Positions 1 through 43,160 of a stretch of 43,160 nt of DNA are shown in pieces. Source of the stretch: a virus. Made by a program: the position numbers and the translations under genes. Positions within the stretch are counted from its first letter, which is position 1; every line of letters begins with the position of its first letter. The DNA is taken from positions 1 through 43,160 of the IMG/VR virus record IMGVR_UViG_3300032093_000267; one strand, given 5' to 3'. Below the pieces are notes generated by a model. That model was given only the letters and a program-made list of their open reading frames with translations, made no database searches and had not been told where the DNA came from.

Positions 1-59
1 ATGAACAGGCCGAGAGATTGAATATGTTAAAAACCAAAAGTAACCGATTACCTATATGA
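1..59 (+). CDS. 3' end of an unidentified upstream gene (partial)
   Basis: An open frame entering from the left edge (codons in phase with position 3) ends at TGA 57-59 and overlaps the gp59 start as ATGA. Only about 18 residues are visible, ending KTKSNRLPI, so the product cannot be identified. In T4 the gene directly upstream of 59 is 33 (late-transcription co-activator), so a gp33-like product is possible by synteny, but nothing in these residues shows it. The in-frame, overlapping stop argues that this is a real translated end coupled to gp59. Confidence 0.5.
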   Translation, partial: EQAERLNMLKTKSNRLPI

Positions 60-670
60 CTGGATATGAAGCCTTCTGTTTATACTCTTCTCTCAAACTG
101 CATTTTACACAAGAATCGTATGACTATTTCAAGTATCTTGGTAAATCAAGAACTAGTATAGATGCATTTGAGAATAAGAAAGATAAATGGTTTTATTACA
201 AACTGAGTCGGAGATTCACTAATGATGAACAGGCTAGAGATTTTCTTGTTGCTAATTTTTTGCATGATCGTGATGTTTGGATTGGAAATCTACTAAGAGA
301 AGATTCTGACGTACACTATCGTGCCAGACAGAAAGTGATACAGTCGTTGTCGTATACGTTCACAAATGAGATTGCTTCGTTAATGAAGCATAAGAACCCA
401 AATGACTCATTAATGATGCGAGATAATAGTCCATATCCTTTATTGCTGTCTATGTTATTATACGGTGAAGTGTCGATTGAGACTGTATGCATTCTAAATT
501 CAATACTGAGGTTTTTACCAATGTGGGACAAAAAAATTACGGATACAATTCACTATCCATCGGTAAGTTTGAAGATAAAGAAGTACACACCGTTTATACA
601 ATTTGAACCAACAAAATATAAACTGATATTGAAGAAAGAACTACATGAAAATACAGAAACTTTACCTTGA
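56..670 (+). CDS. gp59: gp59-like loader of replicative helicase
   Basis: Predicted T4 gp59-type helicase assembly protein, which places the gp41 helicase on gp32-coated forked DNA during recombination-dependent replication. The 204 aa length is close to the 217 aa of T4 gp59. The segment KKDKWFYYKLSRRF followed about 25 residues later by FLHDRDVWIG corresponds to RRDKYFFQKLSEKY and NQDAWIG in T4 gp59. The C-terminal region is basic, as expected for a DNA-binding protein. The start is fixed because an in-frame stop (TAA 41-43) lies just upstream; the ATG overlaps the previous stop as ATGA, so translation is probably coupled. The Shine-Dalgarno signal is weak. Its last 26 bases overlap the next gene. 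As in T4, 59 lies upstream of 32, here with one gene inserted between. Confidence 0.85.
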   Translation: MTGYEAFCLYSSLKLHFTQESYDYFKYLGKSRTSIDAFENKKDKWFYYKLSRRFTNDEQARDFLVANFLHDRDVWIGNLLREDSDVHYRARQKVIQSLSYTFTNEIASLMKHKNPNDSLMMRDNSPYPLLLSMLLYGEVSIETVCILNSILRFLPMWDKKITDTIHYPSVSLKIKKYTPFIQFEPTKYKLILKKELHENTETLP

Positions 671-1193
671 CATGGATGGTGTTCTGTCCGACTTTCACAA
701 ACGATATGAAGAATTGTGGAAGATTGAACCTAGTTCCAGTCGTGAACGAGGTGAAAAACGTGATTTCAAATGGGATGGATTTGTAGACGGTAATAATTTT
801 GAGACCCTTGATTGGTATCCAGGTGGTAAAGAACTATTGAAGTATGTTCTATCACTTGATATACCAATTGAGATTCTATCATCATCTGGTGGTAGAGATC
901 ATCATGAAGCAGTAAAGAAGCAAAAGAAAATATGGTTGGAAAAACAGAACATTAATTTTCCAGCCAATATTGTACCCGGTCGTGCATTGAAGGCAGACTA
1001 TGCAAAACCTGATATTATTCTTATTGATGATACGCAAGATGTCATTGATGATTTTAATATGGCAGGCGGCATCGGCATACTTCATACTGACACGGCAAAA
1101 ACAATAAAAATTGTGCAATCAATCCTTGACGATACATATATAAAAGTATATAATGAATCATGTGAACAAGATGCACATACAACAAACACTTAA
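645..1193 (+). CDS. HAD-superfamily phosphatase, 5'(3')-deoxyribonucleotidase-like
   Basis: A 182 aa HAD-fold protein. Motif I is LYLDMDGVLSDF with nucleophile D9 and acid/base D11; motif II is a Ser cluster after a hydrophobic strand (LSSS, about residues 78-81); motif IV is IILIDD with D128-D129. The DxDGVxxDF form and the small size fit the 5'(3')-deoxyribonucleotidase / NT5C-like branch, which dephosphorylates (d)NMPs. A polynucleotide 3'-phosphatase role (as in T4 PseT) is an alternative, but no kinase P-loop is present. It lies between the replication genes 59 and 32, overlaps 59 by 26 bases and has 16 bases before gp32, so a role in nucleotide supply during DNA synthesis is inferred. 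Substrate is not determined by sequence alone. Confidence 0.75.
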   Translation: MKIQKLYLDMDGVLSDFHKRYEELWKIEPSSSRERGEKRDFKWDGFVDGNNFETLDWYPGGKELLKYVLSLDIPIEILSSSGGRDHHEAVKKQKKIWLEKQNINFPANIVPGRALKADYAKPDIILIDDTQDVIDDFNMAGGIGILHTDTAKTIKIVQSILDDTYIKVYNESCEQDAHTTNT

Positions 1194-1209
1194 CTATACG
1201 AGGTAATAT

Positions 1210-2073
1210 ATGTCCGACTTTTCCGCACTCAAACGCAATCGCAATTCATTTGATAAATTGACCAAAGCGATTGAATCAACAACACAAACCACAGAATCAG
1301 GTTCAAAAGAAGACGACCGTTTCTGGCAACCCGAAGCAGACAAAGCAGGTAATGGCATGGCAGTGATTCGTTTTCTGCCAGCACCAGCAGCAGATGGCGA
1401 TGATGCTCTTCCATGGGTTCGTGTATTCAATCATGGCTTTCAAGGACCAGGTGGCTGGTATATTGAAAATTCTTTGACTACTCTCAATCAAAAAGATCCA
1501 GTATCAGAATACAACTCTGTTCTGTGGAATTCTGGCATTGAAGCAAACAAAGAAATCGCACGTAAACAGAAACGCCGTTTGACTTACATTTCAAATGTTC
1601 TAATTGTTTCTGATCCTAAACATCCAGAAAATGAAGGTCAAATCAAACTGTACAAATACGGTAAAAAAATCTTTGATAAAATCTCCGAAGCAATGAATCC
1701 GGAGTTTGAAGATGAGACGCCGTTGAATCCTTTTGATTTCTGGGAAGGCGCCAATTTCAAAATCAAGATTCGTCAAGTTGAAGGTTATCGTAACTATGAC
1801 AAGTCTGAGTTTGATAAACAATCAGCAGTTCTTGATGGTGATGATGCCAAACTTGAATCGTTGTGGAAGAAAGAACACTCACTCAAAGAGTTCCTTGATA
1901 CTAAACACTTCAAGTCTTATGATACATTGAAAGCTCGTTTGGATAAAGTTCTTGGTCTGGATGGTGTTGCACCAATAAAGACTAAAGCGGAAGATATCAC
2001 ACCTGCTATGACAACAATGTCGCCAGATTTAGATGACGAACTAGACTATTTCAAGTCTTTAGCAGAAGATTAA
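1210..2073 (+). CDS. gp32: gp32-like single-stranded DNA-binding protein
   Basis: Predicted to coat ssDNA cooperatively during replication, recombination and repair, like T4 gp32. Matches along the core include AGNGMAVIRFLP, VFNHGF, GWYIEN, NVLIVSDPKHPENEGQIK, KYGKKIFDKI and FWEGANFKIKIRQVEGYRNYDKSEF, all collinear with T4 gp32. The N-terminus has a basic LAST-like stretch (LKRNRNSF, residues 8-15) for cooperativity, and the C-terminus is acidic (DLDDELDYF) for partner proteins. Of the T4 zinc ligands (H64, C77, C87, C90) only the His (H75 here) remains; the protein has no cysteine at all, so the zinc site is absent. The 287 aa length is near T4's 301. A good ribosome site (GAGGTAA, 1199-1205) precedes the ATG, and a strong terminator follows. 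Confidence 0.95.
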   Translation: MSDFSALKRNRNSFDKLTKAIESTTQTTESGSKEDDRFWQPEADKAGNGMAVIRFLPAPAADGDDALPWVRVFNHGFQGPGGWYIENSLTTLNQKDPVSEYNSVLWNSGIEANKEIARKQKRRLTYISNVLIVSDPKHPENEGQIKLYKYGKKIFDKISEAMNPEFEDETPLNPFDFWEGANFKIKIRQVEGYRNYDKSEFDKQSAVLDGDDAKLESLWKKEHSLKEFLDTKHFKSYDTLKARLDKVLGLDGVAPIKTKAEDITPAMTTMSPDLDDELDYFKSLAED

Positions 2074-2081
2074 ACTCTGCG

Positions 2082-2108
2082 AATGCCACCTTCGGGTGGC
2101 ATTTTTTT
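2082..2108 (+). terminator. Rho-independent terminator after gp32
   Basis: A 9-bp stem (2082-2090 with 2095-2103) closes on a C(TTCG)G tetraloop, followed by a T-run to 2108. It ends rightward transcription of the 59-HAD-32 group. The stop codon of the convergent gene (2107-2109) lies inside the T-run. On the minus strand no T-run follows the stem, so it looks one-directional. Confidence 0.9.
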
Positions 2109-4038
2109 ATGCTGGTACTTCTCTTCTCAATTGAGTAGTTTCGACCAATGTATTATTGGTGACACTTGCGTTTATCACTGTAGGATTTTTTGGTTTGGAT
2201 TGATTACGTTGTTCTACCGCAAGTTCTGTCGATGACTTACCAACATTCAATCCCTGACCCTTTTGTTCACCTGTAGCAGGATCGATTGTGGCACCAGTCT
2301 TAGATGTTACAACATCATCATCTGGTGTTGGTGGAGCACCTGCAGCAGTAACGTGCCAATCTTCACCTTTCACATTACGAATCAATCCAAATTTTTCTAG
2401 CCAACCAGTAGGTTTATCTCTAGTTCCAGCAAGAGCATTTAGACCATAAGGTTCTTTACTATCGATGTCAATACCTAAACCTTTAATATGAACACTACCC
2501 GTACCAGAACCTAATGGTGCCATAGGTTGTGCTACTTTACCACTTGGTCTACCATTGTTCTTTGCTAGGTCAGCATCATATAATTGTTTTTGTTTTTCAT
2601 TCGAACGATAACCAGAAGTGATTAACAGCATCTTACCAGTTTCTTGTTTGAATGCTGCGGCCATCGTTTCAACACGACTTTGAAAACCAGGATTAAAGTT
2701 AGAAGTGTCTACGCCCGCATCTGCTTTTTTTGTCAGTGTGTCTAAATTACCTTTTGGCACTTCCGTCTGTGCAAAAACAGGAGTTGTACCACCGCCAGAC
2801 CCTGCTGGAGTTGCAGCAATTTGTGTTGGTTGTTCTATTGGTGAAAAAACTGATTTACTTGATCTATACTTTCTATATTTTGATGGTGGTGCGGATGGAA
2901 GTACGATTGGTTCGACTTTCTTCCCACTTCTTTTCTGCTCATCCCTTTTCGCAATGAGTTCTTTTAGTGTATCTCTTTTCCAAGTGAGTTCTTCAATGTC
3001 ATCATCAAGAGCGTCTAATTGTTCCACAACACCAGCATATGGATCAATAGGTTTTTCTTTCTGTCCTGGTTTTGTTGCCGATGGTTCAATTCCTAGAACA
3101 TTCTTATCTAATGAACGACCTATACCTTTTAGTTTGCCTGCAATCCAATTACCAACACCGCCCAAAAACTCACCGATTCTTCTTGTCACGGGTGATATGA
3201 AATCACCGATAACATTCAGTGCTTTTGCTGCATCTTCTTTAGTAATTAATCCAAACGTTAAAAACTCAATTAGTTTAGATGTTTCTTCTACAAATATTGC
3301 ACCCCAATCCGTTGAATCAAAGAAATCATTGAATGCTGTTTTCAACGATTCGATGCCCATTGATATGATGCCTTCAACACCACCAAGACTTCCAATGATG
3401 CCTAAAATGGCATCTTTATTCATGAATAGAGCAAATCCTATTACTACTACAAGTGTTAGTAGTCCATCGAGAATACTATCAAGTACATTTCTAAAGAAAC
3501 CTTTTTTCTTCTTTACACTTTTTTTACGTTTTGTTTTTTCTGCTTTTTTAGTTTCTTTATCAGTTTCTTTTGGCTTAAAAAGATTGGTCAGTTTTGAACC
3601 AACATCTGGTTTCGCTACTGTCGTTACACCTTCAAGTTTGACAAATTGACCAAAACCTTTACTGATGAGTTTTAGTTCTTTACTTATTCTACGAAAAAGA
3701 ATTGTGTTCTTCGCAAATATTTTGAGTGCAGCGACACCTTCCAGCGTAGGACTTTTTTCACTTTCTTTCTTTTTGAACAGATCACCAAAATAAGATTTTT
3801 CTTTCTTATCATCCTGTTTCTTTTCGTCCTGCTCCACTTGCTCTTTATTTGATTCGGGAGCAGGTTGCTCCTTAGGTTTTGGTTCTTGTTTTGGTTCTTG
3901 TTTTGGTTCTGGCGGAGAGGGTGATGGTGCAGGCGGCGGTGCGGGCGCAGGTGTAGGTGGTAATTTAGGCGCAACTGGTACTACATTGCCGCCAGACTTT
4001 GGTGTTACCTTGTTTAAACCTTGACCGTAATCTGGCAT
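2107..4038 (-). CDS. Tape-measure/hub-like tail protein with M15 (VanY-type) peptidase domain
   Basis: A 643 aa protein. Residues 20-60 are Pro/Lys/Glu-rich. Residues 100-137 hold the block KIFAKNTILF...KLEG shared with the two genes upstream. A Lys-rich stretch (165-180) precedes a strong hydrophobic segment at about 184-220. FLTFGLITKEDAAK (259-272) is a second shared block. A putative coiled region follows at 336-370. The C-terminal 445-565 is an M15 D-Ala-D-Ala/L-Ala-D-Glu peptidase: ITSGYRS (473-479), SVHIKGLGID with zinc ligands H517 and D524, and EDWH with E559 and H562. It is predicted to cut peptidoglycan cross-links or stems when the tail contents enter the periplasm. It overlaps the stop of the previous gene as TAATG. 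Assignment as a virion tail protein (gp29-like) is inferred from size, hydrophobic segment and position next to gp26/51/54. Confidence 0.7.
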   Translation of the reverse strand: MPDYGQGLNKVTPKSGGNVVPVAPKLPPTPAPAPPPAPSPSPPEPKQEPKQEPKPKEQPAPESNKEQVEQDEKKQDDKKEKSYFGDLFKKKESEKSPTLEGVAALKIFAKNTILFRRISKELKLISKGFGQFVKLEGVTTVAKPDVGSKLTNLFKPKETDKETKKAEKTKRKKSVKKKKGFFRNVLDSILDGLLTLVVVIGFALFMNKDAILGIIGSLGGVEGIISMGIESLKTAFNDFFDSTDWGAIFVEETSKLIEFLTFGLITKEDAAKALNVIGDFISPVTRRIGEFLGGVGNWIAGKLKGIGRSLDKNVLGIEPSATKPGQKEKPIDPYAGVVEQLDALDDDIEELTWKRDTLKELIAKRDEQKRSGKKVEPIVLPSAPPSKYRKYRSSKSVFSPIEQPTQIAATPAGSGGGTTPVFAQTEVPKGNLDTLTKKADAGVDTSNFNPGFQSRVETMAAAFKQETGKMLLITSGYRSNEKQKQLYDADLAKNNGRPSGKVAQPMAPLGSGTGSVHIKGLGIDIDSKEPYGLNALAGTRDKPTGWLEKFGLIRNVKGEDWHVTAAGAPPTPDDDVVTSKTGATIDPATGEQKGQGLNVGKSSTELAVEQRNQSKPKNPTVINASVTNNTLVETTQLRREVPA

Positions 4039-6125
4039 TATGTTGCCCTTGCCAATAATGCGTCATTGCCGTTAATTGTCTTATCTACGGCAGCAACTTT
4101 TGTATCGGTTACTTTGGTATTATTAGTCTGTGCAACGTTTACTGTATTAACATCTTTTGGTTTCATTTGCTCTCTTTGACCCTGCGATACTTCTTTACTT
4201 GTACTAGCCAAATCTACATTCTCAAAACCTTTTGAATACTTGTCAACCTTTGCTAAAATTTCAGCACCAATACCAACATTTAAATTTAATCCAGCGCCAC
4301 CAATAGTTTGAGTTACTGCACGATTTGCTTCTTGCTGTGTTGTAAATGTATTGAGTTTTTTACCAAGACCTCTTATAATGAATGCTGCTGCTAGTTTAGC
4401 CGCAACAAATGGATCATTTGCTCTGTCTGGATTCTGAATCAAATCCTCACCAATAATTTTACCAAAAGCCTCATAATTATTTCTACCCGTGATTTGAATA
4501 AAACCACGGCCACGATATTTGTATCCATCACCATCTTCTTTGTTACCCATACCAGGACCACGTGCAGAGTTTTTACCATAAACAAACTCTGCTAGTGCTT
4601 GTGGATTATTTAAAAACTTTGCAAGTTCTTTTGGACCATAACCAGACTTTTTGACTGTGCTAGGAAATACTTCTTGTATACGCTGAACTGAAGTATAGTT
4701 TAGATTTTCATTTTTCGGTACAAAGTTAGATTCTTTTTGAATGTTTGCAAGTAAAGCGATCTTGGTAAACCTATTCGTTATACCCAATTCATTCATTGCA
4801 GTTATGATTAATCCAATCATACCTTTTGCACCTTCTGCTGTTGGTTTGGTTGGTGCGTAAGCAGGTGCAGGTCTCGGTGCTGCCGCTTCTTTTCGCATAG
4901 CACCTTCTTTTTGTATTGCATCGTTCAATGCTTTTTCAGTCTTACGAAGTTCTTCTTTTTTCTTAATAACTTGTTCTGTCTCTTCAGTTTTTTTACCATA
5001 AGCATCAATTTCAAGCGCAGCAATTTCATCAATCAATGCATCTCGTTGTGCGGTTTTCTGTGTAACTAATTCTTGTGCTTTGAGCAAATTCTCGGCAAGT
5101 TGTTCGTTTCGCTTTCTATTTTCTTCCGCAGCGGCATCTTGTTTATCTCTATCATCTACCAGTTTTGCAATGTCTGCATCAGTTAAAGGTTTAGTTTTTA
5201 GTGGATTCATATCGGATATTTTCTGAATCAAACCTGAAACTAAATCATCAATTGCTTTTGCTGCATCAGAAATAAAATCACCAATTTTACTAGGAAAACT
5301 AATCAGGAAATTAATAGTACCATCAATTACTTTGGCAGCAGTTTCCTTATCGAAAAGACCGAATGTCAATGAGTCTATTAAACCTGAAATTCCTGCTATT
5401 AAAGTTTTATACCAATCGCCAGTTTCTTGCCAAGTATCCCACGCATCGGTCAATCCATCCCATAATGTCCATATAATTAGCACGACCCAGCCCAATGGAC
5501 CAGATGCGATTGCGGCAGTTCGTGCTGCAACCTTTACTGCTGCTTTGCCTACTTTCTTTGCTGCCTGTTTAGCGATCTTGGTTGCTTCTTTTTTCTCAAG
5601 TTCTTTTATCTTATCACCGACAATCCTATCTGAAAGTTTTGTAAGATATTTCCAAGCATTCTTTGCATAGTCTTTAACTTTATCAAGTAGTTGTTTTGCA
5701 AACTTCTTTATATTATCCATTAACGACTTGAATAATTTTTTTGCTTTATCCTTAACTTGTGTTGCTAGTTTTTTTGCACCCTCTTTAATCTTTTTAAATT
5801 TTGCACCTTTAGAACTTTTAGGATCATCTTCTGCGGTTGGAGTTCTGGCAGCAATTTCTTTTCCTTGTTCTACTGCAAATTTCTTTTCTACTTCTTCTTG
5901 CTTCAGCAAATGCATATCTTCTTTATCGGCAGACTTTATACCATACAGTCCAACAAGCGTGATTATATTTTGCCGAACGATATTGAGGTCGCCTGCCGCT
6001 TTTGACAACTCGGAATAATTGAGTGCTGCTTTTTTTAAAGATTTGTGAGCAGGAGTTACTTTTTTTGATGAGTCCTCATTCAGGACTTTCTTCTTGATCG
6101 TCAGACCTAAAATATTGGATAACAC
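4038..6125 (-). CDS. Tape-measure/hub-like tail protein with GH19 lysozyme/chitinase domain
   Basis: A 695 aa paralogue of its two neighbours. The N-terminal block AALNYSEL...NIVRQNI (33-62) matches NVLRQNI in the 625 aa gene upstream. A Lys/Ala-rich amphipathic region (105-200) and a hydrophobic segment (205-225) follow, then SLTFGLFDKETAAK (252-265). A long Glu/Lys coiled-coil region spans about 315-410. Residues 434-620 are a glycoside hydrolase family 19 domain: ANIQKESNF (likely catalytic E465) and YRGRGFIQITGRNNY (537-551), the family signature. It probably cleaves murein glycan strands. The start is GTG, one base after the upstream stop, which suggests coupled translation. It presumably acts from within the tail during DNA entry; a free endolysin role is less likely given its large structural N-terminus. 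Confidence 0.72.
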   Translation of the reverse strand: MLSNILGLTIKKKVLNEDSSKKVTPAHKSLKKAALNYSELSKAAGDLNIVRQNIITLVGLYGIKSADKEDMHLLKQEEVEKKFAVEQGKEIAARTPTAEDDPKSSKGAKFKKIKEGAKKLATQVKDKAKKLFKSLMDNIKKFAKQLLDKVKDYAKNAWKYLTKLSDRIVGDKIKELEKKEATKIAKQAAKKVGKAAVKVAARTAAIASGPLGWVVLIIWTLWDGLTDAWDTWQETGDWYKTLIAGISGLIDSLTFGLFDKETAAKVIDGTINFLISFPSKIGDFISDAAKAIDDLVSGLIQKISDMNPLKTKPLTDADIAKLVDDRDKQDAAAEENRKRNEQLAENLLKAQELVTQKTAQRDALIDEIAALEIDAYGKKTEETEQVIKKKEELRKTEKALNDAIQKEGAMRKEAAAPRPAPAYAPTKPTAEGAKGMIGLIITAMNELGITNRFTKIALLANIQKESNFVPKNENLNYTSVQRIQEVFPSTVKKSGYGPKELAKFLNNPQALAEFVYGKNSARGPGMGNKEDGDGYKYRGRGFIQITGRNNYEAFGKIIGEDLIQNPDRANDPFVAAKLAAAFIIRGLGKKLNTFTTQQEANRAVTQTIGGAGLNLNVGIGAEILAKVDKYSKGFENVDLASTSKEVSQGQREQMKPKDVNTVNVAQTNNTKVTDTKVAAVDKTINGNDALLARAT

Positions 6126-6126
6126 T

Positions 6127-8004
6127 TTAGGCCGTCATGTAGTTGTTGATAAAACTTGTATTATAGACACTAGCAATATTTTCAGGCTCTTTACCTTTTG
6201 TGCCTGCTTGATTATTTGTTGTGGGTGCATCAATTGTAACACCAGCATCTGCGGCAGAATCCATTCGTTGACCTTCAGCAACTTCGGACGATACCGAAGA
6301 TAGTGCTGCACCAGAAACTGAAGGAGATGATTCTGATGATGGACTTGGCGACACTGCACCACCACCACTCATACCACTTTCACCACCTCCAGAAATACTA
6401 CCACCACCTGTTGATGGCATTGATGCTGCTGGTGCTGCTGTTGGTGTTGTTACTGGTGTTGCTGCTTTTTGCCCTCTGGCATTTTGAAGAATTTTAGTTG
6501 GTTCACCGCCAACTGCGGCGACTTCTTGACGAACTGCTTCTTCGGATAACTGCTCACCAGTTTTATCATCAACAAAACCTGTTGGTGAATTCGGATCAAC
6601 GGTAATACCAAGTTTTGTTTTTAGAAAACCAACAGCACCTTTTTGATCTTTTTCAGCATTCTTAGCACTATATGGATCTTCTTTCGAGGGTGATGTTCCA
6701 ACTTTTTCCGCTAGTTTACCCGCTGCTTCTGGTGATGTACTTGCTGCTTTGTCTTTTTCTTTTTGCTCTTCTTTTGCTTTTCTTTCTTTATCATAAAAGA
6801 CACCTTCTCCACTATCAAGTTTTGCTTGATTTTCTTTTAATGCAGTTGTAGCACCTGAGGTATATGATTCAGTTGCAGTGCTGGTTGTATCCTTTTTAAA
6901 TGGATAGTACGGCTTAGTATCATTTATTAATGTATAAGAAGATGGAAGTGATGATTTGCCCCGAGATGCTATTGATACTGCTTTTTGTAACCAATCAGGA
7001 AAATTTATTGTAGTAAATTTTGAAAATGGTATTCCAGGTATACCTATATTTTTAAAAAAACTAACTGTATCATCAAAGAATTGGGTAACACTTAACATCA
7101 AAGGATTCAAATACTTTAGTGCTGTATCCATTCCTTTGCGTAGATCATTCTCGTTGAATAAACCAAACGTGATGAATTGTAAAAAGCCACCAAGAGCAGA
7201 TATAAGTGTATCGGTAATACTACCAGTTTCTTTAAACGTGTTGATTGCATCCATAATCCCGTTGATCAAACCACCAATGATCATAGCAGGTATAAATATC
7301 TTACTTAGAATGGCTAAGATAGAACCACCACTAAACAACGCACCGAATGCACCAACGATTCCCATAAACAGACCTTTCAGTAAGTTTATGGGATTCAACA
7401 TGTCCATTAAGCCAGATAGAAGTCCACCACCACCACCTTCTTTCTTTTCTTCTTTTGGTTCTTTCTTATCTTTGCCGTATGCAGTTGGTGTATTTTTCTT
7501 TCGTTCTTCCTCTAGTTTTGCTTCACGTAAATCTTCAGTCTGAAAGAATTTATCTGCTTTACCTTCTGCTTTTACTTTACTCTCTTTACCTTTTAGATTA
7601 ACCAGTTTAGAAATATTCTGGCGGAGCACATTCATATCACGTGCCATACCAGGTAGAACAATAGAGTTCTTAGCAATTACATTTAGAAATGGTAAAACAT
7701 CTGCACTTATTCCACCAGCAGATTCGACTTGAGCACCTTCTGCGCCTTCTCTTGTGGGTGAATTTTTCTTATCTTGTTTAGATGGGGTTTTATCATTCTT
7801 ACCCTTTTCATCCCCATAATCAATAAATTTACCCGCAGCAAAACCTGCGATTTTACCAAACATACCCGTACCAAAAACTTCTTGCACAGCATTTTGGATA
7901 TCTTTTTCACTTGCTCGGCGCAAACCCTCTACTTCATCTTTACTGCCACCTGCGGCTTCAAGCAAATTGGCTAGAGTAGTCTTTGATAGTTTTAGTTTTG
8001 CCAT
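6127..8004 (-). CDS. Tape-measure/hub-like tail protein, no enzymatic domain seen
   Basis: A 625 aa paralogue of the next two genes. Shared blocks are NVIAKNSIVL...NVLRQNISKLVNLKG (109-138) and FITFGLFNENDLRK (277-290). A Gly-rich run (190-194) leads into a long hydrophobic stretch (about 195-262) that could cross a membrane. The C-terminal third is Pro/Ser/Ala/Gly-rich low-complexity sequence and ends with IASVYNTSFINNYMTA; no hydrolase motif is visible. It is the first gene after gp26-gp51 and shares TAATG with the gp51 stop. Size (T4 gp29 tape measure is about 590 aa), membrane segment and position directly after the chaperone-like pair make it a candidate tape measure. T4 gp29 similarity itself is not evident to the eye. 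Confidence 0.55.
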   Translation of the reverse strand: MAKLKLSKTTLANLLEAAGGSKDEVEGLRRASEKDIQNAVQEVFGTGMFGKIAGFAAGKFIDYGDEKGKNDKTPSKQDKKNSPTREGAEGAQVESAGGISADVLPFLNVIAKNSIVLPGMARDMNVLRQNISKLVNLKGKESKVKAEGKADKFFQTEDLREAKLEEERKKNTPTAYGKDKKEPKEEKKEGGGGGLLSGLMDMLNPINLLKGLFMGIVGAFGALFSGGSILAILSKIFIPAMIIGGLINGIMDAINTFKETGSITDTLISALGGFLQFITFGLFNENDLRKGMDTALKYLNPLMLSVTQFFDDTVSFFKNIGIPGIPFSKFTTINFPDWLQKAVSIASRGKSSLPSSYTLINDTKPYYPFKKDTTSTATESYTSGATTALKENQAKLDSGEGVFYDKERKAKEEQKEKDKAASTSPEAAGKLAEKVGTSPSKEDPYSAKNAEKDQKGAVGFLKTKLGITVDPNSPTGFVDDKTGEQLSEEAVRQEVAAVGGEPTKILQNARGQKAATPVTTPTAAPAASMPSTGGGSISGGGESGMSGGGAVSPSPSSESSPSVSGAALSSVSSEVAEGQRMDSAADAGVTIDAPTTNNQAGTKGKEPENIASVYNTSFINNYMTA

Positions 8005-8144
8005 TACTTTCTACTTTGTTTTTGTTGATTGATACGTTCTTTTTCCTCTTCAAGGTATTTTACTAATAACGAAATGTAAATGCTTCTTTCCCAAGGTATC
8101 ATATTTTCAAGTTCAGACAAACTATACTTGTGGTGTTGCATCAT
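8004..8144 (-). CDS. gp51: gp51-like baseplate hub assembly protein; frame open back into gp26
   Basis: A short frame of 46 aa from the first ATG (8144), beginning MMQHHKYSLSELENMIPWER and ending in a charged helix (YLEEEKERINQQ). The HHKYSL-ELE-MIPWER core is what I recall for gp51-type hub assembly factors of T4-like phages, and position after gp26 agrees. The same frame is open further upstream to 8216 with protein-like sequence (RHESLGNYYQTNFA), overlapping the end of gp26 in the -1 frame. There is no convincing ribosome site before ATG 8144. Expression as a 64-residue C-terminal extension of gp26 by -1 frameshifting is therefore plausible, giving a 306 aa fusion. The stop overlaps the next start as TAATG. 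Confidence 0.7.
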   Translation of the reverse strand: MMQHHKYSLSELENMIPWERSIYISLLVKYLEEEKERINQQKQSRK

Positions 8145-8160
8145 CGCAAAGTTTGTCTGA
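8113..8160 (-). repeat. 10-bp perfect inverted repeat inside the gp51 frame
   Basis: Minus-strand TCAGACAAAC (8160-8151) pairs with GTTTGTCTGA (8122-8113) around a 28-base loop that contains the internal ATG codons at 8144 and 8141. It begins 37 bases after the slippery heptamer, longer than the usual 5-9 base spacer for a frameshift stimulator. It could hide the internal start or be coincidental. Confidence 0.4.
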
Positions 8161-8191
8161 TAGTAATTACCTAGTGATTCATGACGAAATA

Positions 8192-8923
8192 TTAAACGAA
8201 AAAATTTTGTAGACCTTTAATCTCAATGTCTTCCTCATATCCACACTTGCCGCATTTGAAGTGGACATCTTTTTTAATTTCAGGCATTGTATCAAAGAAC
8301 TTTTTAATTTTTTCCAGGTCTTTCTGTTGCATAGAATCGATGAACTCCATCAACTCTTCTTTTGGGGTATCTTTGGCATAGTATACTTGTTCATCATCAT
8401 AAAGATAATCAATACAATCAATCAGTACATTTACCAGAATTTGATTCTCGTCCATGTTCTCATAGTTCTGAATCATCTCAAATGTTGGATATCTCAAACA
8501 GATACCAACCTTATCATTTAACATAAACTTAGTTTCATGATCTTCATGTTTTGTCGGTTCGATTTCTAACAAATTCAAATTGAAATCTACCGAACCAGAA
8601 CATTTCTTAGTCTCACCTTTGTCATCGATAATATCATTGTTGCACTTGTATTTGAGTTCGACAACTTCCTCTACTGACCGAGCACGAAGATTCATAAACA
8701 AATATTCAAGGTCAAATGTAGGTAAGTTATCAATATCAATTTCATCAATTACACAATTCTTTAATACTTGACGAATGGTATTGATTGTCTCTTTCGGGTC
8801 CTCTGATTCTGCTGCCATCAGAAACAACTTTTGTTCTTTTACTAGGAATGGACGAATGCGAACATCCTGACCATTTGAAATGAGTTTGATAGTATAAATT
8901 GGTACATCAAGTTTTGGTAACAT
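8192..8923 (-). CDS. gp26: gp26-like baseplate hub assembly protein (T4_baseplate family)
   Basis: A 243 aa protein of the gp26 type, needed in T4 for assembly of the baseplate hub. The N-terminus (LPKLDVPIYTIKLISNG followed by IRPFLVKEQKLFLMA) and the LPTFDLEYLFMNLRARSVEE block are characteristic of this family in T4-like phages. Cysteines fall in two groups: KYKC and KKCSG around 110-127, and FKCGKCGYEEDI near the C-terminus (CxxC), suggesting a metal-binding knuckle. A strong ribosome site (GAGAGGAAA) stands 5 bases before ATG. The last two Phe codons form a slippery run and the gp51 frame overlaps at -1, so this gene may yield a short form and a longer gp26-51 fusion. Confidence 0.8.
   Translation of the reverse strand: MLPKLDVPIYTIKLISNGQDVRIRPFLVKEQKLFLMAAESEDPKETINTIRQVLKNCVIDEIDIDNLPTFDLEYLFMNLRARSVEEVVELKYKCNNDIIDDKGETKKCSGSVDFNLNLLEIEPTKHEDHETKFMLNDKVGICLRYPTFEMIQNYENMDENQILVNVLIDCIDYLYDDEQVYYAKDTPKEELMEFIDSMQQKDLEKIKKFFDTMPEIKKDVHFKCGKCGYEEDIEIKGLQNFFV
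8198..8204 (-). other. Putative -1 ribosomal frameshift site T_TTT_TTC
   Basis: On the minus strand gp26 codons 241-242 are TTT TTC preceded by T, forming a canonical X_XXY_YYZ heptamer in which both Phe tRNAs re-pair perfectly after slipping back one base. The gp26 stop follows after one more codon (GTT TAA). The -1 frame then runs through the gp51 sequence to 8004. Functional use is inferred; no protein data are available here. Confidence 0.55.
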
Positions 8924-8936
8924 AATTTCCTCTCAA

Positions 8937-9665
8937 TTAGAATGATAATAATCTTGTTGCTGCACTGCCACCTAAAGAAGCAAGTGTTTGTCCAATATCA
9001 TATTTACCTTCAAAGATAGAACGATATTTCTGATAACTGAATTGAACTGATAAACGGTGAAATGCATCGTCACCCCAACTTAATGCTTGAGGTGAAATAC
9101 CAGTTGGGAATGCATCAATCAAATCCACTGCATAAATTTGACGAACTATATCGTCATATTGTATGACACGAATATTCGTCAAGTATCTTGATGCCGTACT
9201 TTTTGGAAAACGAGCATTGTTTGTGTCAGGTGGAATGATAGCATCCATCCAGCGTTCAAACAATTTACGTTCATAGAATTCATTGGTACAGATAAATGTT
9301 AATGTAGTTTCCGAATACTGCATACGATAAGGCACTTTGAAAGACGGACCATATATTCTTGCGTCTGCGGTTTCTAATGTTCGGCCTGGCAACTCTGCTG
9401 ATTCACATTGAAGAGCAAGATATCGAGACACTGACGGATTAGATGATTGCATTCGATCAGACTCACTACCTATAGCACTATTGATTGCGTCCGACACATC
9501 AGAAAAAACTGAATTTGGAAAGTTCAATACTTTTTCCAAAAATGAATTTCCTATCGATTGACCAATATACGGTGGAATAGGTAATATAACTTCAAACCTA
9601 TTTGACCTAGCGGGACCGCCTTTGCCATTGATGTTTGATAGAAATAGATTAGGTGAAAACGACAT
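8937..9665 (-). CDS. gp54: gp54-like baseplate tail-tube initiator (tube-fold protein)
   Basis: A 242 aa protein with the T4 tube fold seen in gp19 and gp54: N-terminal RSNRFEVILPIPP, ESAELPGRTLETADARIYGP, a strand-rich centre with FICTNEFYERKLFERWMDAI, and C-terminal VDLIDAFPTGISPQALSW followed by LSVQFSYQKYRSI. In T4, gp54 sits on the hub with gp48 and starts tube polymerisation. Its pairing with gp48 (10727) across the divergent junction and adjacency to gp26 favours gp54; a tube protein gp19 is the alternative, but the approx. 50-residue insertion at 35-85 and location among baseplate genes argue against it. The start overlaps the previous stop as TAATG and is preceded by GAGGA. Confidence 0.65.
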   Translation of the reverse strand: MSFSPNLFLSNINGKGGPARSNRFEVILPIPPYIGQSIGNSFLEKVLNFPNSVFSDVSDAINSAIGSESDRMQSSNPSVSRYLALQCESAELPGRTLETADARIYGPSFKVPYRMQYSETTLTFICTNEFYERKLFERWMDAIIPPDTNNARFPKSTASRYLTNIRVIQYDDIVRQIYAVDLIDAFPTGISPQALSWGDDAFHRLSVQFSYQKYRSIFEGKYDIGQTLASLGGSAATRLLSF

Positions 9666-10249
9666 TAAAATTTATCCTCTGATTCTGACCATACTTTGTT
9701 TTTCTTTGCTTTGGCAAATGATTCAACTGGTAACATGACAGCGATATCCCATTCATCTGCTGTAATTTCTAAAAACCTAGATTGCACATGACTAAACAGA
9801 TACCGTTTGATACATGGTTTAGCCTGATACATTTTTGATGCACGTGCTAGGTAATCATAACTGATTCTGAGTCTTGTTTTCTCATCATAGTTACGGTCAG
9901 TGAGTAATGTGCTTAACTTATCTAAAAGAAGTACACGCTGCTTTGGACTAATATAATGCAAGTTAAGTCCTAAAAAACCGTCTGGGTATCGTTCTATTGG
10001 TATGACCAATGGGAACTTATCGTAATATGGCAACGTATCCTTCGTTTTCGGATCATAAAAGTAAAAGTACATTCTACCAATCATGGACTTTTCTCTGAGT
10101 CTCTGCCTATCACGCATTAGATCACCTTTGGTAGGTTTCAATGCGCCAGTTTTTGCTTTTAACCAGTTACGTGCTTCACGGGAACGTGGTTCAAAACCCT
10201 TCTTGGTAAGAGAGTCTTTGATTCTGTCTATAAGTGTTTTGGTAGCCAT
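9665..10249 (-). CDS. Conserved T4-like virion/assembly protein, function not assigned
   Basis: A 194 aa basic protein. The N-terminus is Lys/Arg-rich (about residues 1-55, including RIKDSLTKKG and RDRQRLREK). A central block IGRMYFYFYDPKTKDTLPYYDKFPL, then YPDGFLGLNLHYISPKQRVLLLDKL, is familiar from T4-like phages, where I recall such proteins being labelled DNA end protector (gp2-like). I cannot confirm homology to T4 gp2 from sequence alone. Position beside gp4, the head-completion protein (T4 order 3-2-4-53-5), is compatible with a gp2-like role in protecting packaged DNA ends or joining head to tail. It begins 12 bases after the gp4 stop and overlaps gp54 at TAATG. Confidence 0.6.
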   Translation of the reverse strand: MATKTLIDRIKDSLTKKGFEPRSREARNWLKAKTGALKPTKGDLMRDRQRLREKSMIGRMYFYFYDPKTKDTLPYYDKFPLVIPIERYPDGFLGLNLHYISPKQRVLLLDKLSTLLTDRNYDEKTRLRISYDYLARASKMYQAKPCIKRYLFSHVQSRFLEITADEWDIAVMLPVESFAKAKKNKVWSESEDKF

Positions 10250-10261
10250 TTAGTATTTATC

Positions 10262-10693
10262 TCAGATACCAAGATGCTTTTCAGTAATTACCTGGAATTC
10301 CCATCCGTGATCTTTGCAGAACTCGGTTGCTGCTTTCCACTTTGATTGATTGACGATATAGGTTGCTGCTTCTTGAAGATAACGTTTAGTCTTACGTGTT
10401 TGAGTTGGAGGTTTAGTCTGTGCCTCAGGTTTAACTTCAATTACAAAGGTCTTAATTATACCATTCTTTTGTCTGATCTTGGCCACAAAGTCTGGAAAGT
10501 ACCGATGTTTCTTATTGTCAACTGGACTCCAATAAGGTATAACAAGTTCTTCAGACCCCCACCAGATGACATCAGGATGGTCATCTAAATATTTCATGAC
10601 TTTGACTTCCCACGATGACCGATAGATGATGTTGGTCGCATCACCCTTGTATTTTTGTGGGTTTTTTGGTGTGAATTTACCTTTATATGACAT
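10262..10693 (-). CDS. gp4: gp4-like head completion protein (nuclease fold)
   Basis: A 143 aa protein matching T4 gp4 (also called gp50/65), which finishes filled heads before tail joining. Recognisable segments: FTPKNPQKYKGD, NIIYRSSWEVKVMKYLD, WGSEELVIPYWSPVD, HRYFPDFVAKI and FVIEVKP. The spacing E29...D68...E86-V-K88 is a PD-(D/E)xK nuclease core, so an endonuclease/end-trimming activity is plausible. It is the first gene of the leftward block; only 33 bases separate its ATG from gp48 on the other strand. No clear ribosome site or late-promoter match is seen upstream on the minus strand. Confidence 0.8.
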   Translation of the reverse strand: MSYKGKFTPKNPQKYKGDATNIIYRSSWEVKVMKYLDDHPDVIWWGSEELVIPYWSPVDNKKHRYFPDFVAKIRQKNGIIKTFVIEVKPEAQTKPPTQTRKTKRYLQEAATYIVNQSKWKAATEFCKDHGWEFQVITEKHLGI

Positions 10694-10698
10694 AAATA
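10691..10698 (+). promoter_or_regulatory. T4-type late promoter (CATAAATA) for gp48 and the rightward baseplate block
   Basis: CATAAATA followed by CT differs from the T4 late consensus TATAAATA at one base. It lies 29 bases before the gp48 ATG, leaving room for a transcription start near 10704 and the ribosome site TTAGGA (10715-10720). It overlaps the first codon of the divergent gp4. Confidence 0.6.
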
Positions 10699-10726
10699 CT
10701 ATCTAGTCAACCTACTTAGGACAACC

Positions 10727-11953
10727 ATGGCATTTTTCGGTTTATCTGATATTACAATTTCTCAGCAAGAAAATATAAGAGGTCCGTTATCCCCACTCTT
10801 TGAAAGCAAAGAGGGAACAACTAATACATTTAGATATCCTCTTGACATTGGGAATTATGATAAAGGTCACTATATGATTTTTCATATACACCAACAAAAG
10901 AATTCTCAATTTAAAGGAATACAAAGAAGTCCTGAAAAAGAAGTAATGAAAAATTATAAGGGCGCTTCTAAACCAAGTACAAGTTTTGCATCACAGATTA
11001 ACAGTAAGATTGATGCTGCCGTAAATAGTTTCACTAAAGGTAAAACACTATTTGGTAAAGAAATTTCCACATCATTTGGGACTTCATCTGCATCAGTTTC
11101 TCAGCAATCTTTTAGCAAAGATCAATATGTTGATAGCGTCAAAGATATTGAATATAAATCTCTCTTAGATACTACAGTTAAAACAACTGATTCTATTGTT
11201 CTGTATATGCCAGATACAATAAGTTTCGATCACTCTCAGGGTTACGGTGAGTTACAACTTGGTAATGAACTTGGTGGTAAAGCAGCGGTTGCAGGTAAAT
11301 CTATAATTGAAGCAATACAGAAAGGTAGCGATGGTAAAGGTGCAGGCGATACCGCTATCGTTGCTGCCGCTCAATTAATAGGACAGAAAGCACTTGCTAA
11401 AGTAGTTGGGGAACAATCAGCAACAGCAGGCGCATTTTTAGCACTTGGTGGTGTTAATAATCCTATGTTAGAATTGATTTATCAATCTCCTTCGTTCCGT
11501 GAGTTTTCTTACGAATTTATGTTCTATCCTCGGGATGAAAGAGAAGCATTAGAAGTTCAAAATATTATTGAAAGATTCCGTTTTCATCAAGCGCCCGAAA
11601 TTGATGCTGGTAGTTCGGGTTTGTTATTAATTCCACCATCACAGTTTGATATTCAATTCTATTATGGCGGTAAACCTAATCCAAATATACCTACGATTGG
11701 TCGTTGTGTAATGACAGGCATACAAGTCAATTATGCTCCGAATGGTTGGTCTGCATATGAGATGCCAGGTGAAGATACTCCTGCTTTAGGTCGCACAGGT
11801 ATGCCAACAGCAATACAAATGACTTTAAATTTTAAAGAGACTGTTATTATCACTAAACAAAACTTCAGATTTGGACCTAATGGTTATAAACCTAGAAATG
11901 CTGGTTATAGCGATGGTCTTTCAGATTTGTACAGCAAAATGACAAAGAAATAA
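10727..11953 (+). CDS. gp48: gp48-like baseplate tail-tube cap
   Basis: A 408 aa protein of the T4 gp48 type (364 aa in T4), which caps the hub and, with gp54, templates the tail tube. The N-terminus has FRYPLDIGNYDKGHYMIFHI, characteristic of this family. The middle (residues 90-230) is Ser/Ala/Gly-rich with VLYMPDTISFDHSQGYGE. The C-terminal 230-400 is tube-like: SPSFREFSYEFMFYPRDERE, FRFHQAPEI, LLLIPPSQFDIQFYYGG and GRCVMTGIQVNYAPNGWSAY. It begins the rightward baseplate operon under a likely late promoter and is followed after one base by gp53. Confidence 0.82.
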   Translation: MAFFGLSDITISQQENIRGPLSPLFESKEGTTNTFRYPLDIGNYDKGHYMIFHIHQQKNSQFKGIQRSPEKEVMKNYKGASKPSTSFASQINSKIDAAVNSFTKGKTLFGKEISTSFGTSSASVSQQSFSKDQYVDSVKDIEYKSLLDTTVKTTDSIVLYMPDTISFDHSQGYGELQLGNELGGKAAVAGKSIIEAIQKGSDGKGAGDTAIVAAAQLIGQKALAKVVGEQSATAGAFLALGGVNNPMLELIYQSPSFREFSYEFMFYPRDEREALEVQNIIERFRFHQAPEIDAGSSGLLLIPPSQFDIQFYYGGKPNPNIPTIGRCVMTGIQVNYAPNGWSAYEMPGEDTPALGRTGMPTAIQMTLNFKETVIITKQNFRFGPNGYKPRNAGYSDGLSDLYSKMTKK

Positions 11954-11954
11954 A

Positions 11955-12623
11955 ATGGCAAAATATTTTAATTTCTTTCCAACCACCGCATACACAAACT
12001 CGGATAGATCATCCGCATATGATACCGTCACAAATATTATTTCTAGGTTTGCATTTGAGAAAAGTTTAAAGCAAAATTCTTCTTTATTTTATCCGTATGA
12101 CATTCAAGATGGTGATACACCTGAAATAATTGCATCCAAATATTACGGTTCACCAGAAAAACATTGGATAGTATTGATGTTTAATGACATTATTGACCCC
12201 CAGTATGATTGGCCACTAAACCAAAGAACATTAATAAAATATATTAATGATAAGTATGCTGCAAATGGTGCCGCCAATAATCCTCCACAAAGTGGATTAG
12301 TATGGTCACAAGATGCCGGCAATGTAAAGGCATATTATAAAACTATTACTCGTTTGAGTTCCAAACCAACCAAAAATCAAATTGCTGAAAAAATTGAAAT
12401 TGATTCTGACACATATACAAATTTATTAGTAACTACTACAACATATACATTACAAGATGGTAGTAGAGTTACACAAACAATTAATAAAGAAGCTCAAACA
12501 TATTATGACTATGAAGTTGAATTAAACGATAACAAAAGAAAAATAAAATTACTAAGAGCTGAATACGTTACTGAATCGGGTTTAATGAATGAATTTAAAC
12601 GTGTTATTACTGTGAGTGAATAA
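11955..12623 (+). CDS. gp53: gp53-like baseplate wedge protein
   Basis: A 222 aa homologue of T4 gp53 (196 aa), which clamps adjacent wedges round the hub. The N-terminus FNFFPTTAY is typical, and residues 45-95 (FYPYDIQDGDTPEIIASKYYG, then WIVLMFNDIIDPQYDWPL) match the LysM-like core of gp53. The C-terminal third is charged and divergent (TQTINKEAQTYYDYEVELND). It starts one base after gp48 and its TAA overlaps the next ATG (TAATG), so expression is coupled within the baseplate operon. Confidence 0.85.
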   Translation: MAKYFNFFPTTAYTNSDRSSAYDTVTNIISRFAFEKSLKQNSSLFYPYDIQDGDTPEIIASKYYGSPEKHWIVLMFNDIIDPQYDWPLNQRTLIKYINDKYAANGAANNPPQSGLVWSQDAGNVKAYYKTITRLSSKPTKNQIAEKIEIDSDTYTNLLVTTTTYTLQDGSRVTQTINKEAQTYYDYEVELNDNKRKIKLLRAEYVTESGLMNEFKRVITVSE

Positions 12624-13972
12624 TGTCTTTATCTATCCCACAACAAGCATCAAGATTTAATCTAAATGAACTTTCCATAGTTACGAAAAAAGGCGTATTA
12701 GATATTTCTAAAGCGTATGAAGAGATAAACATCTTCGATTCTATCCTTTCTCCTGTCATAACAGGCATCATAAGTATTAATGATTCGATAGGTCTTTCTG
12801 GTAAACTTATTTTTGATGGCTCGGAAGTGTTGCTGGTAAACATTGGTAAAGATACCGATTCTGCTTCATTCCGTTTGAAGAAGGCATTTAGAATATACAA
12901 GCAATCCGAGCGTAAGAATCTAACTCAAAACAGTGAGACATATAATTTGGAATTTGTGTCTGATGAATTTATTTTCTCAGATCAGCAAAGAATTAATCAA
13001 GCATATAAAACAACTTATACCGATATCGTTCAAAAGATACTGGTAAACTATCTTAAGGCACCAAGCACTAAACTGAATGGTGTATTTGAGAATACTTCAG
13101 GTATTCGTGATATTGTTATACCAAATCTAAAACCTCTTGAGGCAATTGAGTGGTGTGCTAAAAGATCGATAGATGAAAAGAAGTCGCCGAACTATGTGTT
13201 CTTTGAGAACAATCTTGGATATAACTATGCATCTCTATCCACATTATTATCACAAGATAGTTTATTCAATATAAGATTTTCGGCAAAAAATTTGAATAAT
13301 GAAAATGCGGTAAGTGATTTATTGAGTCCAAGAAGTTATGAAGTAATTAGTCAGACCGACAAAATAGAACAAACACGATCTGGTGTAAATGCAGGTACAT
13401 TTATTGGATTTGATCCTATCACTAGATCGATTGGAACAAAAAAGATAGGATTTGAAGATCATTACAATGCAATGAAGCATGGTAATAAAACTCCGAACTT
13501 AGCACAATCTACTAACCGTGGTGGTGAATTAGCAACTGAAGCATACAATTCCAAAAAAACTGTGAGTACGTTTGGTGCTAATAGAAGATATAGTAACTAT
13601 GTGAAGAAATACGACCCAACGTCAATATCAAAAGTTGAGACACAAGAAGATTTTGTATTTCAACGTAAAGCTGTTATGACCAACTTGATGAATAAAAGAA
13701 TCAAGTTAGTTATGCCTGGTAATTTTCAATTGACATCGGGATTTAATCTGAACATGAGAATACCTGATTTTTCTATAAAAGAATCTGGTGATGATGATAA
13801 TGAAGATCGTGGATTGAGTGGTAAGTATTTGATTATTGCTACTCGTCATATTATTGGATTTGAGAAACATGAAACGATTTTAGAAGTTGCAACAACATCT
13901 AACGAACTTGGATTTATACCACAGGGTGTGGCAGATCAAAATCAAGCAATAAAGACCTATGGATCATACTGA
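12623..13972 (+). CDS. gp27: gp27-like baseplate hub protein
   Basis: A 449 aa protein placed directly before gp5, as the gp27 partner of gp5 in the hub cylinder should be. Visible features: N-terminal strand-rich domain (AYEEINIFDSILSPVITGIISI, 28-50; GSEVLLVNI), a central PNLKPLEAIEWCAKR segment, and LVMPGNFQLTSGFNLNMRIP near 355, typical of gp27/VgrG-type hub proteins. T4 gp27 is 391 aa; the extra length lies around 210-320 (SPRSYEVISQTDKIEQTRSG). It presumably trimerises, joins gp48/gp54 above and holds the gp5 spike. Its end overlaps gp5 by 14 bases. Confidence 0.78.
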   Translation: MSLSIPQQASRFNLNELSIVTKKGVLDISKAYEEINIFDSILSPVITGIISINDSIGLSGKLIFDGSEVLLVNIGKDTDSASFRLKKAFRIYKQSERKNLTQNSETYNLEFVSDEFIFSDQQRINQAYKTTYTDIVQKILVNYLKAPSTKLNGVFENTSGIRDIVIPNLKPLEAIEWCAKRSIDEKKSPNYVFFENNLGYNYASLSTLLSQDSLFNIRFSAKNLNNENAVSDLLSPRSYEVISQTDKIEQTRSGVNAGTFIGFDPITRSIGTKKIGFEDHYNAMKHGNKTPNLAQSTNRGGELATEAYNSKKTVSTFGANRRYSNYVKKYDPTSISKVETQEDFVFQRKAVMTNLMNKRIKLVMPGNFQLTSGFNLNMRIPDFSIKESGDDDNEDRGLSGKYLIIATRHIIGFEKHETILEVATTSNELGFIPQGVADQNQAIKTYGSY

Positions 13973-14849
13973 AGATAATAAAGACTTTGCTGGTAAAAAC
14001 GGATTCATTTGGTTCGTTGGTGTCGTTGAGGCAATCAATGATCCATTGAAATTAGGTCGGTGCCGTGTACGTTGTGTTGGTTGGCATACTGAGAATAAAG
14101 CATTGCTGCCCACAGATTCACTACCGTGGGCGCAAGTGATGCTACCAACAAATAATGCTAATCCATATCCACCAAGACAGTCTGATATGGTAGTAGGTTT
14201 CTTTTCTGATGGTAATAATGGACAAGATCCAATTATTATAGGCACACTTCCAGGCATTCCGTTATCTGCTGGAAATCCGCAGCAAGGCTTTTGTGATCCC
14301 AGAACATCTTCTGAACTTGCGGCAGCACCTGTAAAGCCTGATGAGTCTGCTACAAATTATCCAAGAAAGTTAGATGAACCAACAACATCACGTTTAGCAA
14401 GAAACGATTCTGATTATCCATCAGCAATTAATGCAGCAAAGAAAACAAAGAAGGCAAGCAAAGTTGAACCAGATTCGTATTATGCTGCCAAGTATCCATA
14501 CAACAATGTGTATGAATCTGAATCTGGACATGCATTAGAGTTTGATGATACCAAAGATGCTGAACGAATACATCTATATCATCGCTCGGGTTCTTATGTT
14601 GAGTATGGTCCATTGGGTGACCGTTCAGAAAGAATACAACGCAATAAGTTTGAAGTTGTAATTGGCAATGAACAAGTATATGTGAAGGGTGATGTTACAG
14701 TTTTTATTGATGGAAATGCCACTGTAGATGTGGGTAAAAACGCAACTCTTAAAGTTGGCGGCAGTTTTCAAGCAGATATTAGTGGCACATGTAAGATAAC
14801 ATCAGGTGGAAATATGTCATTTAAAGCACCACGCATTGATTTGAACTAA
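13959..14849 (+). CDS. gp5: gp5-like baseplate spike without the lysozyme domain
   Basis: A 296 aa central-spike protein. Residues 15-100 form the OB-fold (FVGVVEAINDPLKLGRCRVRCVGWH, WAQVMLPTNNA, VVGFFSDGNNGQDPIIIGTLPG). A Pro/Ser/Lys-rich linker covers about 103-175. Residues 180-296 (ESESGHALEFDDTKDAERIHLYHRSGSYVEYG, then short repeats around VKGDVTVFIDGNATVDVGKNA) are the gp5C beta-helix that pierces the outer membrane. T4 gp5 is 575 aa because it carries a lysozyme domain between these parts; here the linker replaces it. Wall digestion may instead come from the M15 and GH19 proteins at 2107-6125. The start lies inside the gp27 end (14-base overlap). Confidence 0.88.
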   Translation: MDHTEDNKDFAGKNGFIWFVGVVEAINDPLKLGRCRVRCVGWHTENKALLPTDSLPWAQVMLPTNNANPYPPRQSDMVVGFFSDGNNGQDPIIIGTLPGIPLSAGNPQQGFCDPRTSSELAAAPVKPDESATNYPRKLDEPTTSRLARNDSDYPSAINAAKKTKKASKVEPDSYYAAKYPYNNVYESESGHALEFDDTKDAERIHLYHRSGSYVEYGPLGDRSERIQRNKFEVVIGNEQVYVKGDVTVFIDGNATVDVGKNATLKVGGSFQADISGTCKITSGGNMSFKAPRIDLN

Positions 14850-14850
14850 T

Positions 14851-15048
14851 ATGAAACACGAATTCATTATTTTAGTAAAAGGTAAATTAAAAACCTACAC
14901 TAACTGGGAAGATATTCCAGAAAAATTTGATAATGTAATCAAGTTTAATCCGTATATGCCTCCTCCTCCACACACAGAAAAGGAACATGAGGAGATAGAA
15001 TCTTGGATGCCAAGGTTTAAAGAATTGATGAGTAGAGAAACAAAGTGA
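14851..15048 (+). CDS. Small conserved-type protein of unknown function
   Basis: A 65 aa acidic/charged protein (KHEFIILVKGKLKTYTNWEDIPEKFDNVIKF, then YMPPPPHTEKEHEE). No domain recognised. One base separates it from gp5, and its stop overlaps the next GTG start (GTGA), so it is translated as part of the baseplate operon. Location between the spike and the PAAR tip suggests a hub-related or assembly role, which is inference only. Confidence 0.6.
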   Translation: MKHEFIILVKGKLKTYTNWEDIPEKFDNVIKFNPYMPPPPHTEKEHEEIESWMPRFKELMSRETK

Positions 15049-15629
15049 CTCTATCAACGTATGGTAGACAATTTGTAGATGTGCCCGCAGGTGAAACCGT
15101 TACCATAACTGCATCTGCTTTAGTCAATCCAATAGTAATAACATATGTTGGCGCTACAGTTGATGGTAAATCTATCTCTAGTGTAACTATGTCAAATACT
15201 AGTTGTGTATTAACTGATCCTCTTACACAAATGTATACAACGACTTTTACATTAACTGGACAATACAGTTCTGATTTGGCGACAGAAGATGAATTTATTG
15301 CAATTAATACTAAAAATTATATTTCTTCATCAGAAGATTTTGAACAATTAACTTATCAATTATATGATCAATTAATTGCAGAAAAAGGAGTAAAATGGGA
15401 TCAAATTATTAAATTTTATCCTGATAGGTCACCAGAAAAAACTGTAATCTATACATTTACTGGAGGCACTCCAACAACGACTACACAAAAAGTAAGTTTG
15501 ATACCAACAAGACAATTTACTAGGTTACAGAGTATAATGCAATCTATATCACCTAATAGAGTTGTTACAGATGCATCGGGTAATATAATAACACCGGGTT
15601 ATAGTTCCGATCCACCGGGTTTCACATAG
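15045..15629 (+). CDS. Putative baseplate/tail structural protein, GTG start
   Basis: A 194 aa protein starting with GTG inside the stop of the upstream gene (GTGA). The N-terminal 70 residues are beta-rich and Thr/Ser/Val-rich (VDVPAGETVTITASALVNPIVITY). A middle acidic segment (YISSSEDFEQLTYQLYDQLIAEKGVKWDQIIKFYPDRSPEK) and a Pro/Gly-rich C-terminus follow. No family recognised. Its place just upstream of the PAAR gene and gp25 suggests a hub or wedge accessory. No in-frame ATG nearby gives a better start. Confidence 0.6.
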   Translation: MTLSTYGRQFVDVPAGETVTITASALVNPIVITYVGATVDGKSISSVTMSNTSCVLTDPLTQMYTTTFTLTGQYSSDLATEDEFIAINTKNYISSSEDFEQLTYQLYDQLIAEKGVKWDQIIKFYPDRSPEKTVIYTFTGGTPTTTTQKVSLIPTRQFTRLQSIMQSISPNRVVTDASGNIITPGYSSDPPGFT

Positions 15630-15638
15630 GAGAAATTA

Positions 15639-15932
15639 ATGCCAGCAGCAACTAGAATTGGAGATACAGATATCACTCATTGCTCAACACCGGCAAGGGC
15701 TCAAGGAGCTTCAAAGGTATTTGTAAATGGAATACCTTGGAGTTGTCAGAGTCACACAAATACTCCTCATTTAATTCCAGGTGGTAATCCATGTTCGGTT
15801 CATGCTGCCAGTATATCTTCTGGTTCGTCCACCGTTAAAGTGCAAGGACTTGGCGCTGGAAGAGTAGGAGACAGTATTTCAGGATGTACTGCTGTGGCAT
15901 CCGGTTCTGGTAATGTTTTTGCTGGAGGTTGA
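15639..15932 (+). CDS. gp5.4: PAAR-type spike tip protein (gp5.4-like)
   Basis: A 97 aa PAAR-repeat protein, which caps the gp5 beta-helix with a sharp, metal-bound tip. MPAATRIGDTDITHCS starts the fold; His/Cys residues able to bind the tip metal are H14/C15, C36/H39/H44, C52/H55 and C83. The VQGLGAGRVGDSISGC segment matches the second PAAR hairpin. T4 gp5.4 is of the same length (97 aa). The ribosome site AGGAGAAA sits 5 bases before ATG. Order gp5 - PAAR - gp25 is as expected for contractile injection machines. Confidence 0.92.
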   Translation: MPAATRIGDTDITHCSTPARAQGASKVFVNGIPWSCQSHTNTPHLIPGGNPCSVHAASISSGSSTVKVQGLGAGRVGDSISGCTAVASGSGNVFAGG

Positions 15933-15943
15933 ATAAATAAACG

Positions 15944-16366
15944 ATGTCAACAAAAATTACTTCAAATGATCCAACAATTACCGCAGAAAGGTCATTCAAA
16001 GACCTTGACCTGAACTTCACTTCACATCCTATTAGAAAAGATGTGAGTAGACATTACAATGAAAAAGCGATCATTAATGCAGTCAAGAACTTAGTTTCCA
16101 CTAATTTTTATGAGAAACCATTTCAACCAGACTTTGGTGCAGGTATTAGAGGACTATTATTTGAACCTGTTGATTCGGTTTTTGGTGCATCAATTGAAAG
16201 AAAATTAAGTGAAACAATAAAAAATTATGAACCTAGGGTGGCAATTGAATCTATTACTGCTATACCAGCACCCGATGAGAATGGATATAAAGTTAGAATG
16301 GTGTTTTTCATCATCAACTCTCCAAATCCAATAACGATTAACTTCTTTTTAGAGCGTATAAGATAA
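15944..16366 (+). CDS. gp25: gp25-like baseplate wedge protein
   Basis: A 140 aa member of the GPW/gp25 family, the core wedge subunit that starts the sheath. Evidence: FKDLDLNFTSHPIRKDV at 18-34, the FQPDFGAGIRGLLFEP block, and the conserved EPR triplet (E96-P97-R98) used to contact the core bundle of gp6/gp7. Length is close to T4 gp25 (132 aa). No Shine-Dalgarno is visible; the ATG is preceded by GAATAAATAAACG, an A/T-rich run that resembles a late promoter but sits too close for a normal leader. One base separates it from gp6. Confidence 0.92.
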   Translation: MSTKITSNDPTITAERSFKDLDLNFTSHPIRKDVSRHYNEKAIINAVKNLVSTNFYEKPFQPDFGAGIRGLLFEPVDSVFGASIERKLSETIKNYEPRVAIESITAIPAPDENGYKVRMVFFIINSPNPITINFFLERIR

Positions 16367-16367
16367 A

Positions 16368-18425
16368 ATGACAGATCGTCTAAGAGTAACTGAACTTGAT
16401 TTTGATACAATCAAGCAGAATTTAAAAACATTTTTACAAGCGCAATCTGAATTTACAGACTATGATTTTGAAGGCTCTGGTCTAAATGTGTTGCTAGATA
16501 TTCTAGCCTATAATACTCATTACAATGCTTATTATTTGAATATGGTTGCAAACGAAGCATTTATGGATACTGCCTTATTAAGAGATTCAGTTATCTCTCA
16601 CGCAAAAGTTTTAGGTTATGTACCTTATTCTCGCAAAGCCGCTTCTGCAACTTTAAATTTTACCGTTTCTACTAGTTCAAATACTTTATCAACTGTAACT
16701 ATACCAAAAGGTTTCAGTTTTTTATCCAATGAGATTGATGGTGTCAGTTATAATTTCGTAACTCTTGAAGAAACGACAGTTACGAAATCCAATACAGATT
16801 TTACATTTTTGGAATTGCCAATATATGAAGGACAGTTGGTAACATATAATTACACATACGATCAGCAAACAAATCCAAAACAAATATTTTCAATACCCGA
16901 TTCTGATGTAGATGTTTCTACTATTTCTTTAACTGTACAGGCATCATCAAGTAATACAACGATTGAAACATTTATAAAAGGCACAGATGCAAGTAATGTT
17001 TCAACGACTTCTCCAGTGTTCTATCTACAGGAAGATAGGGGAGAAAAATATAGCGTCTATTTTGGAAATAATATTATTGGTAAATCAATAACAAATGGTA
17101 ATATTGTATCTTTAAGTTATTTAATTACCAATGGAGATGCAGCAAACAAAGCAAATAATTTTGTGGCAACGGGAACGTTATCAGATTCTTTGGGTAATTC
17201 TTTAACAGACTTTACTATTAACCCTATAAGTCAAGCTGCAGGCGGATCTGAACGTGAGTCTGTAGATGAAATTAAATCTGCTGCTCCTCTTCAGTTTACA
17301 ACTCAAAATCGTTTGATTACATTCAATGATTATGCCTCATATATTAAAAAAAATTATCCTGCGGTAGAATCAGTTTCCGTTTGGGGTGGAGAAGATGAAA
17401 CTCCTCCAGTTTTTGGTCGTGTTTTTGTTTCATTAAAACCTAAACAAAACTATTACCTTTCTGATATTGAGAAACAAAGAATTATTGATGAAATTATTAC
17501 ACCAAAAGCTGTTGTAGCGGTACAAACAATTATTCGTGATCCAGAATTCTTATACCTATTAATAAATTCTGAAGTTTCATATGATCCTAAAAAAACCATT
17601 TTAACTAAAGATCAATTAACTTCTGCCATTCGCAGTTCTATTTTAAATTACAAAACACAAAATTTAGATAGGTTTGATTCAAAATTTATTCTATCTAGAT
17701 TACAGGATGCGATTGATAATACAGATACAAATGCAATCATTGGATCTCAAACCGTCATTAAATTGCAAAAAAGATTTAAACCAACTTTAAATGCAAGTAA
17801 ATCTTATAATATTATTTTTGGTGTTCCTCTACATAGAGGTACAATTACAAATAAGATGACCTCTACTCAATTTAAGGTGTATGATTCTCAAGGTATTGAG
17901 AGAGAAGTTATTTTTGAAGAAACACCACAATCATATACTGGTGTTTCTTCTATTGCCGTTTTAAATGGTGGTGTTGGATACACTTCAAATCCCACTATTA
18001 CTATTCTAGGTGATGGTTATGGTGCGGAAGCAATCGCAACAATTGTTAATGGTAAAATTAAAGAAATTATCATAACAAAACCAGGTATTGAATATACTAA
18101 AGCTACCGTACAAATTAGTGGTGGTGGTGGATATGGAGCTCAGGCTATTGCTTCGGTTGATGCAAGAATTGGTACAGTAAGAGTCGTATATTTTGATCAG
18201 AATGCGGAAAGACAGATCATAAATGATGCAGCTGGTACAATAGATTATGATGATGGTATAATTTATATTAAGAACATTTTAATCAATTCAGTAAGTTCAA
18301 TTGATGGAGATATGAGATTGACCATTGAATCGGATAAAGGTATTATTGGAACTTATAAAAATGTTATCATTACATTAGACCAAGATGATGCAACTTCTAT
18401 TAGTACGATCTTAGAAACTGTATAA
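16368..18425 (+). CDS. gp6: gp6-like baseplate wedge protein
   Basis: A 685 aa protein near the T4 gp6 size (660). The N-terminus (FEGSGLNVLLDILAYNTHYNAYYLNMVANEAFMDTALLRDSVI) is diagnostic, followed by the baseplate-J-like region (GGSERESVDEIKSAAPLQFTTQNRLITFNDY at about 290-320) and the C-terminal PLHRGTITNKMTSTQFK. Residues about 524-595 contain two Gly-Tyr beta modules (GGVGYTSNPTITI, GGGGYGAQAIASV) like those in gp7, not part of T4 gp6. gp6 dimers link neighbouring wedges and drive baseplate opening. The end overlaps gp7 as TAATG. Confidence 0.92.
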   Translation: MTDRLRVTELDFDTIKQNLKTFLQAQSEFTDYDFEGSGLNVLLDILAYNTHYNAYYLNMVANEAFMDTALLRDSVISHAKVLGYVPYSRKAASATLNFTVSTSSNTLSTVTIPKGFSFLSNEIDGVSYNFVTLEETTVTKSNTDFTFLELPIYEGQLVTYNYTYDQQTNPKQIFSIPDSDVDVSTISLTVQASSSNTTIETFIKGTDASNVSTTSPVFYLQEDRGEKYSVYFGNNIIGKSITNGNIVSLSYLITNGDAANKANNFVATGTLSDSLGNSLTDFTINPISQAAGGSERESVDEIKSAAPLQFTTQNRLITFNDYASYIKKNYPAVESVSVWGGEDETPPVFGRVFVSLKPKQNYYLSDIEKQRIIDEIITPKAVVAVQTIIRDPEFLYLLINSEVSYDPKKTILTKDQLTSAIRSSILNYKTQNLDRFDSKFILSRLQDAIDNTDTNAIIGSQTVIKLQKRFKPTLNASKSYNIIFGVPLHRGTITNKMTSTQFKVYDSQGIEREVIFEETPQSYTGVSSIAVLNGGVGYTSNPTITILGDGYGAEAIATIVNGKIKEIIITKPGIEYTKATVQISGGGGYGAQAIASVDARIGTVRVVYFDQNAERQIINDAAGTIDYDDGIIYIKNILINSVSSIDGDMRLTIESDKGIIGTYKNVIITLDQDDATSISTILETV

Positions 18426-21400
18426 TGACAACAGATTTAAAAACATCACTACTTGTTAATCAGCAAGTTCCCGAATATGTTAGGGATGAACATCCTACAT
18501 TTATAGCTTTTCTTGAGGCTTACTATGAATTTTTGGAAACTAAGCAGGGAACACAAAATAATGATTTAGTTACACAGGCTAAGAAACTAAAAAATATTTC
18601 TGATGTTGATGATTCAATTGAAGAGTTTGAACAAAGTTTTTACAACACATACGGTTCACTTATACCTTTAGATGTCCAATCAGATAAAGCTCTTCTTTTT
18701 AAACATTTGTTACCTCTTTATAGAATAAAAGGTAGTGAAAGTTCTTTTAAACTTCTTTTCCGTTTGTTATTTGGAGAAGATATTGATATTATTTTACCTC
18801 GTAATAATGTTCTAAAAGTATCCAACAGTAAATGGGTAGTTGACAATAAACTTCGTATTAATACGGATGTTTATACACAATATGTTGGCGATGGATCAAC
18901 TAAAGAATTTATTTTAGCGCAGGTTGTATCAGCTAGTGAAATCGCAGTTTATATTAATGATGTTGAGCAATCAAATTCTTTCTTTTTAAAACGAGAATAT
19001 CGTAAAATAATCTTTAACACTGCGCCCGCAAATGGTTCGGTTATCAGAGTTGTTTATGAGAACTTTAATGAAAAATTACTTCAAAATAGAAAAGTTACCG
19101 GTTTAACTTCGGGCGCCTCTGCAATTATTGAATTATCAAGTCGCCGAATTATTTCTGATGCTTTGAATCTTGGATTACCTATTGAGTTGTTAATCAATAC
19201 AGGTTCATTAGAAGGTGATTTCTTAAACGGTGAATTTGTAACTATTCCTATTATTGATGCTGATGGTATTTTATTGGATGTTCGTGCATCAACATTTTCT
19301 ATAGTTAAACAAGTTAATATTATTAATCCTGGATTCAACTATAAAGTAGGCGATCCAGTTTCTATTAATGGTGGTAACGCAACATCAAATGCTGTTGCTA
19401 CTGTTGAAAGTGTATTTTCTGGTGCAATTAATCGTGTTTTAGTTTTTCATGGTGGCGCCACATTTACAAATGCTTCAAGTATTTTAGTTTCAGGAAACGG
19501 TAATTCAGTTTTTACTTTTGTCGTTGATGGTATTGACCAGACTGGAGTTAATGCTGCCAACACATTTATAGTTTCAACAGACACGATTGCATCATTCAAT
19601 GGAAGTATACATGCTGCAAACACACGAATTAATGCTGCGGATTATGGTTTCCCAAATGCAAATATTCCTACAGGTGAAAACGTAACTACACGAATTATTG
19701 ATTCACTTTCATTTGATGTATTACAAGTTGGACCTATCACGAATGTTAAGGTGTTGTATGCTGATACATCAGAATCGACACCCATTTTGGATGCATTTGG
19801 TGCATCATATGGTAATCCTAGTGCGGTTAGAACAGTAAAAAGTTTAGGTACGATTGCTCGTTTTAAAATTAATGATGGTGGATTGGGGTATGAAGTTGGT
19901 GATGAGATTGTTTTTGGTGCAAATCCACCAATGACATTTGGGCAATCTGCAGCTGCCGTTGTAACTAGAGTTGCAGCTAATGGATATATTCAAAAAATTG
20001 AAGTTGCAAATACACGTGTTTCTGGTACAGCAACAATATCCACAAGTGGTGTTGTTGTATCGGGAACTGACACAAAATTTACTACAGAATTAAAAGTTGG
20101 TGACACAATTGATATTAATAACCAGTCTAGAGTAATTGCTACAATTACTGATCCAATAACAATGTCTGTAACACAGCCTTGGACTTATTCATCAACAAAT
20201 AAAAAAATTGGTGTATTTAATTATTATCCAAAAGGTGGTTTTGGATATGTACAGAATAATTTTCCAAGAATAACAGTATCATCTGCTGGTGGTTCTAATG
20301 CAGATATACAAATTGATTCTATTGCGTCCGATAACGAACAGCTACAAGGTTCTGCTACATTTGTTCCCGGTGCGATTCTTAAAATTAAAGTTCTGGTACC
20401 TGGAAGTGGGTATCAATTTATTCCTATTGCAACTGCAATTAGTGCTACAGGTAGTGGTGCAATTCTTGCTCCTCAGATTGAACAATCTTATCTTTCTTCT
20501 GATGGTCGCTGGACAACTTCTGATTCTTTATTGTCAACACCAGAACGAAAAATTGCTGGTCGTGAATATTATGTTGATTACTCATATGTAATTTCGTCTA
20601 AAATTGAATTTTACAAGTATAAAAAAATACTTAAAGACTTACTACATCCGGTAGGATTTGTTAATTATGCGGAATATCAGAAATCAAATTCTTTCAGTTC
20701 CACTATTGATGTACAACCTTCAAAAGAAGTTACACTTTCAGGTAGAGTTAATGTTTCAAACGGAAGTGTAGTTGTTACAGGATTTTCCACTAAATTTAAT
20801 ATTGCAAATCAAAAAAATATTCTAACCCGAGGATCAAGAATCGCAGTTAATGGTGAACTCAGAGTAGTTAATACTATCGTTTCAAATACGGTACTTATAA
20901 CTTCAGCAAACTTATCTGATATTTGGATTGCAAATTCAGGTTCAGGATATTCAAATGGTTATCTGAATATTTCTAATGGTGGTGGTACAATTACAAGTTT
21001 AACTATTGGTTATGAAGGTATTGGTTATTCTAATGGTATCTTATTGTTTACTGATGCGGATCAATCCATATCTGCTATAGCAAATTGTGAAGTTTTTCCT
21101 TCAAATGGTGCATTAAGAAAAGTTACATTAACAAAAGGTGGATTGTTTTCAAATAGACCTATTGCTTCACCTGATAGTTATCCGGCTAATGTAATCTATG
21201 CTAATACAATTACAATTACTAATCCTGGTGCAGGATATTCCAATGGTTTCTTAAATTTCTCGGATGGTGATCCACTTCGTATACCAAGAGTCAATATAGA
21301 AGTTTATCCTTCAAATGGTGGAATTAGAACAATTCTTACTACTGGAATTGATCCTGGTTTGTATAGAGGTCCTGGTTTTCCAACAGTTACACCAAATACA

Positions 21401-24043
21401 AGTCCAAATGTTGTTGTGTCTAATGTTATCACCACTAGTAATGGACTTGGACATTCAAATGGTGTATTGACATTTACTGGTGGAGGTACCTCAAATAGGG
21501 CAGCGCAAGTTGCAGTTGAAGTTAATGCTAATGGTAGTATTGTTAGTACCACTATTTTAGACTCTGGACTTTATACTTCAGCAGTTAATGTTGCAAGTAT
21601 TACCGCTAATACTGGCGCAACAGGTGTAAACAGTTTTGTTATATTTACTGGTGGTGGAACAGGTAATACTGCGGCTAATGCCAGAATTTTTGTAAATACT
21701 GCTGGTTATATCGTTAATGTTGTTGTTGATGCTAATGGTACATACACCAGCTTACCAACTGCAACCGTAAATACTGGTAATGGAATTCTTACTATAACTG
21801 GAAATCCTACGATATATGCTACTGTAAATAATACTCCAAAACATCTATTATCAATTGCATCAAATACCGTAACACTCTTTAATGTTACGAACGTTTCAGC
21901 AAATGCTGCCGCAGTTGGTGCGAATGGTTATGTTACATTTACTGGTGGTGGAATATCTAATGTTGCTGCTAATGCACAAATTTATGTAAATACTGCTGGT
22001 TATATCCTTAATGTTGTTATTACTTCTAACGGTTCGTATACTAGCACTCCAACTGCAATTATACCAACATCATTTAATGTGACTAATATTACTGCTAATA
22101 CTGGTGCAACGGGTAAAAACAGTTTTGTTGTATTTACTGAAGGAGGATCCTATATTACTCCTGCTAATGCAAGAATTTTTGTGAATACGGCTGGTTACAT
22201 TATTAATGTTGTTATTACTTCTAATGGTTCATACACTAGCGCACCAATTGCAACACCAAATACCGGTAATGGAGTTCTCACTGTAACTACAAATACGGTT
22301 TTTACTAATGCATCACTTACTGTAACTACAAATACTAGGTTTTCTAATACTCCTGGTCGTGCAATTGCTAATGGATATCTTGTATTTACTGGAGGTAGTC
22401 CGGTAATTAATGCTAACGTGTCTTATGAAGTGTTTCCAAATACTGGTGCGATAAGATCATTTACCATTAATCAAGTTGGATTATATCGCACAACGCCTAA
22501 TGTTGCTCCTAATTCGGTGCCTTATTCTATAACTGAGGTTTATCCAACTGATGGTGGTAGTGGTTATGCCAACGGTTATATTATTCTTCAAGGTGGTGAA
22601 CCGATGATGAATGGTAATACTTCAATTAATGATTTTACATTAAACGTGGTAAGTATTATTGCAAATTCTGGTGCTGTAGGTGTAAACAGTTTTGTTATAT
22701 TTTCTGGTGGTGGAGAAAGTAACACTCCTGCTAATGCAAGAATTTTTGTAAATACCCAAAATTATATCGTCAATGTTGTTGTTAATGCTAATGGTACATA
22801 TAGCGGTCCACCAACTGCAACAGTGAATACCGGTAATGGTGTTCTTACTATATCCAGTAATATTTCTAGTAATGCTAACACTGGCTATGCAACAACAAAT
22901 GCTAATGTGCAGATTATTGTTAATAGTACGGGTGCTATTATTAGAACTATTATTACAAACGTTGGTTTATATGCAAACGTTTTTAATGTTAATTTGAATG
23001 GTGCGGTTGAAAGTATTGTTGCTAATTCGGGTGCAAGAACTGTCAACAGTTGGATTACATTGTCTAATCCACGAACATATGGTAACACAAGACTTAATTC
23101 AAATGTAGCAAATGCCAGAATTTTTGTAAATACTGCCGGATATGTTGTTAATGTGGCTGTTTTTGCTAATGGCATTTACTATGGTACACCAATAGTTACC
23201 AATTTAAGGTATTATGAAAATACCGTATCAGTTCCATCAGGTTCAGGAGGCTTAAATGGACAGACATCAAATGCTGCCTTTACAATCACTATGGGACCAA
23301 GTACGATTTATGCTGCTAATGGTGTAAGTCAGAACGGTTCGGGTGCTCGTTTTAGAATTTCTTATAATGCCAATACGTTAAACGTTGCAAATATTGCGGC
23401 AACATTGATATCAAATACATTGTATACTGCTACGTTTGCTTTGACTGCAAATAGTAACTCTACGACAAATGCAGCATTTACAGTTTATCCAGTGTCTAAT
23501 GTTCAAACAGTAGCTAATATTACAGTAGGGTTTACTGGACAGAATACGCCAGCAAACGTATCTGTTCAAGTTGATGCTAATGGATCAATTCAAAAACTAA
23601 CCATTAATACACAAGGTAATTACTATTATCCGCCAGATATAACGCCAAATAGTGCAGGATTTATTACAAGTGTTACTGCAAACTCTGGCGCTGTGGGTGT
23701 AAACAGTTTTGTTATCTTTACTGGCGGTGGGACATCTAATGTTGCCGCTAATGCTAGAATTTTTGTAAACACAGAGGGATATATCGTTAATGTTGTTATT
23801 ACATCTAACGGTACATATACTAGCACTCCAACTGCAACACCAAATACGGGTAATGGAGTTCTTACTGTAATTCGGAGTGGTGTTGATGCGGATTTGAGAA
23901 TAAATAACAAAGGCATATTTACACAAACAGCCAATAATCAACCGTTGGTCGTCTTTAAAAAAGATCCTGTAGTATTTACAACAGAAGATTCAAATTATAT
24001 GATCGCAACGGAAAAAGGTGCTATAATTATACTGGAATCTTAA
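18425..24043 (+). CDS. gp7: gp7-like baseplate wedge protein expanded by Gly-Tyr repeat modules
   Basis: An 1872 aa protein in the gp7 position (between gp6 and gp8); T4 gp7 is 1032 aa. The N-terminal 130 residues (QVPEYVRDEHPTFIAFLEAYYEFLE, then LLPLYRIKGSESSFKLLFRLLFGEDI) are the conserved gp7-type start in non-enteric T4-like phages, where the protein clips gp6 and gp8 together. From about residue 300 the sequence is dominated by short beta modules: earlier ones with GGxGYxVGD or GxGYSNGxLxF, then six 65-75 residue modules with GVNSFVIFTGGG, ANARIFVNTAGYIVNVV and NTGNGVLTV between 21590 and 23880. The extreme C-terminus is unique (VVFKKDPVVFTTEDSNYMIATEKGA). The assignment rests mainly on the N-terminus and synteny. 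Confidence 0.75.
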   Translation: MTTDLKTSLLVNQQVPEYVRDEHPTFIAFLEAYYEFLETKQGTQNNDLVTQAKKLKNISDVDDSIEEFEQSFYNTYGSLIPLDVQSDKALLFKHLLPLYRIKGSESSFKLLFRLLFGEDIDIILPRNNVLKVSNSKWVVDNKLRINTDVYTQYVGDGSTKEFILAQVVSASEIAVYINDVEQSNSFFLKREYRKIIFNTAPANGSVIRVVYENFNEKLLQNRKVTGLTSGASAIIELSSRRIISDALNLGLPIELLINTGSLEGDFLNGEFVTIPIIDADGILLDVRASTFSIVKQVNIINPGFNYKVGDPVSINGGNATSNAVATVESVFSGAINRVLVFHGGATFTNASSILVSGNGNSVFTFVVDGIDQTGVNAANTFIVSTDTIASFNGSIHAANTRINAADYGFPNANIPTGENVTTRIIDSLSFDVLQVGPITNVKVLYADTSESTPILDAFGASYGNPSAVRTVKSLGTIARFKINDGGLGYEVGDEIVFGANPPMTFGQSAAAVVTRVAANGYIQKIEVANTRVSGTATISTSGVVVSGTDTKFTTELKVGDTIDINNQSRVIATITDPITMSVTQPWTYSSTNKKIGVFNYYPKGGFGYVQNNFPRITVSSAGGSNADIQIDSIASDNEQLQGSATFVPGAILKIKVLVPGSGYQFIPIATAISATGSGAILAPQIEQSYLSSDGRWTTSDSLLSTPERKIAGREYYVDYSYVISSKIEFYKYKKILKDLLHPVGFVNYAEYQKSNSFSSTIDVQPSKEVTLSGRVNVSNGSVVVTGFSTKFNIANQKNILTRGSRIAVNGELRVVNTIVSNTVLITSANLSDIWIANSGSGYSNGYLNISNGGGTITSLTIGYEGIGYSNGILLFTDADQSISAIANCEVFPSNGALRKVTLTKGGLFSNRPIASPDSYPANVIYANTITITNPGAGYSNGFLNFSDGDPLRIPRVNIEVYPSNGGIRTILTTGIDPGLYRGPGFPTVTPNTSPNVVVSNVITTSNGLGHSNGVLTFTGGGTSNRAAQVAVEVNANGSIVSTTILDSGLYTSAVNVASITANTGATGVNSFVIFTGGGTGNTAANARIFVNTAGYIVNVVVDANGTYTSLPTATVNTGNGILTITGNPTIYATVNNTPKHLLSIASNTVTLFNVTNVSANAAAVGANGYVTFTGGGISNVAANAQIYVNTAGYILNVVITSNGSYTSTPTAIIPTSFNVTNITANTGATGKNSFVVFTEGGSYITPANARIFVNTAGYIINVVITSNGSYTSAPIATPNTGNGVLTVTTNTVFTNASLTVTTNTRFSNTPGRAIANGYLVFTGGSPVINANVSYEVFPNTGAIRSFTINQVGLYRTTPNVAPNSVPYSITEVYPTDGGSGYANGYIILQGGEPMMNGNTSINDFTLNVVSIIANSGAVGVNSFVIFSGGGESNTPANARIFVNTQNYIVNVVVNANGTYSGPPTATVNTGNGVLTISSNISSNANTGYATTNANVQIIVNSTGAIIRTIITNVGLYANVFNVNLNGAVESIVANSGARTVNSWITLSNPRTYGNTRLNSNVANARIFVNTAGYVVNVAVFANGIYYGTPIVTNLRYYENTVSVPSGSGGLNGQTSNAAFTITMGPSTIYAANGVSQNGSGARFRISYNANTLNVANIAATLISNTLYTATFALTANSNSTTNAAFTVYPVSNVQTVANITVGFTGQNTPANVSVQVDANGSIQKLTINTQGNYYYPPDITPNSAGFITSVTANSGAVGVNSFVIFTGGGTSNVAANARIFVNTEGYIVNVVITSNGTYTSTPTATPNTGNGVLTVIRSGVDADLRINNKGIFTQTANNQPLVVFKKDPVVFTTEDSNYMIATEKGAIIILES
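21590..23880 (+). repeat. Six dispersed in-frame copies of a 65-100 residue Gly-Tyr module in gp7
   Basis: Approximate copies: 21590-21810, 21880-22070, 22075-22300, 22645-22870, 23000-23300 and 23660-23880. Each has an A/S-I-T/I-A-N-x-G-A start, a VNSFVIFTGGG strand, ANARIFVNT-GYIVNVV, an NGTYTSxP turn and, usually, NTGNGVLTV. Some stretches are identical at DNA level; the 20-mer GTAAATACTGCTGGTTATAT occurs at 21692 and 21986. The fifth copy is a longer variant with NSWITLS and YYENTVSVPSG. Confidence 0.85.
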
Positions 24044-24055
24044 TTAGGAAAAAAA

Positions 24056-25540
24056 ATGGCAGAGACAATAAAAATATCCGATCTACCCGAACTTACAACA
24101 CCAACATCTAGTTTAACTGATAAGTATTTGCTTGTCACGGATGCTAGTGTAGCTACACCCGTATCCAAGAAAATATCTCTTAACACACTCGATACGTTGC
24201 TTGATATTTCACAAAACAAAGCAAATTTGGCGTTTAATCGTGCCAATAATTCTATCGATGCAAATAATGGAGGCACAATTACTGGCGATTTAAGGGTTAC
24301 TAATAATCTTTTTGTCGGTAATGTATTCGTTACTGGTCAAACATTCAGTGTTAATGCTAGTACACTTGTTTCAAATGACACCGTTATTATTTTAGGTGAA
24401 GGTAATTATTTTCTTGATAGTCGGGACTTGGGATTTGCTGCACACTATAATAACGGAATAAATGCACATTCTGGTTTGATTCGAGATTCCGATTCTAAAG
24501 AATGGTATCTGTTTAAAGAATACACTCCCGAAGTCGGCACAAACAACAATATTAATATTAATGATGCTTCATTTATTGTTGACACATTAAATGCTAATGT
24601 AAAATCTACCGTTGTTCTGAGCAAAGGAATTGATCTTTTAATAAGAACAAATACAATATTTGATTTAGCAAATGGAACAGCAATTGCAGCAAATACACCA
24701 TCTGATGTTGCCAACTCGGCAGCAATTTATGCCAATGGTGCTTTTGCTGCCGCTAATGCTGCTACTGCTACTGATCTAACACAAAATAATTCCATTACTG
24801 CTGCATTTAATCATGCCAATGCCTCATTTGCCAATTCTAATACCTATATCACATATAATGAAGCAGTTAATCTAACACAAAATAATTCCATTACTGCTGC
24901 ATTTAATCATGCGAATGCTTCTTTTGCAAACTCCAACTCTTATATTACAAATGCAGAAGCCACTAATGTAACTCAAAATAATAGTATTGCGGCCGCATTT
25001 AATCATGCGAATGCTTCTTTTGCAAATTCTAACACATATATTACCAGTGCTGAAGCAGTCAATATAACACAGAATAATTCTATTATCGCATCTTTTAATC
25101 ACGCTAATTCTAGTTTTAATTATTCCAACGCCGTATCAAATCTTGCGTTATCATTTAGTGCAACAACAATTTTAGAAGTATTAAATAGTGGCGCATCAGC
25201 ATATAGATTCACTCAATATGGTGCTTTAGATAATCCAAATGTAACGACATTAAGCGCAACAACATTAGGATTTAAATTGAATGTTTCGGGACATCCATTT
25301 CATATACGAACAGGTGATAACACCGCAGATTATAATACAGGATTAGTTCATGTTTCAACAACTGGGGTTCTTTCTTATGATTCTGCCGCACAAGGTAAAG
25401 AAAGTGGAACATTGTTTTGGAGAATTCCACATACTTCTGTAGGTAACTACAAATATCGATGTGTGAATCATCCTGGAGCGATGCTTGGTGACATTAACAT
25501 TGCAAATACAGCAGCAATTTATTTTGCCTATAATACATAA
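24056..25540 (+). CDS. Fibre-like structural protein with tandem repeats and cupredoxin-like C-terminus
   Basis: A 494 aa protein between gp7 and gp8. The N-terminus (IKISDLPELTTPTSSLTDKYLLV) and the DLGFAAHYNNG...SGLIRDSDSKEWYLF segment are typical of large structural/fibre proteins in marine T4-like phages. Residues 241-360 are four 32-residue repeats (QNNSIT-AAFNHANASFANSN), probably a trimeric coiled or beta-stalk. Residues about 365-494 resemble a plastocyanin-type domain: GHPFHIRT (H413, H416), a GTLFWRIPH strand, and YKYRCVNHPGAMLG with C469, H472 and M476 spaced almost like the copper ligands Cys-His-Met of plastocyanin. Copper binding is inference. A clear ribosome site (TTAGGAAA) precedes ATG. 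Confidence 0.7.
   Translation: MAETIKISDLPELTTPTSSLTDKYLLVTDASVATPVSKKISLNTLDTLLDISQNKANLAFNRANNSIDANNGGTITGDLRVTNNLFVGNVFVTGQTFSVNASTLVSNDTVIILGEGNYFLDSRDLGFAAHYNNGINAHSGLIRDSDSKEWYLFKEYTPEVGTNNNININDASFIVDTLNANVKSTVVLSKGIDLLIRTNTIFDLANGTAIAANTPSDVANSAAIYANGAFAAANAATATDLTQNNSITAAFNHANASFANSNTYITYNEAVNLTQNNSITAAFNHANASFANSNSYITNAEATNVTQNNSIAAAFNHANASFANSNTYITSAEAVNITQNNSIIASFNHANSSFNYSNAVSNLALSFSATTILEVLNSGASAYRFTQYGALDNPNVTTLSATTLGFKLNVSGHPFHIRTGDNTADYNTGLVHVSTTGVLSYDSAAQGKESGTLFWRIPHTSVGNYKYRCVNHPGAMLGDINIANTAAIYFAYNT
24776..25135 (+). repeat. Four tandem 96-bp in-frame repeats
   Basis: Units begin at 24776, 24872, 24968 and 25064, exactly 96 bases (32 codons) apart; the last is incomplete. 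Protein consensus is TQNNSITAAFNHANASFANS plus a variable 12-residue part containing YIT-EAVN. Third-base differences between units show purifying selection on protein sequence after duplication. Confidence 0.92.
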
Positions 25541-25552
25541 TAAATAAACACT

Positions 25553-27376
25553 ATGACATCAGTAATTTCTAAAAAATTAGGTTATTCCGTTGCTCAACAG
25601 TTTAAAGAAGGTTTCTATGAATCTTCTCCAACTGTTGGGTATGTTTATATTGGTAATCACTTAGTTTATCCAGATGAAAACAATCCAACATCCACCTCAG
25701 ACAGCATTAAAGATGAAAAAACTGTCTGGGATAATATGATTGCTGCTAAAGAAATAACGTCCACGGATGTAGAACTTGTTGTTCCTAGAATTGATTGGAC
25801 TGCAAATACCAAATATAAACAATATGATGATACAATTTCGGTATCAGAGTTGATTACTGCTTGCGCTGCAATATACAATGTGGCAAGTATTACAGCTAAT
25901 GCTGGTGCTGTAGGAGTAAATAGTTATGTTACATTTAGTGATGGAGGAACAAGTAATACTTCTGCCAATGCAAGAATATATGTAAACACGGCTGGTTATA
26001 TTGTGAATGTTGTTGTCATTGCTAATGGTGCATATGGATATGCATATGCCAGCGCACCAGTTGCAACAGCTAATACTGGTAATGCTGCACTTACTATAGT
26101 CACAAATACTGTATCTTCTTTTGTTCAACCGATGTACATTGTTACATCGTCACGGAATGTTTATAAATGTTTATCTAATAATGCCTCAGCAGATTCAACT
26201 GTAGAACCTGTTGGTGATTATACAACTTCAAATGGTAACATTTCTACTTCCGATGGTTATATTTGGAAGTATATGTATAATGTTAAACCATCAAACAAGT
26301 TTTTAACCGACACTTTTATTCCAGTACCTTCATCAGTAAAACAAATAGATTATTCAAGTAGTATATTGAACGTTATTGATGGTGAAGTTGCAACAATTGT
26401 AGTTGCGAATTCTGGTTCTGGGTATTATGAAAGTAATATTTCTATTCCTTTCACGTTTCAAACAGGTTGCACAGTTCTTACACTTTTAGGTACAGACATT
26501 ATAAGTGGAAACATTTCTGTACAGTCCGCTAATATGTCAGTATCGGGAGTAGGAATTACTCCAGGTTCTCATATTTCAGCTATTGATATTCCAAATGCAA
26601 AACTGACATTATCAATACCTACTGTAGGTTCGGGTGGTGGTGGGACGGCTGCAAATACATTGTCTTTAACCACTAGAGTTTATGTGGATGGAGACGGTAC
26701 AACTTTAGAAGGATATGCAACTCTTGGTGCCAGTGGATCAATAAGTAAAGTTACAGTTACGACTATTGGACTTGGTTATTCCAGAGCAAATGCTTACATA
26801 TATGGAACAGGAAGTGGAGCTTCAGTTAGACCAATACTAGATCCAAAATATGGGCATGGTCATAATCCTGCTAAAGAATTAGGTTGTTCTAATGTAATGG
26901 TTGCGGTAAAAATTGGCGAAATTGACTCCACAGAAAATGGAATAATTTCAGCAAATACTACATTTAGGCAGTATGGTATTTTTGTGGATCCTCATAAATA
27001 CGGTAGTTCTAATGTAGTTACACCCACAAATGCAAATTCGGTAATATCACAAACCACTGATGTTCAACTTCAGGGAGGTTTTACTTACGAATTAGATGAG
27101 TTTGTTTATCAGGGTACATCAGCAAATTCTGCGTATGCCTATGGATTTGTTTTAGACCAAACGTCAAATATAGTCAGACTAACTAATGTTCAAGGTGAAT
27201 TTGTTATAGGTTCTCCTCTTGTTGGAGCAAACACAGGTACAAGTCGTCTTGTCGTTAGTTCTGCAAATCCTGAATATCAACCTTATAGTGGTGATATTTT
27301 ATATACTGAAAATGCAGTTAAAACGACCAGAGCGGATGGTCAAGCTGAAAGTATTAAACTTGTTGTTAAATTTTAA
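25553..27376 (+). CDS. gp8: gp8-like baseplate wedge protein with inserted modules
   Basis: A 607 aa protein in the gp8 position; T4 gp8 is 334 aa. Core gp8 features: VVPRIDWTANTKYKQYDD (76-93), MYIVTSSRNVYKCLSNN (194-210), GDYTTSNGNISTSDGYIWKYMYNV (222-245) and FIPVPSS, equivalent to IPRRDW, LVYRCLD and DGYVWEYLFEI in T4 gp8. Between YKQYDD and MYIVTS lies a full Gly-Tyr module (about 109-190) of the gp7 type, absent from T4 gp8. A further glycine-rich segment (SGSGYYESN; GLGYSRANAYIYGTG) enlarges the second half. gp8 dimers sit on gp7 and attach peripheral parts. No ribosome site is evident; AATAAATAAACACT precedes ATG. Confidence 0.82.
   Translation: MTSVISKKLGYSVAQQFKEGFYESSPTVGYVYIGNHLVYPDENNPTSTSDSIKDEKTVWDNMIAAKEITSTDVELVVPRIDWTANTKYKQYDDTISVSELITACAAIYNVASITANAGAVGVNSYVTFSDGGTSNTSANARIYVNTAGYIVNVVVIANGAYGYAYASAPVATANTGNAALTIVTNTVSSFVQPMYIVTSSRNVYKCLSNNASADSTVEPVGDYTTSNGNISTSDGYIWKYMYNVKPSNKFLTDTFIPVPSSVKQIDYSSSILNVIDGEVATIVVANSGSGYYESNISIPFTFQTGCTVLTLLGTDIISGNISVQSANMSVSGVGITPGSHISAIDIPNAKLTLSIPTVGSGGGGTAANTLSLTTRVYVDGDGTTLEGYATLGASGSISKVTVTTIGLGYSRANAYIYGTGSGASVRPILDPKYGHGHNPAKELGCSNVMVAVKIGEIDSTENGIISANTTFRQYGIFVDPHKYGSSNVVTPTNANSVISQTTDVQLQGGFTYELDEFVYQGTSANSAYAYGFVLDQTSNIVRLTNVQGEFVIGSPLVGANTGTSRLVVSSANPEYQPYSGDILYTENAVKTTRADGQAESIKLVVKF
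25876..26120 (+). repeat. Gly-Tyr module inside the gp8 core
   Basis: VASITANAGAVGVNSYVTF, then ANARIYVNTAGYIVNVVVIANG and NTGNAALTIVTNT, is clearly the same module as the gp7 copies. It interrupts the gp8 region that in T4 is a short loop between the IPRRDW segment and the LVYRCL strand. Confidence 0.8.
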
Positions 27377-27386
27377 AGGTTAAGAA

Positions 27387-30300
27387 ATGCCACTTACTAC
27401 GAATTTTAATGTTGATCCTTATTACGATGATTTTGATGATAATAAAGACTATCATCGCATATTGTATAAACCAGGTAATGCAGTTCAAGCTCGTGAATTA
27501 ACTCAATCACAAACAATTCTTCAAGATCAAATTAAAAAATTTGGTGACCATATTTTTCAAAATGGTTCGGTTGTAACTGGTGGTCAAGTCACAATTCAAA
27601 ATACGGCATATATTAATCTTGCATCAACATACGCAAATAACGATATTTCATATATTGGATTTGATAAAGTTAATATTTACAACTCCGCTAATACCAAACG
27701 TGCATATGTTTTAGCTGCGGAAGATGCAGATGCACTTGCCGATCAGCCAGTAACATTAGTGATTAATCAATTGTTTGGTGAACCATTTGTTGCTGGTGAA
27801 ACAATTTACACATCAAACAACGATACAAATGCTGTTACTTATTATGCAAATGTGGCAACAACAAATCCAATAGGTAATAATCAAACATTCTCAATTAATG
27901 AGGGTGTGTTTTATTATGAAGGTTACTTTATAAAGAGTCAACCTCAATCAGTTGCGATAGACAAATATAGTCGTAATGGTAATGCAATTATTGGTTTTGA
28001 GGTTACTGAAGGTATTGTTGATTACACTCAAGACACTTCTCTTCTTGATCCAGCGCAAAGTTCATCCAACTTCCAAGCACCAGGTGCTGACCGATATAAA
28101 ATTAGTTTAAATCTTTCAAAACGTAGTTTAACCAGCACAGACTTAACTCAGTTTATTGAGTTGGGCACCATAAAAAGTGGTTTGCCACAAAAAGTTGTTC
28201 AAACTCCAATTTATGGTCCGCTTGGTGATGAACTGGCTCGCCGAACGTTTGACGAATCTGGTGATTATGTAATTAAGAATTTTGAGATTGCTGTTACAGA
28301 CAGTGAAGCAAATTCGGCGTTTGCAAACGTTACATTGAGTTCAGGTAAGGCTTATATTAAAGGTTATGAGTTTCAAACAATATCTCCTACAACGATTACT
28401 GTACCTAAACCTAGAACTGTAGAACCTCTTGTTAACCAACCTGTTACTGTTAATTATGGTTATTATATTTACGCTAATAGTTTATATGGTAATTTTGGAA
28501 CTAATCAATTTAATAACGTAGAATTTTCCCTTTTAAATACGACACAAGCGACTAATTATTTAACTAGTGCCGCAACAGCAAATACCTCAGTTTATGCCAA
28601 CACAATTATAGGTACTGGTAAAGTTAAAGGAACAACTTTTTATAGTTTTGGAGCTAACACTTTTGACAGTGGTGCATATACATACAAAGTTTTTTTAACT
28701 GATATTAATTCAACACAATGTGGTCACGCTAATGGTGCTGGCGTTCTTGCATTAGGAGGCGGTACAAGTACAGTTTTATTGCCTACAGGTTTTGCTGCAA
28801 ACAATGATGTTTATAAAGGTCTGTTGCTAAAATTTACTGCTGGTACAACAGCTGATAATCCTTCTGATAATTCTGAAAGAACCATTACTGATTATACGTA
28901 TAGTCCTGGTGGTTCACCTACAGGTGTTTCAATAACTAGCACAACAGGTGATTTTAGCTGTTCTCCAACATCTTTTGTTATGACACCCGGACAGCAAATT
29001 TCTGTTAGTGGTGCTTCTGCACTAGTCGTATTAGGAAATTTAACATCTAATGTAACGTCAATCACTGCTAATGGTAGAGCGGTTAATAGTTGGATTACAT
29101 TTTCAACTTATGGTCTTAATCCCGGATCAAGTCCTGCCAACGCAAGGATATTTGTTTACGGTACTGGTTCTAGTGCTGGTTACGTTCAGAACGTTACTAT
29201 TTTTGCTAACGGATCTTATAGTAATACACCAAACATAACTGGTTTGACATTTTATGAAAATACAATACCCGTTCCAGCAGGTACATCAAATGCCACATTT
29301 ATTATACAAGGTTCAAGTAATGTTAGAGTAACTAGTGCCACCGGTGATTTTGTTTACCCAGCAGGATTTTCAGGATTAAGAGTTGGACAATCTATTACGC
29401 TTGCTAATACTCCCAACTCACAAGTAGGAATATTATCTACTCTTGTGGGAGGTGTATATTACACACCAGGTTTTGCTCCCGTAGGTACCTTTACTGGTAA
29501 TGTTACTAATGGTTATGCAAATACATCACAAACCTATTTTATCATTGCTACTAATGGTTCAACAACATTTAGATTATCAGCAACTCCTGGCGGCTCTGCT
29601 ATTACGACTTCAATCGGTTCGCTTTATGGTATGTCGTTTATTGTTTCTGGTCCTCCAATTACAAATTATGCGAATACATCAACATCAGCACAAACTTATT
29701 TTATTATTGCCACTAATGGTTCAACAACATTTCAGTTGGCAGCAAATATTGGCGATAGTACCAGTGTTCTTTCAACAACACCAAGCACACCTATTGGATT
29801 AACTTATACTGTCGGTGATGCTAGAATTGCGACTTTAAGTGATGCACTTTTAGGACCACCAGTTAGTAATAATCATCGTTTTGTGATGAACACTACTTTT
29901 GGTAGTGCAGAATCTTTATTTGTTAGAAATACTTTAGGTCAAGCTATTGCATATGCTAATGTATCTCCAGCATCAAAACTTATGACTTTGAATCCTCAGT
30001 TACTTGCAAGATACGGTCGTTTTCAACCAGTTATTATTCAAGAAGTGTCAAGTGAACCTTTGTTATTGCGTATTGGTAAAACTAATGTTGCTGATAACAC
30101 AATATCAAATTTTGTTTATACTTATCAGAGACTATATCAAAGCATTCCGTTTACTGGTGGTGTTTCTTCAGCATTATCAATAGGTACTGGTGAAACTTTA
30201 CTTGATCCTGGTAGTGCTTCTGCATCATCAACAGAATTACAATATTATGATATTATTGTGACTAACCCTGGTAGTAGTACAACAATGGTAAGAGGCCAAC

Positions 30301-33300
30301 ATGTACCAGCACAACAATTTAGTGTTGATACTGCATCACGTACTATTTCAGTGGATGGTGGTGCTGATATGACGGCAAACATTTATGCTACAATTAGTGC
30401 ATCCAATCCTACATCAAAAACTAAAATATTTACTAAAGCAAACACTCGTTTAGTTGATGCTGTTGGTAGTGCAACTAAAGATATTTTTGGTAATGCTGCT
30501 GTTTATGTAGCTGTAGCAGATGGTCAAACACAAATTGCAGAAAATTTTGTTGTTAAGAGACCAAATTCTCCACAATACTTGTTTGTTTCAGATGTATATT
30601 CAATCAATGCAGTTTTTGATTTTAATGGTACATCTATTACTACAGCAAATTATAATGCATTAACTTCATCTGCTAATGTAACTGATCGTTATACTGTAAG
30701 TACAGGACAAAGAGACTCTTATTATGATTGGAGTGCAATTGTTTTGAAACCAGGAGTAACTGCTCCACGTGGACCTCTTCTTGTTCGGTATGATAGATTT
30801 AGATCAACAGGATCAGGGTTCTTTAATGTTGATTCGTATACACGGTTAGGTTCACAAGAAAATGGTGGAAATGGTATTGATTACGGTCAGATTCCAAATT
30901 ACATTACACAAACAGGTGCAATATTAAAACTTAGTGACTATTTGGATTTTCGTCCTGTTCGCAAGGATGGAGTTGATTCGGCTACTGCAAATAATTTTGT
31001 TTTAGATATAGAAGAATCCGGAGTTGGTACAAAAATTCCTTTACCCGGTACGTCTATTATTATTAATTATTCTTACTATTTACCACGTATTGATAGAATC
31101 GTTTTAAACAAAAACCGACAGTTTAATGTTCTACAAGGCATTCCGGCAATTAATCCAGTGGTTCTTCCAGAACCATCGGATGCAATGACTCTTTATATTT
31201 TGAGTTACCCTCCTTATTTGACATTTCCCTCATCAACGCAAATTCAATCATTTAATAATCGTCGTTACACAATGAAGGATATTGGACTTCTGGAAAGAAG
31301 AATTCAAAATCTGGAATTATATACATCATTATCAATTGCCGAACTTACAGCAATACAGAAAAATGATAAAACGGTTCGTGATTCGGTTGGATTGTCTAGA
31401 CCTAAAAATGGTATTTTTGTAGACTCGTTTGTTGATAAAGGTTCTGCTGCAATTACGGCTCCAGATTTTAGTGCAGCAATTGATATTGTGCGTAGAGAAC
31501 TTCGTGGTTCTTATAATATTGCTTCAACATATTTTTATGCAGATACCAGATTAAATTATAATACTGATCTTGATGGCCCATTACTGATGATGGCATCAAG
31601 CAATACAACATTTGTTATGCAAAATAGAGCGTCAAAAACTCTTAATATTAATCCGTTTAATGTAGTTAATTTTCTTGGTTCAATTAGACTTGATCCTTCT
31701 TCAGATGTTTGGAAATCGGATGTTCGTTTAGAGTCGCAGAATATTGACCTATCTGGTGGTGATGCTGCAAGAGATGCGTGGTCCTCAATTCAAAGTACCT
31801 CATGGGGTGCATGGAATACTCAGTGGACTACCACAAGTGAAGATTTAGGTAGTTCTAGTTCACAGTCCGTCAGTAACCAAAGAAATACTAATGAAAGGTC
31901 TGGCCAAGGTAGAGGTCAAGCATTAGTTCAACGTGGTGATGTTACAACTACAACCACCACAACAACAAAAGAAACACAAACATTGAATGCTAGCCGTACA
32001 GGTATTCTTTCTCAAATTGTTCCTCAACAATTAACCAAATCAATGGGTGATCGTTTAGTTGACATAAGTGTAGTAAATTATATGAGAGAGAAAAATGTTT
32101 TAGTAGTTGCGGAAAAGTTTAAGCCATTTACAACTTTATATCCATTCTTTGATAATACAAGAGTATCAAAATATGTTGCAAAAGTTAATCGTTTTCAAAT
32201 GACAACGAATAATTTGCAGTATAAAACTACAATTGGAAATTCTGAGACTGTAAAAATTTATGCAACTGCAGCTGATGGAACTTATAAAACAACTGATATT
32301 ATAGGAACAGCCGGTGTTATTTTAACATCAAATGATAATGCATTCCTTGTTAATATAGTTCCAGAAGCAGGTTCAAATTGGTCAACAGCAGCAACAAATG
32401 GTATTACCATTGTAGGTAATGTTACAAACAAATCTTATATCTCTAAAAAATGGTATCATACAACAGGACGTGCAACTGGTGGTTCAGCTTCTTCAATTAC
32501 TCTTGCACTACACGCAGGTGGAGCACAAAATGCGACCGCAGCCAACTTTATTGGTCAAACCATTTATATCGTTTATGGAACTGGTGCGGGTCAATCTGCC
32601 ATTATTTCTGGGTATGATCCAGCAACCCGTGTTGTAACAATTACTGGAACTTGGTCAACACCAGCAGATTCAAATTCGGTTTATTCAATAGGCAATTTAG
32701 AAACAACCGCAGAAGGTGCTTGTGCTGGAGTATTCATTATTCCGGGAGATGTATTCCGAACTGGTGAAAAATTATTCCGTCTGATTGATGATCAAAATGG
32801 AAATATTGAAAATTCACGCACGAATGGTGATGCAAGTTTCTATGCTCAAGGTATGGTGCAAACTAAACAAGAGACCTCAATTACAGTATTCGTTCCAAAT
32901 GTAGTAAGAAGTACAGTAACAGAATCGTTTACAGCATCAACATCATCTGTTAAATCTATAACTTCTGTTGATACTCAACAGAATGTTGTTGTTGGTTATT
33001 ACGATCCTCTTGCACAAACATTCTTGATTAATCCAAAACAATATCCGCAAGGAACTGTTATTGATTCAGTTCGGGTATGTTTTAAAACTAAAGATGCTTC
33101 AGTTCCAGTTTCTTTACAACTTCGTCCAGTGGTTAATGGATATCCGTCATCATCAACAATATATCCGTATGCAGAAAAAATATTAACTCCAGATCAGGTT
33201 AATATTTGTGAAATTCCTGATATGAATGATTCAACCAAATACACGGAATTTAAATTTGATGTTCCTGTTTTATTATTACCTGGTGAACATTCGTTTGTTC

Positions 33301-34553
33301 TTGTATCCAATAGTAATGGATACGAAGCATTTGTTGCTGAAATTGGCGCAACAGATTTAAGAACTAGCGCTCAGATTTCTGAACAGCCGTATACTGGTTC
33401 ATTATTCTTGTCACAAAATGGTTCTACTTGGTCAGCAGATCAACTGAATGATTTGATGTTCTCTATTCAAAAACGAGTATTTTCTACCGGTATTGGATAT
33501 GCTTACTTTAATGCAGACGTATCGCAATACCCTGCAAATGTGCCATATGATGTATTACAATTAATGACAACTGATGCTGTTGTTGCTAACACTTCTCTTC
33601 AATATGATTTCTCGGCTGAGATGGATGTGGGTGGACAACACGATCTAATACCTATTTACCCAAATGATGATTATACTTGCAATGATGGATATGGTCGTAG
33701 AATTTTAAATCCAACAACAGGTAATACATCATTTATATTACGTGCGACATTAAATACAACTAACCCTGATATATCACCTATGGTTGATGTTAGTCGTTTG
33801 AATTTATTGACAATTGAAAATAAAATTAACAACATGCCATTACAAAATAATGGATTTGTTATTGTAAATGGTGGATCTGGATATACAGGAAATGCTGCTA
33901 TCACTATCACACCAGGTGTTGGAGGTGGTTCGGGTGCCGCAGCAATGGGATATGTTGTGGGTGGTGTTGTCACACGTATTGATTTGACGACCAATGGAGG
34001 ACTAGGTTATGTTACTTCACCAACAATTGCGGCAAATGCTCCAACTAGTGGTACAACTGCAATAATTACCTATAATGGTGAAGATAAAGCAGTTGGTGGT
34101 AATGGTAACATACGTTATCTTACTAAGAAAGTTCAACTTGCTTCCGGATTTGAATGTGGTGATTTACGTGTTTACATGGACGCATACCGACCAGCAAGTG
34201 CTGGAATTTTGGTGTACAATAAAGTCTTATCTCCATCCGATTCAAGTGCTTTTGAAACTAATAACTGGCAGTTGATGACAGAAATGGCAGATACTTTGAA
34301 TTTTGCTTCAGCAAATGAAGATGATTATTCTGAATTAACCTTTGCACCCGGAGCATTTAGAACAGGCATTCCTGATAATAAGATTTCATATCTTGGATCA
34401 AATGGTGAAGGACCATATAATGTCTTTAACTTGTTTGCAGTTAAGATAGTTTTGTTTGGTTCAAATACATATGACGTTCCAAAGATATCAAATTTGCGTA
34501 TTATTGCATTACCTGCTTCATCAGCGACACCAATAACTTCTCTTACTGTATAA
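27387..34553 (+). CDS. Very large baseplate/fibre structural protein, DUF4815-like N-terminus
   Basis: A 2388 aa protein, the largest in the window. The N-terminal 350 residues (NVDPYYDDFDDNKDYHRILYKPGNAVQARELTQSQTILQDQI, FGDHIFQNGSVV, GVFYYEGYFI) are the DUF4815-type domain found in structural proteins of many T4-like phages of aquatic bacteria. The centre holds one Gly-Tyr module of the gp7 type (29041-29310) and two FIIATNGSTTF repeats. A poly-Thr run (TTTTTTTT, near 31950) and IVPQQLTKSMGDRLVDISVVNYMREKNV mark a conserved middle. VVVGYYDPLAQTFLINPKQYPQGTVIDSVRVCF opens a carbohydrate-binding-like beta region, and a GSGYTGN module lies near 33870. Location after gp8 suggests the equivalent of gp10/gp9, a peripheral wedge or fibre base; direct homology is not seen. 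Confidence 0.65.
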   Translation: MPLTTNFNVDPYYDDFDDNKDYHRILYKPGNAVQARELTQSQTILQDQIKKFGDHIFQNGSVVTGGQVTIQNTAYINLASTYANNDISYIGFDKVNIYNSANTKRAYVLAAEDADALADQPVTLVINQLFGEPFVAGETIYTSNNDTNAVTYYANVATTNPIGNNQTFSINEGVFYYEGYFIKSQPQSVAIDKYSRNGNAIIGFEVTEGIVDYTQDTSLLDPAQSSSNFQAPGADRYKISLNLSKRSLTSTDLTQFIELGTIKSGLPQKVVQTPIYGPLGDELARRTFDESGDYVIKNFEIAVTDSEANSAFANVTLSSGKAYIKGYEFQTISPTTITVPKPRTVEPLVNQPVTVNYGYYIYANSLYGNFGTNQFNNVEFSLLNTTQATNYLTSAATANTSVYANTIIGTGKVKGTTFYSFGANTFDSGAYTYKVFLTDINSTQCGHANGAGVLALGGGTSTVLLPTGFAANNDVYKGLLLKFTAGTTADNPSDNSERTITDYTYSPGGSPTGVSITSTTGDFSCSPTSFVMTPGQQISVSGASALVVLGNLTSNVTSITANGRAVNSWITFSTYGLNPGSSPANARIFVYGTGSSAGYVQNVTIFANGSYSNTPNITGLTFYENTIPVPAGTSNATFIIQGSSNVRVTSATGDFVYPAGFSGLRVGQSITLANTPNSQVGILSTLVGGVYYTPGFAPVGTFTGNVTNGYANTSQTYFIIATNGSTTFRLSATPGGSAITTSIGSLYGMSFIVSGPPITNYANTSTSAQTYFIIATNGSTTFQLAANIGDSTSVLSTTPSTPIGLTYTVGDARIATLSDALLGPPVSNNHRFVMNTTFGSAESLFVRNTLGQAIAYANVSPASKLMTLNPQLLARYGRFQPVIIQEVSSEPLLLRIGKTNVADNTISNFVYTYQRLYQSIPFTGGVSSALSIGTGETLLDPGSASASSTELQYYDIIVTNPGSSTTMVRGQHVPAQQFSVDTASRTISVDGGADMTANIYATISASNPTSKTKIFTKANTRLVDAVGSATKDIFGNAAVYVAVADGQTQIAENFVVKRPNSPQYLFVSDVYSINAVFDFNGTSITTANYNALTSSANVTDRYTVSTGQRDSYYDWSAIVLKPGVTAPRGPLLVRYDRFRSTGSGFFNVDSYTRLGSQENGGNGIDYGQIPNYITQTGAILKLSDYLDFRPVRKDGVDSATANNFVLDIEESGVGTKIPLPGTSIIINYSYYLPRIDRIVLNKNRQFNVLQGIPAINPVVLPEPSDAMTLYILSYPPYLTFPSSTQIQSFNNRRYTMKDIGLLERRIQNLELYTSLSIAELTAIQKNDKTVRDSVGLSRPKNGIFVDSFVDKGSAAITAPDFSAAIDIVRRELRGSYNIASTYFYADTRLNYNTDLDGPLLMMASSNTTFVMQNRASKTLNINPFNVVNFLGSIRLDPSSDVWKSDVRLESQNIDLSGGDAARDAWSSIQSTSWGAWNTQWTTTSEDLGSSSSQSVSNQRNTNERSGQGRGQALVQRGDVTTTTTTTTKETQTLNASRTGILSQIVPQQLTKSMGDRLVDISVVNYMREKNVLVVAEKFKPFTTLYPFFDNTRVSKYVAKVNRFQMTTNNLQYKTTIGNSETVKIYATAADGTYKTTDIIGTAGVILTSNDNAFLVNIVPEAGSNWSTAATNGITIVGNVTNKSYISKKWYHTTGRATGGSASSITLALHAGGAQNATAANFIGQTIYIVYGTGAGQSAIISGYDPATRVVTITGTWSTPADSNSVYSIGNLETTAEGACAGVFIIPGDVFRTGEKLFRLIDDQNGNIENSRTNGDASFYAQGMVQTKQETSITVFVPNVVRSTVTESFTASTSSVKSITSVDTQQNVVVGYYDPLAQTFLINPKQYPQGTVIDSVRVCFKTKDASVPVSLQLRPVVNGYPSSSTIYPYAEKILTPDQVNICEIPDMNDSTKYTEFKFDVPVLLLPGEHSFVLVSNSNGYEAFVAEIGATDLRTSAQISEQPYTGSLFLSQNGSTWSADQLNDLMFSIQKRVFSTGIGYAYFNADVSQYPANVPYDVLQLMTTDAVVANTSLQYDFSAEMDVGGQHDLIPIYPNDDYTCNDGYGRRILNPTTGNTSFILRATLNTTNPDISPMVDVSRLNLLTIENKINNMPLQNNGFVIVNGGSGYTGNAAITITPGVGGGSGAAAMGYVVGGVVTRIDLTTNGGLGYVTSPTIAANAPTSGTTAIITYNGEDKAVGGNGNIRYLTKKVQLASGFECGDLRVYMDAYRPASAGILVYNKVLSPSDSSAFETNNWQLMTEMADTLNFASANEDDYSELTFAPGAFRTGIPDNKISYLGSNGEGPYNVFNLFAVKIVLFGSNTYDVPKISNLRIIALPASSATPITSLTV
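29041..29815 (+). repeat. One Gly-Tyr module and a duplicated ATNGSTTF unit in the 2388 aa protein
   Basis: 29041-29310 encodes a module like the fifth gp7 copy (RAVNSWITFS, ANARIFVYG, FYENTIPVPAG, SNATFII). It is followed at about 29509 and 29665 by two copies of YANTS...QTYFIIATNGSTTF with DNA nearly identical across the core. Confidence 0.75.
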
Positions 34554-34569
34554 TAAAATAAGGTAAATT

Positions 34570-34806
34570 ATGTACGTACAGATAGAATCTAATCCTAATT
34601 TAGTTAGAGATATTGATAATAGAGCACTGTTAAATACTAACCGTGAAGAGTTAATTGCTTATTATACTGAAAGAGATTTGAAACTTAAAGAACTTCAAGA
34701 AAAGCAAACCATGCAAGAAAAAGTAGTCAATCTAGAAAAAGATATAACAGAAATAAAAGATTTGTTAAAACAAATCGTACAAATGAGAACCCAAGATGGC
34801 AATTAA
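34570..34806 (+). CDS. Small coiled-coil protein of unknown function
   Basis: A 78 aa protein: MYVQIESNPNLVRDIDNRAL, then a heptad-rich Glu/Lys/Leu helix (YYTERDLKLKELQEKQTMQEKVVNLEKDITEIKDLLKQIVQM) consistent with a coiled coil over most of its length. The N-terminal VRDxxNRALLNTN is a type I recall in T4-like aquatic phages as a conserved hypothetical. An AAGG ribosome site (34559-34562) precedes ATG. It overlaps the next gene by 11 bases. It may be an assembly chaperone or trimerisation partner for its neighbours; this is inference. Confidence 0.6.
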   Translation: MYVQIESNPNLVRDIDNRALLNTNREELIAYYTERDLKLKELQEKQTMQEKVVNLEKDITEIKDLLKQIVQMRTQDGN

Positions 34807-36814
34807 TAACTTATCTACTGCTAATACGTTTCAAGAATGGTTAACAACAACATCAACGTTAGTTAATCTTTCTAATTTACTTACCGATAATATAGGCGGC
34901 GGTGGTGCTGGATTTATTGCTAATACATCTTTGTTTATTGAAGGTGGTGATGCATCTTTAAATGTACGAACTCGGGCAAATATTAATACGCTGCGAGCTA
35001 ACACTGCTAACCTTGCTAACATTTCTTTAATTTCGGGTAGTGTTGTAGGTAACGGTAATTTAACATTTAGTGGTGCTACAATCAGTAATTTGACATTTGG
35101 TAATGTTGTAGTTACTGGAAATGTCAATACGTTAAATGTGACAAATACATTAGCCGTTGGTGGTGATACATTTATTTCAGGTAATCTAATTGTATCTGGG
35201 AACGTAACATTAGACACGTTTGGTTTTGATGATGTGAATGTTGCTGGTAGTGTACTTATTGCTAACACCCTAAATGTTACTCAAGGTACAACACTTACTG
35301 GCAATCTTATTGTTGTATCCAATGTTTCAATTAGTAATAACCTTATCGTTACTCGAAACACTTCAATTAGTGGTAATCTTGCTGTTACTCAAAATACCAC
35401 TCTTGCTAATGTAACTGTAACCGCTAACATTTTAACTGTTAACGTTACTAATACTCTGAATGTCGGTAGTAGTATTGTAGCACCATTAGCCAATATTGCT
35501 AACATTGGATTACTCAACAGTAATCTTTCTGTGCCTAGTACCATAACAACTAACAATTTAATTATACTTAGCAATATTCTTCGTGCTAATATCTCCACAA
35601 CACTAAACGTTGCTAATAGTATTGTAGCTCAGTCAGCTAACATCGCAAATGTTGCTATAATTAATAGTGATATTTTTGTACCTGATCTTATAACAACTAA
35701 TAATATAACTGTAAACAGTAACATTACAACTGTCAACGTTACTAATACACTAAACGTTGGTAGTAGTATTGTAGCACCATTAGCTAATATTGCTAACATT
35801 GGATTACTCAACAGTAATCTTTCTGTACCTGGTATTTTAACCACTAATAATTTAACTATACTTAGTAATATTGTTCGTGCTAATATCTCCACAACACTAA
35901 ATGTGGCTAACAGCATCGTAGCACAATCAGCTAACATTGCAAACATTGGACTCCTTAATAATAACCTTACGGTACCTGGTAATGTAACTGTAAGTGGTAA
36001 TGTAACTGTAAGTGGTAATGTAACTATAAGTGGTAACATTCTTCGTGCTAATATTTCCACCACATTAAATGTGGCTAACAGTATTGTAGCTCAGTCTGCC
36101 AATATTGCTAACGTTGCTATAATTAATAGTGATATTTTTGTACCTGATCTCATAACAACCAATAATATAACTGTAACTAGTAACATTCTTCGTGCTAATA
36201 TTTCCACCACATTAAATGTGGCTAACAGCATCGTAGCACAATCAGCTAACATTGCTAACGTTGCTATAATTAATAATGATATTTTTGTACCTGATCTCAT
36301 AACAACCAATAATATAACTGTAACTAGTAACATTCTTCGTGCTAATATTTCTACTACACTGAATGTTGCTAATAGCATTGTAGCTCAGTCTGCCAATATT
36401 GCTAACGTTGCATTTCTTAATAGTAATGTGATAGTTCCAGGAACCGTAAATACTAGTAGTGTAAATACTAGTAGTTTGGTTGTAAGAGGCAATATTGCCG
36501 TAGTGAATGTCACAAGTAATGCATTCATTGGTGGTGATACATTCATCTACGGTAACCTGACGATTGCAGGCAATACTACGTTATCTGTCGGTGGGTTTGA
36601 GGACTTGAATGTTGGAGGCAGAATCAACGTTGGCACCAATTTAGATGTTTCTGGAAATGCTAATGTTGTAAGTAATATTTCTGCTGGTAACGTTAATGTA
36701 ACAGGAAAAATTACTGGTGTGACACAGATTACGGGTGCAGCAAATAATGCAATTTATACCACAATTTCGGCGGCTATTGACTCCTCAATTGCCTTTGCGA
36801 TTGCACTTGGTTGA
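34796..36814 (+). CDS. Repeat-built tail fibre-like protein
   Basis: A 672 aa protein rich in Asn, Thr, Ile, Ser and Val with almost no charged residues. The N-terminus (NNLSTANTFQEWLTTTSTLVNLSNLL) resembles the attachment part of fibre-like structural proteins of marine T4-like phages. Residues about 65-210 are short repeats (GNLIVSGNVTL, NTLNVTQGTTLTGN) and 212-566 are seven 49-56 residue repeats, suggesting a long beta-helical or beta-prism shaft. The C-terminus (GKITGVTQITGAANNAIYTTISAAIDSSIAFAIALG) is unique. It is probably a trimeric fibre or peripheral spike; receptor unknown. A late promoter follows directly after its stop. Confidence 0.68.
   Translation: MAINNLSTANTFQEWLTTTSTLVNLSNLLTDNIGGGGAGFIANTSLFIEGGDASLNVRTRANINTLRANTANLANISLISGSVVGNGNLTFSGATISNLTFGNVVVTGNVNTLNVTNTLAVGGDTFISGNLIVSGNVTLDTFGFDDVNVAGSVLIANTLNVTQGTTLTGNLIVVSNVSISNNLIVTRNTSISGNLAVTQNTTLANVTVTANILTVNVTNTLNVGSSIVAPLANIANIGLLNSNLSVPSTITTNNLIILSNILRANISTTLNVANSIVAQSANIANVAIINSDIFVPDLITTNNITVNSNITTVNVTNTLNVGSSIVAPLANIANIGLLNSNLSVPGILTTNNLTILSNIVRANISTTLNVANSIVAQSANIANIGLLNNNLTVPGNVTVSGNVTVSGNVTISGNILRANISTTLNVANSIVAQSANIANVAIINSDIFVPDLITTNNITVTSNILRANISTTLNVANSIVAQSANIANVAIINNDIFVPDLITTNNITVTSNILRANISTTLNVANSIVAQSANIANVAFLNSNVIVPGTVNTSSVNTSSLVVRGNIAVVNVTSNAFIGGDTFIYGNLTIAGNTTLSVGGFEDLNVGGRINVGTNLDVSGNANVVSNISAGNVNVTGKITGVTQITGAANNAIYTTISAAIDSSIAFAIALG
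35429..36493 (+). repeat. Seven tandem 147-bp (49-codon) in-frame repeats
   Basis: Units begin at 35429, 35576, 35723, 35870, 36038, 36185 and 36332. Five are exactly 147 bases; the fourth is 168 bases because of extra copies of an 18-base GNVTVS unit, and the last runs into a divergent end. Two subtypes alternate at first (NVTNTLNVGSSIVAPLANIA and ANISTTLNVANSIVAQSANI), and units five and six are nearly identical in DNA, implying recent duplication. Confidence 0.92.
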
Positions 36815-36822
36815 TATAAATA
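36815..36822 (+). promoter_or_regulatory. Consensus T4-type late promoter TATAAATA
   Basis: An exact match to the T4 late promoter element, immediately after the stop of the fibre-like gene. It lies 28 bases before the next ATG (36850), with ribosome site AGAGGA at 36840-36845 in between. It probably starts a separate late transcript for the small structural genes that follow, requiring the phage late sigma factor (gp55-type) encoded elsewhere. Confidence 0.8.
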
Positions 36823-36849
36823 GATAAATAAAGAAAAACAGAGGATTCA

Positions 36850-37182
36850 ATGGCTAATACTTTTAAGAATTTCACTTTAAAGTCAGTAGGAACTACATCA
36901 ACAAATGTCTATGCTGCTGCAGCGGGTGTTCAAGCTACCGTTATTGGTATGTCAATAGCGAACATGATTACTACTCCTATTACCGCTAGTGTTATTTTGA
37001 GTGGTGGATCAATTACGAGTAACGTATTCATGATTAAAGATGCGACAATCGCACCCGGTGGTGCATTGGTGCCTATTGGTGGTGATCAGAAATTTGTTTT
37101 GGAAGCAGGAGATTACTTACAGGTAAATACTTCAGTTGCTTCCTCAGGTGATGTCATTTTATCGGTTCTGGAGATAAGTTAA
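36850..37182 (+). CDS. Small beta-rich structural protein (type A)
   Basis: A 110 aa protein with hydrophobic beta pattern (NTFKNFTLKSVGTTSTNVYAA, VIGMSIANMITTPITASVIL, GGALVPIGGDQKFVLEAGDYLQV). The arrangement resembles the proteins at 37596 and 38754: an N-terminal strand pair, a SxxIAN or LVSN strand, a GG or PA turn, an L-x-x-GD motif, then a final strand ending EIS or EIY. No named family recognised. It probably forms part of a fibre-associated or decorating complex. First gene behind the TATAAATA promoter; its stop overlaps the next ATG (TAATG). Confidence 0.65.
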   Translation: MANTFKNFTLKSVGTTSTNVYAAAAGVQATVIGMSIANMITTPITASVILSGGSITSNVFMIKDATIAPGGALVPIGGDQKFVLEAGDYLQVNTSVASSGDVILSVLEIS

Positions 37183-37577
37183 TGGCCTACCTAGGTAATC
37201 CACCAGAGATTAATAACTATACACTGTTGGCTCAAAAGTTTAGTGGTACAGGTGCCTGCACTCAATTTACCTTGAGTAGAAATATTAGTGATGCTAATAC
37301 TCTGGCTGTTGTAGTTAATGGTGTCTTGCAAACTCCAGGCGATTCTTATTCGGCCACAAATGGCATTCTAACTTTTACTGAACCACCTAGTCTAAGTGAA
37401 AATAATATTACAATTACTTATTTGGCAACAAGTGTTATAACATATAGTCTAGTATCTGCAAGTCAATTGTTGGCCGGTTCTGTAACTACTACTGCACTTG
37501 CTGCTGGTTCAGTGACAGATGATAAATTAGCCAGTACAGCAACTTTTGATGATGTATTTCTATTCGGTGGAATGTAA
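37182..37577 (+). CDS. Small fibre-associated protein (type B)
   Basis: A 131 aa protein: N-terminal AYLGNPPEINNYTLLAQKFSGTGACTQFTLSRNI, then VVVNGVLQTPGDSYSATNGILTFTEPPS and a C-terminal repeat-like GSVTTTALAAGSVTDDKLASTATFDDVF. The VxxNGVxQxPG...GILTFT pattern is common in N-terminal parts of phage tail fibres, and the GSVTxxAL...VTDDKLAS segment is a typical fibre shaft/connector. The gene at 38385 is a paralogue (AYIGNQVTSVPF..FSGDGLTSSF). Translation is coupled to the previous gene by TAATG. Confidence 0.65.
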   Translation: MAYLGNPPEINNYTLLAQKFSGTGACTQFTLSRNISDANTLAVVVNGVLQTPGDSYSATNGILTFTEPPSLSENNITITYLATSVITYSLVSASQLLAGSVTTTALAAGSVTDDKLASTATFDDVFLFGGM

Positions 37578-37595
37578 ACAAAGGAAAATAAAAAA

Positions 37596-37934
37596 ATGGC
37601 AAGAACATATAGAATACTTGGGCAATCTAATCCAAATGCAAATGTACTGACAACGTTATACACCGTTCCAGCAAGTAACTCTGCAATCATATCTTCATTG
37701 GTAATTGCAAATTTAAATGAAACAGATGGCACAGGAAATTCATTTACTTTATCCGTTAATACTGCTGGTGTTGGAGTTTCTAACTCAAGTTACATTGCTT
37801 ATCGTGTTAATTGTCCAGTTAAAGATACTGTTAAATTGACTTTAGGTATAACTCTAAACGCTGGATCAGTTCTTTCAGCAAACGCTAATTCCGGTAATTT
37901 TGCATTTACTGCTTTTGGTACTGAAATTTATTAA
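37596..37934 (+). CDS. Small beta-rich structural protein (type A)
   Basis: A 112 aa protein: ARTYRILGQSNPNANVLTTLYTVPASNSAIISSLVIANLNETDG, then NCPVKDTVKLTLGITLNAGSVLSANANSG. The VPAxxSAIISSLVIAN and L-x-AG-x-L patterns are common in small phage structural proteins with an immunoglobulin-like fold. It looks distantly related to the neighbours at 36850 and 38754. Ribosome site AAAGGAAA stands 9 bases before ATG. Function unknown; virion location is inferred from context. Confidence 0.62.
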   Translation: MARTYRILGQSNPNANVLTTLYTVPASNSAIISSLVIANLNETDGTGNSFTLSVNTAGVGVSNSSYIAYRVNCPVKDTVKLTLGITLNAGSVLSANANSGNFAFTAFGTEIY

Positions 37935-37958
37935 TATTTTTATTTTAAAGGTGATTGA

Positions 37959-38372
37959 ATGAATAACAAAGAAATTGAATATGCACATTTTCTAATTGGC
38001 AACAACAACAAATTAGTTTGTGGTATTGACACAGCAATTAAAGCATTACGCCCAACAGCACGTTACGATATGTCAGCATCAGGTGGACATTTTGAGTTCA
38101 CACGTTGGGAAGATGATGCTAAAACAGAAGCACCAACAAAAGCAGAAATTATGGCAGAGTTGGAATATCAGAATAAGTTTATTGAACACAATCAATATTT
38201 TTTAGATCGTGCAGCAAACTATCCTGATATTACAGTTCTTGTAAACTCACTTTGGGAAGCAATGGACAATAGTGAGATACCAGGTAAAGGAACAAAGTTT
38301 TATAACATGATTAAAGAAGTGAATGATGAGTTTCCTAAACCCGAAGGTGATGCACCAGTAAGACCAGAATAA
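37959..38372 (+). CDS. Unknown soluble protein, possible fibre-assembly factor
   Basis: A 137 aa protein, unlike its neighbours: charged, helical and acidic (KEIEYAHFLIGNNNKLVCGIDTAIKALRPTARYDMSASGGHFEFTRWEDD, then a helical NYPDITVLVNSLWEAMDNSEIPGKG). The composition suggests a soluble assembly or chaperone-type protein rather than a beta-structured fibre. ALRPxA-Y and the EFTRWEDD segment are not tied to a family I can name with confidence. Ribosome site AAAGGTGA precedes ATG by about 7 bases. Its place among fibre-type genes supports a helper role, by inference only. Confidence 0.55.
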   Translation: MNNKEIEYAHFLIGNNNKLVCGIDTAIKALRPTARYDMSASGGHFEFTRWEDDAKTEAPTKAEIMAELEYQNKFIEHNQYFLDRAANYPDITVLVNSLWEAMDNSEIPGKGTKFYNMIKEVNDEFPKPEGDAPVRPE

Positions 38373-38384
38373 ACAAGGAAATAA

Positions 38385-38750
38385 ATGGCATATATTGGAA
38401 ATCAAGTTACATCAGTACCATTCGTTACAGATGTTTTTAGTGGTGATGGACTGACGAGTTCGTTTGGACCAATGATTCGTATTCCTGCAACCGCTGCATC
38501 TATTTTGGTGCATATTGCAGGAATATATCAACGTCCAACTATTGATTATACTGTAACATCTGATACACTTATACTCACTTCTATTCCAGCATCTGGTACA
38601 AATAATATTGTGGTTCATCACATAGGCATCGGATTCATGGCAACACAAGTACCAGGAGATGGTACAGTAACACCATCAAAATTTTCTAGTTCTACAAACA
38701 CATCGATCACAGGAAAATCAGTAGCAATGTCTATTGTATTCGGAGGATAA
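38385..38750 (+). CDS. Small fibre-associated protein (type B paralogue)
   Basis: A 121 aa paralogue of the protein at 37182: AYIGNQVTSVPFVTDVFSGDGLTSSFGPMIRIPATAASILVHIAGIYQRPTIDYTVTSDTLILTSIP. The FSGDG-TxSF...V-IxGIYQxPxxDYTV pattern matches the N-terminal domain common in phage tail fibre genes. The C-terminus (GDGTVTPSKFSSST) is a short connector. It is followed after three bases by a type A protein, the same A/B adjacency as at 36850-37577. AAGGAA at 38374-38379 is the ribosome site. Confidence 0.65.
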   Translation: MAYIGNQVTSVPFVTDVFSGDGLTSSFGPMIRIPATAASILVHIAGIYQRPTIDYTVTSDTLILTSIPASGTNNIVVHHIGIGFMATQVPGDGTVTPSKFSSSTNTSITGKSVAMSIVFGG

Positions 38751-38753
38751 TAA

Positions 38754-39137
38754 ATGGCTGCGCCAAACATCGTAAGTGTAACAAATATTTTAGGTAAAAG
38801 TAATGTCGCTAACATTACAAGTGTTTCTTCGTCAGTCATTGTTAATGCTGTCAATTCGGGTAAAGTGTTTAAGATTAACACGATGCTCGTATCAAATGTT
38901 GACGGAACAAGTGCTGGTAACGTTTCAGTAGAACTGTTTAAATTTGGCGCACAAAACACGAGCACTGGTACTGGCAATGCAACTTATGCTATTGCTAATA
39001 CTATGACTGTACCTGCTAAATCAACATTAGATATTCTTTCCAAATCACTTTACTTAGAAGAGGGTGACCAAATCAAAGTTAAAGCTGATGCAAACAATCG
39101 TCTACACTTCATTTCATCGTTTGAAGAGATAAGTTAA
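38754..39137 (+). CDS. Small beta-rich structural protein (type A)
   Basis: A 127 aa protein: APNIVSVTNILGKSNVANITSVSSSVIVNAVNSGKVFKINTMLVSNVDGTSAGNVSVELF, then IANTMTVPAKSTLDILSKSLYLEEGDQIKVKADANNRLHFISSFEEIS. The VPAKSTLxxLxKxxYLEEGDxIxVxA pattern is typical of small structural proteins in T4-like aquatic phages. It shares its general plan and the final EIS with the protein at 36850. The stop overlaps the next gene as TAATG. Confidence 0.66.
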   Translation: MAAPNIVSVTNILGKSNVANITSVSSSVIVNAVNSGKVFKINTMLVSNVDGTSAGNVSVELFKFGAQNTSTGTGNATYAIANTMTVPAKSTLDILSKSLYLEEGDQIKVKADANNRLHFISSFEEIS

Positions 39138-40126
39138 TGCCATTAGGATTGAATGGTAGTATCATTGGACTTGTTAATTCCGCCAAACAGTTAGGCGCAG
39201 GTGACACAGTTGGTATATGGTCAATGAGCGAACATTTTGCAAATAGATTGAATGCTTTATATGGTCCTATTCCTAACGTAACATTTACGAGCACTTCATC
39301 ATGGACTGTTCCTGAAGGAATTACTGCTGTAGATTATTTTATTGTTGCAGGTGGTGGTGGAGGATCCGCAGGTGGTGGTGGAGCTGGCGGTGTGCGGCAA
39401 GGTACAAGTCTTTCAGTTACACCAGGCGGCACTCTTAATATAGTAATAGGTGCAGGCGGCGCACTGGGTTCATCAAACGGTTCAAACTCTGGCATATATT
39501 CATCTTATCCGTTTCCCGCATTGTGGGGTACAGGTGGTGGTAGAGGTGGTGTAAATGGTCCTAATAATACCGGCACCAACATTGGATATTCTGGCGGTTC
39601 TGGTGGTGGCGGTTCTTGTGATGGATTTCCAAGTAATCCGAAAGGTGCGGGACTAGGTAATTTAGGAAATTATACTCCTTCGGAAGGAAGTAATGGCGGA
39701 ACGGGTACGGGATTCTGGTCTGGTGCTAGTGGCGGTGGCGGCGGCGGTGGCGGCGGTGGCATTGGAATTGGTGGATTATCTTTTTCACCTGGTAACGGAC
39801 CAGGTGGTCCTCCAGCAGCAGCACCTTATGGTGGTAATGGCGGCGTTGGAATTTTCTCTACGATATCAGGTGCAAATGTTGGTTATGCTGGAGGTGGTGG
39901 AGGTGTTGGTTATTCTTCTACTGTTGCTACTGTTTTTGGATATGGAGCAAATACTACTGGTGGTGCAAACGGTGCATTTGCTGGACCATTTACTCCTTCT
40001 GTGGTTGGTGCAAATGCCGCTTCCAACTTCGGTGGCGGAGGTGGTGGTGGCACTGTAGCTCCAACCACTCTTTATGGTTCGGGTGGTTCAGGTATTGTGA
40101 TCATTAAACTTTACGGTATACAATAA
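39137..40126 (+). CDS. Glycine-rich adhesin-like tail fibre protein
   Basis: A 329 aa protein. Residues 1-45 (LNGSIIGLVNSAKQLGAGDTVGIWSMSEHFANRL) are an attachment segment shared with the next gene and common to fibre-tip proteins of aquatic T4-like phages. Residues 52-70 (FTSTSSWTVPEGITAVDYFIV) open a glycine-rich domain that fills the rest, with runs of 5 to 10 Gly and blocks GGNGGVGIFSTISGANVGYAGGGGG and GSGGSGIVIIKL at the end. Such domains resemble polyglycine-helix adhesins (as in gp38-type tips of T-even phages), so host-receptor recognition is likely; direct homology to gp38 is not claimed. G/T-rich codons set this gene apart from the AT-rich surroundings. Confidence 0.7.
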   Translation: MPLGLNGSIIGLVNSAKQLGAGDTVGIWSMSEHFANRLNALYGPIPNVTFTSTSSWTVPEGITAVDYFIVAGGGGGSAGGGGAGGVRQGTSLSVTPGGTLNIVIGAGGALGSSNGSNSGIYSSYPFPALWGTGGGRGGVNGPNNTGTNIGYSGGSGGGGSCDGFPSNPKGAGLGNLGNYTPSEGSNGGTGTGFWSGASGGGGGGGGGGIGIGGLSFSPGNGPGGPPAAAPYGGNGGVGIFSTISGANVGYAGGGGGVGYSSTVATVFGYGANTTGGANGAFAGPFTPSVVGANAASNFGGGGGGGTVAPTTLYGSGGSGIVIIKLYGIQ

Positions 40127-41938
40127 ATGGCTAGAAGATTTAACGGTGGTTTAATTGGTGCCCTCAACGCTGCTAAGTTTAGTGGTGTTACTACAGGTAT
40201 ATGGACATCAAATGAAGTTGGTCTGAGTAAACTTGCTGGGTTATGGCCGGATAGTATTTTTTCTGTGGTGCAATCATTCACAACATCTCAATTAGTAACA
40301 ATTCCTGCTGGTGTTAATGAAGTAGATTATCTTATTGTTGGTGGTGGCGGTGGTGGTGGTGGTTATAGAGGTGGTGGAGGTGGCGCTGGAGGAGTTCTTC
40401 AAGGAACAAATTTACAGGTAACACCGGGAACAACATATACGATTGCAATTGGATCAGGTGGTGCTGGAGGTACAAGTGGAGGTGCTCCAGACGGTGCCAC
40501 TGGTACTAATGGCACTAATACTGTAATTTTTACTGGCGCAACGTATCTCACTGCAAATGCGCTTGGCGGTGGTGGCGGTGCGGGTGGATCAAAAAATGGT
40601 AATGCTGGCGGTTCTGGTGGAGGTGCTGGCGGTGGTGGTGGTGGACTTACAACAGACTTTCTTGCAGGTGCAGGAACACCAGGAATGGGAAATTCTGGTG
40701 GAGATAATGCTAGTCCTGGTGCATTAGCAACATCTGCAAGAGCCGCAGGCGGCGGTGGTGCTGGTGGTGTCGGACAATCAATTACAACACAACCAGCAAC
40801 TTCAAGTGCTCCTGAAGGTTATGGAGGCATAGGAATAATTTCTTCACTTTCTGGAACACCAACTTACTATGCTGGTGGTGGAGGAGGCGGTGGTCCAGCA
40901 AATTATGCTGCGCTTGGTGGTACTGGAGGTGGAGGTAATGGTGCGTTCAGTCCGACAACTCCTGCTGTTGCAGGAACAAGTGGATTAGGTGGTGGTGGAG
41001 GTGGCGGGAATGGTGTAAATCCATATCCCCTTGGTGATCCTGCTTCGTTTAGGAATGGTGCCGCTGGCGGTTCAGGTATTGTTATTATTAAATACAACGA
41101 AGTGCCATCACAAGGTGCTGTAATAATATTTAGAAGCACGGGTTCAATTACAATTCCTGATGGCACCACAACAGTTGATTATCTTGTTGTTGGTGGTGGA
41201 GGTGGTGGTGGTGCTGACAGCGGAGGTGGTGGTGGTGCCGGTGGTTATAGATCAGGAACAGGTTTTAGTGTAACACCAGGTCAATTATACACAGTTACAG
41301 TTGGTGGTGGTGGTGCTGGTTCCGTTGCAACAGTACCATCATCTCCAGCGGGTTCAAATGGGGAAAACTCAATATTCAGTACCATCACATCTGCTGGTGG
41401 TGGCGGTGGAGGTTCTCCTGTTTCTGCCGGTAATGCTGGCGGTTCTGGTGGTGGAGCTTTCGGAGGACCTAATTCTGTGTTTAGAGTTGGAGGACAAGGA
41501 AATTGGTGGTCAAGTAATAACACAATATCCACAATATCTCCACCAATGGGATACGGTGGAGGTGCGGGGTTTTTTGCTCCAGGAACACCCTCAAAGCAGT
41601 CTGCTGGTGGCGGTGGTGGTGCCAGTGCAAACGGTACGGCCGGCACATCAACAGCAGCAGGTAATGGTGGTATAGGAATATATTCTACTCTGTCGGGTGC
41701 TAATGTTGCTTATGCTGGTGGAGGTGGAGGTGCAGGTTGGAGTCCCGCATCAGTTGAAAAAGGATACGGTGCAACTGCTTATGGTGGAGCAAATGGTTCG
41801 TTTAACTCTGGCGTAGTAGGCGACAATGCACCAAGTAATCAAGGTGCTGGCGGCGGTGGTGGTTCTATTGTTCCCGGCGTCGGTGGTGGAGGAGGTGGTG
41901 CCGGTGGCTCAGGAATTGTCATACTTAAATTGACATAA
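40127..41938 (+). CDS. Glycine-rich adhesin-like tail fibre protein with two tandem domains
   Basis: A 603 aa paralogue of the preceding protein. The N-terminal FNGGLIGALNAAKFSGVTTGIWTSNE (4-30) matches its attachment segment. Two glycine-rich domains follow, about 48-325 and 332-603; each starts with a VTIPAGVNEVDYLIVGGGGG or ITIPDGTTTVDYLVVGGGGG strand and ends GGSGIVIIK or GGSGIVILK. Blocks such as YGGIGIISSLSGTPTYYAGGGGG and NGGIGIYSTLSGANVAYAGGGGG recur in both. A duplication of the domain within the gene is the simplest reading. It begins directly after the previous stop (TAA then ATG). Likely a receptor-binding protein, possibly an alternative or companion to its neighbour. Confidence 0.7.
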   Translation: MARRFNGGLIGALNAAKFSGVTTGIWTSNEVGLSKLAGLWPDSIFSVVQSFTTSQLVTIPAGVNEVDYLIVGGGGGGGGYRGGGGGAGGVLQGTNLQVTPGTTYTIAIGSGGAGGTSGGAPDGATGTNGTNTVIFTGATYLTANALGGGGGAGGSKNGNAGGSGGGAGGGGGGLTTDFLAGAGTPGMGNSGGDNASPGALATSARAAGGGGAGGVGQSITTQPATSSAPEGYGGIGIISSLSGTPTYYAGGGGGGGPANYAALGGTGGGGNGAFSPTTPAVAGTSGLGGGGGGGNGVNPYPLGDPASFRNGAAGGSGIVIIKYNEVPSQGAVIIFRSTGSITIPDGTTTVDYLVVGGGGGGGADSGGGGGAGGYRSGTGFSVTPGQLYTVTVGGGGAGSVATVPSSPAGSNGENSIFSTITSAGGGGGGSPVSAGNAGGSGGGAFGGPNSVFRVGGQGNWWSSNNTISTISPPMGYGGGAGFFAPGTPSKQSAGGGGGASANGTAGTSTAAGNGGIGIYSTLSGANVAYAGGGGGAGWSPASVEKGYGATAYGGANGSFNSGVVGDNAPSNQGAGGGGGSIVPGVGGGGGGAGGSGIVILKLT

Positions 41939-41950
41939 ATAACTAAATAT
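41934..41950 (+). promoter_or_regulatory. Late promoter candidates CATAAATA and CTAAATAT
   Basis: CATAAATA (41934-41941, overlapping the stop of the glycine-rich gene) and CTAAATAT (41943-41950) both resemble the T4 late element. They stand 21-30 bases before the ATG at 41971, with a ribosome site TAGGAGAG at 41957-41964. Confidence 0.5.
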
Positions 41951-41970
41951 ATTAAATAGGAGAGTATTGA

Positions 41971-42345
41971 ATGGCACATTTTGCACAACTTGATGAAAAT
42001 AACGTTGTTACTCAAGTGATTGTTGTAGGTAACAATGAACTACTTGACGCAAATGGTCGAGAACGTGAAGAACTTGGTGTAGCGTTTTGCCAACGACTGT
42101 TTGGTGGTAACTGGAAACAAACATCATACAATCATAATATGCGTGTTCGCTACGCCGGTATTGGTTATTCGTACAATGCTGATATTGATGCATTTGTTCC
42201 ACCAAAACCATTTGCTTCATGGGTATTAAATAACACTACTGCTAATTGGGAAGCTCCTATTCCAATGCCTGTGGTTGAAGGTAAAATGTATTACTGGGAT
42301 GAAGCAACAACATCTTGGGTAGAAAATGGAACTGCACCTGCGTAA
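41971..42345 (+). CDS. Conserved phage protein of YAGIGYSY-type, virion or fibre-associated
   Basis: A 124 aa protein: AHFAQLDENNVVTQVIVVGNNELL, FCQRLFGGNWKQTSYNHNMRVRYAGIGYSYNADIDAFVPPKPFASWVLNNTTANWEAPIPMP. I recall this pattern (FAxxDENNxVxxVIVV, GxWxQTSYN, YAGIGYxYDxxxDAFxPPKPFxSW) as a widespread small protein in aquatic tailed phages, usually placed near tail fibre genes and of unproven function. It has its own candidate late promoter and a strong ribosome site, and is followed by a terminator, so it can be expressed as a single-gene unit. Confidence 0.75.
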   Translation: MAHFAQLDENNVVTQVIVVGNNELLDANGREREELGVAFCQRLFGGNWKQTSYNHNMRVRYAGIGYSYNADIDAFVPPKPFASWVLNNTTANWEAPIPMPVVEGKMYYWDEATTSWVENGTAPA

Positions 42346-42358
42346 GTTATTTTCATTC

Positions 42359-42386
42359 AAAAAACCCTGCTTCGGCAGGGTTTTTT
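42359..42386 (+). terminator. Strong Rho-independent terminator (probably bidirectional)
   Basis: A 12-bp stem (42359-42370 with 42375-42386) of six A/T pairs and CCCTGC/GCAGGG around the C(TTCG)G tetraloop, with the T-run part of the stem and A-run on the other side. It separates the block ending at 42345 from the next set of structural genes. Confidence 0.92.
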
Positions 42387-42404
42387 ATTTGCGGTATAAG
42401 ATTG

Positions 42405-42412
42405 ACTAAATA
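42405..42412 (+). promoter_or_regulatory. Late promoter candidate ACTAAATA
   Basis: ACTAAATA matches six of eight T4 late promoter bases, lies between the terminator and the TTG start at 42434, and is followed by the ribosome site AAAGGAG (42421-42427). Transcription must restart after the strong terminator, which supports a promoter here. Confidence 0.45.
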
Positions 42413-42433
42413 CAGCATTAAAAGGAGAAAATC

Positions 42434-42769
42434 TTGGCTGCTTATGTAGAACTTACAATAGAACAAGGTGCGAATTTAGTTTCAACTGTTTCTGTCAATG
42501 ACAATCAAGGTGATGCTGTAAATTTAACCACTTACTCCGCATCTTCTCAGTTACGCAAGTCTTATTATTCCTCATCTGCAAATACTATGTTGGCTACCAT
42601 TACTGGTAATGCCAATGGTGAGATTACTCTTTCAATGACCGCAGCAAATACTGCTAATCTTACTCCAGGTCGGTATGTCTATGATTTGACTATTCGTAAT
42701 TCCGTAGACAATTCTGTTACCCGTGTAGTAGAAGGCACGGCAGTTGTATTACCATCAGTTACGAGGTAA
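42434..42769 (+). CDS. Small structural-type protein with TTG start
   Basis: A 111 aa beta-rich protein: AAYVELTIEQGANLVSTVSV, SASSQLRKSYYSSSANTMLATIT, ITLSMTAANTANLTPGRYVYDLTIRNSVDNSVTRVVEGTAVVLPSVTR. The pattern (IEQGxxFxxTVxV, xSGxARxSYYS, LxPGRYVYDLxxxxG, RVxEGxxxVxPxVTR) is that of small phage structural proteins I recall in T4-like aquatic phages, with an immunoglobulin-like layout. The start is TTG, supported by AAAGGAG six bases before it and by AAYVEL alignment at the N-terminus. Confidence 0.75.
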   Translation: MAAYVELTIEQGANLVSTVSVNDNQGDAVNLTTYSASSQLRKSYYSSSANTMLATITGNANGEITLSMTAANTANLTPGRYVYDLTIRNSVDNSVTRVVEGTAVVLPSVTR

Positions 42770-42772
42770 GAA

Positions 42773-43003
42773 ATGGCAGATATCGGTAAGGTTGTAATAT
42801 CGCAACCCAACAGAACAACAATAACATCACCCAATTATCGTCCTAAACCTAATGTATCATTTGCTGAAATTAATGATGTATCGACGGAAGGTTTAGAAGA
42901 TGGTTATACAATCATCTTTAGTGCTTCAAATAATAGATATGAAACTAAACCTATAGCGAACTTAACAGCATCGGTTACAAATATAGTTGGTGGATTTTTC
43001 TAA
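42773..43003 (+). CDS. Small hypothetical structural-type protein
   Basis: A 76 aa protein: ADIGKVVISQPNRTTITSPNYRPKPNVSFAEINDVSTEGLEDGYTIIFSASNNRYETKPI. The SSADxxDGxxLxFxxxxxRYE-like segment (STEGLEDGYTIIFSASNNRYET) resembles connector regions of phage fibre-like proteins. No named family. It starts three bases after the previous stop (TAAGAAATG) and precedes another structural gene by nine bases. Confidence 0.6.
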   Translation: MADIGKVVISQPNRTTITSPNYRPKPNVSFAEINDVSTEGLEDGYTIIFSASNNRYETKPIANLTASVTNIVGGFF

Positions 43004-43012
43004 GAATTATAA

Positions 43013-43160
43013 ATGGCTAATACACTCATTCAAATAAAACGTTCGTTAGTAACTGATGTGCCAGTCACATTAAATATTGCTGAACCTGCATATTCCTACT
43101 CAAGTAATACACTGTATATTGGTGCGCCAGATAGTATTGGTTCTATTGTAATTGGTGGTT
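43013..43160 (+). CDS. N-terminal part of a large structural/fibre-like protein (cut by window end)
   Basis: An open frame starting at ATG 43013 and running off the window; 49 residues are visible: ANTLIQIKRSLVTDVPVTLN, then AEPAYSYSSNTLYIGAPDSIGSIVIGG. The IKRS-x-P-x-L-x-x-AEPAYSYxSNxLYIG pattern is typical of the beginning of large virion structural proteins of T4-like aquatic phages. The rest lies outside. Confidence 0.65.
   Translation, partial: MANTLIQIKRSLVTDVPVTLNIAEPAYSYSSNTLYIGAPDSIGSIVIGG

Follow-up and report, generated by a model that had tools for sequence, protein, structure and literature searches.

Gene 26 of the window, a 43,160-nucleotide stretch of viral DNA (IMG/VR record IMGVR_UViG_3300032093_000267), very probably encodes two proteins. 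In this reading, gp26 is made as a short chaperone, and a -1 slip on the heptamer T_TTT_TTC near the end of the gene yields a long gp26-gp51 form of 306 aa. That gp26 and gp26-51 represent the short and long forms of one tail-assembly chaperone is well supported at the level of sequence comparison.

The proposed slip site at the end of gene 26

The gene, its proposed slip site and the predicted products are located as follows.

8192..8923, minus strand: gene 26 homologue, 243 aa, predicted short tail-assembly chaperone (TAC-N, lambda gpG-like role; PF12322, phrog_150)
8198..8204, minus strand: T_TTT_TTC heptamer, candidate slippery site for a -1 frameshift, X_XXY_YYZ in gp26 phase
8192..8194, minus strand: gp26 stop TAA, one codon (GTT) past the slip codons
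8004..8198, minus strand: gp51 (T-like) domain, -1 frame extension of 64 aa past the slip, without its own start (phrog_634, selection)
8004..8923, minus strand: predicted gp26-gp51 frameshift product, 306 aa (TAC-NC, lambda gpGT-like role; reading frames, homology)

The gp26 protein matched PF12322 (T4_baseplate), the domain of the T4 gp26/gp51 chaperone family, with an E value of 8.9e-62, and phrog_150 with an E value of 1e-69. Its ATG at 8923 (minus strand) is preceded by the Shine-Dalgarno sequence GAGAGG. On the minus strand and in its own frame, the gene ends with AAT (8206-8204), TTT (8203-8201), TTC (8200-8198), GTT and TAA (8194-8192). This places T_TTT_TTC at 8204-8198, as had been reported in a preliminary description of this DNA. 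The site is a canonical X_XXY_YYZ heptamer near the 3' end of the first ORF and in its frame, an arrangement of the lambda G/GT type. The upstream limit of the open -1 frame lies only 25 nt before the end of the gp26 stop, so that only the final few codons of gp26 allow a -1 slip.

The AlphaFold model of gp26 had a pLDDT of 86.8. In a Foldseek search with this model, the HK97 tail-assembly chaperone 2ob9 had the highest probability among the matches listed (0.66). This match is weak and serves as a hint only, because its E value was 0.5. A PDB sequence search for relatives of gp26 found none.

Conservation of the heptamer

A search of IMG/VR with gp26 returned 80 loci that were 71-100% identical. 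TTTTTTC was present right before the gp26 stop in all 80, a conservation across gp26/51 junctions that the preliminary description had proposed to look for. Among wider relatives, it was found in 55 of the 64 gp26 clusters formed at 90% identity and in 16 of the 24 formed at 70% identity. Several of the remaining clusters carried longer T runs or TTTTTTG. With wider sampling, T_TTT_TTC was also found across Kyanoviridae/cyanophages and in KVP40, CC2 and Nitratidesulfovibrio phage SRB7757. The slip position was occupied by T_TTT_TTG in Rhizobium phages (N34) and by T_TTT_TTT_TAA in Melnitz-1, with the T run abutting the TAA. Scans of IMG/VR with other gp26 queries gave two loci for KVP40, one for Rhizobium and none for Nitratidesulfovibrio.

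The choice of codons at the site was then compared with that in the rest of the gene. Of 68 FF pairs at other positions in these genes, only 2 were written TTT-TTC, and the codon preceding the slip FF ended in T in 57/57 clusters. In the window clade, AAT TTT TTC was the sole run with a single codon per position within the last 60 gp26 codons, despite the availability of synonymous alternatives. The heptamer is conserved far more than would be expected by chance.

The -1 frame extension

Read in the -1 frame from the slip, the DNA encodes FFRLIFRHESLGNYYQTNFAMMQHHKYSLSELENMIPWERSIYISLLVKYLEEEKERINQQKQSRK, which is 66 residues counting FF, followed by a stop at 8006-8004. The earlier claims that this frame is open for 64 codons to 8004, through the gp51 core, and that the fusion would be 306 aa long both agree with the translation and the reading frames (242 + 64 = 306 aa). 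The extension matched phrog_634, 'baseplate hub assembly catalyst' (gp51), with an E value of 2.6e-28, and the alignment began at residue 2 of FFRLIF. It also weakly matched the C-terminal end of phrog_150, because T4-type gp51 matches phrog_150 almost end to end. When the extension was compared with 50,697 phage records by tblastn, 649 records were matched at E 0.01. Among the matches listed, residue 1 or 2 was the first to be aligned, and the gp51 homology thus sets in at the Phe codons of the slip. The extension is present but unannotated in the public records of S-WAM1 (L081 2013-2204) and Aeromonas phage CC2 (L091 3208-3376).

Beyond the gp26 stop, the -1 frame was free of stops for 40 codons in 63/63 cluster representatives. 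Over the same 40 codons, frame 0 was stopped in 62/63 and the +1 frame in 63/63. In no relative was the -1 frame interrupted by a stop on the way from the heptamer to the gp51 core; the preliminary description had named such a stop as evidence against its proposal. Substitutions were analysed in 20 window-clade representatives. From the slip to the ATG, the -1 frame had a pS of 0.54, a pN of 0.06 and a dN/dS of 0.066, and the two other frames of the stretch past the gp26 stop had dN/dS values of 1.2 and 1.1. The pattern was reversed in gp26 upstream of the slip, where dN/dS was 0.059 for frame 0 and 2.6 for the -1 frame. Judged by these substitutions, purifying selection between the slip and the first ATG is strong and confined to the -1 frame, and the earlier remark that the sequence looks like protein ahead of that ATG holds. 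Thus, as in lambda G/GT, the second ORF overlaps the first in the -1 frame, is open and under protein-level selection, and lacks initiation signals of its own.

Start signals and alternative explanations

In the -1 frame, ATG first occurs at 8144-8142. In the window clade, 50, 53 or 92 nt separated the gp26 stop from the first -1-frame ATG. A Shine-Dalgarno match was found at this ATG in 0/20 window-clade representatives, compared with 19/20 at the gp26 start. This result confirms the earlier statement that ATG 8144 has no clear ribosome site. A conserved start with a ribosome site for a separate gp51 was looked for among the relatives, and none was found. Separate initiation at ATG 8144 was rejected, as it lacks a Shine-Dalgarno sequence and purifying selection starts ahead of it.

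Some cyanophages, KVP40 and Rhizobium phages have a T-frame ATG within a few nucleotides of the gp26 stop (2-8 nt in cyanophages and KVP40). Coupled re-initiation could therefore operate in the cyanophages and KVP40 that carry it at this distance. This near-stop ATG is missing in other cyanophages (L108-L111, L139, L167-L177), and therefore there is no conserved start. More generally, a small gp51 could be made separately from ATG 8144 or from a non-AUG codon near the gp26 stop, via translational coupling, and the T run would then be just two Phe codons. The near-stop ATG of many cyanophages, which is in the right frame and from which public records annotate gp51, is consistent with this explanation. 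However, we consider it very unlikely. The window clade offers only the distant ATG without a Shine-Dalgarno sequence, the frame ahead of it is conserved, and coupling leaves the frozen TTT TTC codons unexplained.

Transcriptional slippage would give the same product by another route. If RNA polymerase added a U within the T6 run, some mRNAs would encode the 306 aa fusion in frame; one extra U gives the identical NFFRLIF protein, and runs of T7-T8 do occur in some relatives. However, six T residues are short for efficient slippage by bacterial polymerase. Moreover, the run is usually exactly TTTTTTC, phased as X_XXY_YYZ in the gp26 frame, and TTTTTTG occurs too. Transcriptional slippage is thus extremely unlikely. 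Finally, T4-type phages carry the fused form as one ORF, and an error of assembly or sequencing in such a single ORF could mimic the gp26/gp51 overlap. The probability of this is negligible; independent sequences refute it, as the overlap is present in 80/80 close relatives from IMG/VR and in phages that were isolated and sequenced separately.

Comparison with the two genes of T4-type phages

T2 gp51 (249 aa) matched PF12322 over residues 1-201 and phrog_150 over residues 3-248, and T2 gp26 matched T2 gp51 by BLASTP with an E value of 1e-5. By hhalign, the gp26 profile of the window family aligned with residues 4-198 of T4-type gp51 (E 1e-10), and the profile of the extension aligned with residues 200-245 (E 3.9e-7), at its C-terminus. 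Since the two profiles align to consecutive halves, T4-type gp51 is, by homology, a gp26-like domain followed by a gp51 domain, that is, the fusion as a single gene.

We then counted PF12322 genes. Exactly one was found in 13/13 records of the overlap type and two in 6/6 records of the T4 type (T2 and five others), which is the pattern predicted if the two layouts are functionally equivalent. The window record, which is a 43 kb fragment only, has one PF12322 gene; the T4 layout, with a separate full-length gp51 carrying a second PF12322 domain, was not found in this record. T4 gp26 is homologous to the window gp26 throughout, and T4-type gp51 corresponds to both halves of the fusion. In contrast to the window phage, which has one gp26-domain gene and a slip site, T4-type phages have two separate, divergent genes and no frameshift. 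T4 obtains the same short/long pair through gene duplication. T4 gp26 and gp51 have been listed as hub assembly chaperones, gp51 being required and yet absent from the final particle (PMC3004832). The present model would give both proteins one explanation, as the short and long forms of one chaperone.

Gene neighbourhood and possible stimulators

The genes on either side of the locus and two elements close to the slip site are listed below.

8937..9665, minus strand: member of the tail-tube family, encoded immediately upstream (phrog_45 tail tube, E 2.2e-37)
6127..8004, minus strand: hydrophobic protein of 625 aa, encoded immediately downstream; tape-measure or hub candidate (position, composition)
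8214..8218, minus strand: AAAGG, SD-like, possible stimulator, 9 nt ahead of the heptamer
8113..8160, minus strand: potential hairpin, some 37 nt past the heptamer; it would enclose ATG 8144

The 625 aa downstream protein had no Pfam or PHROG match. The gp51 stop overlaps the start of its gene in TAATG (8002-8006, minus strand), and no clear Shine-Dalgarno sequence lies ahead. Because of this overlap, translation of the 625 aa gene could be coupled to frameshifted ribosomes. Three consecutive large proteins (625, 695 and 643 aa) are encoded on the minus strand at 2107-8004. The 695 aa protein has a GH19 chitinase-like domain and the 643 aa protein a VanY-like peptidase domain, each together with a weak tape-measure match.

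It is possible that AAAGG acts as an internal Shine-Dalgarno sequence and stimulates the slip, which would be plausible from its sequence. This role is put forward with caution, because the [KRE]-G residues that it encodes are conserved and may alone explain its retention. The arms of the hairpin are TCAGACAAACT and AGTTTGTCTGA (8113-8160, minus strand). In the window clade, 88.7% of cells were paired, with little synonymous change in the arms, and no compensatory changes were seen. No consensus RNA structure was found downstream of the slip in cyanophages. The hairpin is far downstream and limited to one clade, and we do not claim it as a canonical stimulatory structure, because it lacks compensatory change and is absent from cyanophages.

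Proposed mechanism and relation to known systems

We infer the occurrence of slippage, its efficiency and the role of its product in assembly as follows. The gene 26 product would be the short tail-assembly chaperone. On AAT TTT TTC GTT TAA, a minority of ribosomes would slip back by one base while both tRNA-Phe are on TTT TTC, and the tRNAs would re-pair on TTT TTT. Now reading in the -1 frame, the slipped ribosomes would bypass the gp26 stop and append the 64-residue gp51 domain. The tape-measure protein of lambda is coated by gpG, and tube subunits are brought in through the T part of gpGT (PMC5009743). If the present pair works like gpG/gpGT, the N-terminal part common to both forms may coat the tape-measure protein, and the added gp51 domain may recruit tube subunits.

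The locus, which we take to be the T4-superfamily counterpart of lambda gpG/gpGT, resembles it in having a short protein and a longer frameshifted form, a slip where the first ORF ends, a position after a tail-tube family gene, and a second ORF without its own start. It differs in belonging to another sequence family (PF12322) and in its slippery site, T_TTT_TTC. A 2016 review described the G-T frameshift as conserved in long-tailed phages 'except T4' (PMC5009743), and the T4-type layout seen here agrees with T4 as that exception. In the Vandenendeviridae/Andersonviridae TAC locus (phage Adele; PMC12846349), the -1 frame is likewise open in every allele and a conserved T-rich slip lies near the end of TAC-N, whereas the phage families and the slip motif (GTTTTT) are different.

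The preliminary description knew of no report of such a fusion for T4-like gp26/51. For the phenomenon itself, this does not stand. Vladimirov, Gautam and Davidson (Virology 2022) are cited in later papers as having identified the chaperone genes of T4-like phages. In the passages that cite this study, some T4-like phages are described as carrying two copies, a short one and a longer fusion, in place of a frameshift (PMC10885494), and polyT slippery sequences are described as known -1 signals in the TAC-N genes of T4-like phages (PMC12846349). As these papers credit the 2022 study, the phenomenon and its T4-superfamily setting appear to be at least partly known. What is new here is a further frameshift locus and the breadth of its conservation; the kind of system is already known. 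The model would explain why 'gp51' is inconsistently annotated or missing in cyanophages and their relatives, as it would be the tail of a frameshift product and not a gene of its own. Culturable phages, among them KVP40 and Synechococcus phages, would allow a direct test of it.

Ackermannviridae (L088, L089, L189, L094) and the Vibrio phages K382 and SUMAE (L090, L188) likewise have one copy of gp26, whose end is overlapped by a gp51-like domain in the -1 frame. Their overlaps contain ATTTTC, CTTTTC or GTTTTC (NTT_TTC) in place of the canonical heptamer. A broader scenario, which we offer tentatively and regard as somewhat doubtful, is that -1 frameshifting was ancestral for the long chaperone of the T4 superfamily. 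T_TTT_TTC would then be near-universal outside the T4 type, where duplication took its place, and Ackermannviridae and some Vibrio phages would keep the overlap with the non-canonical NTT_TTC.
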